Part shown: piece after piece, positions 1-64,000 of the stretch
Numbering within the stretch: position 1 is the stretch's first letter
Layout: each line of letters opens with the position of its first letter
Source of the DNA: Hericium rajendrae
Lineage: Eukaryota; Basidiomycota; Agaricomycetes; Russulales; Hericiaceae
NCBI GenBank assembly: GCA_033439255.1
Contig: CM065879.1
Span: forward strand, 3,044,501-3,108,500
DNA length: 64,000 nucleotides
Direction of reading: 5' to 3'
Notes under the pieces: generated by a model
What the model saw: the letters and a program-made list of their open reading frames with translations, nothing else
Database searches by the model: none
What the model was told of the DNA's origin: nothing
Position numbers and translations under genes: made by a program

Positions 1-279
1 GGGCTGAGAACCGTACAATTCTTTCTTTCACCCCAGCGACACGCCAGACTTGAATTATGCCGTCTGTTTTGCATATCTACTTTCGTCAATCTCCTTGTCC
101 ACCTTGTTCTTGCTTTGTACTGCTCAACGCTTTCCATCGCTTTCCATCGCTATCAATCACGATCTTCATGGCATGTTTACTATATAGAGAACTTTATACA
201 GACATAACCGTTCAATTAAACATGTTTGTTCTACGCCATCACCGTCGTTCAAGCGCTCATCAGGTATATCTAATCTTTA

Positions 280-1230
280 CAATTGGGACGGTCTTGAGCA
301 GTCTAACAACCATACCCTGTCAAGTGCAAACGAATCGCAGGAGTCCAAATCGTGCCAAGGTGAGCGGTCTGCCCGCGATGTCAGCATTTCAAGAAATACT
401 TCGGCAAGCGTGGGCAAGGTAAGTCCATCGTGACCAGGCGGCTTCTGGCTGTCGAACTTCACGCTGCTGATCGTCAGGGACGACGAAGCTGGCAAGAATA
501 TGAAGACCAGGACACCCTCTATCGTGCAAGGAGTTTGCGCTCGGATCGCGGGTGTCCTGGATCATCGAATTCCGGTTTGAATGGAAGATTCTTGCAGCAA
601 GGAGACACCGTATAGGATCATTGAAACAGACGCATTGGTGATCTCGGGAACCTCCACATCGCAACGGAAGACTCTGACGGAGCAAAAACGCCTTGTTGGG
701 AGGGAGTTGCGCGTTTCGGACATACATACCTAAAAGGCTAACCATCGACAGAATATCGTCGAGAAGTTCGACGGAAGCGTGGAAACTCGCTTGATTTATC
801 CAGGCAAAGATGTCAAGGTGCTTCATCTCCCGCATCCGCAAGGCCAGTTCCCAGAGTGTTCCGAAGCAGGCTACTAACCTGTTATCAGTTATCGATAGAT
901 GTCCTTTCCAGCATCTTCACCAAGACGGAGAATTGATATGTGTTGTGTGCGACAGGTGAATAGGGTGCATGTGCTGCAGTGACGACGAAGCGATGGCATC
1001 GTCCGTAAGGATAAGTTGATGAAGACGGGAAAGTTCCTTGCAGCATTCAAATAGCATTTTTGGAATGGGGAAGCTGGCATAAGATCACCTACCTGGTTTA
1101 GGATCCGACAAATGCAGGTTGGACGTTGGAGATCAGTTGGAAGAGCATGCCTCAGCACGGCGTAGCACCACAAGAGAAATACTCACCTAGTAACACGTTG
1201 ATCTTTCGCGACAGCTTCAAAAAAATCTCA
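280..1230 (-). CDS. Unidentified spliced gene, possibly partial
   Basis: I do not recognise this reading. On the minus strand several open segments can be linked by plausible introns. A segment around 1060-925 is followed by a short intron (GTGAAG to AACAG, about 915-874). Next comes a segment near 875-735 that includes LWELALRMREMKHLDIFAWI and an amphipathic stretch ending ILSMVSLLG, followed by a GTATGT donor. One minus-strand frame is continuously open for 150 codons (389-841). The plus strand also offers spliced readings here, so the strand is not certain. The order and phase of the 3' exons are unresolved and no domain or start codon could be fixed. The neighbour is FES1 on the same strand, which starts upstream. 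It could be a degraded gene. Confidence 0.3.
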
Positions 1231-1271
1231 ATATATCCCCGCAAGTCCTAAGAATCCATTGACGAGTAGCT

Positions 1272-2600
1272 CTATGATACCGCTTTCATCAAAGTCTGCA
1301 AAGACTCTGGACTGAGACCCAGCACCTCTACATCATCGGCCGTGCGCCGCTTCTCCGCGAAAAACTTATTCAGCTCGCGCTTCTCGTCCTCAAAAACTGG
1401 CCGTTGTGCGACTCTACGTACATGTGCAGCAGCCTGTTCTCCGCAACGCGTGATCAGTATAAAGCCTCTGTGAGATAAGGAGCAGGAAGGGTTACGCGGC
1501 GATTTCTCCTCGAGATCAACGTCCCCTTCGCTGTCGCCGTCCACGCCGTGCGGCATCGGCGATACGAGCGTGCGCACGAGCGCGGCGAGCAGATGGTGCT
1601 CGCGGAGCGCCATCAGCGTGGTCGACGCCGTCGCGATGTTGGTCGGGTCGGAGAGCATGGACGCGTGCGAGTTCGCGTGCACGGGCGCACTGGGCGGCGC
1701 GGTGTCGGACGCGTGGAACGTCGCGCCGCTGGCTGTCGTCGTCGTGTCGTGTCGACGGGCGGGGGCGCTCGGCGTCGGTGGGGATCAGGAGGCTGTTGAT
1801 GAGGAAGGCGGTTTTACGCCGCACGGTGATGTCGGAATCTGTGTGGGTAATGGTGTCAGTGGGCGGTTTCTTACTAGGGGAGATTGCCGTGGCGACTCGC
1901 CTTCGAGGGCTTTGCGGAAGGCTTCCCAGCCGCCGACGCGGACCAGCTCGCTGACGGCGGCTGCGTTGTGCTTCAACAGGCCGGAAAGTGTATATACGGC
2001 TTTGGAGCGTAGTTGTGATGAGCAGACGGATGGCGACAAGAAACCTAAGAGAGTGGGTAGGGGTTTAGTTCCAGGTACTAGAGATGGTGTCATTTTTATG
2101 CATCTCGAGACGAATGGATTCGACGCACGGCTTTTTGTGCTGCGGGATTGTTCTGGACGGCGGTTCCGATCACCCAGAGAGCCTGGGTCTTGATGTTGTC
2201 GGATGACGACGATGTGAGCAGTTTCTGCAATGGCTCCCACATTTGAAGTTTCCCGAGATCTATGGGGAGATTATCAACTGGCATCCTAACCCACGAGCGC
2301 AGGGAGCGTACTGTTTGCGTTGTCGATATGCTCGACCAGCTATACACGCGTTAGTGCTATTGCGAAAGGCTATAGATGTGTTCTCACCATCTCCAGATCA
2401 TCAAGCGCGATTATGCGGCCCTCTTCCGACAGACTTTCGTCTAACGCCTTCGTCAGAGATTCCTTCATCAGCTCTGCATCTGGCCGTCCCAGTATATGAT
2501 CCAAAATTGCTGGATCGAGGTCTTTTCGCGGCTCAGTCTGCTGCGCCTGCTGCCCCTCTGGAGTCGAGTTTTGAACGCCCCATCGCAAGAGATGATCCAT
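1272..2600 (-). CDS. FES1: Hsp70 nucleotide exchange factor Fes1 (HspBP1 family)
   Basis: Fes1 is a cytosolic armadillo-type exchange factor that releases ADP from Hsp70 (Ssa) and supports turnover of misfolded proteins. The start at MDHLLRWGVQNS matches the short family N-terminus. It is followed by a DLDPAILDHILGRPDAELMK segment and a helix ending ALDDLEM, where the first intron begins. Armadillo repeats are visible further on: LWVIGTAVQNNPAAQKA, then SKAVYTLSGLLKHNAAAVSEL, then a segment opening TAFLINSLLIP. The last exon ends VLGLSPESLQTLMKAVS. At least four short introns split the gene. The third armadillo region is interrupted by a serine/proline/histidine-rich stretch about 1.6-1.8 kb, where exon limits are uncertain. 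A longer in-frame upstream ATG at 2648 is less like the family. Confidence 0.85.
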
Positions 2601-2850
2601 GCTGTCGAATATGTGGATGCGAAGGTGGAGAAGATGTGATAAATGCAAGGTTAAGGATACAACACTTCACGTCGTAGAACAGCTATCGATACAAATATGT
2701 TTCCGGTGAAGATGGTGGAGGGGAACAAGCGAGAAGGTGCCCGAAGCAAAACGCGTCGCGCGCCTAAACCCCTCACGTGCTCCGCGTCGCAACGTCTTGC
2801 GCGCCGTCTCGAGCGTCTTGCGGTCGTCTCTCAAGTCAAATAACAGCAGC

Positions 2851-3310
2851 ATGGCACCAACAGGAGGTGAGCAATATATATGTCCTCGTGGCGGACAAGA
2901 GGATGAATCGATGGTGTATCAACAGAACCGACTCAGTCGCCGAAGCCGCAGCCGCTGGGCCACTTCCCATCCCTGCTGCTGTTCACGACCGTGACGCTGT
3001 GCTTCCTCTTCATCCTATGGAGGAGAGCGAACGCCCTGCGCACCGTCGTATCGCACCAGTGCGTATTTCTCCTTCCCTTGTTCTCCGTCTCTGACGGGAC
3101 GGCCGCAGGCTGAAGACGTGGAGCCGGCGGGACGGCGACATCCGCCTGTCAGAGGACGACGGCCCGCCGGCGCATACGTTCTTGGAGGATGAGTACGATA
3201 TTGACGGCGATGAGATCGCGGACGATGCGCTGGCGCTGCGGGATGAGCTGCGGTCGGCGGGCCGGAGCCCCCTGCGTCGCCGCTGCCGCCACCCATTGCT
3301 GCACCGGTAG
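2851..3310 (+). CDS. Small single-pass membrane protein, function unknown
   Basis: A three-exon model of about 115 codons reads cleanly. Exon 1 (MAPTG) ends at a GTGAGC donor. Exon 2 carries a proline-rich lead and one hydrophobic helix (LLLFTTVTLCFLFILW), followed by arginines. Exon 3, after a TGACGGGACGGCCGCAG acceptor region, is acidic (FLEDEYDIDGDEIADDAL) and ends in an arginine-rich tail. The charge pattern suggests a single-pass protein with a cytosolic acidic tail. I do not recognise a family. It is transcribed divergently from FES1, and the two starts are about 250 bp apart. Confidence 0.6.
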
Positions 3311-3954
3311 AATGAAGACCTTTCGTGCGTTCCGTTGAGTGCACACCAGATAGAGACTGATTGTACATGCGCATGCTCAGACAGCGTTGCTGTTCTGCGA
3401 GTCGAGTCACAGTCTATTCATCATCGTTCTTTATCTTTAGACTTTTGCCTAATCCTTGCAGAGCTCGTTGTATTCAAAACACGCATCCGCTCAGACATTT
3501 ATTTAACGCGCAGGTCTGATCTTGGTCGTTAGACTCGCCGACTTATGGCAGTGTCTGTGCCGTGCAAGGTCCATCATATCTGCGAACACGTCGATATTTC
3601 AGTGTGTGTACTCCTGGGTGGTTTGCCCCCACGTTTGTCGCAGGCTCTTCCTTTGATTCCTGCCAATATTGTAAGCCCAATTCTCCATAGGTTAGCCACC
3701 TGTTCCGATATCCCCTGGGCCTCGGATTATTCACAGCTGGTAGAACAGCTGTAAATGGACTGAGGACCCTGATTGACATGCTGCCTCTGAACCTCTTACA
3801 GCACGCACTCTTCCGATCCAATCAATCCAATTAAATCCGCAACCATGTTTCAGGTACTATGATACAACGACGTGAATAACAATGGGACAGCAGACTACAC
3901 AACACAAGGATATACAACGAAAGATCGATATAGATACTATCCGCGCGACACGCA
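3311..3954. other. Intergenic, nothing recognised
   Basis: This is the convergent gap between the small membrane protein (+) and the multi-pass membrane protein (-). A 92-codon minus reading (3543-3821) has no recognisable features. I take the stretch as 3' untranslated and spacer DNA. Confidence 0.4.
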
Positions 3955-5517
3955 CTACGACAACGCGTCCCACAGCCCGAGCCCTGCGAAGAACGTTCCC
4001 AAACCGACGAGAAACCCAAGGTACGCGACGACGTGCAGTCCGACGCGCGGGAGGAGCACGGGCGTGTGCAGCACGGAGAGGAAGAAGTGCAAGACGAAGA
4101 CAAGCGCGAAGGTGATGTAGAACGCGCGGTTCGTGCTGTAGAGGGGTATGAGGTACGGCGTCGCGGGGGCGCGGAGAACAATGTGAGGATGGGGTGAGAG
4201 GTGGAGACGGAGATGGGCGCGCTGAGGTAGGCGGCGGAGAGAAGGAGGAGAAAGCCGAGGGAGAGAAAGATGGAGGCGATGCGGAGCAGGCAGGATATGA
4301 AGACGGGTATATCCTATAAGATATATTTAGCGCGATTCACAGAGTAGGTGGGAATGGAAGACGCACAATCGCGGGCACGCCATATAGCTCTTCGAGCTCC
4401 TCCCGCGTCTTGAGAACGACCAGCATATCGAGGTCCTTCTCGACCTCGAGCTTTATCTCCGCCTCGCTCGGGAGGCGCGATACCGACCTGCGCAGACCCA
4501 AGTCTTCCGGCACATCCGCCTCGCCCTCGAGCGCCGACCCGCTCGAGGGCGAGAACGCCACGACCGGGCTGTGGTCCGCGCTGCCCGCGCGCGGCGCACC
4601 ATTCGCACGCGCCGACGCGTCGAGCAGCGCCGCGAGCTCCTCCTCGCTGACGAGCGCATTGCGGTAGAGCGCGATCTGCGCGTAGCCCTGCACGATCCCG
4701 ACGGCCACCTCCGCGAGGGACCAGCCGAGCGCGAGCCAGACGACGCGCCAGAACACGGCGTCGCGGTACGTCGGCTGCGGCCAGTCCATGTGGTGTCGCA
4801 GCTGCAGGATCGGAGCGCGGCGAAGCGCAGGGCGTTGCGCAGGAGGACGTGCGCGGCGGTCGCGAGGACGCTCGCGGGCGCGGGGGGCGCGAGCGCGGCG
4901 AAGAGCGTGAATAGGGGCTCGGAGAGCAGGTGCGAGAGGGCCCAGAGGGCGGCGGCGGTGAGGAGCTCGGGGAGGGGTGTGCGGAAGGTGCGGGGTTGGG
5001 AGGGATCGGTGAAGGGGGGCGTGTGCCAGATGAGTGAGGGGAGGAAGGCGAGGAGGAGCCAGACCAGGGCGCAGGATATCGGGACGGAGGTGTAGGCGAG
5101 CACCAGGCTTCGGTATGAGCCTGCGGCGCGTTAGCAATGCACTTCTTGCTGGGCAGAAAACATGGCTTTCATACCGAGGTAGAGGCCCCTTTCTGCCAGA
5201 AACGCGTTTGCGACGTCCTCGGCGATGTCGACGTCTTCCTCAGGTACCTTCGCGAGCAAGCTGTTGCGCCGGTATGTCTCTGGGCTTTCTGTCCTGCTGC
5301 CTGCTCCGAGGTTATGCTCGTCGTCACCATGACTGTCGGTAGCGCCGTACGAGCGTCGTCTTGGAGGAGACATGCGGTTAGAAGTGTCGAGGAGAGGCCG
5401 CCTGCGACCGTCGGCCTCAGAGTCCGAGCTTGAGCCTGAGCTCGGCGCAGAGGCCTTGCCCTTGGACGAATTGCGCCCCAGCGTCCACAAGCCTATACCA
5501 AGGAGTCGACTCAACAT
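3955..5517 (-). CDS. Multi-pass membrane protein, function unknown
   Basis: The first exon (from 5517) encodes a serine-rich, polar, presumably cytosolic N-terminus: SSGSSSDSEADGRRRPLLD, then VPEEDVDIAEDVANAFLAERGL. The second exon encodes hydrophobic helices (VLAYTSVPISCALVWLLLAF and others), a conserved-looking HHMDWPQPTYRDAVFWRVVW segment, another helix pair, and a charged tail with DMLVVLKTREELEELYG. The third exon (about 4316 to 3955) has further helices and ends GTFFAGLGLWDALS. At least six membrane segments are expected. The reading frame jumps once within exon 2 (near 4820, in CTCCGATCC) and once in exon 3 (near 4180, in a CCCC run). Each break would be explained by one missing C. I know no function for it. 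Confidence 0.6.
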
Positions 5518-7319
5518 CGTGGAGGCTGATCAGGAGATCCAGGGGCAGGAAAAGCATTCGAGGGAGGGGAGACGCTCATATAAATCAGAAGTTGGTGACA
5601 AGGTCCGTCGCGTCGTACTTCGAGACCGCCGTGACGGAAGCAAATTGGCCGATGAGGTTCTCCTTGCGACAGATTTCGCCTTCATCAACGAATTAGGAAC
5701 TGCTTCAAAATGTATAACAAAACATTGCATTATTTGCATGATAGAGTACAGGGTTACAGGAAGCATTTGTAGATACAGCTATGGTGAACACAACCAGACG
5801 TTTGAGTATGGGATGGTCACTGTGATGAATGAGGGTCAGTCACCGTAATCTCGTAGAAACAGGACGGCGTAGAAAAGGTTCAGCTGCTCGATGCATATCA
5901 ACAAGTACCCCGCCCATCTCCACTTTGTACACTGGGAGACTGAACGGACGAGGCACATTCGTGTCCGCCCATCGATAGTTTATTTCATCTCGACACGAAT
6001 GGAAAGGAAAGGGAATAAGGATAGAAAAGATACGAAAGCTCACCTTCAAGATCATTCAGAGGGCATCCGCGTTTTCCAAAGACCTGGAGAAGAGGATTCA
6101 TGTCAGTACACAGCTGAGACAGCGCGAGGATGAGGAAAGTTCAGACAAGGCTGAAATCGATATATGGATTCCACACGAGATTTCGGAATGTGGTAAAGTA
6201 TGGTATAAAGATGAATCATCACTTAGGACGATGGCGACAGGAAAGGGAGACTTACCTTAGAAAAAGTGGACCATTCGTAGTTATCGAGCAAGCAGAAGAA
6301 ATTTGTACGCGTCCATCTTATAGCAAAATTTAGGACTCCGACACGTGCCGAGGGCTTGCCCTAAACTCACCTCTTTTCATCAAGAAATTTCTGCTTTGCT
6401 TTCGCCAGCATGTTCACGTTCGCGATGTCCTTGAGTAGATCCCCAAGGCGCTGTCATGACGATGGTGAGTTCTGGTTTCCTTTGCTTTCTATCCGACGTC
6501 TTTTCAGTCGTCGAAAGATGAGAAATATTCATTTTAACAGTTATCCCTGTCTTAATCAACCGTGTCGATAACTTCTGTTTTTCTGACCTTCTCAACGCAT
6601 TCCTGTCGACATCTTTGCTGACATCGACGCGTTATTCTAGGTGTTATGTGATAGGACGACTGCGTTGACGCTCTGGGTGTTTCATGTATCGTATTAGCTC
6701 TGTATTATATTTGTTTCAATTTCAGAGGCTTGCCCTAAAGTCATCAGCTTCTCTGCTGTTCCGCTCTTGTGCATACCCAAGATGTTTGGACGCCGCCCTG
6801 CACGCTTTCCTAACAATCGAGGACAATCAGTGGACGGTTTTTGTACGACAGTGGATCCTCGTTTCCTGTGCTTCCGACACGACAGTAGAATGAAACAACC
6901 GCACATTGACATGCAGATTCTGCTTTCTGAAACTATCATGTCGAGAATGTTTACATCCTGGACCAGCGACTTCCTTCTCAGGATCGTCCCATTGATGTCT
7001 CTTTGACGACCATGCCTATTGCAGATGCTTCACTGTGCCAAGTTGTACTTATGTGGGGCTGGTTGCATGAAAGCTTCTTGGCTCCGTGCACCAGTGAAGA
7101 GTTACATTTTCTCGTGTTTGTATCATACATATTTCGCGCCGCCAAGTACCACGTTTTTGTTTGTGAATACGCACGTTCTCGTTGGATGTCGACGACGGCG
7201 TGGTTCATGCGTCGATAAGGGATCGATGGATGGAGATGAGATTGACCTGCCCTAAGCCCCGCCGTGGCGCCTGCTCGTGTCGAAAAATTTGAACAGCCAC
7301 GGCTACTGATCAATCCCAT
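5518..7319. other. Gene-poor stretch with a few exon-like minus-strand pieces
   Basis: No complete gene could be built. On the minus strand, short open pieces with splice-like borders occur around 6460-6375 (containing LAKAKQKFLDEKR, followed by GTGAGT), 6285-6240 (CLLDNYEWSTFSK, followed by GTAAGT) and 6090-6050 (VFGKRGCPLNDLEG, followed by GTGAGC). Two hydrophobic pieces lie near 5920-5780 (LNLFYAVLFLRDYG, then HPILKRLVVFTIAV). The last two resemble a membrane helix pair. Phases do not join convincingly, so this may be a decayed or very short-exon membrane protein gene. The interval 6500-7300 shows nothing. Confidence 0.25.
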
Positions 7320-7394
7320 CTCTTATAACGCCTTTCCATCTCTCTCCATCCTCCCCTCCTTGCCTCCGTTGTTGTCTCAAAAAATTCGTCCAAA
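7320..7394 (+). promoter_or_regulatory. Core promoter of the EF1-gamma gene
   Basis: A TATA-like CTTATAACG at about 7321 is followed by a long pyrimidine-rich tract (repeats of TCTCTCCATC and CCTCC) ending about 30 bases before the ATG. A pyrimidine run next to the transcription start is common in highly expressed fungal housekeeping genes. The start context is CAAAATG. Confidence 0.5.
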
Positions 7395-9031
7395 ATGTCC
7401 GTTGGAACCGTCTACTCGACCTCCGAGGTTGACACCAAGCGCGTGCGTTCGCCCCCTTTGCTCGCTTAGATGAGATATGCTAACTGACCGGTGCGATTGC
7501 AGATCCAAGCTACGGCTGCGTTTGCTGGTCTCTCTGTTGACGTGAAGGAGAGCAAAGCCGACCTTATTAAGACGCCCACTCTTGAAACCGCGGACGGTTT
7601 CTCTGTGTTCGACGCAACTGCCATCTCCCGATACCGTGAGTTATGACTCCTAATTTTTTGTTGATTTGGGAAAGGAGGCATTTGCTGCGAGCATGGTCGT
7701 CTTTCTGCAGCAGGCACGAAGGATATCAGATCATTTTCACGAGCTCGTATCTTCGTCAAGGAGACGGGATTATATTTTTATTGCTCATGCTTGTTACGAG
7801 TTGTGACTGACATTTCCTTCCATCAGTCGCCTCCCTTGCCCCCAACTCCACCCTCCTCGGCACTGACCCCAAGGAGGCCGCCGTCGTCGATGCCTGGGTC
7901 GCCCACGCTGACGAGATCGCCCACTTCGACAACTTCATTGTTGCCCTCGTCCGTGGTGCCATTACCCCCTACAATAAGCCCGTGCGTTTACCCATCCCAT
8001 TCAGCCCTTCACGCACTGAGCTGCCTTCCAGATTCACACCCACGTCGCCGACCGCCTGACCGCCTCTCTGACCATCCTCGAAAAGCACCTCGCGACCCGC
8101 ACCTTCCTCGCGACCGAGCGCATCACCCTTGCCGACATCGCCGTCGCCGCGATCCTCCAGCACGCCTTCACCACGAACGTCGACGCCGCGCTGCGCGCCA
8201 AGTTCGTGAACGTCCTGCGCCACTTCGAGACGGTCGTCAACCAGTCCGCGCTGAAGCCCGTCTTTGGCGAGACCGCGTTCGTTGAGAAGGCGATCCAGTA
8301 CACGCCCCCCGCCAAGAAAAGGAGGAGAAGAAAAAGGAGGAGGCGCCCAAGCCCAAGGCGGCGAAGAAGCCGAAGGAGGTCGAGGAGGATGAGGAGGAAG
8401 GAGGAAAAGCCCTACGTCGAGGAGCCCAAGGAGAAGAACCCACTCGACTCGCTGCCCAAGTCGTCATTCAACCTCGAGGACTGGAAACGCGCGTACTCCA
8501 ACAAAGACACGCGCGGCGCAGACGGCGCGCTCGAGTGGTTCTACCAGCAGTACGTTTGTGTGTTCGCGCTGCGTGGGGGACTGACTGACTGATTGACGCG
8601 CGGCTGCAGCTTCGACAAGGAGGGCTTCTCGATCTGGCGCGTGGACTTCAAGTACAACAGCGAGCTGACGCAGACGTTTATGTCGTCGAACCAGATCGGC
8701 GGGTTCTTCAACCGCCTCGAGGCGTCGCGCAAGTATCTGTTCGGCTCGGTCGGCGTGCTCGGGCAGACGAACGACTCGGTCATCAGCGGCGCGCTCATCG
8801 CGCGCGGGCAGGACATCGTCCCCGTCGTCAACGTCGCGCCCGATTTTGAGAGCTACAGCTACGAGCGCCTCGACCTCGACAATCCCGCGCAGAAGGCGTT
8901 CTTCGAGGGCGCGCTCGCGTGGGATCTGGAGATCGACGGGAAGAAGTGGGTCGATGGCAAGAACGTACGTCTGCTTTTTGCGTTGTCTGTCTGGCAGTTG
9001 CTGATTTACTTGTGAATTGCAGTTCAAGTAG
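7395..9031 (+). CDS. Translation elongation factor 1-gamma (eEF1B gamma)
   Basis: This is the gamma subunit of the eEF1B guanine nucleotide exchange complex, which recycles eEF1A-GDP during elongation. Six exons fit: 7395-7442, 7503-7635, 7827-7981, 8032-8549, 8610-8964 and 9023-9031. The order is an N-terminal GST-like domain (FDATAISRYLASLAPN, then LATERITLADIAVAAIL), a charged linker, and the C-terminal EF1G domain (NPLDSLPKSSFNLEDWKRAYSN, then WFYQHFDKEGFSIWRVDFKY, ending DGKNFK). The frame stays open through the linker, but about 8316-8400 it encodes an unusual arginine-rich run. A neighbouring frame gives the expected lysine/glutamate linker (KEEAPKPKAAKKPKEVEEDE). Two compensating single-base indels would explain this. 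Its promoter lies directly upstream. Confidence 0.93.
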
Positions 9032-9516
9032 GCTTGTAATGCGACCATCTGCTGTATTATGAAGTCATTGTAGCAGACCTTCCCGTCTGGTATCCATACT
9101 CCTTGTTAGATCCTTCATCATCCCCTCATCTTGTGTTTATCCGGTCCGGTCATCTGTTGTATTGCAATTTAGCAGGAGTGCGAATGCAAAATAAACATGT
9201 TTTTTAAGTCTCTAACGTGACGGTGTCTCGATGCCATGACGGACATGTGTGGAATCGGCATCTATAAGATGCAGCTTCTGCCTCGTGCACGCGGAGGCAC
9301 GAGGCGACGACTATCGCGTATCAACGTCGAACTTGTTCTCAGACACTGAGCAGCATACTGTCCTCAGCAACGCAACTCTATCGTTGCGGATATCCAAATC
9401 ATCAACATATTCCATATCAGGAGAATCAGACTGTTACTGTAGACTTTGTTGTAGGTTTTGCTCGCATTGCCCGTCCTACGATAGATATTGACATAACCGT
9501 GCACCGTGCAGGCAAT
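9032..9516. other. 3' region of EF1-gamma and upstream region of GTPase copy 1
   Basis: The stretch is AT-richer near 9040-9210, as expected of a 3' untranslated region (for example AAATAAACATG at 9190). No gene is visible. Confidence 0.4.
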
Positions 9517-12500
9517 ATGCCAGACACCATCGCGACCGCCGACGGGCCCTCCCACCAGGCCCAGCATCGCTTCACAGTCCACGCGTCCGCGGACGCCATA
9601 TCGTTCTCGATCGGGGACGTATACAAGGAGGTCGCGTGCATGGCGCGCGACGTCGCAGACGGGGTCAGGCAGGTCGCGGCCCTAACGAAGCTGCGCAAGA
9701 GCGTGTGGCTGCGGGATCTGCAGAGGTCTGAGGTTGCTTTTGTCAGGTGCTGCTGGGTGCTGTGCTGATTTTTGGTGGATCTTTAGTATTTCTGAGGCGG
9801 CGCCGCCGAAGATACGCATCGGATTCTGTGGAGGTAAGCCTAGTATCTGGTTGGCGGTTTCGTCCTCGGGCAGGCAGAGCATGAAGATAGATGCCCTTCT
9901 CGATGAGCACGGTCATGGCGAGCGTGTACGAGAGCGGTACTGACGCCCTGTCTGTCTATCAGCTACGGGGACTGGGAAATCATCAGTGATAAATTCTCTT
10001 CTGGGAGGTATGTGTTTACGGCTGATCTGATGAGCGGCATCTCTGACATGATCGCCGCGTTTCAGCCAATATCGTGGCTACCAACGCGATGCGCGGTACG
10101 TGAAATTAGTCTGAACGCCGTTCAACATATCCGCTGACGAGACGACAGCATGCACGGCCGTTGTCATCGAGGTCTCGCACCACCAGGAGACGAACGTGAC
10201 GGCGGACATCACCTTCGTCAGCAAGGTGAAGTGGCAGGAACAAATTGCGCTCTTCCTGGAGGATATGAAGGACATCGACGTCGAGGAGTTCAAGAAGCGG
10301 GCGCACTTTGGTGGGGACTCGGGGGAGGCTCCGGCTGTCGCTTGGTCCAAGGTTTGCATGCGTTCGGCGATGTCCTGCGTGTAAGATGCTGACCCGAGCC
10401 GATGCGACACAGTTCATGTTCGTTTACCCGGACATACCTCTCGAGCAGTTCGTCCAGATGTCAGTGGAGGACATTATCGGGCGCAACGCCGGCAAGTCAA
10501 TCTGCTTTGTTCGCCACGCTGAAAGCTTACACAGCATTCATGCGAATTAGAGATCCAGGATATGCTTGGCTCGATGAAGGCCATCGTCGCAGAGGACGCC
10601 GAACACTTTGAAGCCGAAATCGGGAGGTACATCGATTCCAACAGTCACTGCCTGCCGCCGCCGCCGCCGTCACCGAACTCTGGCGAAGAATCCCCCGATT
10701 TTCCGGATCTGGAAGATATAATGTAGGCAAGAAAAAATCTTGACCGAGCACGAAAAGATATTCTTTCTTCCCTAGGAAAAAAGACTATCTATTTCTAAAA
10801 TATTTTCTCCACTATATCTTGGGCAAAAAGCTGAGTGAAATGTATCGCCAAAGACAATATAGCCATGTGCGACCATCTGTTCATTTTCGCACCGCCGCCT
10901 GCAAATCACCGAACTCTGCTCCAGGGCCCTCTGGCGAAGAATCCCCCGATCCTTTCGCGGATCTAGACTTGTTGATGTCCATGATGTCTAGGCAAGATGG
11001 CAACATGTCTCCGCTGACCGAGCACGATCCCGACGACTCGCGCATGGACATTGACGATCCGGTCGAGCACGAGAGCGGCCAGCCTGCCGCCGAGGCTACT
11101 ACGGAAAGCCAAAAGGCGGTTCTGTGGCCTCTCATTGAACACGTCGCCATCCGCTGCAATGCACCTGTCCTCTCCACGGGTGCCATATTCGTCGACCTGC
11201 CGGGCATGTCTGACGCCAACGCTGCGCGAAACCGTATCGCCAAAGACAATATAGCCATGTGCGACCATCTGTTCATTTTCGCACCGATCACTCGAGCGCT
11301 AGACGATAGTGCTGCAAATCGTGCATACCTCTGTCCTCAGAAACATGTGCTTGTTCACTCGGGTTTGATATAGGGCTTATTGGTGATTCATTGAAGAGGC
11401 AGCTCATAAGTATGTTGTTATTTCTTGAGATTCACAAATTTTCACTAAACATCTGCCTTTGCAGTGGGTAAGCTGATGGCTTATTTATTGACATGCAGGA
11501 TGCAGGCTAATATTTTACAACTTTAATGCAAAGATGGCATGTAAGCTATCTCTGCATAGATACACATACTTTCAGAGTGTAGCTGATGTTTTATTTGTCA
11601 GATATGATTCCAGGAAGATGACATTCATCAGTAAGCTTTAATAGGCTTGAATATTAGCAACTCTTATTTATAAGGTGATCTTACTAGTGACAAAGACTGA
11701 TGATCTTGTCCCTTCTGAAGTGATCAAGAACCTTGGTTTGGACAATGATCCAAAAGTTGTGGAGCTAAAGAAGCAGATTTCAGAGTCTTCCACTTGCATT
11801 GACACAGAGAGCCACAGACAAAAAAAAGCAAAAGATAGTGCACAGGGTAGGCCATTTTAATTGCATTGATAATGTTGTTGATAATTGATAATTTTATCTA
11901 GAGATAGAGAAAAAGCTTACAATAGCCCAAGATGCACTGATAAAAAAGCTTGAGCAACCTACAATCAAACAAGAGTTTAAGACTATTAGTTCTTCATCTG
12001 ATTTAACTTCAAGAGCAGAATTGTCTATTGAACAAGGCAAAAAAAGAGCAAGTGACTCTGATCATCTTTCAGCCAAGCGACTACATCTTGATGAAAGTGT
12101 TAAGCTCAATACTTCTATTGTGAGTAACACTATATAAGATTTCAATTTGTGTTATAAATAATTTTATAATTTGTTTTTAGGAACAAACAATATATATTGA
12201 GAAGATCAAGGCTATGATTGAAGCAGGCAGTAAACAGCTTCAAGGTCATCTGAATATCATTCATGATACTACTCAAAATATCTCATTGGAAAGAAGAGAC
12301 AAGATTCAAGCTCAGCAAGATCTGAAAGCATATTGTTCTTTGAAGAGATCACAGGTAATATTTTGAAATTTGAATGATACTGAATTCTTATACAATGCAT
12401 ACTAGATTTCTAGGCAAATACTTCAGTATGATTTTAGGCAAAATCTTGAAGAATCTCAAGGTGTGAAAGTATGATTGTTCTTTCTTTTTTATAGTTTGAC

Positions 12501-14229
12501 TTAACATTATACATACAGATGAGGACCAGATAGAGAAGAGCATTTTGTTCTCTACATCTTCAGAACTTCCAGTCTTCTGTTGCTCATCTCGAGAGTATAA
12601 TAAACTGAAAGGTTTAGTCATTTATAGTCTTTTTAATAAACAGAAGTTTAATCATAAAACTAAAGGATTAATGAAGACCAATGTAGATGGAGATGCCATG
12701 GTATTCAGAGATCTGGCAGATACTGGGATACCAGCTTTGCAATTATAGTGCAAGACTCTTTCACTTGTTCCTCAACATAACACTGCTATCAGTCTTTTCA
12801 AGCAAATAAAAGAGCTAGTGGATGGTGTACAAGAATATAGTCAAAATGCAAAACAAGATATTGATATAGGTCTTGTTAAGCTTAAACAACAATGGGAGAC
12901 AACTGTGAATCAGTATTATGTCAAGGAAAAAGGTTAGCTTTCTTAAATATATTTGAACTTTCTCTTATGTACATGATATAGGCTTAAGCAATGATGAGAC
13001 TCAATGTGATATTCACTTTTGTCTATTAGAAGTAAGTTATTTTCTTTTAAGATAAGTTGTAGCTGATGCAGTCTTCAAATCTAGATCTTCAATCAAATTT
13101 TCCATGAAGAGACAAAAAACTCAGAACACATCTTAGACAAAGCCTAGAGGAAATTTGTCAACATGGTGTCAAACTGGTTTGACCTACTTGTATTAAATCA
13201 TTATTGGATATTAAAGTTCTCACTTGTGCTGTAGGCATATTCTGAAGCTCACAACAATGCTGAAAGTGGCTTGATGATGTTCATCATCAGACCTTTCATG
13301 CTTGTAAGGATAATTTATACTATTATTTGCCACTCTCAGCATTTATATTATTTTAGATCTTCGTCGAAATGGCTGTTATAAAGTTGATCTCAATGAAGTC
13401 TTTATGGAGCCATTTTATGAAGCCATTACACCAACCTGGACACAAGTCTTTGATTTTAAAGCCAACATTCTAAAATCCTTCACAAAGTCTATCAGGACCC
13501 TTATTAGCTCTATTTTGACACAAGTCAAATTGTCATGCCCTGGTCATTTGCAAGTAAAGGTCAATGTACAAATTCAGCACTGCAAAGACAAGTTGCTTGA
13601 ACAGCTAAGTCTACTAGTTGATCAGGCACATAGCAAACTTGATAAAGAACAAAAAAAAACTGTCTCGTCATGTGGTTTTGCATGTTCAAGACCAACTCCA
13701 TGAAGGCTATACTGAAGTACTTCAACTTGTTGTGACTCAAAGACCTATTACTGGTTTTCGGAAAGTATGTTCATTGCAACTTTCACTTCATTTGATGGAA
13801 AACATATTTTGTTAACATATTACACATGCAACAGGAAGCATTCTACAAGTTTTTGGATAAACATCAGGATATATTCCTTGGTCTTGTCAACATGTTGATG
13901 GATGGCCTGGACAAGGCAATTGACAGCATCCAGCCAAGCCTTCAAGATGCTGCAGAACTAGCCGAGGAGGTATGATGATCATGCAACATCTATGACGGAG
14001 ACATTGACATTCTCTGCAGGTTGAACTCAGCATGTCAACACTCTGGGACACTGTGCCCGAAGATGCAGATGTTGCTGAACTGACTGCACAAAAACACCTC
14101 CGGCAAACAATCAGCGAAGTGCAGAAACAGCTATCACTCTGGGCAGAGTCAGCTGAAGCAGTCGGTAAGAAAGCAGTCGGTGAGATGTCGACCTTGGGAC
14201 CCGATGTTAGTTCAAGCAGTGGAGAATAA
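9517..14229 (+). CDS. SLIP-GC/dynamin-like large GTPase, copy 1 (mosaic, probably damaged)
   Basis: This is a multi-exon member of the dynamin-superfamily GTPases annotated as nuclear GTPase SLIP-GC in mushrooms. The P-loop ATGTGKSSVINSLLG (about 9963-10006) and the tiny exon ANIVATNAMR are present. So are G3 DLPGMSD (about 11195), G4 TKTDD (about 11693), coiled-coil helices, and a C-terminal exon starting VELSMSTLWDTVPEDADV. The order matches copy 2. Three oddities stand out. First, a diverged tandem duplication spans about 10670-11286, and its first unit runs into a stop. Second, from about 11380 to 13900 the DNA, exons included, is markedly AT-rich although the protein still aligns with copy 2. 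Third, a TAG replaces the conserved Trp codon after PALQ (about 12747), and a nine-A run near 13650 shifts the frame. Function of fungal members is not established. Confidence 0.7.
10670..11286 (+). repeat. Diverged internal tandem duplication within GTPase copy 1
   Basis: A 53-bp stretch at 10842-10894 is identical to 11234-11286 (offset 392 bp). Upstream pieces also pair. CACCGAACTCTG plus GGCGAAGAATCCCCCGAT occurs at 10671 and 10905, the second with a small insert. TAGGCAAGA and TGACCGAGCACGA occur near 10725-10753 and 10990-11027. The first unit is shorter, AT-enriched in its middle, and hits a stop after EDIM. The second unit encodes the region leading into G3. Confidence 0.8.
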
Positions 14230-16567
14230 ATTACGGGAGGATTGCAGATGGTCACTTACGATCCAATCCATGTAAAATAGGTGTTCACGAATTTGATGTT
14301 GGTATAGCGGCATGTCCAGCAGGAAGCAACGCTTGCGGATGTAGATGCGGCGTAGAAGCCCGCTGTGCCGCTGCGAGTTTCGGCGCGGTTGTTGCATGAC
14401 GCCCGAGACAGCGCACGACAGCGCCGGCATTGAACTGGCGACGAAAACACGCGCGTAGAGGTGGGAGTTGGCCGTGACGCAAAGCGACGGCTGTCGAGCA
14501 GCAAGAGCAAATGGATTGACAAACGTGGCAGTTATGACGAACGAGGCGATGTAATGCCGCGGGACATGGTAGGGAGATCCGTCAAGGTATGATCTTGACT
14601 CGGCTCAAAGTTGAGAGCCACAAAATTGAGTGTGGAGGCGGGAGAAGTGCGCGCAGGCGGTGGGGCAGGCCTGCAGGTATAATAATGGGGAATTCGATCA
14701 GCGCATCATCCGCTGATAGAACGACGGAGAACATACTAATGATGATATTGTCACCTGATGAGACGGCCTCAGGTTCCGGGTAAGATAGAGTTATATCCAA
14801 GCCCACAAAATAGAGCCGCGTCGCAGCTCGGACTCACCCTTCGAGTATATCAGCTGGTCGAGACTGACCATGCGGACGAGATAATGCAGCTCGAACTGAA
14901 GATCATGTTTGAGCATGCCATTCAGACCGAAGAGGTTTCGGCACGAAATTGTGCCCATGTCCATTGCTGGAAAAAACCAAAAACCAGCCGCTATCATGAC
15001 CTTGAGGACACTGGGAAAGCATTAGTACGTATGACACGCATGTTCTACAGCGAACCTCGGATGCCGCCTTACGTGGGGTGTCTCCTTCCCTGAAGCTAAT
15101 ACGAAGTATGCATAACTGTAAGCTGATGTCACAGCGCAGACCGGCGAGGGACCTAGCCGGTTCGATCACTGAGGCTTCCGACCTCGAAGGTCTGCTAGGG
15201 CAGATGTGCACGACAGCATCAATAGAGCCCGGCACCCATCTAAACAGATCGTCTGCAAGGGCGGGCGTCCTTAGCGAGGCGAGGTATCGGGCCACTACGA
15301 TGTTCACTAGACACTGCATCGCAGGGAGAAAATCAGGATTTGTTCCTTCTGGACACATGATTTCATAGTGCCTGGCGTAGAGAGCTACCTAGTTAGACGG
15401 GACTATAAAAAGGAATGGAGTCGTGGCGTACTGGTAGAAGGCCGGCGGTAACCTCGTCGAGAGCGAACATGCATCGCCAAATTGTGTGACAGTGAGACTA
15501 TATGCAGGAATTTGAAGCATACCCGGGGGATCATAACACCTGCAATTGGAGACCAAGGTACGAAGAAGCATGACAGAGAGCTCGAGCAAGATAAAGCGAC
15601 ATCGTTCGTGGTTGCGTGCCATACCTTAAAGCAAAAGTCATGAACATAGGCTCTGGTGGCATGGGCCATCCCAGGTGGAGACGAGAGGATAGATCAGATG
15701 TCATTGACCCGGCAGGCGCACGACGACGCAAGTCTACAGCTTGGTGACGGTTCAGACTTCAAACGACCGTCTTACCAAGGCACGACGAGAAAGTAAATAG
15801 GACGCACTGATGATCAATGAAGCCCAAGCATGTAGTTGTCCCGTCCTTCTGTTATAGCGTGGATTCTGCGACGTGTCACCAAGATAGTCCATACGCAAAA
15901 CCGAATGTTTCTAGCGCGCCTTTCAGATGTTCATGTTATCTCTAGAATGGTTGACAGTAAGTGTTGTGAGCCGTCACCAGTATCTGCAGACACTCGGAGG
16001 TTCACAGTGAGCTGCATATGCGAATCGTGGACTGCACCACGAACGCCTGGACGTTGAACTGGAGTAAATCGGTGATGAGATGGTAATGAAGTGTTTCTTG
16101 TGGTCATCGGACCTGGATTGAGGGAAAGTTATGATGAGAATGGTGGCCTATCTCTGGTAAATATGCGACGAGGAGCAGGACGCTGCGGGAGAGGCCACTC
16201 AAGCGTTCGAGCAAGTTCGAGCGGAAGACAGATCGGAGTTGAAATGTTGAAGAGCTGCTTTCAGATGCGCACCCGAATATGAGAAACTCTACATCTTATC
16301 ATCCCGTCGTTACCTTTGTTATTTCTCGAGTACACATTAGCTACTTCATATTCCTTTGTGGTGTTTTTTTTCGGTTTCTGCTTTTACTGTCACGCCACAC
16401 ATCTAACAACGATCGCTCGACTTTCCTTTTAATTCGCCTCTTGATAGCACTCTCAGGGGACAACAGCGAAGAACAAAGGAAGCGTGTCGTAAGTAGGACC
16501 GTCTCTTTTTAGCTTCTTGACACTTCTGTTGACCCACGTTTGTCGGTGCTGATCATATGAAGTCATC
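14230..16567. other. Gap between GTPase copies 1 and 2; possible unidentified minus-strand gene
   Basis: No gene could be identified. Minus-strand open pieces with splice-like borders occur between about 15790 and 14240. The longest is 151 codons (14903-15358), beginning MCPEGTNPDFLPAMQCLVNI. A hydrophobic piece (MIAAGFWFFPAMDMG) lies near 14997, and another piece near 14800 contains ITLSYPEPEAVSSGDNIIIS. They might form one decayed gene, but phases and domains are unclear. The interval 15800-16560 shows nothing. Confidence 0.25.
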
Positions 16568-19500
16568 ATGTCGGAAATTAAGCCGACATCTAGCGGCATG
16601 TCCAGAAAAACGCAAGGCATCTTCGCCAACTGGAAGCCCAAACGTCATTTCAAGTTGTATACATCCGCAGATGAAATACAATTCTCCGTAGAAAGTTTAT
16701 ACGAACAAGTCCGGCTTATGGCCCGGGACGTGCACGAGGGTGTATTGAAGCAGCCTGCTTCGATCACCAAGCTGCGAAGCGAGGTTTGGCTGTCCGAGTC
16801 GAAAAGGTGCTTTCCTCTTTTTTCTTGTCTTCGCGAAATGACATCTCTAACAACTGTGTCACGAATCAAGTATCGAAACCGAGAAGCCTCCCGTGACGCG
16901 AATTGGCTTCTGCGGAGGTACGCGTCTCACATGCTGGTTACGCGAAATTAGCCTGGGGTCCCTGTTGACCCTTTGTTCTCTAGCGACCGGGTCTGGAAAG
17001 TCATCCGTGTTGAATTCACTGCTGGGAGGTAAGTTTCTACGGCACATCCTCCCTGATTGTCATGGGACCGCCACTGATGTGATAATGTAACTTTTTGCCA
17101 GCTAACATCGTTGCCACGAGTGCACTGCGTGGTAGGTCCTGATCCCCCAGCGCATCCCGGACAGACTCGCTGACATGCTGGAAGCATGCACGGCTGTGGT
17201 GATTGAGGTCTCGTATCATAAGCACGCGACCGTAGCTGCGGATGTCAAGTTTGTGAGCCCGACAAAGTGGAGGGAGCAGATCTCTTTGTTCTTGGCGGAT
17301 TTGAAGGACACAGATATTGGCGATATCAAGCGCCAGGCGAAACTCAGCAGCAGCACTGGCGGCGGGGAAAGCGTTGTCGCCGCTTGGTCGAAGGTGGGTG
17401 TCTCGCTATCAGCTCAGGTTATTCGCGAGCTGAGGGGCCACATCAAAGTTCGAGCTTGTATACCCTGGCTTGTCTCTCGACCAGTTCGCGCAGATGTCTG
17501 TTGACGACATCGTTGCCAGCAATGCAGGTGAGCTGTCGACTGCCGGAGTTAATGTTGAGCCTCAATGTCAATTCATTTTGCAGAGGTCAGCGACATGCTT
17601 GGGTCGACAAAGACCATCAGTGCCGACGATGCCAAAGCTTTTGAGGCCGAGATCGGCAAGTACATCGACTCCAACAATGTCAATATCAAGAAGGAACCAT
17701 CCCCGCCGATGTCAATTCTCAAGGCTGGCGACCAAGGCGCTACGACCCCGACTGACGGCCTAAGTTTTCTGGCTGGGCTCAGCCAAATTGGTGACATCAA
17801 ACCTCCGCCAATCAAGCAAGATCCAGACGCCCCAGTCAAGACTGCCAACGATCCGAGTCCCAGAGAGGCGAAGCAAGTCGACAACAGCAAGAAGGCCGTT
17901 TTATGGCCATTGATTGAACAAGTCGCCATTCGGTGCAACGCGCCGGTATTGTCTACCGGTGCTGTTTTCGTCGATCTGCCTGGGACGTCGGATGCGAACG
18001 CTGCGAGGAATCGTATCGCTAATGACCATATCGCGTCGTGTGACCACTTGTTCATCTTTGCGCCCATTACTAGAGCGGTCGACGATGGCGCGGCTAATCG
18101 TACGTAATTTCTTCTGGTCTGCTGTGGGCTCCGGTTTTATTTTGTCCTAGGACTCATGGGCGAATCACTGCAGAGGCAATTGATAAGTACGTCATATCTT
18201 ACTTCTGGATTAAACTTTATACTAACCGCTTGCTTCGAGCTCAGTGGGTAAGAACTTAACGCTATTACTGGCATTGAAATATTGAGCGGCTATACTCATA
18301 CATACAATGCGTAGATGGCACGTGAGTACAACATCCTAGCACATCCCGCATGCGGCTTGACGTGTGCTGCGTCTCACCTATAGATATAATTTCAAAAAGC
18401 TCTCTTTTATCAGTGAGTCTTGCAATTATTCGCTAGTTTGTTTCGACCCACATAATCTCTTCTTTGATAGTGACCAAGACCGACGACATTAGCTGCTCCG
18501 AAGTCATCAAGAATCTGCGTCTGGAAGAGCGCTCTGACTTCCCAAATATACAAGAGCAGGTCGTGAGCTGCGATGCTTTACATCGAGCATGCCAGGCCGA
18601 GCATGTCCGAGCACAGCGATCTGTCGAGGGTAGGAAAACAGTGCTCGTCACTGGTTGAACGTCCGCTCATGTCCTTTTTTGATAGACCTACGCGGTCATC
18701 TCCTAGAAGCAAACAGGCTGCTTGACGAGCAAGAGAAACATGAACAGGCCCAGATCAAAAAAGAAACCCCGGAGCCTCCGTTGATAAGCGAAACTCCCCT
18801 AGGACAAAGCAACAAACGGCCAAGCGACTCCGGCGATCCTCATGCTAAACGGCAACGCGTCGAAGGTAGTGCTGGACACGTTGCGCCCGACACCCCGCAG
18901 GTAGGTACACTTGATATCTGTATCACGTACGACAAGTACAACAATACCGATTCTTAACAGTCTCCGACTGAGTACACCAGTGCTCAAATTAGAGGAATGA
19001 TAGAGTATGGCAGGGAGGAGCTTGCGAAGAAGAAGGATGCGGTGCATAAAGCTCGTCAGAATGTCATGTCTGCCCAACAGGCGCAGTTGCAGGCGCAGAA
19101 GAGGTTGAAAGCGTACTGTTCGTTGAGACGATCAGAGGTATGTTTATTTTCCCGCACTGCGTTCTCGATGCGGGGCTCAATGCATCACAAAGACCTCCAG
19201 GGAAACCATTCAAGAAGATTTCAGCCAGAATCTGAAAGTCTTTTGTGGTGAGTAATAAGGCCGTATCTCTTCCGTAGCTGCTCCTAATAGGCACTTATTG
19301 CAGAGGAGCGGTGGGAGCAAAATCAGACGCTTCCATCCATGGGTGACCCTGGAAGCGCAAACCTTCCGGTCTTCTGTTGCTCTTCTCAGGAATACAACAA
19401 ACTACAAGGTATGTCAGATACTTTCTGATAATAGACATAACTTCAATTGCGATGTACAGGCCTAGTCAAAACCAGCGTCGACGGCGAGGCTTCCGTGTTC

Positions 19501-20949
19501 ACGGAGCTTGAGGACACCGATATTCCAGCCCTCCAATCATGGTGTCGCACCCTCCCTCTTCCCTCCCAGGTTAAAGCCGGCACGCGCCTGCTGAGACGCC
19601 TTACTGAGCTCGCGGAAGAAATTCTTGAGTGTATCGAGAAAACGAATGGAGATATCGACATGAACCTCGTCAAGCTCAAACAAGACTGGGAGACCGATGT
19701 GTCCCAACCAGATCATAATGTCAAGGCTGATGACAGCAAACCTCGAGGCATCAGTGCTCGTCTTCGCCGGGTATGTCGTTCTTACTGCATTCATGATAGA
19801 TAACTGAACTCAGAACTTCAACGCAGACCTTTCCAAAGATATTCAAAAGTGAAATCAAGAAGCTCCAGACCCGCCTGAAGGGTGAACTGAGGGACGCCTG
19901 CCAGAAGGGTGCGGAAGTGGTACGGCCTCCCTTTGATGCATATTTTACGTCGAAATTTACGGTCATATTCCAGGCATGTACTGGAGCACGCGAAGTGGCA
20001 GAGACGTTCCTTAATGGATTGCATCACCAGACCCTCCTTGCCAGTGCGTGTCGCTGACAGGTGTATCCGTCATCCTTGGTACTGATCTACAGCTCAGATT
20101 TCCGTCGTTATGGCCATCATCGTGGCGATCTGAACGAATCCCTGCTGAGAGGGCTCTACGAGACCATCGCTCCGACATGGGCCAAAGTCTTTGACCGCAA
20201 CATCCTATCGTCTTTCACAGCGGCGATCGAAAAGGAGATAGACACCGTCCTCAAGGAGGTGAAAATGTCGTGTCCTCCCAGTCTCCGGAAACAAGCCGAG
20301 CAGCAGATCATGCGGTGCAAAATCAAGACTATGAACCGGCTCAGATTGCGAGTCGACGTGGCACAAGACACGCTGCAGGCAAAGCAGAAGGAGCTCTCGC
20401 GCACGATGATACCGCACGTCCAAGGCCGTCTCCGGAAGGGGTACGATGGTGCGCTTCTGGTCACCGCCAGGGGCAGACAGCCTATCACTGCTCTGCGCAA
20501 GGTACGTCGCTTTTTGTGGTGCGAGTAGTGATAATAATCTCACATGCCCTACCAACAGAGGAAATTCTACGAATATCTGCATGAGCACAGGAAAACCGTT
20601 TTCCTTACCCTCGTCGAGATGCTGATGGATGGCGTCGACGAGGCCATCGATTCACTCGAGTCATCCCTTCCTCGCAATGCCAAGCTAGCTCAAGAGGTGT
20701 GTACGCTCTGTCCTTGTACCCAGAGGTCCTCTCATCGTCGCTCGTTCACAGGTCGAAGTGAGCATGTCGGCACTCTGGGATGGCGTGCCCCAGGGTCTCG
20801 ACTTGCCTCAGATAACTGCGCGCCACGAGTTCCAGCGGGTTATCGATCCGGTGCCGAGGCAGGCAAGGCTATGGTGCGCTGCTCAGAAGCGGGCGGCGGC
20901 TGCATTGTCGACATCTGAGCCAGTCGCTGGACCAAGCAGCCAAAACTGA
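16568..20949 (+). CDS. SLIP-GC/dynamin-like large GTPase, copy 2
   Basis: This is the best-preserved of the three family members here. After an N-terminal helical exon (FKLYTSADEIQFSVESLYEQ, then LMARDVHEGVLKQPASITKL) come RIGFCG and the P-loop ATGSGKSSVLNSLLG. Next are the small exon ANIVATSALR and a segment with TAVVIEVSYHKHATVAADV. An insert rich in acidic and proline residues leads to AVLWPLIEQVAIRCNAPVLS and G3 DLPGTSDANAARNRIA. G4 is TKTDD (near 18477). Helical exons follow, including SELPVFCCSS-type and DTDIPALQSWCRTLP-type segments, and a C-terminal exon VEVSMSALWDGVPQGLDLP ending GPSSQN. Around 18 short exons are split by 45-60 bp introns. By analogy with dynamins it should bind and hydrolyse GTP; its cellular role is unknown. 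It lies tandem to copy 1 and converges with AKR1. Confidence 0.85.
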
Positions 20950-21154
20950 TTCCAGAGAGACGATACACTATTTTACTGGCTGGTGATATATTGGGTCTTT
21001 GAACAGTTTGACTGCGGTCAAGATAGTTTGGGGGTATACAATCTGGGACATGTACTGGCACGTACAGACGTAATACTATGAGAAGTCCGGGGTAGATAGG
21101 ACACAGCTATTTGATACTGTACAATGAATCACTCACAAACTACTGCATCCATGA

Positions 21155-23867
21155 TCACACCTGGTTGACGGGCTCATATCCTGCGCGGCTCGCCCGCCCG
21201 TGTCCAAGACCCAGGCTCATCATCAGCGTCTGTCGCAGGCTCTTCCGCCCACCAGTGCTAACATCGTCGCCCTCCATCTCCCGCCGCCTGCGCGCCTCGC
21301 GGAAGCCCTCGGGCGGGATCTCGTACAGCCGCTCGTACTCGACGCCGAGCTCGCGGCCGGACGTCCAGAAGTCCTTGCAGTTGCCCACCAGCCCAAGGTC
21401 GAACGGATTTGCAGCCTTGCCCGCCCGCGCGAGCCCGTTCGCGGCCTTGCCGGACGTGAAGCGGTCAAGGCCGAGCAGGTGCATGAGGAAGCCGCTCCCG
21501 CATCCCGCGCACAGCCCGTGCTTGTGCCCGTGGTGGTGCCCGTGCCCGCCGAGCGTCGGCGTCGCCTCGCCGATGAGGCCCTCCTCGGGCGAGACGTCCC
21601 CGCCCGCGCCGACGGGGCTGGCAGCGCGCGCGCCGTGGCTGCCGTGGTGCCGGTGGCCCATCTGCGTGCTGAGGCTCGCGCCGCCGCGTCCGCCCATGAA
21701 GCCGTAGCGGCCGAGGTTCGAGACCTCGAGCGTGGTCATTTGACGCGCGACTTGCCAGTATTGGGAGGCGAGCAGGACGACGGTCCAGATGAGCTGCAGA
21801 GTAGACCAGAAGGCGACTGAGAATAGGAAGGTATCGACGACTGTGATTGAACACAGAGAGGCAGGGAAAAGACAAGATGGCGACGGCGGTGGTAAATTTT
21901 CCATTGCGGAGTAGTCTGCGCAGGGATGCCGATGTCAGATAGGATATAAGCTGGACATTGGGAGAAAAAAACACTTACAGGCCACTGTCAAGTAGTCGAA
22001 GAGGGCGATTCCCAGAACCAACGTGGTGACGAAGACGAGGAAGTGACGATGGTTATTGACGCCGACTAGTGAAAGGCATTAGAGCAGACAGGAATGTGAT
22101 GTTGGCTATGCGACGTACCACAGTTCCAAACCCAAGGGCAGTGGCTATGGAGGCGTAAGTAAGATCACAGGATACGAGTGATGTATACTTACTGATCCGA
22201 ACGTGCGATGCAGCGGTCACAGATGCGACAATGTTTCGATCTAAGCGGTTTCCGCGCCTGCAAAGAAAAAGTGAATACAGGCAGATGAGACATGAGTATT
22301 GTCCCGCTGACCATGCACTGGATGCAGAAAGTCTGGCCATTCAGCCGACCCTCAGAAGCAAGATCCTCGATGATCTGAGAAGTCATATCCGTTTAGACCG
22401 CACACTGAGGGTGACTCGTGGGAATGGAAGGCTCACAGACTTGAGCTCCGCGTCGCTCGTCGGGGCCGGACATGTCCCGGGGTCTAGCGTCATGGAGCGG
22501 AAGAAATTATACGCAGAGATACCGAACGTGAGCGCAAACATGAGATGCGTGAATGGATGCGACTCGGTTTCTGTGCAAAACTTATTAGTAGGTCTTATTG
22601 AAAATGGATTTACGCACGTTGCAGGAGGCGAGTGGTCCAGGAGAACGCGACCCATACCATAGATCCGAAAATTATGCCAGCAAAGTAGGGACTGGCAGTG
22701 ACGCTCTCGGTATATGTTGGTTTATTAAGGAGGACACGGGTAACGATCTAAAAATCCAATGAGCATCCTGAACATCCACTACTGAAGGGATACTCACATG
22801 ATGCATGGCAAAGAACTCGGCCATTGCCAGAATGATGCCGGTATACCAGGGTAAAATCGTCAAAGTCATGAACATGAGATATAGGAAAAGAGTTGGCGCG
22901 AAGAATGTCCCGAGCTTGGAATTTCGCTTTAAATAGGTAATAGTTAGTGGCCATACTATACATGGGCAAAGAAAGATATGGCACCTCGCTCAAGGTTCTC
23001 TTCCTCTTCGTACCATCCTCATTGAATCCGCCCTCTTCTAGGGCACGTTTCCATGCTCCCAAGCTCTTCAGCTCAACGGCCATGTCTCTAGCAGTCCGGC
23101 CCTCATTGTCCTTCGCGCCAATGTCCGCGCCTTTTTCGATCAGCCGCTTGATGCACACCTTATTGCCGCGTACGACTGCCCAATGCAAGGGCGTCAAGCC
23201 AACATCATCGCTGACGTTGGTGCTCGCGCCGTGCTTCAGCAGCAACTCGACAGACAGAGCATCGCCCTGGTATGCAGCCCACATGAGCGCGGTGTGTCCA
23301 TTCGAGTCGCGCTCGTCTACGCTGATGGGCTGGTGAAGCAGATACAAGAGCGGCATGATCGAGGATGAGTGGGTCGTGAGGTGTAGAGTGTTGTAGCCCT
23401 GCGAGTCCTTGATATTCGGGTCGGCGCCATGGGCAATGAGGACTTGAATGACATAGAGATATCCTCCACGCGCAGCCCACTGCATGGGCGTGGCGACGAG
23501 GTCTCCACCTAGCGCATCGACCTCGGCGCCTTGTTCGAGGAGATAGCGGCAGGCTGCGACCTGAGCGTTGATCGCGGCCCAGTGAAGCGGCGTAATGTTC
23601 TGGTCGTCGCGGTCTGTAGCCCGCGCCTTGCCCGACTCTATCAGCTCACGGATGAGGCTAACGTCTCCTCGCTGCGCTGCAACGAATATATTGACCTGGA
23701 AGACGGGTCAGGTAACGAACTTAACCTACGAGGCACAAGATACTGACCTCGGGCTCTGCGACGGTTCTGACCTGAGACGCGGGAGCGCTGAAGGCGCCGG
23801 CCTGCGCGGAGGCAGCGGTGACGGTAGTAGCAGACAGGTCCGCCTTGGGGTTGACGATGTCATCCAT
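21155..23867 (-). CDS. AKR1: Ankyrin-repeat DHHC palmitoyltransferase (Akr1 type)
   Basis: Akr1-type enzymes S-acylate membrane-associated proteins at the Golgi and endosomes. Six ankyrin repeats are visible: [100 protein letters not shown] and [20 protein letters not shown]. Membrane helices flank a cysteine-rich domain ([19 protein letters not shown]) whose catalytic DHHC is completed across an intron and continues CPWVWNC, then [11 protein letters not shown]. The C-terminal exon has a histidine/glycine-rich loop ([11 protein letters not shown]) and an [15 protein letters not shown] motif, and ends YEPVNQV. The start is uncertain: [11 protein letters not shown] at 23867 or an in-frame ATG at 23951. 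The gene is head-to-head with the GPHR gene. Confidence 0.88.
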
Positions 23868-24110
23868 GGGAGTGTTCTCGCCGAGGACGACGGCGACGAC
23901 GACGGAAAGACTTGAAGCCTGCTGTCGTCCACAGCCTCGCGGTCGCCCCATGACGCTGACGTAATACACATCACATGATCGTTAGTGCGGGACACGTGTC
24001 GCTCCTCCGCGAACTTTTGCTTCGCCTTTTCCGTCAACTCGACACGTCCTGACCACCACCGGCCTATTTGCTGGCTTTCTTATGCAAACGGGGCCTCTGT
24101 TGTTGTATCC
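23868..24110. promoter_or_regulatory. Shared divergent promoter of AKR1 and the GPHR gene
   Basis: Only about 160-240 bp separate the two start codons, so both promoters must overlap. I see no clear TATA box or repeated operator-like element. Confidence 0.5.
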
Positions 24111-26188
24111 ATGGCGCTCGGACAACTGCTGTGGGATACAGCTTTGATTACGTCGTCAAGGTAGTTATTTCGATGATGGTGAGCAAATTGGAGACTAACT
24201 ATCACATCGTGCATTCGCTATACAGAGCAGCCCTCTTCCTGTTTTGCCGAAAGCTGCTACTCGGAAGCCTCTACCAGGAGCTTACCCACCTCTCGAGCAA
24301 CCCAGAAGATGGCAAGATCATCGAACTTGATGCCCTGCCAGCTCCGAATTCCGCTCCGAGCGCGTCTGGCCGCGCGAATGCATCGAAACGATCGCTGCAT
24401 TCGACAGTAGCCCGCACCCTCTTCTGCATATGTTTCTCCGAGTCGTGCACCCTGTTCTTGATGCTGATGTGTCAAGGTGTGAACATGTTCGGGCCCCAGT
24501 ACGTCCATTCTCATTGCACCATATAATGGGCGTGAATACGAATAGCGACGGTATAGGACACGCCTCCTCAACTGGAGGATATCTCTGTTCTTGTTACTGT
24601 CCATCGTTCTTGTAGTGATCCCTCTATCGCTGAGTGTCGTATTCCCTTCTGCGCTCACATCATCCAACGGTACGTGTTACATTCCCATCCAGCTAAACAG
24701 GTCGGAAGAGCTATGACGAAGTTTTACCTCAATTACACCGCCTTCCCATGCTAAGCCGCACTTTCACAGCAAATACATTCCGGTCTTCCATACCCTCACT
24801 CCCACGCCTTCTTCTCATCGTGACCCCGCTCGGCATCTATTTCTTCCTGCTCTCTTTCATCCCTATACCCGCGGCCCTCTCGACCCCGACCACGTCGTCA
24901 TTTCTCACATCGGCTCTTTCTCGGCTCACTGTTCTCGGCATCCTGATTCTTGGGTCCCTGTCCGGTTTCGGTGCCGTTACCACGGCGTGGGGATATTTCC
25001 CTTTCGTTTGCAATAAGTCCAGGTAGGTTTGCGCAGAAATTGAGTTGCACAAATCTGATGACGAAAATCTATCTAGGAAAGAGACTACGCAGGCCGATAT
25101 CGAGCTGGCCGAACAGAGTCTGCAGCGAGTGCGACGCGACTTGGACGGCAAGAGAGAGGAAATAGAGACGCTGAAGGGTCGGGGAGCAGATACGGAGGTA
25201 GACCCCCTCATTTTATATTTATCATTTTGTAATGATCTCGTCTGGGATAGAACCTCAAGCCGTCTGGATCATGGATGCCTCGCGTCACAACCAGCTTCCA
25301 GGGGGACAGTGGTATGCAACTCGTCCGTGCCCTATCGTTGCATGCTCATCGTATCTATCTCAGAATTGTCAAATCTGAAGACAGAACTGTCTGCCTTGGT
25401 CTCGCTCGAGGAGCATATGAGCTCGCAGCTGACCTGGATGCGGCAGCAACATAACGAAGCCGAATACGATCGGACCTGGACTGGAAAAGTGCTTGTCCTT
25501 GGCCGGCGAGCCATGGGCTTCTACTGCATCTTTCGTGGCCTAAGCGTACGTATCCATGTCTGTCGCTCAAGAATTTTCGTAACACATTCTGACATCTTAC
25601 CTTTGCAACAGTCCCTAGTCAACATTCTACTACCCGCAACCAAGCCATCTGCTGATCGCTCATACCCTGACCTATTGACGTCCCTAATCATCATGCTTCT
25701 CTCGCTCTTCTCCTCCGACCGCGCATTCCCATCGCCCGAGCTCAAGTCAGATCTATCCTCCATTCTTCGCCAAATCAATCTTGCGTTGGTGGGCATCATC
25801 ATCTGGAGCAGCGTGCGCCGGGTTCTGCGGGGTGTCGCGCGCGCACTGCGAATGACAAGCCGGAACAAGACGGCTTCGTTCATGCTGCTTATCCTCGCTC
25901 AGCTGATGGTACGTTTCCATCCATGCGCCGTGCGCACCGTCTGATCCTATATTTCAGGGCACATACCTGCTGTCCACGCTGATCCAGTTACGGACGTCGT
26001 TTCCGCCTCCATTAGCATCTGACGACTCGCCGGCGGATCCGCAGGAGGTCATGAACCTGTTCACGACGCTCCCCGAATACCAGTTCTTCGGGCCTGTCTT
26101 CGACTGGAGCTTCTTGCTGGCCGCGGGCGGCGCAGCGCTTGTCGAGTGGGCTCGCGATAAGATGACGGATGGTCCGGACGTGGACTGA
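24111..26188 (+). CDS. Golgi pH regulator / GPR89-type anion channel protein
   Basis: GPHR (GPR89) family proteins are multi-pass anion channels of the Golgi that support lumen acidification; plant members were described as GTG proteins. The start MALGQLLWDTALITSS is followed by helices. These include TLFCICFSESCTLFLMLMCQ, a segment with LLIVTPLGIYFFLLSFIPIP, and LTVLGILILGSLSGFGAVTT. A coiled-coil loop follows (ETTQADIELAEQSLQRVRRD, then SNLKTELSALVSLEEHMSSQ) with a WTGKVLVLGRRAMGFYCIFR segment. The C-terminal domain contains INLALVGIIIWSSVRRVLRG and ends in helices with FFGPVFDWSFLLAAGGAALV. At least six short introns are present and the frame is intact. The order of N-terminal DUF3735 and C-terminal ABA_GPCR domains matches the family. 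Confidence 0.88.
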
Positions 26189-26312
26189 TCATTGTAGGCA
26201 GCACGCATGTGTCTATTGAATGGTTCCAAGACATAGAGTAATGTACAATGTTACAATGGGGAGTGCCCGTGCATTTGACTTCTGCTTCTACTTTCGCGAC
26301 GGGGAGTCTAAC

Positions 26313-27216
26313 CTATCCAGTCGGACTCGCCCTTCTTGATGAACGCATCTAACGCCTCCGGGATGGGTGTGTCCCCGCCGACGAGATCAATAGCGAGCCC
26401 TGCCGCGTCAGGTCTATCTACGAGGAGCGAGAGCGTGTACGCAACGTCGTCCCGCTAGCACACCGCGAAACGGGCACATCAGATGGGCATAGAGTGCGAA
26501 GACAAGAAGCGTACCGGGACCGTGGGGACCATGTGCGTGCGCCCAATGCTCGCGCGGCCAGTGCCCGGCGTGTCAGTGAGCCCGCCCGGGCGCAGAATCG
26601 TCCACTGGAACGCGGTGCGCGCGACGAGGTTCTTGTCCGCCTCGTATTTCCAGCGATAATACGTCCCAATAACCGTGCGCATGCGCCGGCTCATCTCCTT
26701 GTCCGTCTCGTCCTGCACATGCACGTCAGCGTCGGCGCACGGCGCTGTTAGAGGAGACCGACGTAGTGGGCGGGCCACGGCCCGTCGGGGTTGCGCACGT
26801 CGAGCGCGCTGACGAGCACGAGGCGCGGCTTCGCGCCCTGCACGGCCTCGATCGCGTCGAACACCTTCACGGCGCCCTCGTAGTCGACCTGCTTCGTGCG
26901 CTCGGGGCCGCCCTTGCCGCCCGCGCCCGCGGAGAAGACGACGACGTCGTAGCCGGCGATGTTCTTGGCCAGATCGGGCACGGACGAGTCCTCGAGCGAG
27001 AGCACGACCGGCTTGATGGTGGGGGAGATGGCGGTGAGATCGGCGGCGTGCGTGGGGTCGCGGATCATGGAGGTGACGCGATGTGTTTTCGCAAGGCGGG
27101 CGGCGAGGCGCAGGGCGACCTGTGAGCATGCCGCGATGTCGGGATGAGCTCTAGGGTGATCGGAGTGAGCGTGGACTGACCTTGCCGTGGCCTCCGACGA
27201 TGAATACACTTGTCAT
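26313..27216 (-). CDS. NAD(P)-binding Rossmann protein (atypical SDR, NmrA/YwnB-like)
   Basis: The first exon encodes MTSVFIVGGHGKVALRLAAR (spliced after GGHGK), a classic N-terminal dinucleotide-binding loop. It is followed by RVTSMIRDPTHAADL, YDVVVFSAGAGGKGGPERTK, then VDYEGAVKVFDAIEAV and PRLVLVSALDVRN. After an intron near 26.74 kb come YYRWKYEADKNLV, FQWTILRPGGLTDTPGTG and RDDVAYTLSLLVDRPDAAGL. The protein ends GESDWIG. This is the layout of small atypical short-chain dehydrogenase proteins related to SDR_a5/YwnB. The YxxxK pair of the family (Y and K in YYRWKYEADK) is present. The substrate is unknown. It converges with the GPHR gene. Confidence 0.85.
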
Positions 27217-27681
27217 GATTCAGTGTAGTGATTGGGTTGTAAGGAAACGGTGTGTGAAGTCGTTGCATGGAGGAAGCAGATGCAGCTCATGTTTTATACC
27301 GGACGGGAGATGATCATATAAACCGCGTCATAGCTGACCAAGATCGACATCTGCGTCTTCCTTCCGTCCTTCAATTTGGCGGCTCTAACTTGTTCATGAT
27401 GCTGCTGACGAAACAAGAGAAACCAGAATGCACATGGAGATGGCAGGATACTTTATCGGCAAGTTGTCGACAGTCAGCATGCTGGCGCACGCTCGCGTCA
27501 CAATGTCGATCACCCACTAAGTGCTACTACCCTGGATTTATGATGCCAGACGAATCGATAGCATATTTGTAACCGACGAGGCTACACGATGACGAAGGCT
27601 AACAGTGTTTGAGACTGGGGATAATAGTAAATATGTCCTATGTGATGACACTTCAACTGGGCAAGAATAAGAATCATGGTG
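27217..27681. other. Spacer, nothing recognised
   Basis: This is the upstream region of the reductase-like gene and the downstream region of GTPase copy 3. A 101-codon plus reading (27267-27572) shows no features that would support a gene. Confidence 0.4.
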
Positions 27682-30600
27682 TCAAGGACTGTTCGGAAAC
27701 CCTGCGGCGCCGAGTTTGCGAGCCGCGGTAGCTTTCTCCTCCTCCCTCTTCTCCACTTTCTGCCAAAGTTTCACTTGCTGCATGACTGCCTGAACGGCAT
27801 CCAACACTTCGGCGGGGAAGTGATCGTCTGCTGATCGTCTCGCACCGATTTCCACATCACAGCAATGTTCAAGTCGATCTGTAAAGCATGTCTTTAGATC
27901 AAACCACGCCCGAGACGAAGATTCTTACCTCTTCCGCCAAATTGTCCAAGCCCGCCTTTAAATCAAGAGCGATCATATCTACCATTTGTGAGAGACCTTC
28001 TTCGATCACCTTTCCTGCATTCGCGAATATCCGATCCTTATGGACCTTCAAATAGTCCAGAAAGATATCCTGCAAAGGAGATCTCAGCGAGATACAAGCA
28101 GTAAACAGGATTAAAAGTACCTTGCGCTTTTTTACGCTGCCTGTCCCTGCTTCGACTTTGTTTGCTCGGTCGTACCCATGACCTAACTCTTGTTGGATGT
28201 GAGTTGCAATTGATCGCGACAACTTTTTCTGCTCTATGTCTATTACATCGCAGGCTTGCTCTATTTCACTGAAAAGAACACTTTTAGTTCCCTCGAGGCA
28301 TTTCGCAATTTGCTTTTTAAGGCGTAATTGAAGGCTCTTGCCAGCCGATTTGCGGACATCTTTGAGTAAGTCCTCAACTGCATCGTATACAGAATCATTT
28401 AATGATTCCAAGAAGGGTCCGTAGAAGGCATCATTCCAATCAGGTTCAATCGTTTCAAGGAACGGTTCTGCGAGAGCTTCGTTCAAATTCGGCTGGAATT
28501 TGAATGCTCCATGTCTACGAAGAACTATTATATTAGATAAATGCAAAGCTTGTCAGCATGCATTGACATTGGAGACAAGGTGAGAATTACCGGCTGAAAC
28601 AGTCTTGTGTCTGACTATCTTGAAATCCAATGCTTTGGAAGCAATTTCTAAAGCTTCGAAAGAGGCCTGCAAGCAAATGATTAGCTGCTCGAAGAAATGA
28701 ACGTGGTCAGGTTATATTCTACCAGACTTGCACCTGCGTCCCATCCATTCTTCAAACCATCAATAAAATCGTCTTTCAGTTCTTCAATAGCATTTGACAG
28801 AAGGCGGGAAAAAGTCTGATGTTGGTATAAGTTCGAAACTGATTCAGAATATAAGCAGAAAGTTCGCACCGTCTTCAGATGCCCACATATAGACTTGGGA
28901 TGGTGGGCGTCTGAGGTCTCTGCAGAATACATGCCTCAGTCAGAGGTTCCGATGAAAGCGAAACCGGGAACTCAATGCAAACCTTCTCCGTGGTCATTGA
29001 TATCTTTGACACCCCACATTTTTTTGAACGCTATGCAGTCTGGGTTGTTACTTTTCTTGGATTTTCCCGTCCAGGTCCTGATATTATCAACAACGCTTTT
29101 GAGGCGTTTCAAAGCATCGTGGACCACGGCGTCTCTCGATGCGCTTGCCAGGGAGTGACACCACCTTTGAAGGGCCGGGATTCCTGTGTCTTCCAACTCT
29201 AGGAAGCACGTTGGTTCTCCGTCAGTTGTATTTATCCCTGTTTCTAGCTTAGCCCGAAGTTTGTACATGATGATTCAAGCATACCTTTGACCTTTGCATA
29301 ATCCGTAGCACAGGTACAGAAAACAGGAAGGGAGAGCGTACATTCCTCGGGCAACGTTTCGATGCCTATAATTAGTTACACCAATGAATTGCGCCTTTTG
29401 AATGTAACATTGTGAGGTTATCAAGCTTACGGTAGAAGTCCCGTAAGCCGCGTTTAAAGCTGTCTTGTAATAAGACAGAGCTGTGCTGTGGGTGCATAGT
29501 GCTGATATATGTTGTTCCGGAGCTTAAGATGAAAAAAATGGCTTACCTTGGACCTGACTATCGAACAAATTGCCCGCATCTTTTTGTCTACTTCAGATTT
29601 CTTTGCACGCGCGACCAACACCGTCTGTTTAACTTCCTTCTCTTGAGTCTCGCAACCCTCGAGCTCCTTCCGAACAAGCACTAGCTCGTGCTGCGTTTCG
29701 ATGATGTCTTCTTCAACACCTTTCGAATCACCAGATACGGCACTGGACGTGCTCTGAAATCCAGCCATGGTGGTTGATATCGCTGACTAAAACGAGAGGC
29801 TATAGTGCTCACTTGCAAACTACAAGCGCTGACTGATTGAGCGTATGTACCGTCGGATTGTACCTTCGTGCGCTTTGACATACTGCTCTGCCATTCTTGA
29901 TCAGGCTCTTTCCGTTTCTGCGGATGAAATGGACATTCAGTCAGCCTTTGATTTTGTCGCTCTAGACGTTCTTCAACACGTTGAAGTCGTGTGATAAGTT
30001 CTATGAGAAGGATAGTCAGGACAATCTCATCCTGTATGATATTTTCCGTACCTTCACGAGTGTCACGAAGGTCAGTCTCCTTTCCTATATAGAGGCCGAT
30101 TTCAACTTGATAGCTTTCAGATAGTTCCTCTAATTCCTGAAGAGCGGCGTCTCCAGCAAGGCCTAGCTGAGCCATTGTTTCACCGTAAGATAGGTCGTCT
30201 GTTTTCGTCGCTGGAAAATATCGTCACGTCATCGAAGTGGTCAGCGCAAAAGTTTTGGGATATACCGATAAGGCTTATAGTTTCCGTATCATAGCTAAAA
30301 CCGCAAATAGCTCAGCATGATGTGAGTCGCTCAACTCGAAGAACAGATGATCATGTACCTTCTATCTGTGTCCCAAATATACAACCAGTTAAAGCCGAGC
30401 AGACGGATTCCATGAAGAAAAGACGTACCCACTAGTACACGAGTCAGACTATGCATGAGAATAACAAATATATACACGCACTGCTGAGCTGCCTTCGGAA
30501 TGTTTCGCCCAAGAGGTCTGTTTGTAGGTTAGACCGGATGGTCGAGAAAGAGACAGCGATGACAAACCGGATGCTATTTTGTCGGTGATCGCTCGAACAA

Positions 30601-31973
30601 TCGGAGCGAATATCCATATTTTATCGCACGAGACCAGATTATCCATTGCAATACGGCTCCTAGCAGGATTCTTGTCCGACGTTCCCGGCATGTCCACCAG
30701 AATAGCACCTGTCGATAATGCTGGCGCGTTGCAAGATATCTCCACCCGTTCGATCAACGGCCAGAAGGCCCCATTCGTTTTAGGCCTGTTGTCAAGTTCT
30801 ACAGAACTTGATGCCCGTGTCGACGCCGATGGAATGTTCAAAGGGGTACCTCGTTGCGACGGCATCCTGAGCATTTCAGGTAAGTCAGCGGTAGGACGAG
30901 TGGTCTTGACTGTATCATACCTCTTGGCACTATTTGGTTGGACGTTTCCAGCACCCAGAAAGCGTCCCATCTTTCGAGAGAATTCCCGGGTATTCTGCGC
31001 TGAGATATGCTGGGACGTCCCCAAGATCTGTTCAATTTCTTCATATTGGAGTCAGGGCGAGGGCCATCCAAATGAGAGATTCAGTCTACCTTTGTCGGAT
31101 GCGAGAACATCTTGAGTCGACATACTTGACACCTTTTCCAAGGTGAGGTGAGGATATACAGCTTCGACCTGGCAAAGTTGGTGCAATTCATTGACTGGAT
31201 GGAACTTTCAGATCAGAAAGCGTGTCTTACCTGAGACCAAACTATCGCCACGCCATCAGGTTCTTCTGCTTCCTGGGATTCCCATGGATCATCGCCGTCC
31301 TGTACAGCTTCCAGGACGACGGAAACAAGATTCTCCCACTTTTCGCGCGAAACAAACTTGACATGCGCGGTGACCAGGTTGGGGTCTGCATGATACGAAA
31401 TTTCGGTGACTACCGAGGTACCAGCTAGAGAGGAGAGATCATGGGTTCTGCACAACATTATCTCACAGGAACTTACCACCGAATGAGCTAGTTAGAACAA
31501 CATTCCCTATACAAAGATGTCACGGTGAATAGACAGGCTCAATCTACGAATAACGGTCGATCAAGCGTACCATCAAGAAGGGCATTGATGATGGAAGATT
31601 TACCAGCGCCGCTGGCTACGTCTCGGATTAGAAATCTCATGTCCAATTTGAAAGTACAGGACCACGTACCTCCGTACAATCCGATCCTGGTCGTAGGCAA
31701 GGTTTTTTCAAGGATACTGAAGAAAAAGAGAATTCAATGAGGGCAAAGGGAAAAGGGATCCGTGATGACTGACCCTTTCAACTTGTTCTGCCAGAGACGA
31801 GCGCGCCGCTTGTCAAAAGTAGCTTGGCCACTAATGACACTCTGCAGAGTCTCCGCCATCAGTTTGCACTGGCTGATTGCAACATCGGCTGAATACACGA
31901 TGCATTCAGCGGATTGGTAAGTCGTGAACCGACGCGGAATGTGGATGTCTGGATGAATTCGCGACGAGGCCAT
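27682..31973 (-). CDS. SLIP-GC/dynamin-like large GTPase, copy 3
   Basis: This is a diverged family member on the opposite strand. It starts MASSRIHPDIHIPRRFTTYQ with a helical exon. It continues with the P-loop SGAGKSSIINALLD (about 31615-31575) and TSVVTEISYHADPNLVTAHV, then a serine-rich insert. That leads to FWPLIERVEISCNAPALSTG, G3 DMPGTSDKNPARSRIA (about 30690) and G4 TKTDDLS (about 30205). Helical exons follow, among them LEDTGIPALQRWCHSLA and LAEPFLETIEPDWNDAFYGP. The last exon ends in a charged helix, KREEEKATAARKLGAAGFP. Exon order and intron positions follow copy 2, but identity is clearly lower than between copies 1 and 2. It looks intact apart from uncertain small exons. Confidence 0.82.
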
Positions 31974-32486
31974 GGTGAGTACGCTTGTGGATACTATCAG
32001 GGTGACGTGACACTACGAAAGAAGAGTGGTTCAACGATAACATTCAAAGGAATTCAAATATGGTAGGATCTCACCTGGTCCCTCAAAGCCTGCAGTGTTG
32101 TCGAAGGCAGGGTGGAGGTGGAAGGGAAAGCGAGAGCGGACAAAGCCCCAAGTTCGCCGTTGAGCCCAACATCTATATCACCATTCATGGGCAGGAAGCG
32201 CCGGCAATTCAAATAAAATTTAGCATAGTGCATTAATCTCCGCTTTGATGCTGTCTGCAATGTACGCTTGCTGCGGAAGCTGCATTGTCGTACCCTCCTA
32301 CATCCTGTGAGCACCGTCTCTGAGTATCTGAGGACATTTAATCTGGCCCATTCTCTGCAATGAAATATGGGTGGAGAGATAGATCGACACGCGAGTGGGT
32401 GCAGACACACGACTTCTATCATTGGCAGGTGTGTGTTCGGCTTGGCCGCCATTGAATCGAAGCTAAAATGGTTGACAGTTACATAC
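31974..32486. other. Spacer between GTPase copy 3 and the secreted protein gene
   Basis: A long open minus frame (32054-32617) overlaps the end of the neighbouring gene but has no recognisable content. I see no gene. Confidence 0.35.
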
Positions 32487-33425
32487 TCATCTTGCAGCGA
32501 TCGTTCCCGCGCCTTCGAACCGAAGAAAATCTTGAAAGATGAGACCTCGAGTGCGGTTTCCCTCAATGTCGAACAATGCCAAATCAAAATAGGTCCTCCA
32601 CATTGTATGAAGTCCACTTCCAGATGGGCTCAGGCTATTCAATTGAACCGAACGTCAATGAGACGATCATCCGTGTTGGTAATGGCCACTACCAAATTGT
32701 TAGTCACAACCAATCCGTGTCGAGGGCCAACCGCCACGTACTTTTGACGACCTGCTGGCCGTCCTCCTCCACAAGCACCATCGAGAAGGAACTATTACCG
32801 TCGTTGTTGTATGTTGCATCGCTGGCCATCGAACCCACAAAAGTGATGACCTCGGCATTATCGGTAGCCTTCTATCGAAGGAGTTGTCCAATGAGCATCT
32901 TCGTCCGTCAAGCTTAACAAACCGGTACACACCCAATACTGGGTGAGCTGCGGTTGGTCGTCGACGTTGGAGCATTCGTCGTTTTGGACCTAGTAAGGCG
33001 AAGCAGAAGAACCGAGAGGGACCCTAAGGCACGTATTGGCGCGAGGGCTGTTCCGGGACGATGCGTCCAAAGTATGTCACATCCACAGGCCCGACGATGG
33101 TCGGGCGGTCGACGAAAGAGCTATTGCCTGTTGCCTATCAACTTCGAGATGCCCGGCGCTGGACCAACAGATAGGCTTACATTGCTGGAAGGCGAACCGC
33201 TGGCTCCCGTCCCCGCACCGCCTATGATGAGCTTCGCGCTGTTGTCGGGTGCGTATAGCAGAGAGACGTTCGAGCTCGGTGGGATGGAGACAGCATCGCT
33301 CCCGAAGGCGCGAAGAGTCCCGACCAAGGGAGTGCTCACGCAGGAGACGGAGCCCGCGCGAGGGAGGACGGCAGCAGCGGCAGAAGCCACGCTAAGTGAG
33401 ACGATAGAGAGCACGGTGGAAGCAT
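32487..33425 (-). CDS. Secreted glycoprotein, function unknown
   Basis: I do not recognise this family. Five exons join in phase through introns with good borders: GTAAGC to TTGATAG near 33198-33153, GTGCCT to TTACTAG near 33029-32987, GTGTGT to TTCGATAG near 32938-32885, and GTGACT to TTGAATAG near 32705-32629. The N-terminus is a signal peptide (LSIVSLSVASAAAAVLPRAG). The mature part of about 200 residues has five N-glycosylation sequons (NVS, NAT, NSS, NSS, NRT). It also contains segments such as PTIVGPVDVTYFGRIVPEQP, NAEVITFVGSMASDATYN, then FSMVLVEEDGQQVVKS and FDLALFDIEGNRTRGLIFQD. The ATG at 33425 is one base out of frame with the signal peptide; a missing T in CTTCC would join them. 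The 158-codon plus reading overlapping it is a shadow. Confidence 0.6.
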
Positions 33426-33749
33426 CGTGAAAGACTCGATCGGGAGCTGCAGCAGGAGACTGGTGTCAGCGGCGTCAAGGGTGCTCGAATGTATACGACG
33501 GGCGTCCTATAACTGAACATCCGAGAAATATAGCCATAAGGAACCGGCGGGTGTCAGTCTAACAATGAAGAAGTGCAGGTGGATACTCATCAATACGAGA
33601 ATGGACTACCATGGATATGTGGTCGAATCTAGCTCGGGGATGTCGGGTACCCTGGAGCGCTTCGGAAAGTGATTCAGTCTACCTCTGTCCGAGGCCGAGT
33701 TGCACACGTCTAAGATATCCGCAAGTTATAATATTGAGGGCATCCAGCC
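33426..33749. other. Spacer, nothing recognised
   Basis: It lies downstream of the sorbosone-dehydrogenase-like gene and upstream of the secreted protein gene, both on the minus strand. No further gene is visible. Confidence 0.4.
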
Positions 33750-35237
33750 TCAAGGTGAGACGGCCTCGAGGACGAACAGCTCGCCGCTATTGTCACTGCT
33801 CACATACAGACGGCCGTCCTGGCCAAACGCGAGGCCCACGGGACGGATGCATGTCCCGGGAGTGCAGGTCAAGAGATCTGCAGCTTGAACCACGAACGAA
33901 TACGACGAGTTCGCCAGACTGGGGTTCGGCAAGCTTACAATGAGGTAGGGGTAAGAAAGCGCGGTGGCACAAGGGAAGCGGCAAACACACCGTACGACGC
34001 CGTATCCTGTCGGCGGTGTGCGGTCGAAGCTGCCATGGAAGCTCACGAATGCGTCCCCTTTCCAACCAGACGGCAAACCTCCCCGACCACGATCTCCACC
34101 GATATAGAACTTGATATCCAAAGGGACGCTGTGCGCCTACGGGACAACAGGCCATGAGCGTCAGATCACAGAAACCCGGAATGTACCGCCGTACCTGGAA
34201 GCTAATCCACGGCGGCTGGTTATGCGACACGTCCTGACACCACGCGTCATCCCGGCCCTGCTCCAGATGGAGACTAAACTGCCGTCCGCGCGCGTAGCCC
34301 GCATACTGCGGGACGCCCGCCGGATCGGCGCTCCCGTTCCACATCGTGCTGCAGTCCGGAAAGCCGAAGAACGGCGCTTCTTGGTTGAGATCGAGCACCT
34401 CCGCTTCGTCCGCAGGATTGTCGTTGACGAATGCGGGCGTGAGCCCGGTCACGTTGTCGATGGAGGCGCCGTTTTCGACGATGAAGAGGCGGTTGGGGTC
34501 GGTCGGCGAATATGCGATTCCAGCTGGGTTGCGGATGCCGTATGCGACGAGGTGGCCGTCCGTAAAAGCTGGCGGATTGGATGAGGAGATGGGCAGTCTG
34601 AATGAGCGGACTTGAGAGTTCCCCGAAGAGGGCGTTCGGGCCGTGGGGTCGATGTTTGCCCCCGGTCCGGAGGCGATCAGGAGAGTATGACGGTCGGGTG
34701 AGAGCTGAAGCGTGTGTGTGGTGAGTTCTGCAGGACATTTTGGCGCAGAGATAGTTAGTTGAGTATACGTGCGGTAACTTGAGACTGGACTGACCTCCAC
34801 CTGTATTGAACCCAGTAACGAGAACTGTGCCGGATCCACGAACGCTCATACTTGACGCATTGTATTCGTAGAGCAATGCTTCTGTCGCCATGCTCAGATA
34901 GAGCTTCTCCCCATCAATCTGTATGCCCTGCGTAAAATTTGGACTGCTGATGACCACCGTCCTCAGCGTGCCCGATCCATTTGCGGCCGGATGGAATGCG
35001 GTAACGCCAAAGCCACGTTCGACTACGAGCAGGTTGTGGAGTGCGTCGAAGGCAATGCCGAGGAGTCGTCAAATTGGAGAATAGGACGTGGACAGCAAGT
35101 CCTTGAGAAACCGTAACAGGGGATGCAAATGGCCATCCGTAGGGCTGGAACGTTGTTTGTGCCGATGCCGATATGAAAAATGCCGATAAGAATAGCAGAA
35201 GAGGATGGTGCATGATAGTAAACATTCGGAAACGCAT
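33750..35237 (-). CDS. Secreted sorbosone-dehydrogenase-like (PQQ-type beta-propeller) oxidoreductase
   Basis: The protein resembles the glucose/sorbosone dehydrogenase beta-propellers. Members oxidise sugars or sugar aldehydes, bacterial ones with PQQ; fungal members are mostly uncharacterised. A signal peptide is visible (MHHPLLLFLSAFFISASAQ). Typical propeller segments follow: GIAFDALHNLLVVERGFGVT, TTHTLQLSPDRHTLLIASG, then VAYGIRNPAGIAYSPTDPN and RLFIVENGASIDNVTGLTP. Further on are DNPADEAEVLDLN, IKFYIGGDRGRGGLPSGWKG, DAFVSFHGSFDRTPPTGYG and RPVGLAFGQDGRLYVSSDNS. It ends GELFVLEAVSP. Introns fall near 34796-34732, 34195-34138 and 33995-33936. The frame breaks by two bases between FSNLTTPR and GIAFDAL (about 35074); two extra G in CGGCATT would restore it. 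Two upstream in-frame ATGs make the exact start uncertain. Confidence 0.78.
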
Positions 35238-35920
35238 GATTGACGTGGTGTACGAGACAGCGGCGGTGGAGTCAGCCTTTTTTCAATGTTATGGTGACGC
35301 CCAAATGTCATCTTCAGGAACAGGGCACCATATCTTTTGAATGGCAGAAGCGACGTCAGGTGAGGAGCCAAGTGTCCAGAGCCAGGGAACACAGATCCCG
35401 ACTGAAATGATTGGGCCAATGCCGAAATTAAATAAAACCCGCCACCATCAAGTCCTCCAGATCAGGTAGCTTCAGGGGCGAGTCTGATAAATGGCAAAAA
35501 GGGACAGAAAATCATTTAAGAGCAGTCAAAGGAAATGCTCGATAGACCACATACTTGCATTAGGAGAGACTTGAGTTTCCAGCCAGTGAAGTTGCTTACA
35601 GGACCTATAAGAGTGTAATAACAAGGCTTCCGCCTGTTCAACTGCTGTGACGTAGATGGGCGATGAAAGGATACTAGAGTCAGCGCTTACCTCCAGGCTG
35701 ACAACACGTCCCTCGTACGATACTATTCTAATGGCGTGGAGGAAAGAAGAGAGTGAAATCTGTAGCATTGAAGCATCCATCGCCTTGCACAGGGATCTAT
35801 GAATGAGTGCATCCCCAATGTTTTGACTGCGAAGCCAACGGGAGAAAGCAGATCTTGCCGGAAATATCTCGCGCGGAGAGGTGGAATGTAGAGATCATCG
35901 AGAACACGCACGGACATGGG
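35238..35920. other. Spacer, nothing recognised
   Basis: Two short minus readings (35526-35780 and 35723-35917) have no family features. This is downstream of the kinase-like gene and upstream of the sorbosone-dehydrogenase-like gene. Confidence 0.35.
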
Positions 35921-36880
35921 TCAAGTGCACCAATTCAATGAGTCAATAGCACTGAGTACACCAATGTAGACCGATGCGGCCTCGGATGCCTGTCCACAGA
36001 CGTCCTGGATGATGGCTTTGAGATCCCGGCGCATGACCTCGTTCCACATCCCCATCTCTTCCCAGAAATCGGGATACCATCCGAACGTCTCCCAATCGAC
36101 CACAGCAACGAGCTTGCCATCCTTCACGAGGATATTGCGAGGCGAGAGATCGCCGTGAGCTAAGACGGGTGCATGAGGCTCGCTCTCTTCGCGCAATGCC
36201 TGCAGCTGTTGGTGAGCCGTGTCGCCAGCGAGATACGACGACTTCGCAAGAAGCCCGTTCCAATATGAATGAAAAGCATCCACAGAGCGGAAGGGCTCGG
36301 TAGGGAGCGCGCCGTAGAAATACGTGTTATTGTATGGCCCCCCTGGCCACGACCCGAATTCAGGATGCGGGTGTCGCCGCCCGAGCTCCTGGATAACGCC
36401 CGCGATCGCGCGCCATTCACGGGCGATGGTCCGCGTCTCCTCTTCAGAAATGAGGCCGGCCTGAAAGGCTTCCCCAATCGGCACACCTTCCACGAGCTCC
36501 ATGACGATGTGTGCCATATCCTCATGCACGAAGAACATTGATGGTTCGGGAACGGGTATGGTCGTGTGCGCGCGAATGAACAGCATCGCCTTGACCTCGT
36601 CGACGGAGACCCTTGGTCCGCTCTTTACGATGCGCCCGTCTCCCAGATCTTGCAGGAGACATTTTGCCCAGACCGTCTTGCCATTGATCCGCAAGCGAGG
36701 GGCCCGTTTCATGCGCTCCACAACATCATCGATGGCATCTTGGCTGGGGTTAAGAACGGCATCGACATCCATCGGGGCAGGCTCGACGCGACAGTAAAAG
36801 GTGCTGGCAGAATATGCGAATCGGTGAGCTATGACAAAATCGAAAAACAAGCGGTGGACGGACCCAGCAGGACTCGACAT
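35921..36880 (-). CDS. Aminoglycoside phosphotransferase-like (APH/ChoK) kinase-fold protein
   Basis: This intronless protein of 319 residues has the APH/choline kinase fold. Near the N-terminus are RINGKTVWAKCLLQDLGDGR and KSGPRVSVDEVKAMLFIRAH, then TTIPVPEPSMFF and HIVMELVEGVPIGEAF. The catalytic loop is VLAHGDLSPRNILV, with the Asp and Asn expected for phosphotransfer. The metal-binding region is VAVVDWETFGWYPDFWEEM. Large families of such proteins occur in fungi and substrates are mostly unknown. The longest start (36880) is used; an in-frame Met at 36772 (MDVDAVLNPSQ) is equally plausible. It is divergent from the acyl-CoA oxidase gene. Confidence 0.82.
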   Translation of the reverse strand: MSSPAGSVHRLFFDFVIAHRFAYSASTFYCRVEPAPMDVDAVLNPSQDAIDDVVERMKRAPRLRINGKTVWAKCLLQDLGDGRIVKSGPRVSVDEVKAMLFIRAHTTIPVPEPSMFFVHEDMAHIVMELVEGVPIGEAFQAGLISEEETRTIAREWRAIAGVIQELGRRHPHPEFGSWPGGPYNNTYFYGALPTEPFRSVDAFHSYWNGLLAKSSYLAGDTAHQQLQALREESEPHAPVLAHGDLSPRNILVKDGKLVAVVDWETFGWYPDFWEEMGMWNEVMRRDLKAIIQDVCGQASEAASVYIGVLSAIDSLNWCT

Positions 36881-37590
36881 GAGAACGTTGTGATTTCGTA
36901 GCCGGGGGGTACGACTTGAGTGTAGTGGGGAGAAGAGCGCGATTGGAGCGCAAGATTACTAGATCGAGTGCTCCCCGTCCATACAATTGATAAGATCGGG
37001 CGAGGGACGTACGGTTGGAACGAGGCCCTGGCCCCTGCGTGGCCTGTCCACGTTGACGCCGACGGTCACGATTCCACTCGGCAACTTACCTGCCACGAGC
37101 CATTCAATATCGCGCACGAGCCATTGGGGGTCGCTTCCACGGAGATAGACGTACTAAAAACAAGAAATGAGGGGAACGTTGTGGTGTTGACGGAGGATGA
37201 CAGAGAGAGCTCCTGAGGGTAACTGCAAAGTCAAACAAAGAGGCTACAGTCAACGAACGTTTCGTTATCTCAACAAATACGGCCCGTGCGCGGCCCGATT
37301 GGTCACCTTGACAATATCGCGACCATGAGTGAATTGAATCGACTACTTACGAAAATCTTTCACGTTATACTCTCTCCGGCTGGAAATGCAAGTTCTGCAT
37401 ATGTTTCCCAACGATGCGCCGCATCCCCTAACAGTTGACTCTGGATCGCGCAGTCACCTGGATCGAGCAGAGCGCCTGACATCGGATCGGGTTCCCTAGT
37501 TGCCGACTGCTGCTTCGCACTCACAACTGCCAGGTATTTAGTGCATGCGCGACTGACACCCCAGCAGCGAAACGCTCTTCGTGGCAGACG
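36881..37590. promoter_or_regulatory. Divergent region between the APH-like and acyl-CoA oxidase genes, with an exon-like reading
   Basis: The region must hold both promoters. On the minus strand, a 66-codon open piece (about 37157-36959) follows a TTTTTAG acceptor. It begins YVYLRGSDPQWLVRDIEWLV, continues GKLPSGIVTVGVNVDRP, and ends at a TAG. A short piece LPSGALSVILRQHHN behind a TTTGCAG acceptor precedes it in the same phase. An 80-codon minus reading (37360-37599) overlaps the oxidase start. A small unidentified gene is possible but no start or domain was found. Confidence 0.35.
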
Positions 37591-40319
37591 AAATGACACC
37601 AGACGCTCAGATCAAGGTGGACACGCAGACAGCTCGCGCGGGGGCATCTGTGGACGTCAGCGCAATTCGAGACCACCTGCACGGTATGTCACACGTACTG
37701 CGGGCTCACTGCTCATACTGAATTCGCTCAGGTGGGAGAGAAAACTGGCAAGAGCATGAGCGCGTCGTTGAGATCGTGTCCAAGGACCCTGCGTTCGACA
37801 AGTCTCAAGGGTGCGCGTCATGCGGTTTTATGCGTGAACGATGCAACCGACGATGTATGACACTTTTCAGGCCATTCATGAATCGCACTCAGGGCTATGA
37901 GCACGGCTTGAAGATGACCAGCCGTATATACGAACTCCAAGAGAAACATGGCTGGTCGCCCGCAGAACGGACCCGCGCCACTAGTCTCCTTGACGATGGC
38001 ACGCCTCTTTATCTCCATGATACAGGCTAGTCATGATCAGTATGTGCACGTCGCGTGTTTCTGACAGTCCTCTCCAGCTTTTGAGCCTGTCGTCACCAGC
38101 CAAGCGTCCCCAGAGTTTATGGCGAAATACGGGGCTCTCATCCGTCACCGCGGTATCATCGGCTGCTACATGCAGACCGAGCTGGGCCACGGCAGCAATC
38201 TTGTCGCGCTAGAAACAACGGCAACGTATCTTCCGGAGACCCAGGAGTTTGAGATCCACTCGCCCACGCTGACGAGCAGCAAATGGTGGAGCGGCGCCTT
38301 GGGCAAGACGGCCACGCACGGTGTCGTCCAGGCAAAGCTCATTCTCAATGGGGAAGACCACGGGCCGCATCTGTTCATTGTGCAGCTCCGATCACTTGGT
38401 ACGCTAAGCTCTCCACATACACGATATTTATGACCGACGAGGCATCCAGAGGATCACAAAGTCATGCCTAATATTACAATAGGCGATATCGGTATGTCGG
38501 TGGTACCGGACTGCTTACACGCCTCCTGATGACAATGTCAGGTCCGAAGGCGTTTGGTGGATGGAGCGCTATAGACCATGGTTATGCGCGTTTCGACCAC
38601 TATCGGATTCCCCGAATGAACATGTTGTCAAAGTTTGCGCAAGTCACTCCAGAAGGGCAATATGTTCGACCGCCTCATGCTAAGATCAGTTATGGCGGGG
38701 TATGTATTTATCAGTTATCACTACCACGCGAAATTCATTTAGAATTTATCTCAGATGCTTTTCATTCGATCAGGGTGAGGACCGGCACCATATCGCATCA
38801 TTTCCAGGCTGAATTTATCCCCCGTGTCCAGAATGGTGACTGCTGCAGGATGGAACTTGGCCAAAGGTAGCGCCCTCGTCTGCCTATCACACTGAGGTGT
38901 TTCTGAGCTCTATGCAGTCGCGACTATCTCCATACGCTATGCAACTGTGCGTCGTCAGGGCGGCAAGACCGCAGACGGACTCGAGCAACAAGTGATCAAC
39001 TACCAGTCGGTGCACTACCGTCTGCTCCCCATCCTCGCGCGCGCCTACGTCTTCGTCCAGCTCGGCAGCCAGCTCGTAAGCCGCCCAGCACTGTCTGCCG
39101 TGCCATCTCCAATTGACATGAGCAGTCCGAAGCCTTTGCGCAGACGTCCCAGCAGCTCGCCGGCGGCGACACCTCGACGCTCGCTGAGATGCACGCCATG
39201 ACGAGCGGCCTCAAGGTCCTAGCCACGACCGCCGCGGCGCGCGACATCGAAGTCGCGCGGCGCTCCATGGGCGGGCACGGCTTCAGCGAGTTCGCAGGCC
39301 TCGGCCGGCTCTACGCGCAATACCTCCCCGCAACGACGTACGTCCTCCACGCCACGCACCGGACCGCGTACTGATGCCAGTGCAGGTACGAGGGCGACAA
39401 CTTCGTGCTGGACCAGCAGGTCGTGCGCGCGGCGGTCAAAGCCTACACGAAGATCAGCTCTGCGGCGCGCCCGTCGCCGCTGGACCTGACGCCCTCGTCG
39501 CGATACCTGCACGTGCTGATGCGGCCGCAGCAGGCCCCGCCGGCGCTGGAGGCGTGCGCGTGGGCGGACACCGCGCCGTGGATCCGCGCGCTCGAGTGGC
39601 GCGCGGCGCTCGTGGTGCAGTGGCATGCGGAGCGGGACGACGAGGGCGCGGACGCCGGGGCGGCGCAGCGCGTGTCGAGCGCGGTGGTGGACGCGTTTGT
39701 GGCGGCGCAGATTGGGGAGATGATTGGTGGGGTGCGCGGGTCGGCGTTGCCGGGGCGGACGAAGGAGGTTCTGGAGCAGGTGTATAGCTTGGTGCGTGGG
39801 CTGTCTCTTCCGTGTGTGGGTGTTGGTTGACGGGATGGGCAGTACCTCCTGACGAGCGTCGAGGCTGCGCTGGTGGATCTGCTGTCCTTTGGTCTGCTTC
39901 GATCTGAAGCGACCCAAGGAAAGGAGCCCGCGTCGAAGGATCCCACATCTGGTCTCCGCGCTGAGATAGCCAAGCTCTGTTCGCTGCTTCTGCCAGAGGC
40001 CATCGGGTTGACTGACGCCTTCGGCTTTACGGATTGGGAACTGGACAGGTATGTACTCCTTCCAGCGATAAGTTATTGTGGAGCTAAGACTCCGGTGCTT
40101 TAGCGCGCTCGGAGTCTACGACGGTCGCGTCTATGATGCGCTGTGGGAGAGAGCACAAGGAGAGCCCTTGAACCAGTCCGAAGTTCCGTCAGCCTACAAG
40201 GTACTTGGGTTTGCATCTTATCTACCTCCTTCATAACTGATGGCATGCTATGCAGTATATCAAACCTATCCTTGAACGAGGTCAGCGACTGGCGAAGAGT
40301 GGAGGAGCAAAGCTCTGAG
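37591..40319 (+). CDS. Peroxisomal acyl-CoA oxidase
   Basis: Acyl-CoA oxidases catalyse the first step of peroxisomal beta-oxidation, making trans-2-enoyl-CoA and hydrogen peroxide with FAD. About eleven exons read in order. The N-terminal helical domain has KDPAFDKSQ, then YEHGLKMTSRIYELQEKHGW. The middle beta domain has IIGCYMQTELGHGSNLVALE, TATYLPETQEFEIHSPTLTS and SKWWSGALGKTATHGVVQAK, then GPKAFGGWSAIDHGYARFDH. The C-terminal domains have YATVRRQGGK, LEQQVINYQSVHYRLLPILA and HAMTSGLKVLATTAAARDIE, then RRSMGGHGFSEFAGLGRLYA. These match Pox1-type oxidases. The last exon ends GGAKL, so the C-terminal AKL is a peroxisomal PTS1 signal. A GC-rich exon near 39.4-39.8 kb contains an alanine-rich stretch. 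Confidence 0.9.
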
Positions 40320-40489
40320 ACGAGAGGAAAATCATCTGTACAACGCCTGTATCAATATTTCTGAATATGCATAATATACATCGAACACGTTTCTGGTCAA
40401 GCAGTAGAGAGCACCCTGGATGTCGAGCCTTGTACAATCAGTCGTTGTCGTCTTCCTCGACGTCGCCAGTATCTTTATCAGCCACATCA

Positions 40490-41002
40490 TCATTCCTCCT
40501 CCTCACCACCGGCCTCCTCTTCCGTGAATTCCTCCTCTTCCTCCGAAACTACCTGCTTTTTCTTCGAGGCCGGTTCTTTCGGCTCTGGGGCCTTTGCTTT
40601 GCCCTTGCTAGCCGGCTTCTTGGCCTTTTTCTTCGGCTTTTCTTCTTCCTCCTCTTCCTCCTCTTCCTCCTCTTCTCCGGCAATTGGTTCGACTTTCGTG
40701 TAATCGACCCTTATGCCACGAGTCCTCCTTCCGCCTTTGATGATGTTGCTTGTGTCGAGGGCTTCCAGCTCCTCTGCAAGCTCAATCAGGACCGACAATC
40801 ACAGGAGTTGTGCCAGCGCACGCACCTCCAGAGACCTCGCTCTCCGACGACTCCAACTCCTCCTCTTCTTCCTCTGCCGTTTTCGTCCTTGATGAATGAC
40901 CATCAGCCCTGCAGACCACTCCTCGCAGATGAGCACGCACTTTTTGGACCGTCTGCTCTTCTTCTCGGTGCCCTCGGCTCTTCTTTTGGTTTTGCTGGAC
41001 AT
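40490..41002 (-). CDS. CHZ1: Histone H2A.Z chaperone domain protein (CHZ1)
   Basis: Chz1 is a nuclear chaperone that carries H2A.Z-H2B dimers for SWR1-dependent exchange. Three exons join in phase: a basic start (MSSKTKRRAEGTEKKSRRSK), an acidic piece (TKTAEEEEEELESSESEVSG), and an exon with ALDTSNIIKGGRRTRGIRVD followed by YTKV. That last piece is the CHZ motif. A run of twelve Glu and lysine-rich repeats follow. The introns are about 53 and 46 bp. The frame stops at 40490 within GAGGAGGAGGAATGATGATG. One base later the frame continues with acidic residues (DVADKDTGDVEEDDND) to a stop at 40438. The natural protein is therefore probably about 17 residues longer, and a missing base in the purine run is likely. 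It is convergent with the acyl-CoA oxidase gene. Confidence 0.8.
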
Positions 41003-43084
41003 GGCGGTGGCAGTTGTGGTTGAAAAGGGTGCGACTGTGATAGATGGCGCGCCTGTCCAGGTAAGCCAGTTCAATTGGCCCCTGGCAGCTCAGCTCTGGT
41101 CTTGGTCTTCCATCTTACCAACCCCGCTGTCGGCATTGGCCGCCTGCATTTAGTCTCCTAGAGGCAGAGTAGACGAGACTCAACAGGATCGTCTGTCTGA
41201 CCTGCATCGTTCGGCGCTATGACTTGCACACGCGATGCGTTCTGGGACTGCGCCTGCAACTGTGTATACGCGTTGCGTATAGGGTCGTCCGTGCGGGGCA
41301 TCACACCACCCGCAGAGTGCCCTACCGCCCGCAGCAACCCCCGGCTGCGCATGAGTCGCCGCGCCCTCGAGCCCTTCCTTCCAGAAGCTGGAGCCGGCGC
41401 TCGCAGCGTTTCGCGAAGGGTGGCTATCAGCCCCGCTGGTCAGGAGGCTGCAGCGTCGATCCCAATGGGGCCGGTGCGCACGCACCCCGCGCGTCGCAAC
41501 GCCTCCTCCGTCATGCCCACCCCAGGACACACAACGCCTCTCTATCAGCCGCTTCCTATCAATCCAGAACGCAGGAAATGAACGAGACCCCGCGACGTCT
41601 ATGTGCGCCGTCGCGCCATTAATTGTGCTCGTGGGTCCGCTGAATCCTGATCTGATCTGCACGCTGCGTGTGTGTCCAGCCAGGCTGCCCGGCTGCCGTA
41701 TATCCTACGGACGCTAATACGTGTATGACGTCGCCTGGCCCGGTGCGCACGACGGACTCCCACACAGCCTTCTATGACAGAACAGAACAGAACAGAACAG
41801 ACGGCGCAAGCGAGGACGCCTGCTGCGTGCCGCATCAGCCCAGTCGCACGTCTTTTGTGTTTCCGCGCGATCCGTCGAGGAAGCGTGCGGCGTAGGTTTC
41901 GTTGTGATCTATCGGGCAGCTTCTCTGCGCGCACACACGGCCTGCGTGCCAGAACGGCGTGCGCGGCTTCGTAATGCCAGCATCTGCAGTTTGGAATGGC
42001 GTCCATCAGGATCGCCGCGTCCCTCAGGATCACCGCTTCCTCGCCCGTCCTGCACGCGTTTGCCCTGACTTCGCGATGCAGCTGCCAGCATCTGCGCGTC
42101 CGGGGTTACGTGCAGATCCGGAACTCGACGCATGCGTGTGTGTGGGACGCTGATGGCAAGGAGCTCTTACATCCATCAACGCAGCTCATCTCGGACGCGC
42201 GACGCGCGACGGAGGAGCAGGACGCTCGGGTACACGATACTGACCTGTGGACCGCTGAGTATGATGACGCCCGAGGAGCGCAGTTCATTCCGGCCTCGCT
42301 TGCATCCAGCCGCGGCGCGTTCATCCAGCTCTTACGTCTCCGCGCGACACTCTTTTAATATGCACGTTATGTTATCCTTCCGGCGAAGAACCGGCAGTTA
42401 CGTGCACCGTCCTGCGTCTCGAATCGTATCGTCCGCCAACCCCGGCGGAGTCGAGTGTCTTCTGGTCTTTCCATGGACGCAGTACTGCGCCTGCGCTGCG
42501 CTGCACTTCTTTCGCTGCAGTGTGTGCGTGCTTTCCGAAGTGAGATGGCCAGTCCACAGGCGCGGGCGCAGAACTCGCGAAGCGTGCGTGCGTGCGACGT
42601 GCTTCCATTCGCACCTCGGGAACCCTGCGCAGCCGCCGAAACCGGAAATCGGACATACAACACACGCCAGCGGGAAGAAAGGAAGGAGGGAGGGATATAT
42701 TGACATTCTGAGCACGATCGCATATAGGATAAGTTATCGTATCGTAACGGCTACAGTGCGCCAAGATCGGCAAGAATATATATTGATGGGGCGTGATCGC
42801 GACGCCCTTCGCGCTACAGCAGGTACAGCTCCGTCGGGGTAACAATATAAGGCGACGGAGCAACGATAGCAGATACAGGACAATAATGGGAGGGAATAGA
42901 GAAGCGGAGGGAAGGGAAGGAGGGTGCAGATGCGCGAGGGTGCATGGCTGAAAACGTGCGAGGAAAGCAGGACAGAGTAGGCGGCATAGCGCGTTGTACG
43001 GACCCAAATCGACAGGGAGTGCATGTCATCATAGAGAGGGAATTAAGATCATACCAGCATGGAGACGTGCGACGGGAGGGGCGC
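41003..43084. other. Gene-free GC-rich spacer
   Basis: About 2.1 kb lies between the CHZ1 start and the end of the GATA gene. Overlapping open frames exist on both strands (for example 41180-41662 on minus), but they are arginine/serine/alanine-rich shadows of GC-rich DNA without conserved segments. A small tandem repeat, about four to five copies of CAGAA, is at 41775-41800. The CHZ1 promoter must lie in the first few hundred bases. Confidence 0.4.
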
Positions 43085-45909
43085 CTAGAACGCCTGCATG
43101 GTGTTCTCGGTGTAACCGTTGTTCCCGCCGCCGTTGCTCCAGTCGCTCGGGAGCATCGGCGGGTGCAGCTGCGGGAGCCCGGACAGCGACTCCTCGGGGT
43201 GCAGCATCGGCGGGTGGCAGTACGCCGCGAAGAGCGAGTCGGCGTCGTCCTGCGGGAGCATCGGCGGGTGGAGGAAGTCCATGGGCGATTCCTCGGGGAG
43301 CGCCATGGGCGGGTGGATGAACGACGGGCTGTTTGTGACGCCCTGGGGCAGCATCGGCGGGTGCCAGAACGCATTGCCTCCGCCGCGCATCATCCCGTAA
43401 GAGTAGTTCGCGAAGGGGAAGTCCATGCTGTTACGCTGGCTGCTCGATGACGCCGAGGTGTTCGAGCTCGAGAACCCGTCGCCGAAGGAGGAGTAGGAGA
43501 CGGCGGAGGACGGGGGATCCGTGGCGGAGCCGCTGCTCATGCGGCGCCGCTTGTTCCGACGCGAGTCCGTCGACGAGTCGACGTCCGAGGAATCGCCGCC
43601 GAACATCCCAGCGTCGTGTGTCTGTGTGAACACTTGCGAGAGATAGTCCGGGTGATAGGGCCCGGGGTATGTGTTGAGCTGCAATGACGTGTAGTCCTGC
43701 CCTTGATAACCGCCGTTCTGGCCGTTATCCATGCCGAGGGCGCCGACGAGCTCCGACTGGGACGGGTGGTATTCATACGCATCGTCATATCCCATGGTGG
43801 TAGAATCAGGCGCGAGGGTCGGAGAGCCGTCGGCGTTGGGAGTCGGGCGTCGACTTGCGCCGGGACTAGCGGAAGGTGTCTCGGAGACGCCAGCGCCGAC
43901 GCGGCGGGCATCGTGGCGGGAGCGCTTCCTAATGACGTCGGACTTCATGGAGATTGGGCGGGCAGAACCATGCAATTTGAAGCTGTGCACCCAGTCAGTC
44001 GGGTTCAGGAGGTCAGGGAGCTGTCGACTTACTATAGGCCGCAGCTACACGTGCGAGGAAGAGCCCTTTAGTCACGGTGGGTGTCACAGGAGGTGACGGG
44101 TGACTCACGCATTGCAGACAGTCTTGCCCTCGTCGTCCTTCCTCCACAGCGGCGTCGCCGTCGTATGACAGTTATAGCATTGTGCTGCGGCAGGGAGCCG
44201 GTCAGGACGATCAAGGAACGCGGTTCCGGGCAGAAACGAACCCATGACTTCGCTCGACTCTTGGCGAGGCGCTGCCTGCGAGCGTCCCTCGCCGTGATTG
44301 TTACGCATGCTCTTGGGGCGCGGGCGCTTGTGCTACGGACCGCACAGCTCAAGAGCACGTCCAACCCGAACGGAACACATCACACTCACCAATTTGCAAT
44401 AGAGGCCGCAGGCGTTGCAGTTCAGCTCGTCGTTCAGCCCCCGGCGCCAGAGCGGCGTGTGCGTCGCACCGCAGTTCGAGCACTCGGCCTTGACGCCGCC
44501 TGGCGCTGAATTGTTACTCGGCGTTTGCGTAGCAGGGTTGGTGGCGGTTGCACCAGGGCCGGCCGCGCGCGACGTGGCGCTCTGCGTGCGCACGCTCAGC
44601 GATGGGCGCGAAGACGTCGCGGGCGAGTTGGTCCCTGCGGACCCGAGCTTAGACGGCGCGACGGTCTGTGGCGTCGCATCCTGCTGCCGCGTCTGCAGAC
44701 GAGAAAAGGCAAAAGAGGCCATCCCATCGCTGTAGTTATCGGAAGCAGGCTTCATCTCGACGTCCTGGTCGCGCTGCTCGCCCAGATCCTGCTGGCGCGA
44801 GTCGGCGTTGCTCAGGGCCGTGGACCAGGCGCCAGGGCTGTCGGAGGACTCGATAAGCAGCTCATCGAGGGGGAGTTCGATGGTGGGGCGGACGATGCCG
44901 AAGTGGTCCGAGCCGGAGGTGCTGTTGCGCGTGCCTTCGCCGTAGCTCATGCCATTGGCGAGCGAGGGCGTGGGGAAGAGAAGGGCGGCGGGGCCAAAGT
45001 CATTAGAGAAAAGGGAAGGGAAGCGGAGCGAGGCAAAATCGGAGGAAGCGTCGGGGGCAGGCAACTCCGTCATAGAGACGGAGGGCTTACGCCCGCGCTG
45101 GGTGAGAGGAGGGTCCTTGGAGTCTTTCGAGTCGGTGGCGGGCGCCATCGTGGCGTCACTATCTTCGGTGGCGGTGGACCGTGTTGAAGGACGGCCGCGA
45201 CGGGTGGCATTGTCCTTAAACTCGGCGGAGGGCTTAAAGTCAGGCTTCTTGACAGGGAGGGCGGAGGCGGGCTGGGAGGGCTGGTCGACGGAGAAGGTGA
45301 ACTGCATGCGTTTGATGGTACCGGGCCGGGTATTCTGGTTGGCCTCGCGGGTGCGCTCCTTCTCGGCGGCGCGTTGGCGGATGATATCTGTGGAGTGGTT
45401 GCGCTTGAAGCCGGGGGCCTCGAGCTCCTCGATGCTGCTGCAGACGGCGGGGGAAATTTTACAATTAGGGCGGAGGGTTAGTGAGGGTGGCGAGAGGGCG
45501 TACCGGCCCTTCTCCTTGTCGAGCTTGTCGCTCATGCACTTGGAGAGCTTCTTGAACTCACGCTTGGACTTCGCGTTGTCGGTATCGACCATGAGGTTCT
45601 GCAGGTGCCAGAGGCGCCAGCTGAGGTTCTCGAGGCGCTGGCCCTGCTCGAGGAAGCCTGCGACCTTGGTGCAGACCTGTGGCACGAATGTGAGATGAGG
45701 GTGGGGAGTGGCAGGAGGGGGATGAGAGTGGACAAACCTTCCATGTCTTTGTGAGGGCGTCTGCGTCGCCAAGGTTGCTGAACGCGATGAAAGACTTGTT
45801 GCCCTGGAAAGAATTTCGGAGAAAGTGGTTTACAGGATGTGAGTCGGGCATTCTGGGCGGGGGGAGGGGGATCACGAACTTTGAACTTTAGATTGAGGAT
45901 TGAGGGCAT
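43085..45909 (-). CDS. GATA-type transcription factor with DUF1752 N-terminus and two zinc fingers
   Basis: The protein is a fungal GATA regulator. The N-terminus (MPSILNLKFK, then SFIAFSNLGDADALTKTWKV and EQGQRLENLSWRLWHLQNLM) is the DUF1752/GATA-N domain of AreA-like regulators. A low-complexity middle follows. Finger one is CSNCGATHTPLWRRGLNDEL with CNACGLYCKLHKRPRPKSMR. Finger two is CYNCHTTATPLWRKDDEGK with CNACGLYFKLHGSARP, its exons split by two introns (about 44100-44050 and 44035-43986). Both have C-X2-C-X17/18-C-X2-C spacing. After a basic KSDVIRKRSRHDARR tail comes a Ser/Asn-rich region and five copies of an HPPM(L/A) motif before the end (NTMQAF). Two-finger GATA proteins in fungi often regulate iron or nitrogen genes; which applies here is not known. 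Confidence 0.88.
43150..43365 (-). repeat. Five-copy HPPM-coding repeat in the GATA factor
   Basis: The 14-mer AGCATCGGCGGGTG (or a close variant) occurs at about 43156, 43202, 43258, 43304 (variant GCCATGGGCGGGTG) and 43352. Spacing is 46-56 bp. Each copy encodes HPPML or HPPMA on the minus strand, usually followed by P, E/Q and acidic residues. Confidence 0.85.
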
Positions 45910-48900
45910 TTAAAGGCGGAGGAGGGGACTGAAGAAAAGAGAGAGAGACGGACAAGAGTCAGTCGTCGTTATAGCCGTCCACCGCAACGCCCGTTTCCTT
46001 TTCCGACCCGCCGTCATCGCTGCCCGTTTGATCTCCGACAAGGTCTGCCTGCGAGAGTTGATTCTCCGCTGGAGGTGTGCAAAGTCGGAGCACGAGCCGG
46101 TCCCTGTGCCTTTTGCTACACGTGTTTTGTTTTTTCGTTTCCTGGCCCGACGACGCCCCGGCGTCTCCCACCTGCTAATCCCTTTCCGGAACGCCTCTGC
46201 TCGTCCCACCACGCACGGAAGAGAAAGGCTTCTCGCCTGTCTATCAGAATATCCAAATTTCATCTCCACAGAACGCCTCCTCGAGGCCGAGTCATATTAC
46301 TTTTCCATCACTGCTCTCTTGCCAAACATACACCGCTTCCCATGTGTCACCCGCGCACGGTCGTCCTTCCACTACGTCAATGCGCTTCGCCTTATCAATC
46401 CTCGCCTGCGCACAATAGCTCGCCAATCTGCGCCCCGCACTCGCTAGCCGACAAACCTTGATTTTCCCTGCACTTGCGCTATCTTGCCGAGCCGAGCAAT
46501 GAACCCTCTACCCTGCGCATCTCCGACCCGAGAGCACACTGGGCCTGCAGATCTCACCCGCCCGCATCACGCGGACGCCCGTCGCGCCTCGAGGTGGCTG
46601 AGATCCAACTCCTCCGGACAATGATGCCCATATGGAGCGATATACTGATCGCGCACGCTACGCTTTGTCGTGATCAACGCGCATCGTCCGCCCCCGTCCG
46701 AACAAAAACAAAGCGTCGCACCATCAGCCGTAACATGGCAATGCCATGACAAACGCGCCCCGGCAACACGCGCGACGTCATGCTGCACTCCTCATTAATT
46801 ATGCTGCGAACCTGCGAAGCCGCCGCATCAGAACAGCCCGCGGGCCCACCAGACGATGGCCCCCGTCAGCTGCCCGCATTCCATAGAGAGCATACGCCCA
46901 CTTCTCCGAAGCCCGCGAGATCCTGAGATCCGGCGAAGTCGAAGCGCGCCCGATTCACGACAGGCAGGCATGGATCGGTGCGGCGGACACGGTCGCCCTT
47001 GGTCCGCACTGCAGGGACGTCTGCCTCGCGGCGTGACGCGTCCCTGGCGTCTGCAAATGTCGCCATCGATAAACATACGTGCGGCCATCGATTGCAGGTA
47101 CCGCATCTTCTCGACACGTGCACGCGCGATGATGGTGGCGGGCAGATAACAGCGGGCCTGCACCACCATCGCTGCGTATTCCTGGCATCTAAGCGACATA
47201 ATTAAGCCCGGGTGCTGAGTGCGGGGAAGACTTGGGCCGCAGGGCGCTGCCCGAACGCGCAGGTCTGCCCTGCGCGCTGGCGGCGGCCTCGTTGCGGGCA
47301 TGCGTCAGATCCAGGCGCACGATGGCAGGGGGGAGCGCTGCAGGGCGAGCTGCAACAAACCGCGTCTATTTCGCACTCAGCTTCGAGAGCGACCGACGGT
47401 GACGGCTACTGGCGCCGCCCGCGGACTGGGACCCACAGCCGGGCGCGCGTCGGCGCACACGTGACCGCGACCCGACACAGCGCGGCGGCGAAAGGTACGG
47501 GCTGTCAGAGGCTGTCAGCGTGCATAGGCTGCCTGACAGAAGATCATTAGCAGGGATGTCGAAAGCGTGCTTCGATAGCCTGGCGTCTGCGTCCGGAACT
47601 CGTGCAGCCCTGAGATAGAAGGCCAGAAGGCGGCGGAGTGATAGGGCAGCACAGCGCCTCGCAGCGGGGGAGCTGGGCAGTACGGCCGTACGACCGCCAC
47701 CGTCACAATTGCATATACTGCAGCTTCGAGGAGCACGCATGGGCGGGGGACAGGGACGCCGCGGCTTCGTTCGCTACGGCGCGGGCGAGGCGAGAGGGCA
47801 CGGCGCGATGGATGGCGGTGATGAAGGACAGGAACTTCATCTCCCAAACTGCACAAACGATGATGTCAACCTGCCTCGGCGGCGCGAGTGCGTCGCCCAC
47901 GGAAATAGCTCAGGGCGCAGGACAGGCGGAGGTTAGGGTTGCGCGACGAGCGAAGGAACGCAGAACCCGCATCGGCTGACCAGGGCAGAGATGAATGGGT
48001 GCTTCGGGGCCACCGCGGGAGCTGTGTGCAGCCGGCGTAAACGCTGGGCGAGGACTCCGGGCGACGGGGGGAACGTGGGCGGGCGATGGCCCTGGCGTGG
48101 GGCACGTAGCGTGCGCATCTAGCCTAATGCGCATCGGCGTGGAACGCGGCGGCCGCATGGAGAATCGTCGAGGCAATGTCGCCAAGGAGGGTTCGTCCGT
48201 TCAACGCTGCAGCGGCGCGACGCAGCACCTACGGGCCCGGAGTACAGTCGCCGATCCGTGTTTCTGGCCGCGAGCGGCTGCGCGTCAGCTGGCTGCACAC
48301 ATCGGAGCGGATGTGCTTCCATCTGTTCATTATGACAGGGCGCCGCGACGTCTGGGGCGAGAAAGCATAGCACGCAAGCGGCTTGGCTGCGCTGGGACGA
48401 CGCCGATCCGCTTTGCTGGTCTCCAGGCGGTCAGGGTCAGCTGCTGCATAGCCCGGAACGAGGCAGGCTAGCATCGCAGCATTCAGCACGCGTGACGGGC
48501 TGGGGGAGACAAGAGGGACCTATCGAGATACTGGGCACTCCGACGCCTTCTATCGGGGCGAGGGAAGGGACGCAGGCAGCTCCGGCGTTTAGATCCTGGG
48601 CGTGCATCTGGCGATCGTTTCCCTGGAGCGTTCTGTGCGCGGAACAGTGATCGGTGCGCCAGAGCACAGAGTGCAGATAAGCGCGACGCGGAAGGCCAGA
48701 CTGCAGAACGGGGGTGCGTGCCAGGCAGGGAACGCCACGCCACTGGCAGACAGCATTCCGAAGTCGAAGGGGTTCGCTGGGGGGTGTTGTGTTCTGGAAA
48801 GCGGAGGCGTTGGCTCTCAGCATTGTGAGAAGGGGGATGCCTGAGTCGAGAGCGAGGAGTGAGCACGGGTTGGGGGCAAGCGGACGACGGCCCGCCAGCC

Positions 48901-49868
48901 CAACGCGTCATAGTGGTTCTGTTTCACGTGACCGTGTCATGCCGTACGCGACGCGCGCCTCGCGCCTTGTCTCTTTGTCCAGACTCCAGCTTTGAGCAGC
49001 TCGCCGGTAAGCTTTCCGTTCTCATGGTAATACTTCGTTTTGGGGACATGGACATGCTGAGGCTTTTGCGACAAAAATAGGACCACTGCCTGTCATCCAC
49101 TGCGTAACGTGGAAGTCTGATCCTCGATGTTGGCATCGCTTTCCTCAGGTCCAGCCTCAAGTTATGCCTTTCCATTCTCCGACAATGCTTGCTGCTACCT
49201 AGGTGGATATATGGGTAAAGCTTTATGGAAGCTTCGCACTGAGGACGGAAACAAGTACTGAGCTGATGACTTCAGCGTAACATCAATGTTATGGCGACTC
49301 TTTTGTCTTGATGGCGACGACGTAAGCCCTCATTCGTTTTGTCGACATGGTGTTGAAAGCCTTCCTCGTGCACAGGAATATGACTGCTCGTGCCCCACCG
49401 AGTAACGCGAAAATCTGACTTCCATGGACATCGCCTTCTTCAGATCAGTAGCGTTCTCATGACAATACTTGTCGTTTTGATCCAAGGGCACGATGTGTCA
49501 AGAAGTTGAAAATGAAACTGTCACCCTGAGCACGGAGGTACCAAGCATGGACCATGCATTGACCGCCAGGCGGTGCGACGATCTGAAAACTTCCGTTTCC
49601 GTTTTATTTTCTAAGGCCGGTGGTCTGATTGGTCGGAGTCTAGATGGATATGTTTCGCATCCCGTATACCGACTTATGATCACATTTCGGCATCGAGTCT
49701 GGCAGACTTGTTCCATCCCGGATGTTCGTGCTGCACGCCGCCCCATTTTCACGTATCATGGATCTGCTACACCTGGCAGCAATGTGAAAGTGACATACAG
49801 ATTATAAATTGCAGTGGGGCGGGCTCTCAGGCTACTATCAGCCGTGGCCCAAGCATGCCATCCCTGAC
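45910..49868. other. Long gene-free GC-rich region upstream of the GATA factor
   Basis: Nearly 4 kb without a recognisable gene. Open frames on all six frames are short to medium and lack conserved motifs. Immediately upstream of the GATA start is a purine/pyrimidine-asymmetric stretch (GGAGGAGGGG and GAAAAGAGAGAGAGACGG on the plus strand, 45920-45950), so the mRNA leader would be pyrimidine-rich. Weak repeats are present at 49.03-49.49 kb. The rest may be a long leader, a regulatory region, a non-coding transcript or decayed sequence. Confidence 0.4.
49029..49444. repeat. Diverged direct repeat of about 115 bp
   Basis: Two intergenic segments (about 49029-49149 and 49334-49444) share ordered matches: TTCGTTTTG plus GACATGG, then GTAACG, TCTGA, ATCGC and TTC.TCAG. 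A partial third match (GTTCTCATG..AATACTT) occurs at about 49015 and 49451. Identity is low, so the copies are old. Confidence 0.4.
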
Positions 49869-52178
49869 TCACGCATCACCCTTCCGATCGACATCGACCA
49901 GAACCTCTGTTGCCATAGTAGAGCCGTCCGTCCGTACAGCCTGCTCCGCCTTCAGCCGTGCAAAATTGCACTCCTGATCCCACGTGAACGGGCTCCGGCA
50001 CGCAAACAGCAGATCGATCTCCTCGAGCGTGCGGTTCGCCGTCTCGGGGTAAAACGCCCACACGAGCGGGATGCTCGCGACATTGACCGCGCCAAAAACG
50101 TACAGCGTCTTCTCGCCGATCGCGCTGAACATGACCGGGCTCAGCAGCGTGAGCCACGCGTTGCCGAGGCTCCAGCCGACGACGCCCCACGCGGCGCCCT
50201 TCGCGCGCACCTGCAGCGGGAACGTTTCCGTCGGGTAGATCCACGGGATGCAGAGCCACGAGGCGCCGAAGATGGCGTTGAAGAGGAAGATGAAGAAGGC
50301 GGACGCGCCGCCGTACTGTGCGGCGCGCGCCGGGTGCGCCTTGACCAGCGCGCTGAAGCCGCCCGCGAGGAACATGGCGAGGGCCTGCCCCGCGGCGCCC
50401 CACCATAGGCACGCGCGGCGCCCCCAGCGGTCGATCGTGAAGACGCAGGTGAAGGTGCTGAGTGCATAGGTGATCTGGGCGCTAGTCAGTGCTAGTGGGC
50501 TGGCGCTCGAGATCGGGGCTCACGTCGTTGACGCCGGACATCCATTGTGTTTTGCGCGCACCATACCCGGCCTGGGCAAAGACGGTGGGCGCGTACACCT
50601 GCACGGCGGCTATTCCGACCCATCTGAGAATAGCAATGGATCAGCGTAATATATTGGGGGAACGCGTGTACCACATACTCCTGTACGATCATCAGCCAGA
50701 ATGCCAGCTGGACCCGACGCGGGATGTTCAGCTCGCCGTCTTCTGGTACGCACATATCACTTCAGCTGCCCATTGACACGCAGAAACAAAACATGGTCTT
50801 ACTGCTTCCGAAAAGCATGCCGATGTAGGTGTTGTCGCTGGCATGCTTGCGTTCTAGCTCGACGATGCCCACGATGTCTTGATATTCAGTGACAGTGCGA
50901 GGATCATCCGGGTCCCCATCGCTGCGAAGCCGACCGAGGATCTCGCGCGCTGCTCCGTGGTGGCCGGCTTTGACTAGCCAGCGCGGCGACTCGGGCATCC
51001 ATGGAAGGGACAGCTGTGTGCGACGTGAGCTCGTTGGCGCACCTGTTAATTGATGGGGAATACCAGCAGTCCGATCATAGGGATGATTTGAAACGCAATG
51101 GCGAACTAATTCCGAGATTAGCTGTGGTCTTGCTGTGGTTGGATGTGAGATAGGCAGAGGAACGTACGCGCCAGCGAAACTACCGAGGATATCAGTCAAA
51201 AAAAGTCGAGAGAGCAGATGGAGAGTATAAGCATACCTGCCCTAGACCTTCATTGATGAAGCTAAGGCCAAATGCAAGCCAATATGCCACCATAGAGCCA
51301 CAGACGCCGAGCACAAACTCGGTCGCGATGAACGCACCTTAAAAATAAGAAAGATAAGTCACACCTAATCAATCAGAACCAAAAGCCGATACCCCAAAGG
51401 CGTACCTCTGGATGTGTGCGATGCGGCTTCAGCACTCCATACCGGGACGATGCCATTGAGCGCCCCCAGCCCGACACCGCCGATGACACGGGCAACTAGC
51501 ATCCTGCCATATAAACAATGATGACCTGCAAATGCAGCAGAACGCAGCCAGACGAACCATGCAGCATTCTGGGCTGACGCTTGTAGAGCAGCTCCGAGAA
51601 GTACCCAGCATACTCCCTGTACATAATAATCAGCCATTCGGTCTTCTAATGATACATGATGAAGACGTACGAAAAAGATGGTTTTGATACGGCCAAGCCT
51701 GTCGCCGATAACACCTGCTGCGAGACACCCCAGCAGAGTCCCAAGATAGTAAACTGCACGGGTGTATGATTCTTGGCTATTGTCCATAGACTTGGAATCT
51801 TACTGCTGACAATTCCGCCTTGTCGTGTCGGTTTCGTGATCACCGCAACCCATCCTTCAGATGGACCTCCGTATCTGAGTCAACCCTCACTTGGCATGCG
51901 TACTCATGTCATGGTTGATGAGGAGAAACACACGAGGAGTATCCCAGTCCCATCGTTTCGACGTAGTCTGGGGCCGAATTTACGCCCGCCATCACGCCCT
52001 GATCGTACCCAAAGCTGGCACATGGCATGAGTAAGAACCGCACCACAGCACGCGAGAGGACGTACAAGAATATGGAGAGCCCGGCCACGGCGTTGATGGC
52101 ACGCAGAAGACATCTGCCGGAAAGTTTCTTGGAGACTGCGGCAGTCGAAACGGATACTGCCTCCTTCGGTTCGGCCAT
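49869..52178 (-). CDS. MFS sugar (hexose) transporter A
   Basis: This is a twelve-helix proton/sugar symporter-type protein of the plasma membrane. After a polar N-terminus (MAEPKEAVSVSTAAVSKKLS) come FGYDQGVMAGVN and TRQGGIVS, then YYLGTLLGCLAAGVIGDRLG and RIKTIF, which is the family GDRxGR motif. MLVARVIGGVGLGALNGIVP and VWSAEAASHTSRG follow. The central loop has LPWMPESPRWLVKAGHHGAA, the PESPR motif. The C-terminal half has FTIDRWGRRACLWWG, then GASWLCIPWIYPTETFPLQV, RAKGAAWGVVGWSLGNAWLT and FYPETANRTLEEIDLLF, the PETxxRTLEE motif. It ends VDVDRKGDA. About nine introns are present, including a GTACGT to TGCCAG intron just before the first helix is completed. It is in tandem with transporter B. 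Confidence 0.88.
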
Positions 52179-53865
52179 GCTTGTGATGGTGATGAGAAGG
52201 AATGCAGTCGAGCATTATGGAGATTGGTGCGGCTTTATGGGCAAATCGTGAGCTAACGTATAAGTACTCATGTGGTCTTGATGCTTGGTCTGGGAGAGAC
52301 GGCATGAGCTTGTTTGACGGCGTTTAATCCAGGACTCCACTACCCACAAGTATTTGGGGCGCTGCGGCAGGAACCAATGCGGCGTCAGGAACAGAGGGAC
52401 ATACGGCACTTGATAGAAGTACTCGAAGCCTACGGACCATGTCACCCTAGAGCTGAAGGAAGACACGGAGTTAACACAATTGGAACACGTCCATGTATGC
52501 AATTGCTATCTGAGATGAAAGGGATGGAGAGATGTCCATATCTAACATGTTGACGGAAGGCAGATGTCGAGATCAGCGGCTCCATATTCTCCGGGCAATA
52601 TGTGGGATCATCACGGACTACTACGTCATGTACCTGGCGTTATCCACAGGACAATCAGCTTTTCGACGTGGATCATTCCTGAAGGAGATGAAGAAGAAAA
52701 GGCGATAAGCGAACGACTTGATGCCACTGAATTGAGCGTGGGCATCGCGGACGATACGCGCATAACATCTGAATTGTTCTGATCAGCGCGTTGTAAATAG
52801 TAATTGAAGAGCTTAGTGGACGTACGGAAAATGTCGGTGGTATCCCCATTGAGAAAGCCCTATTGATACAACACGTAGATCCGAGTACATGCAGCAATGG
52901 GATGTGCAGACAGACGGTATATGCTCCAGCCCAAGATACCGAGTAAGTAATTTTGAAGCGCAACTCCAGTGACATGAAGTAGCATCAATTCGTGGATAAG
53001 CGATGGACCATATCATACTATAACCAATAAATCAAGCCAAAATCACGAAAGATTTGAGCTTTGTATGTGGGTCATCTCATATGGATACGGAGAATGGCCA
53101 TAAAGCCTGCATGCGAATGACTGGCAAACAGGTCGTTGCATAGAACAATTTGAGGCCATTTCACTTGCAGCTTCCTGAAATTGTCTAGATGAGAATTTTG
53201 GCAGGCCATGCCATCAAGAAGATAGATTGGACAAACTTACTCCTGCTCAAAATCAATGGCTTGTCGAGAAGACTATATCACATCGTGGTCAATGAATAAA
53301 CTGATTTTGTGCGATGAATTGCCATGACTGTCCATACGAAACATTGAGCACCTCCAGTGACTTGTGGTGCTACATAGATCTCTAGAATGGTTGGAGGTAT
53401 CGGTTGGGAGCAATCAGCAGCCTTGCTCGAAGGACCAGTTCGCCAATCTGAGTCGTGAAAGCTCACCGCGTTCACACTAAGGCACAGTGGAAAAGCTGAG
53501 ATGTGTAAACCTTCTCACCTGTACTGAAATGTCAAGCGGCTTCAAATGCACCAAGGAACATTGGCTGATTCCTGGTGGAATAGAACCTCGATATCAGTGC
53601 GAGGATGGTGATGGTACGGAAGAAAGTGCATTTCTAACTCCGACCATTCTCTCAGCGCCTGTTGCTGATGTCAACTTCGACTTGCACTATACAGTTGCGA
53701 CAAGAATAGGCCGCTATTCCGACCGCACACTGACACAAGGTGAGAGATAGGAAATGCTGGTCATTGAGTTTCCGGATGCTACTGTCATGCATGTCGTGCG
53801 GTAAGTACTGTATGATACCCGTTATGTATACAATGTTCTACGATAACAATCGAAATCCCAGCTCT
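52179..53865. other. Spacer between the two transporter genes, nothing recognised
   Basis: About 1.7 kb of moderately AT-rich DNA upstream of transporter A and downstream of transporter B. Short open frames (for example 52314-52553 on plus) have no recognisable content. It likely includes the promoter of transporter A. Confidence 0.4.
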
Positions 53866-56192
53866 TCACGCATTCTGCTTCTCGGGGCCAACGACTTCGA
53901 CGATCTCCGCCGCGTTCTGCAGAGTGCGGGCATGCTCCTCCTTCTTCTTCGCGAAGTTGCGTTCCTGGTCCCACGTGAAGGGGCTGGGGCTTCGCGAACA
54001 GCAGGTTCATCTCCTCGAGCGTGCGATTCGCTGTTTCGGGGTAGAACGCCCACACAAGCGGGATGCTGAGGAAGTTGACCGCGCCGAAGATGTAGAGCGT
54101 CTTCTCCTGGATCGCGTTGAACATCACGGGGTTGAGCAGCGTGAGCCAGCCGTTGCCGATGCTCCAGCCGACGACGCCCCACGCCATCCCCTTCGCGCGC
54201 ACCTGCAGCGGGAACGTTTCCGTCGGGTACACCCATGGGATCGTGAGCCAGGTTGCACCGAAAATGGCGGTGTACAGGAAGATGAAGAATGCAGAAGCGC
54301 CGCCGTATGTGGCTGCCTTCTCGGGGTGCGTTTTCAGAAGGGCACCGAAGCCCCCGGCGAGGAACATGGCGATGCCCTGGCCGATGGCGCCCCACCAGAG
54401 ACCAACGCGACGACCCCAGCGATCAATTGTGAAGACAGCCAGGAGGGTGCTCAGCATGTAAGTCACCTGCATGGGTTGAATAAAGGGTGCCTTCGAAGTT
54501 ACGAGATGTACTCACGTCGTTCAATCCTGACAGCCACTGTGACTTGCGTGCTCCGTAGCCGGCTTGCGCGAAGATGGTAGGCGCGTAAACGGTAATGGCC
54601 GCGATACCAACCCATCTGTAGGCCATCAGTAAGATGGTCCGGAAATTTTCGGCTGCTTCGTCACTCACTCTTGCACGATTTGGAGCCAGACGGACAGCTG
54701 CACACGCCGCGGAATATTGAGCTCTCCACCCTCTAAAGATCCGAGGTTCAGTAATTGCCTATGACAGTCCATCAAGCTCCGCGGTGACTCACTGGTTCCG
54801 AAGAACATCGCCCAATAGGTGTTCTGGTCGGATTGCAGGCGCTCGATCTCCACGATCCCAACAATGTCTTCGTATTCGCCCCTTGCGACGTCGTGGTCGG
54901 GGTCACCATCACCCCGAAGACGACCAAGAATTTCACGGGCTTCCTCGTTCCGTCCGACTTTGACAAGCCAGCGAGGGGACTCGGGCATCCAGCGGAGGCA
55001 GATCTAAGGTACGATGCATATTAATAGATGAACGGACATAATTGGACATATACATACCACGAAGGCGATCAGGGGGACCATCTGGAAGGCGATGGGGAAC
55101 TGGATAGTATGTCAGTAACGAAACACGCCGTAGAGTACACATTGACATACTCTCCAGCGGACCTAAACACCAAGGCACCGATTAGCTTTGCTAGAAGAAG
55201 AAAAACAGTTGTACAAACCTGCGTCAAGCCCTGTCCGACAAAACCGAGGCCAAATTCGACCCAGTAGGCAACCACGACACCAAAGATATTCAGCGTGAAC
55301 TCCATAGCGATGAAGGCACCTGAAGTCTCCGGGTTAGCATCGGAGAAAACTAAGCCGGCGGCAAGGGGGAGCGTCAGAAGGGGCAGGCGCCTTACCTCTC
55401 GAAGTATGAGAAGCGACTTCAGCGCTCCATACCGGTACGATGGCATTCAGGAAACCCGTCCCAATGCCGTTGATGACACGAGCGGCAAGCATCCTGCGGG
55501 TCAAAAATGAGGTCCGATTTGACCGAGGGTTGAGCAAGCGACGCACCATCCAAGGTTTTGGGCCGAACATTGCAATGCAGAGCCGAGAAGAACCCAGCAA
55601 GCACCCTGAAACAAGGCGGTAAGTTCATGGAGCCGATAGAAGAACACACGGAGCATACGATGAGCATGGTCTTGATACGACCTATCCTGTCGCCCAAAAT
55701 TCCTGCAGGCAGACAGCCGAGAAGTGTGCCGAAGTAGTAGACTGAAACATGATGGGTTAGTTCTGCGCGCTCTCAACTGCATGATGCGGACATACTGCTG
55801 ACAATTCCACCCTGACGCGTCGGATTTGTGACTGTCGCGACCCAACCCTCTGAGGGTCCGAGATAGCTGCAATAACGCGTCCATTCAGCGCTCGGACAAC
55901 CAGACAAGCCTCTGAACACCTACGTGGAGTAGCCCAAAGTCATGGTCTGCACGTAGTCTGGAGACGTGTTCACGCCTCCCATCATGCCCTGATCATATCC
56001 GAAGCTGCCATGGCATGTGCATGAGGCTCAAGACATGAGGCTGCATGTCGCGACGACGTACAAGAAGATGGCCAACCCGGCCACGAAGTTAATAGTCCAT
56101 ACGAGTCGTTTCCCAGAGAGCTTCGCTGAGACAGATGGAGAGACTTGTTTCGTCGAGACGGATGTAGAGACTTGCGTCTTCTCAGTTGTCAT
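53866..56192 (-). CDS. MFS sugar (hexose) transporter B, paralogue of A
   Basis: The exon order and motifs match transporter A: an N-terminus MTTEKTQVSTSVSTKQVSPS, then FGYDQGMMGGVNTSPDYVQT and YYFGTLLGCLPAGILGDRIG. Next come LAARVINGIGTGFLNAIVP, RWMPESPRWLVKVGRNEEA and GAIFGATWLTIPWVYPTETF-type segments, and FYPETANRTLEEMNLLFA. The last exon loses frame after LLFAKPQP, where CCCC reads one base too long. In the adjacent frame it continues as TWDQERNFAKKKEEHARTLQ and ends GPEKQNA with a stop at 53868. Transporter A has the equivalent FTWDQECNFARLKAE tail, so the natural C-terminus is almost certainly the latter. Paralogue A lies directly downstream on the same strand. Confidence 0.87.
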
Positions 56193-59100
56193 TATGTCTT
56201 AGTTCTCGTTCGTCGCGTGTGTCGTGCTTGTCGTGGCGGGGTAGTGCGGGGTAGAAGGTGGGGGGGCTGTCGAAAATCATCCTGGCACCAGGGTCTTATA
56301 TGCAGGGGGTGAGGTAACGCGGGGATGCAGGGCACCGAACGTGTCGGGGAGCACGTTATCCCCGCTGCAAATTCACATACACAAGCAGGAATTGGACAGA
56401 TAACTTAGAATGCATGGCGCATGACCATGGGGAGCCTCGCGTACAAAGTCCAGGGAGAGCGTCGAGACGTGCGGACCGTGGAGCCGAAACATCAGGCGAG
56501 CGTTGAGTGGACGGTGCGAATATTGTTCCGGGATGGAAGACAACTTTTCGCAGTTGAGTGAGAAAAAAGATGGAAGAACTTCCTCCGGAGCTCGACGATA
56601 CTGGGGGCCATTTCCCGAAAGACAAGGAGCACGGCCATAACTTGAAGATCCCGTCGAATTCAGGTGAAGTTGCAAAGGGTACCCTGATCATCGGCGCAGA
56701 TCTAGTGGCCTATGAAAGCTAATGTTGTTCATTACGAGAAAATGTCGGTGCTAATCGACTCAGGATAGCGGACAGAGCGTCTAAAACTCAGAAACCACCT
56801 TCGTGGTGGCGAGTAAGGAATCGAAGCGCTGCCCCCGCGCATCAGCGCGCCAACAACATGGCATCAGCAGACCCTTCGGCGGACAACCGCTTTCCGCTCT
56901 TCGCAGCTCTTCGGGCTCCACAGATGAAACCGCATTTTTTTCCTGTTCATAAGTACTAGTAACTGCTCGGGAAGATCTGAAGCAGTCAAAGAAATCTAGG
57001 CCTGACCTATGAAACGTAGACAAACTGCAAGCTGCAACAGGCTGCAACGCGACTGCCAAATGCGAACGAGGGACTAGACCAGTGATACCCCACAGCAACA
57101 TAACGGCAACCCCTCACACGGACAGCAGAGCCCTTAGACCAACAACGATACATGCCTTTTCCGACCAGATCACATCGCCGCTGTTTGCATCTTCTTCACC
57201 CCGAAGACCCGCGGACGGATTAATCGATCCTCTGAACTGTATCACCTCCAGATCTATGACGAACATGCGGAGACGCGCCAGGTCGGGGGGCTTCGAGGAG
57301 ACGGCATCAACGGTGGCAGTCTCGGCTGCTCGGATGCGCGCTGTGCCTGCGGCGAAACGTGCTACGTGTCCAAGAGGGTTTTAGGCGTGCGTCTCCGAAC
57401 GAGAATAGAGTATGAAGGGGCGATCGGTGGAGCATGCCCTGGGAGGCTTCGATAGGGGAATCACATGAAGGTCACTTCATCTGACGGGACTGCTCTCGCG
57501 CACGTTGCGCACGCGGTTCGCCACTGTCGATCTGGGACAAGGTACGTCCAGGTTGCGCCTTGCTAAGTTTGTGAGAAGGCGCAGCGGTCTAGTGAAGGTT
57601 GAGGGTTTTGGATCCTGTGCGAACATCGACGCGCACAAGGAGTAACGATGAACTGCGATAGCGTCGAATCTGACCATCTTCGATAGTGTAGAGGGTCTCC
57701 CGACCTGCACGCGCGATGATCGTGCAGAATAGCGTCCGGAGCCTGCAAGTTTGCTTGTTAGGATGAGCAGATGAGTGTGCAGCGACGTCACGGTGGGAGA
57801 TAACGGACCATGTAGAAGGGCTTGTGGCCAACGGAACAACGGATGGCTGAGGCCTGCTGAGCAGGAGCTTACAGCAAGTCGGAACTACGAAGAGGCGGCC
57901 GGACATCTCACCAATCATTCACTGCCTTTGGAGTGATGTGGGGCAGCGTGTCCTCAGCATACGTCGGTCGAAGTATCTTGTTGCTGAGAAACATGGCCCG
58001 TGCATGTTGGCGAGGAGACGGACCCTTCTCACAGATGGAAACGTCTGTGGAGTCGCTGTCGTTCAGGTTTTGCAAAAAGACCTCTTGATTCCAAAACGCG
58101 CAGATGGAGACGGGTGTCACTGGAGCTCGAGAACGAGGAAGCTCGTGGATATTGGCCCCATCGGAAGTTCGGAAGGCAACAAGCTACTCTTCGCGCAAGT
58201 GGATCCCATGCGAAAAAACCAAACCATATCTTTCTGCGCGTATCGCAGCATTCTGGCACTGGATGGGTGCTTGAGAATATGATAACTCCATGGGCATGCG
58301 ATTCGTGACCCACTGGCGCGATCGCGACTATTCGGGGCCGAATGACTTCCTCGTCTGAGCGCTATGTTGCCAGCATTCTGCTGACTAGGTGAGCGCTGAG
58401 TGCGCGAACGCAGATATCCATTTACCCGAGTGCAACAAAGTGCGACAGATCTGTTGTTACATATGGACAAGCTGTCAATAATTACGCACCTTTAAAGGTT
58501 TCTTTTCATTACTACATTTGTCTGACTTGATAATGACGCATAGGCCCCGCTGCCACGCGCTCCAGGAGTCCATTGCGGAATCTGAGCTTCTAAATTTGCC
58601 ACATTCGGTCCTATTCGACCAGCTGCAGGCGTGCAGCCGAGTCCTGCACTGTGAAATAGCGATGGTAGGTTAGCAGGTCAGATTTCGCGACGACGCACCA
58701 TCGATTGCCTCTGTCATCATGAACGGTTTGCGTCAATTTGCAGAAAGCACACCAGCCGCAGGTCGCATCGGATACAATGTTTCGCGAGCAATACACCTCG
58801 ACTTCTACATGCAGCAGTGCTAGGAAGACGCCAAGAGCTGACATGCGGCAACTATGGCCTGGACAAAATCTGTGAACGGGCCATCTGTGTTCCCCATACG
58901 ATGTGAACCCTGGAAACAGTTCACAGTAGCAAATGCGGGCTCATCATTAGCAGTGCGCCATGCGCGCACCGCACACCATTCGACGACTCGGACATGGCAT
59001 GGCCTCCTTAGCCATGCAAATTCAGGGTGTTGTGCGCCACTAGTGTTGAAAAAGCACGATGACTCTCTTGACCGTTCTTTTGAAACAAGTCGGAATTTGA

Positions 59101-59725
59101 CAGGGACGACTTTATGCAGAATCGCACTGATGATCGCGCTGGTGAAGGACTCAGGAGCCGGAAGACAGCACAACGTCCCTGGTGCCTCGATCGTGCCAAC
59201 TGCGTGAAGTCGAAGTGCAGGCGAGCGCGCAGCCTTCAGATCGGCAGCGGCCCGGCGGCCCGCCGCCTTATCTCCGCTAACCAGAACCAACCAGGACACC
59301 TTATCTCCGCAACTGAAATACTGACCGAAGATGCGATGGCCTCGGGAAAGCGTCAACACGGGTCTAATTTCACACTGTTGAAGTCGCGCTGGTCATAAAA
59401 ATGCAACGCATCCGCAGTTGAACAGAAGTCCCCTACGGATGCTAACTACCATTGTCAACAGTTCCCGAAAAACATGAACGAAAATCCGGATCCATGATGC
59501 TAAAGTCACGATAAACGTCTCCAAGCCCGGTCGACCATTCCATGCTAATGATGAATACAATATTCCAACTCCATGATGCTGATGTTTGCGCGATGTGAAA
59601 CGCCGTGAGATGATGATGTGATGGTAAGATGTCGCGTTCTGTGGAAAAAGGCAGCATCAGTCACTGCTTGTTCTGCATGTGCAGAGACTCGGGACATACG
59701 AAGAGTAGGCGGGTGCGTCGTTCGC
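56193..59725. other. Gene-poor region, one long unidentified open frame
   Basis: No recognised gene. On the minus strand a 179-codon open frame (58820-59359, starting MLTLSRGHRIFGQYFSCGDK) is followed by a 77-codon frame (58611-58844) with a cysteine-rich piece TCGWCAFCKLTQTVHDDRG. They might belong to an orphan gene. Elsewhere only short frames occur. The first few hundred bases are presumably the promoter of transporter B. Confidence 0.3.
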
Positions 59726-59846
59726 TTAAGCGACTATGCACATGGAGTGGCCGCCGCTGCCGCCGTCTTCGGACTCCACGGGGAATGCTCGTCTCGGGCT
59801 TCTCGACGGTGGATGAGGTGAAGAGGTGTTTGATGAAGGAGTCCAT
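59726..59846 (-). CDS. Candidate mating pheromone precursor with CaaX box
   Basis: A tiny intronless reading starts MDSFIKHLFTSSTVEKPETS, and the MDSF opening is typical of agaricomycete pheromone precursors. One frame over, it ends ESEDGGSGGHSMCIVA and a stop. CIVA is a farnesylation CaaX box behind a glycine-rich, acidic lead, as in B mating-type lipopeptide pheromones of mushrooms, which often end CVVA or similar. The two parts meet at a CCCC run in ATTCCCCGTGG. One C fewer gives a continuous peptide of about 39 residues. Without that, the CaaX frame has no ATG. The precursor would be farnesylated, carboxymethylated and cut near the acidic residues, and sensed by a Ste3-type receptor. No receptor gene is recognisable in the window. 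Confidence 0.6.
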
Positions 59847-60790
59847 TGCGAGATGAGGATGGTCAAGAGACGAGAAGAGCAGCTGCGTCTGGGGGTTTCG
59901 CTGGAGAGGAGAACCTGGAGACATCAAGGCCAGAAAATGCTCTTTTTATGCATTTCAGAGGTCCCTACCGCGTCCTGAATTCCCGACCTTGTAACATATG
60001 GCGGCGAAACCACTTGAACAAAGCACAAGGTGAGACTGACCTTCTTCCAACTGAATGGATGACTTCGTAGGAAGACGATATGCACGTGCCTGAGTAAAAA
60101 CAATAACGAGTACGGTGAGAATGCCGTACGCGGTTTCGTTTGAGCGCCGCCAAGACGCGCAAAACAATAAGGACGCGATCACTACATGTTAATCCCATCG
60201 ACATCACGGGCGGTTCAGGATCATGAATCAGATACCGCTTGTCCAGAAATTCAGGTGCTATGGTTGTGCTTGAGGTAAGAATAAGAACTTTATCTTGAGA
60301 ATGAGCAGAACACCGAATGTTAGAAAGGCTCCACTCTGGTTCCATGCTTGAGACATCATAAGCGCAAAACAGTAAAGACACTTGTCTCGAATTCCCTGAA
60401 CAAGATCATGCTGGACCCATTAGATGATTAACGCCAAGCGCGGTGAGATGTGGCAAAAGACCACTTGCATGACATAGCGATTCACTGCTGGGGTGGGGTA
60501 GGGTGTTTGCGCGAATGGATATTCAGGAGTAGAGACGTTGGCCGCCATCCGGTAAAGCAGGGTCGATGTGAAGCTGAAACTGTCATTTGGCAGAGTTCAG
60601 AATTTCGGACGTCGGAGAGCCAGCACTGCTGGCGCTAGCCTTTCGTGTTCACAACTCGGAACACTGAGGAGATTCTACCAGAGAAACAGACAGAAATGAT
60701 TACAAACCGCGAACAGATGAAATCCCAAGCTTTGTCCCAAGCCAACTCATTTTTCCGCGACACCTTCTATCAGCCACATCTTCAGCGTAC
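59847..60790. other. Spacer, nothing recognised
   Basis: Only short open frames on both strands, none with conserved content. It is downstream of the glycoside-hydrolase-like gene and upstream of the pheromone-like reading. Confidence 0.35.
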
Positions 60791-62826
60791 CTAGCACATG
60801 CATGCACTGGATTGCCCAACGGCACCCTGGAACACCCATGCCCCGCTCCCGATGCTCCCAAACTCGATTGACCCATTTTGGATGTCCGCGCCCGCGCTGA
60901 ACACCGCAGTCGCCTTTTCCTCTTCGTTCCCGCCCAGGACATCATCAAGCGAGATGCTGGCGTTCGCGTAGTTCAGGTTGACGGCGATGACGAGCGTGCT
61001 CGTGCCCGAAGCCAACGACCACACGCCGATGTCGACGCGAGAAGATGTGATGATGTGGTTGAATGTGGACGGCGCTGCTGGTGCGGAGGGATGGAGGAAG
61101 GGGACGATTTGGGGCAGGGCGAGTGCGAGAGTCGAGGATGCGGCTTTGATGTCGGGCGTGGTGGGGTCGTTCCAGGACACGACGCCTGGGAGAGTCAAAG
61201 ATAGATAAGTATGGAAGGTCTTGAGGCTATCATGTTGGAATCCTCACCGAGAGCACCTGCGTTGATCCCAACGATCGCTTCGACCAGCCACTCAGCACCG
61301 GTGGGAGCACGGCTCCAGTATCTGTCATGTACACAGTAAGCACCAGCCGTCTGAAGCGTTCGCGAAGATGAAAACGCACTCGCTGCCGCCGAACGCCTGC
61401 GGCACGGTCCAGACCCGCTTCGTCCGCTCCCACCCCAGCACCTCGAACCGCTCCTGGAACTGCGTCACCCGGTCCCTAATGTCCTCAAATTGCCCCTTGC
61501 AGTTGTCACACCCGCAGTCGCCGCGCTCGGGCGTGCACGGCGTGTGCCACGTCGTGCTGAACGTGACGTTGTTCCCGATCTCGTACGCGTCCTGCATGAG
61601 GATGTCTGCGCCCGCGGCGTAGTCTGCGAAGAAGTAGTCCTGGCAGTTCAGTACGAGCGAGGTCGGGCGGTATGGGTCGAGCGATTTGATCAGGTCGTAG
61701 GCGATTACGGTCGCGTTGAGCGGGTCGGAGGTCCCGTCGGGCTCGTCACCTGTATAGTAGAGAAGGAGATTAGTGCGCGAGAGGAGGGACTTGACTTGTT
61801 CTGTGACGGAGGTGTTGTTCATGTACGTGCTAGGAACACCATTGCATAAGAACCGATAGGTGGACTCTCGAGAATGATAAACATACTATCGCATATCATA
61901 CATCAGATAAAGCCCTAGCTCCTCCATTCTATCAACAACTTGGTTGAAGGCTGTCAGGTTGTCAAATGTGGGGACAGGGTGGATCTGACTAGCCCGTTAA
62001 TTCTGCTAAGTCAGCGTAACTGAAATCAACTCACAATGGTGAATCTATCCCAAAAAGAATTCTCAGTATTTGATAGAGCTGCAAAGATCGTACACACTCA
62101 CCCTTGTTCCTTCAGAACATTCAATACAGACAGGTTGGACGCCAGGTACCCGTCGAAGTTGTGTAATATCCGAGCGGAAATACAGGCGCGTAAGCTCCGT
62201 CTTTCTGTCCGACAGGTCTCGCAAGCAATGCGCCGGTGCGCATGTCAAATTTAGTAACAGAGCCGATGTCGGATGGAAGCGAGGGCAGATAGACCAACTC
62301 AGTGGTAGCATTGAAAGTCTGATTTCCCAAGGATGCCGAACAGCTGACAGTGTAAGGCTCGGTACGAGGAGTGAGGAACGACAATGAAAATGGAGGGACG
62401 TCGTGCCGTTAAGCCCGACGCTGCCATTTGCAAGTGGAGTGCCGTCAATGCTGGCAGAAACCTCGAGAACGGGTGTCGCGGAGTCAAGTACAGATGGGAT
62501 TGAGACGGGACTCGCGCCTTCGATGTGGCTGTACCGGACAAGTGCGTCCACAAGAATCTCCGCTGAGGAAGACTCGTCTTCTGGCAAGTAAGGCTTGAGA
62601 GCAGGCGTGCAGCGAAGCGCAAGAAGCGGCTCAGAGGAGGACGGCGGAAAGGTGAACTCTCCACCAGGCGGGACGACGGGTTGGTTCGCCATATAAACTT
62701 TACCGCACCTGCATTCGTCACGATCAGAACGAATGTCAAACACCCGAGAAATCCACATTACCATGTTTGGGCACCTGCCAATGGCAGCAAGAGTAGTGAG
62801 CTGACTATTGTGAGTTGCAGGTGCAT
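60791..62826 (-). CDS. Secreted glycoside-hydrolase-like protein
   Basis: A signal peptide (MHLQLTIVSSLLLLPLAGAQ) is followed by an N-terminal beta-rich region: CGKVYMANQPVVPPGGEFTF, a piece with ALVRYSHIEGASPVSIPSVL, then YTVSCSASLGNQTFNATTEL. Next comes a likely TIM-barrel part: GYLASNLSVLNVLKEQG-like, VDRMEELGLYLMYDMRYTYM, then NLLLYYTGDEPDGTSDPLNA and YDLIKSLDPYRPTSLVLN. Further along are ADILMQDAYEIGNNVTFSTT, CGCDNCKGQFEDIRDRVTQF and VWTVPQAFGGSEYWSRAPTG. The last exon has INAGALGVVSWNDPTTPDI and a small beta domain ending SSACMC. The GDEPD segment and the barrel layout suggest a glycoside hydrolase catalytic core; the substrate is unknown. About six introns are present and there are many N-glycosylation sites. 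Confidence 0.72.
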
Positions 62827-64000
62827 GGTTTCGTGGGGAAGGATGTTGATCAGCTTACCGTCTCTATCGAGTCGTCCCTCCCAATTATACCCTGCAGAAC
62901 AAAAGTACGCATGTGCTCGCGATGACCGTTGCGCATGACGATCCTCTATCACTGACGAACGTTGAACACAGCGAGCTATCCGAGAACAGTGGAATCATGC
63001 GGTCAGGAATCCTCGGAAGGCATCGAATACGGATAACCGGATATAGAAGGAAATCAGGTGGTAGACACGCTGTCGAGCAAGGAATAGACGAGATGGGTAG
63101 AGGAAAGATCTTATCTCAGCGATGAAAATTGAACAGCAGAGAGCGTTAAGGATGAGCGTAAAGTCTGTGTGAATACGCTTTGCATCCGCTCGAGTTCCTT
63201 GTCGAGCAGGTTTATCTGTTACAAGAATAGCAATCAACAGGCGCCCTTGTCCTTGAAAACAGAGATAACGAGTGCATCGATCCTGTTGACACGTGCAACA
63301 AGCCTGCAGCGGCGGCCGATATACTCAGACTGGGCTGCGTGCGTCACCCTGCCGGGTCAAGGTAGTAGCCCTGTACTCGTAGACTGAAGATATCCATGCT
63401 AAAGAAGCAAAAGCTGTAGTGCTCGTCAGTGAGGATTTGAATGGTTTAGTCAAAACGCACCAAAGACATGGTCGACGCGTGCAGTCACCACGTTCGCGGA
63501 CGGTCCGATGAGGATAAGTGTTCATCATCCAAGAGGCGCTCTTGTGCGTATTGTACACCCTGGGTGTATGGAACCACCTTACCTGATGACTCACTGGTAG
63601 ATAAGGGCGAGTCTTGTCTGGTCATATATTTTGTGCTGGTCAGGTCAGCATGCGCCAGCAACGATGGGTGCAATTGGCGACCGCTAGGATTTCACGAGGA
63701 GCATTATCGACAAGCTGTCATAACGTTCCCCGCTGTTGATCTCGTTAGCAAAGATAGTCATTCCATACCATCAAAAGCAAGATCTCAGACCAAGTACGCC
63801 CATGGTTTAAAGATAAAATAAGATCTTTGGTCTGCAGTTGAGGAGGAGGTCATGACGGTCAAGACAAAAAGAATCGTAAACGCGTCATGTCACGGTCACA
63901 TGCGGGCAGCTTGTTGCCGCGACCGTTCGCGACTTGCAGCTCGTCTTCTGTTGGCAACTCACAAACTCTCGTCACCGGGCCTCATCCTTGCTGCCAGTGC
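62827..64000. other. Window end, nothing recognised
   Basis: It contains the promoter side of the glycoside-hydrolase-like gene. Open frames up to 117 codons (63468-63821, plus) show no conserved features. Confidence 0.35.

Follow-up and report, generated by a model that had tools for sequence, protein, structure and literature searches.

A frame-split pheromone-like precursor gene away from the mating-type locus of Hericium rajendrae

The window analyzed here is a 64,000-nucleotide stretch of Hericium rajendrae DNA (C2:3044501-3108500, in a genome of 46.77 Mb and 19 contigs), and on its minus strand, at 59846-59726, it carries a pheromone-like gene in which a frame opened by an ATG is followed by a second frame, shifted by one base, that ends in a CaaX box. 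The ATG occupies 59846-59844 and the stop codon 59728-59726, and the distance from the ATG to the P codon of the tail is 64 nt, or 1 modulo 3. The head frame comprises 22 codons from the ATG (MDSFIKHLFTSSTVEKPETSIP; 59781-59846, minus strand) and is supported by its 12-nt start, its codon usage and a DNA alignment of the 5' part to a sister gene at C2:3144 kb. The tail frame (PVESEDGGSGGHSMCIVA-stop; 59726-59782, minus strand), supported by its identity to sister tails, a profile and a DNA alignment, contains an acidic processing region, a glycine-rich predicted mature peptide (GGSGGHSMC, with Met before the Cys) and the CaaX box CIVA. Between the two frames, a stretch at 59780-59803 of the same strand holds the net +1 nt break and includes a CCCC run. 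As assembled, the frame opened by the same ATG runs for 61 codons (59661-59846, minus strand), with a basic run, RRRRQRR, and without a CaaX end; the program-listed ORF of this frame begins at an earlier in-frame ATG (59924) and is 87 aa long. A TATA-like sequence, CATAAAAA, was located 104 nt upstream of the ATG (59943-59950, minus strand), where the other members of the family described below also have one. The preliminary description, which gave no strand, had read from this DNA an MDSF start, a glycine-rich, acidic lead and a CaaX end closing in GGSGGHSMCIVA-stop, had taken them for a pheromone-precursor-type gene and had placed its two ends in different frames; our analysis, which puts the acidic residues in the middle and the glycines in the tail, agrees that the gene is of the pheromone-precursor type and is split between frames.

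The surroundings had also been called gene-poor, which is fair when judged by long ORFs, as the interval from 54.6 to 61.3 kb has a single stop-to-stop frame of at least 180 aa (58823-59392, minus strand). The window has 49 long frames, and a Pfam search with 20 of these matched seven, to a sugar transporter, a GATA factor, a phosphotransferase-like protein, a TrAA12-like protein, ankyrin repeats, an ABA_GPCR domain and an NAD-binding domain; no STE3 receptor was among these matches. Two neighboring long frames at 61328-62854 (minus strand) resemble one gene whose start, MHLQLTIVSSLLLLPLAGAQTW at 62826, is signal-peptide-like, and these frames gave no Pfam match and no convincing PDB match. 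Elsewhere in the window, the G+C content dips to 34% at 12001-14000, compared with 45-62% in the other 2-kb bins.

The window copy is a member of a pheromone-like peptide family with at least seven members in this genome, the other six being sisters on C2 (four) and C8 (two). Four of the seven are intact, with whole frames: C2:3144063 (41 aa, ...PVEAESSGSGGESYCVVA), C2:4195521 (38 aa, ...PTDLEDGGSGGYSYCVVA), C8:941438 (43 aa, ...PADQEASGSGGYSYCIVA) and C8:855449 (855449-855586; 47 aa, ...PSDQETCGSGGHCYCIIT), the last of which ends in CIIT instead of CaaA and has extra Cys residues near its end (TCGSGGHCYC). The remaining three carry one single-base-type lesion each: the window copy is shifted by +1, the sister at C2:3845446 (head MDSFVNAIASYFATVPTEVEPTTTP, tail PVDAEDGGSGGESYCIVA) is broken by -1, and the sister at C2:3133030 has lost the stop codon after CIIA, along with an apparent extra T in the alignment. 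Both precursor-type ends are thus found in the window copy but in different frames, and they are joined in one frame in the four intact members. Over six aligned tails, the invariant positions are P, E, G-S-G-G, S, C and A; the tail at C8:855 kb keeps G-S-G-G, with C replacing S and T replacing A. Five of the six sisters have exactly the same 12-nt start as the window copy, ATGGACTCCTTC, and the 3845 kb sister has TCT for TCC.

The family also has a common promoter layout, in that a TATA-like box lies at -104 to -122 in all seven members. The pattern, which admits CATAAAAA, was picked after these upstream sequences had been viewed; it occurs at -125 to -96 for 4617 of 120000 random positions (3.8%), for 13 of 266 ATGGAY sites (4.9%) and, in the tested interval, for two of the five B-locus pheromone genes, although one of these five starts had been set a few nucleotides off. 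Two of the sisters are carried by a tandem segmental duplication that spans 6.7 kb or more with 87-94% identity (C2:3130001-3136691 and 3141107-3147706), each duplicate holding one pheromone-like gene (3133 and 3144 kb, respectively) together with exons of a FunK1-type kinase (PF17667). The coding parts of these two genes differ by six synonymous and two conservative I/V changes, a pattern consistent with purifying selection.

That automated finding overlooks this gene, as had been anticipated, holds for the Pfam pheromone model PF08015: the window copy was not among the matches in a genome search, and its head, its tail and an X-joined form gave no Pfam match, the 22-bit cut-off of PF08015 not being reached. 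Among the sisters, C8:941 passes with 22.7 bits as a protein (19.7 in six frames), the intact 4195 and 3144 kb sisters stay under the cut-off with 15.5 and 14.0 bits, and the 3845 kb copy, joined by X at its break, had no Pfam match. In contrast, a position matrix built from the six sister tails, with the window's excluded, gave the window tail 45.3 bits, against -0.5 bits for the next best stop-ending 18-mer in the six frames of the window and 14.8 bits for the best in 60 first-order resamplings of it. This profile owes little to the window copy but is not entirely independent of it, since just two queries, the window tail and a majority-type tail, recovered the 3845 kb sister; the 4195, 3133 and 3144 kb sisters were recovered with the window tail and also with the C8:941 protein, C8:941 came via PF08015, and C8:855 via C8:941. 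The C8:941 protein search (E <= 10) found four sisters, and the window and 3845 kb copies were not among them.

Further support came from direct comparison with the sisters. Identity between the window tail and four of the sister tails is 78, 67, 67 and 67%, and the DNA aligns to the C2:3144 kb sister at both gene ends, with 84% identity over 50 columns covering the 5' untranslated end and start and 77% over 60 columns at the tail end. With a codon-usage model trained on 2257 codons, the head stretch scored 11.0 in the head frame versus -3.8 and -14.8 in the other two, and the tail stretch scored 2.1 in the tail frame versus -6.6 and -12.8; random stretches reached the head value in 0.6% of cases and the tail value in 8.4%, so that the tail taken alone is unremarkable by this measure. 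A search for other genomic DNA copies of the gene with a 501 bp query (E <= 0.001) matched only the gene itself.

Where the break lies was approached through the intact sister C2:3144063. The preliminary description had blamed the split on the CCCC run (59783-59780) and expected a shorter run; neither idea gains particular support, as the intact sister carries the identical CCCC in frame, as GTC CCC GTC, and the run as the proven cause of the break was set aside. In a pairwise alignment the frame-changing gap falls near 59803, and in a MAFFT alignment it falls just before the CCCC. Since neither alignment places a gap inside the run, the extra base lies within 59780-59803.

We consider this off-locus pheromone-like gene most likely to be a redundant spare that was broken recently. 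An assembly or base-calling error in a gene that is intact in the living fungus is possible at this site, though we hold it to be rather unlikely. Apparent one-base indels do occur in essential genes of the same assembly, and the sequence and codon usage on either side of the break are otherwise unspoilt. Among 35,355 aligned coding nt of control genes, two indels of 1 nt were apparent (FKS, 1 in 5,169; HSP70, 0 in 10,524; CCT, 1 in 12,789; ALDH, 0 in 6,873), namely a missing base by a T run in the glucan synthase gene (C7 ~1451947) and an extra base in a CCT chaperonin gene (C7 ~1921327), both of which are probably assembly errors. The count was read by eye from alignment tables, covering all 9 FKS, 24 HSP70 and 17 ALDH rows and 30 of the 31 CCT rows (one nested row was excluded), with sequence-level checks of both suspected indels and of another CCT stretch; one control search had 12 of its 88 candidates scored, and an HSP70 gap at C7:1050305-1050443 was left unclassified. 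The resulting rate is a lower bound, because lesions beside unscored pieces are missed, overlapping rows are counted twice and the reading was by eye.

At this rate, ~0.7% of genes of pheromone-like size would be hit (again a lower bound), which argues against an assembly error: 0.05 broken members would be expected among the seven, and the probability of three or more is 2e-5, or 8e-4 at the upper 95% rate. Moreover, lesions are present in three of the seven family members while the five pheromone genes of the B mating-type locus are all open, numbers too small to prove relaxed constraint and involving an in-locus set that was found by a model favoring whole genes. Likewise, no frame-split MD...CaaA gene turned up when 60 kb surrounding the B locus was scanned with splits permitted. 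Given the control indel rate, the five open in-locus genes and the lack of a split gene in that scan, real decay of redundant off-locus copies is the better reading.

The preliminary description had further proposed that the gene is a B mating-type pheromone gene, that its surroundings might belong to, or descend from, a pheromone/receptor region, and that STE3-like genes should be sought beyond the window ends. In our genome search, in which the best 10 candidates were scored, the STE3 exon matches listed numbered 19, amounting to about five genes or more, and all fell at C2:4205.7-4253.4 kb. Three STE3 genes lie at C2:4205.7-4216.0 kb among five pheromone genes, and two more lie at C2:4248840-4253418, ~30 kb away from where the B locus has its pheromone genes; a scan of the DNA around this latter pair with a narrow MD...CaaA motif found no gene. 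PF08015 had six matches in the genome, five at C2:4207-4219 kb and the sixth being the off-locus sister on C8. The STE3 match nearest to the window copy is on the same contig at a distance of 1.1 Mb, and the copy is not physically linked to any of the receptor genes found. As both the STE3 receptors found and the five B-type pheromone genes are 1.1 Mb away, the window is not a pheromone/receptor region, and a mating-locus origin of the window copy was rejected on the STE3 map.

We regard it as very unlikely that the window copy belongs to the B mating-type pheromone genes or is what remains of a pheromone/receptor sublocus. The B mating-type precursors (PF08015) share its overall design and CaaX end, it lies on one contig with the B locus, and the sister at C2:4195.5 kb is only 10 kb from the first receptor. 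However, the B mating-type precursors are STE3-linked and mutually divergent, whereas the window family is off-locus, and no STE3 match among those listed comes within 1.1 Mb of the window copy. The tails differ as well: those of the five in-locus pheromones follow EH or DH and end in GFC, GYC or WYC (one of them also has a glycine-rich SGSG tail), but the window copy shares GSGG-x-x-x-C with the dispersed sisters.

Two further readings concern the break itself. The middle of pheromone-like genes might be a slippage hot spot at which copies flip frame before the mature peptide (+1 in the window copy, -1 in the 3845 kb copy), so that the set of secreted lipopeptides would vary between strains or be set by frameshifting in the cell, an idea we think highly improbable. 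Still harder to credit is that the break is read through in vivo, by ribosomal frameshifting or an unusually short intron, and the peptide is still made. In favor of read-through, the window and 3845 kb copies both switch frame in one region of the gene, ahead of the mature peptide, and are whole in other respects; against it, the two breaks are opposite in direction and the intact sister has the same CCCC in frame. An intron across the break was rejected, as the only frame-restoring GT-AG of at least 20 nt spans 34 nt and has a poor donor (GTCGAG), and the introns deduced from exon spacing in control genes are mostly ~49-62 nt. Finally, that the whole reading arose in random sequence can practically be dismissed, for although short frames are abundant and starts of the MDSF type are frequent (the two strands of the 46.8 Mb hold 125 ATGGAYTCNTTY sites, compared with 78 for the reversed pattern), the tail score, the DNA alignment to a sister at both gene ends and the TATA-like box at the family position all speak against it.

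Pheromone-like precursors of the same kind are described in the available parts of PMC8305134 and PMC4101180, and the window copy is a further, broken member of this already known, non-mating-type kind. PMC8305134 describes non-mating-type-specific precursors in Coprinopsis cinerea, Laccaria bicolor and Agaricus bisporus; as here, these Agaricomycetes precursors have an MDS/AF start, a charged pair and a CaaX end and lie away from the PR locus. Both sets have a glycine-rich mature peptide with a GGSG core, the consensus printed there being GGGSGNGAYC and GGGSGNNAYC, whereas the tails here are of the GGSGG-x-SYC type (GGSGGHSMC in the window copy) and the window copy, unlike the kind in that excerpt, is split between frames. 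The A. bisporus precursors are 44-54 aa long, compared with 38-47 aa for our intact members, and three of the four A. bisporus genes are on one chromosome (PMC8305134). In Pycnoporus cinnabarinus, four mutually similar precursors stand beside three distinct B-type ones, an arrangement we liken to ours by description; broken copies, present here, are not mentioned for that species in the part of PMC4101180 at hand. For Phanerochaete chrysosporium, the same source classes three receptors as B-orthologous and two as non-mating-type, which resembles the 3 + 2 layout found here. By established knowledge, the B-locus layout and the type of precursor seen here point to an agaricomycete. In the portions available, PMC5755439 reports that Pleurotus tuoliensis has two more pheromone-like peptides, encoded on other scaffolds, PMC5473757 states that annotation pipelines missed about half of its pheromone genes, for which a CAAX pattern script was needed, and PMC3140503 describes a pheromone gene whose stop codon after the CaaX box apparently turned into Trp, a parallel to the 3133 kb copy with its lost stop. 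A look-up of four peptide strings by their letters in a literature collection of 5.39 million papers gave no match. Within the accessible text of literature on frameshift and pseudogene pheromone genes we found no frameshifted pheromone gene, which is not proof of absence.

CaaX pheromones mature by farnesylation, trimming and carboxymethylation and signal through STE3-type receptors, as the intact members would too. Their maturation is outlined in the available part of PMC8305134. In the intact members, the Cys would be farnesylated, the last three residues lost and the end carboxymethylated, and trimming of the N-terminal side close to the acidic pair would release a glycine-rich lipopeptide of ~9-11 residues, for which the window equivalent would be about GGSGGHSMC. 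The two STE3 genes at C2:4248.8-4253.4 kb may be the receptors of the family peptides; we infer that they are the natural candidates because no pheromone gene was found beside them. The window copy as assembled would instead encode a basic protein of 61 residues that stays outside the CaaX pathway, and since this product has no CaaX end, the copy presumably makes no pheromone.

Here, a reading of the bare sequence caught a genuine gene that escapes the Pfam model, though the mating-locus story built on it fails. Four precursors that are intact and three that are broken, together with five pheromones of the B type and a pair of receptor genes for which no adjoining pheromone gene was found, make this genome a compact test set for the pheromone-like family.
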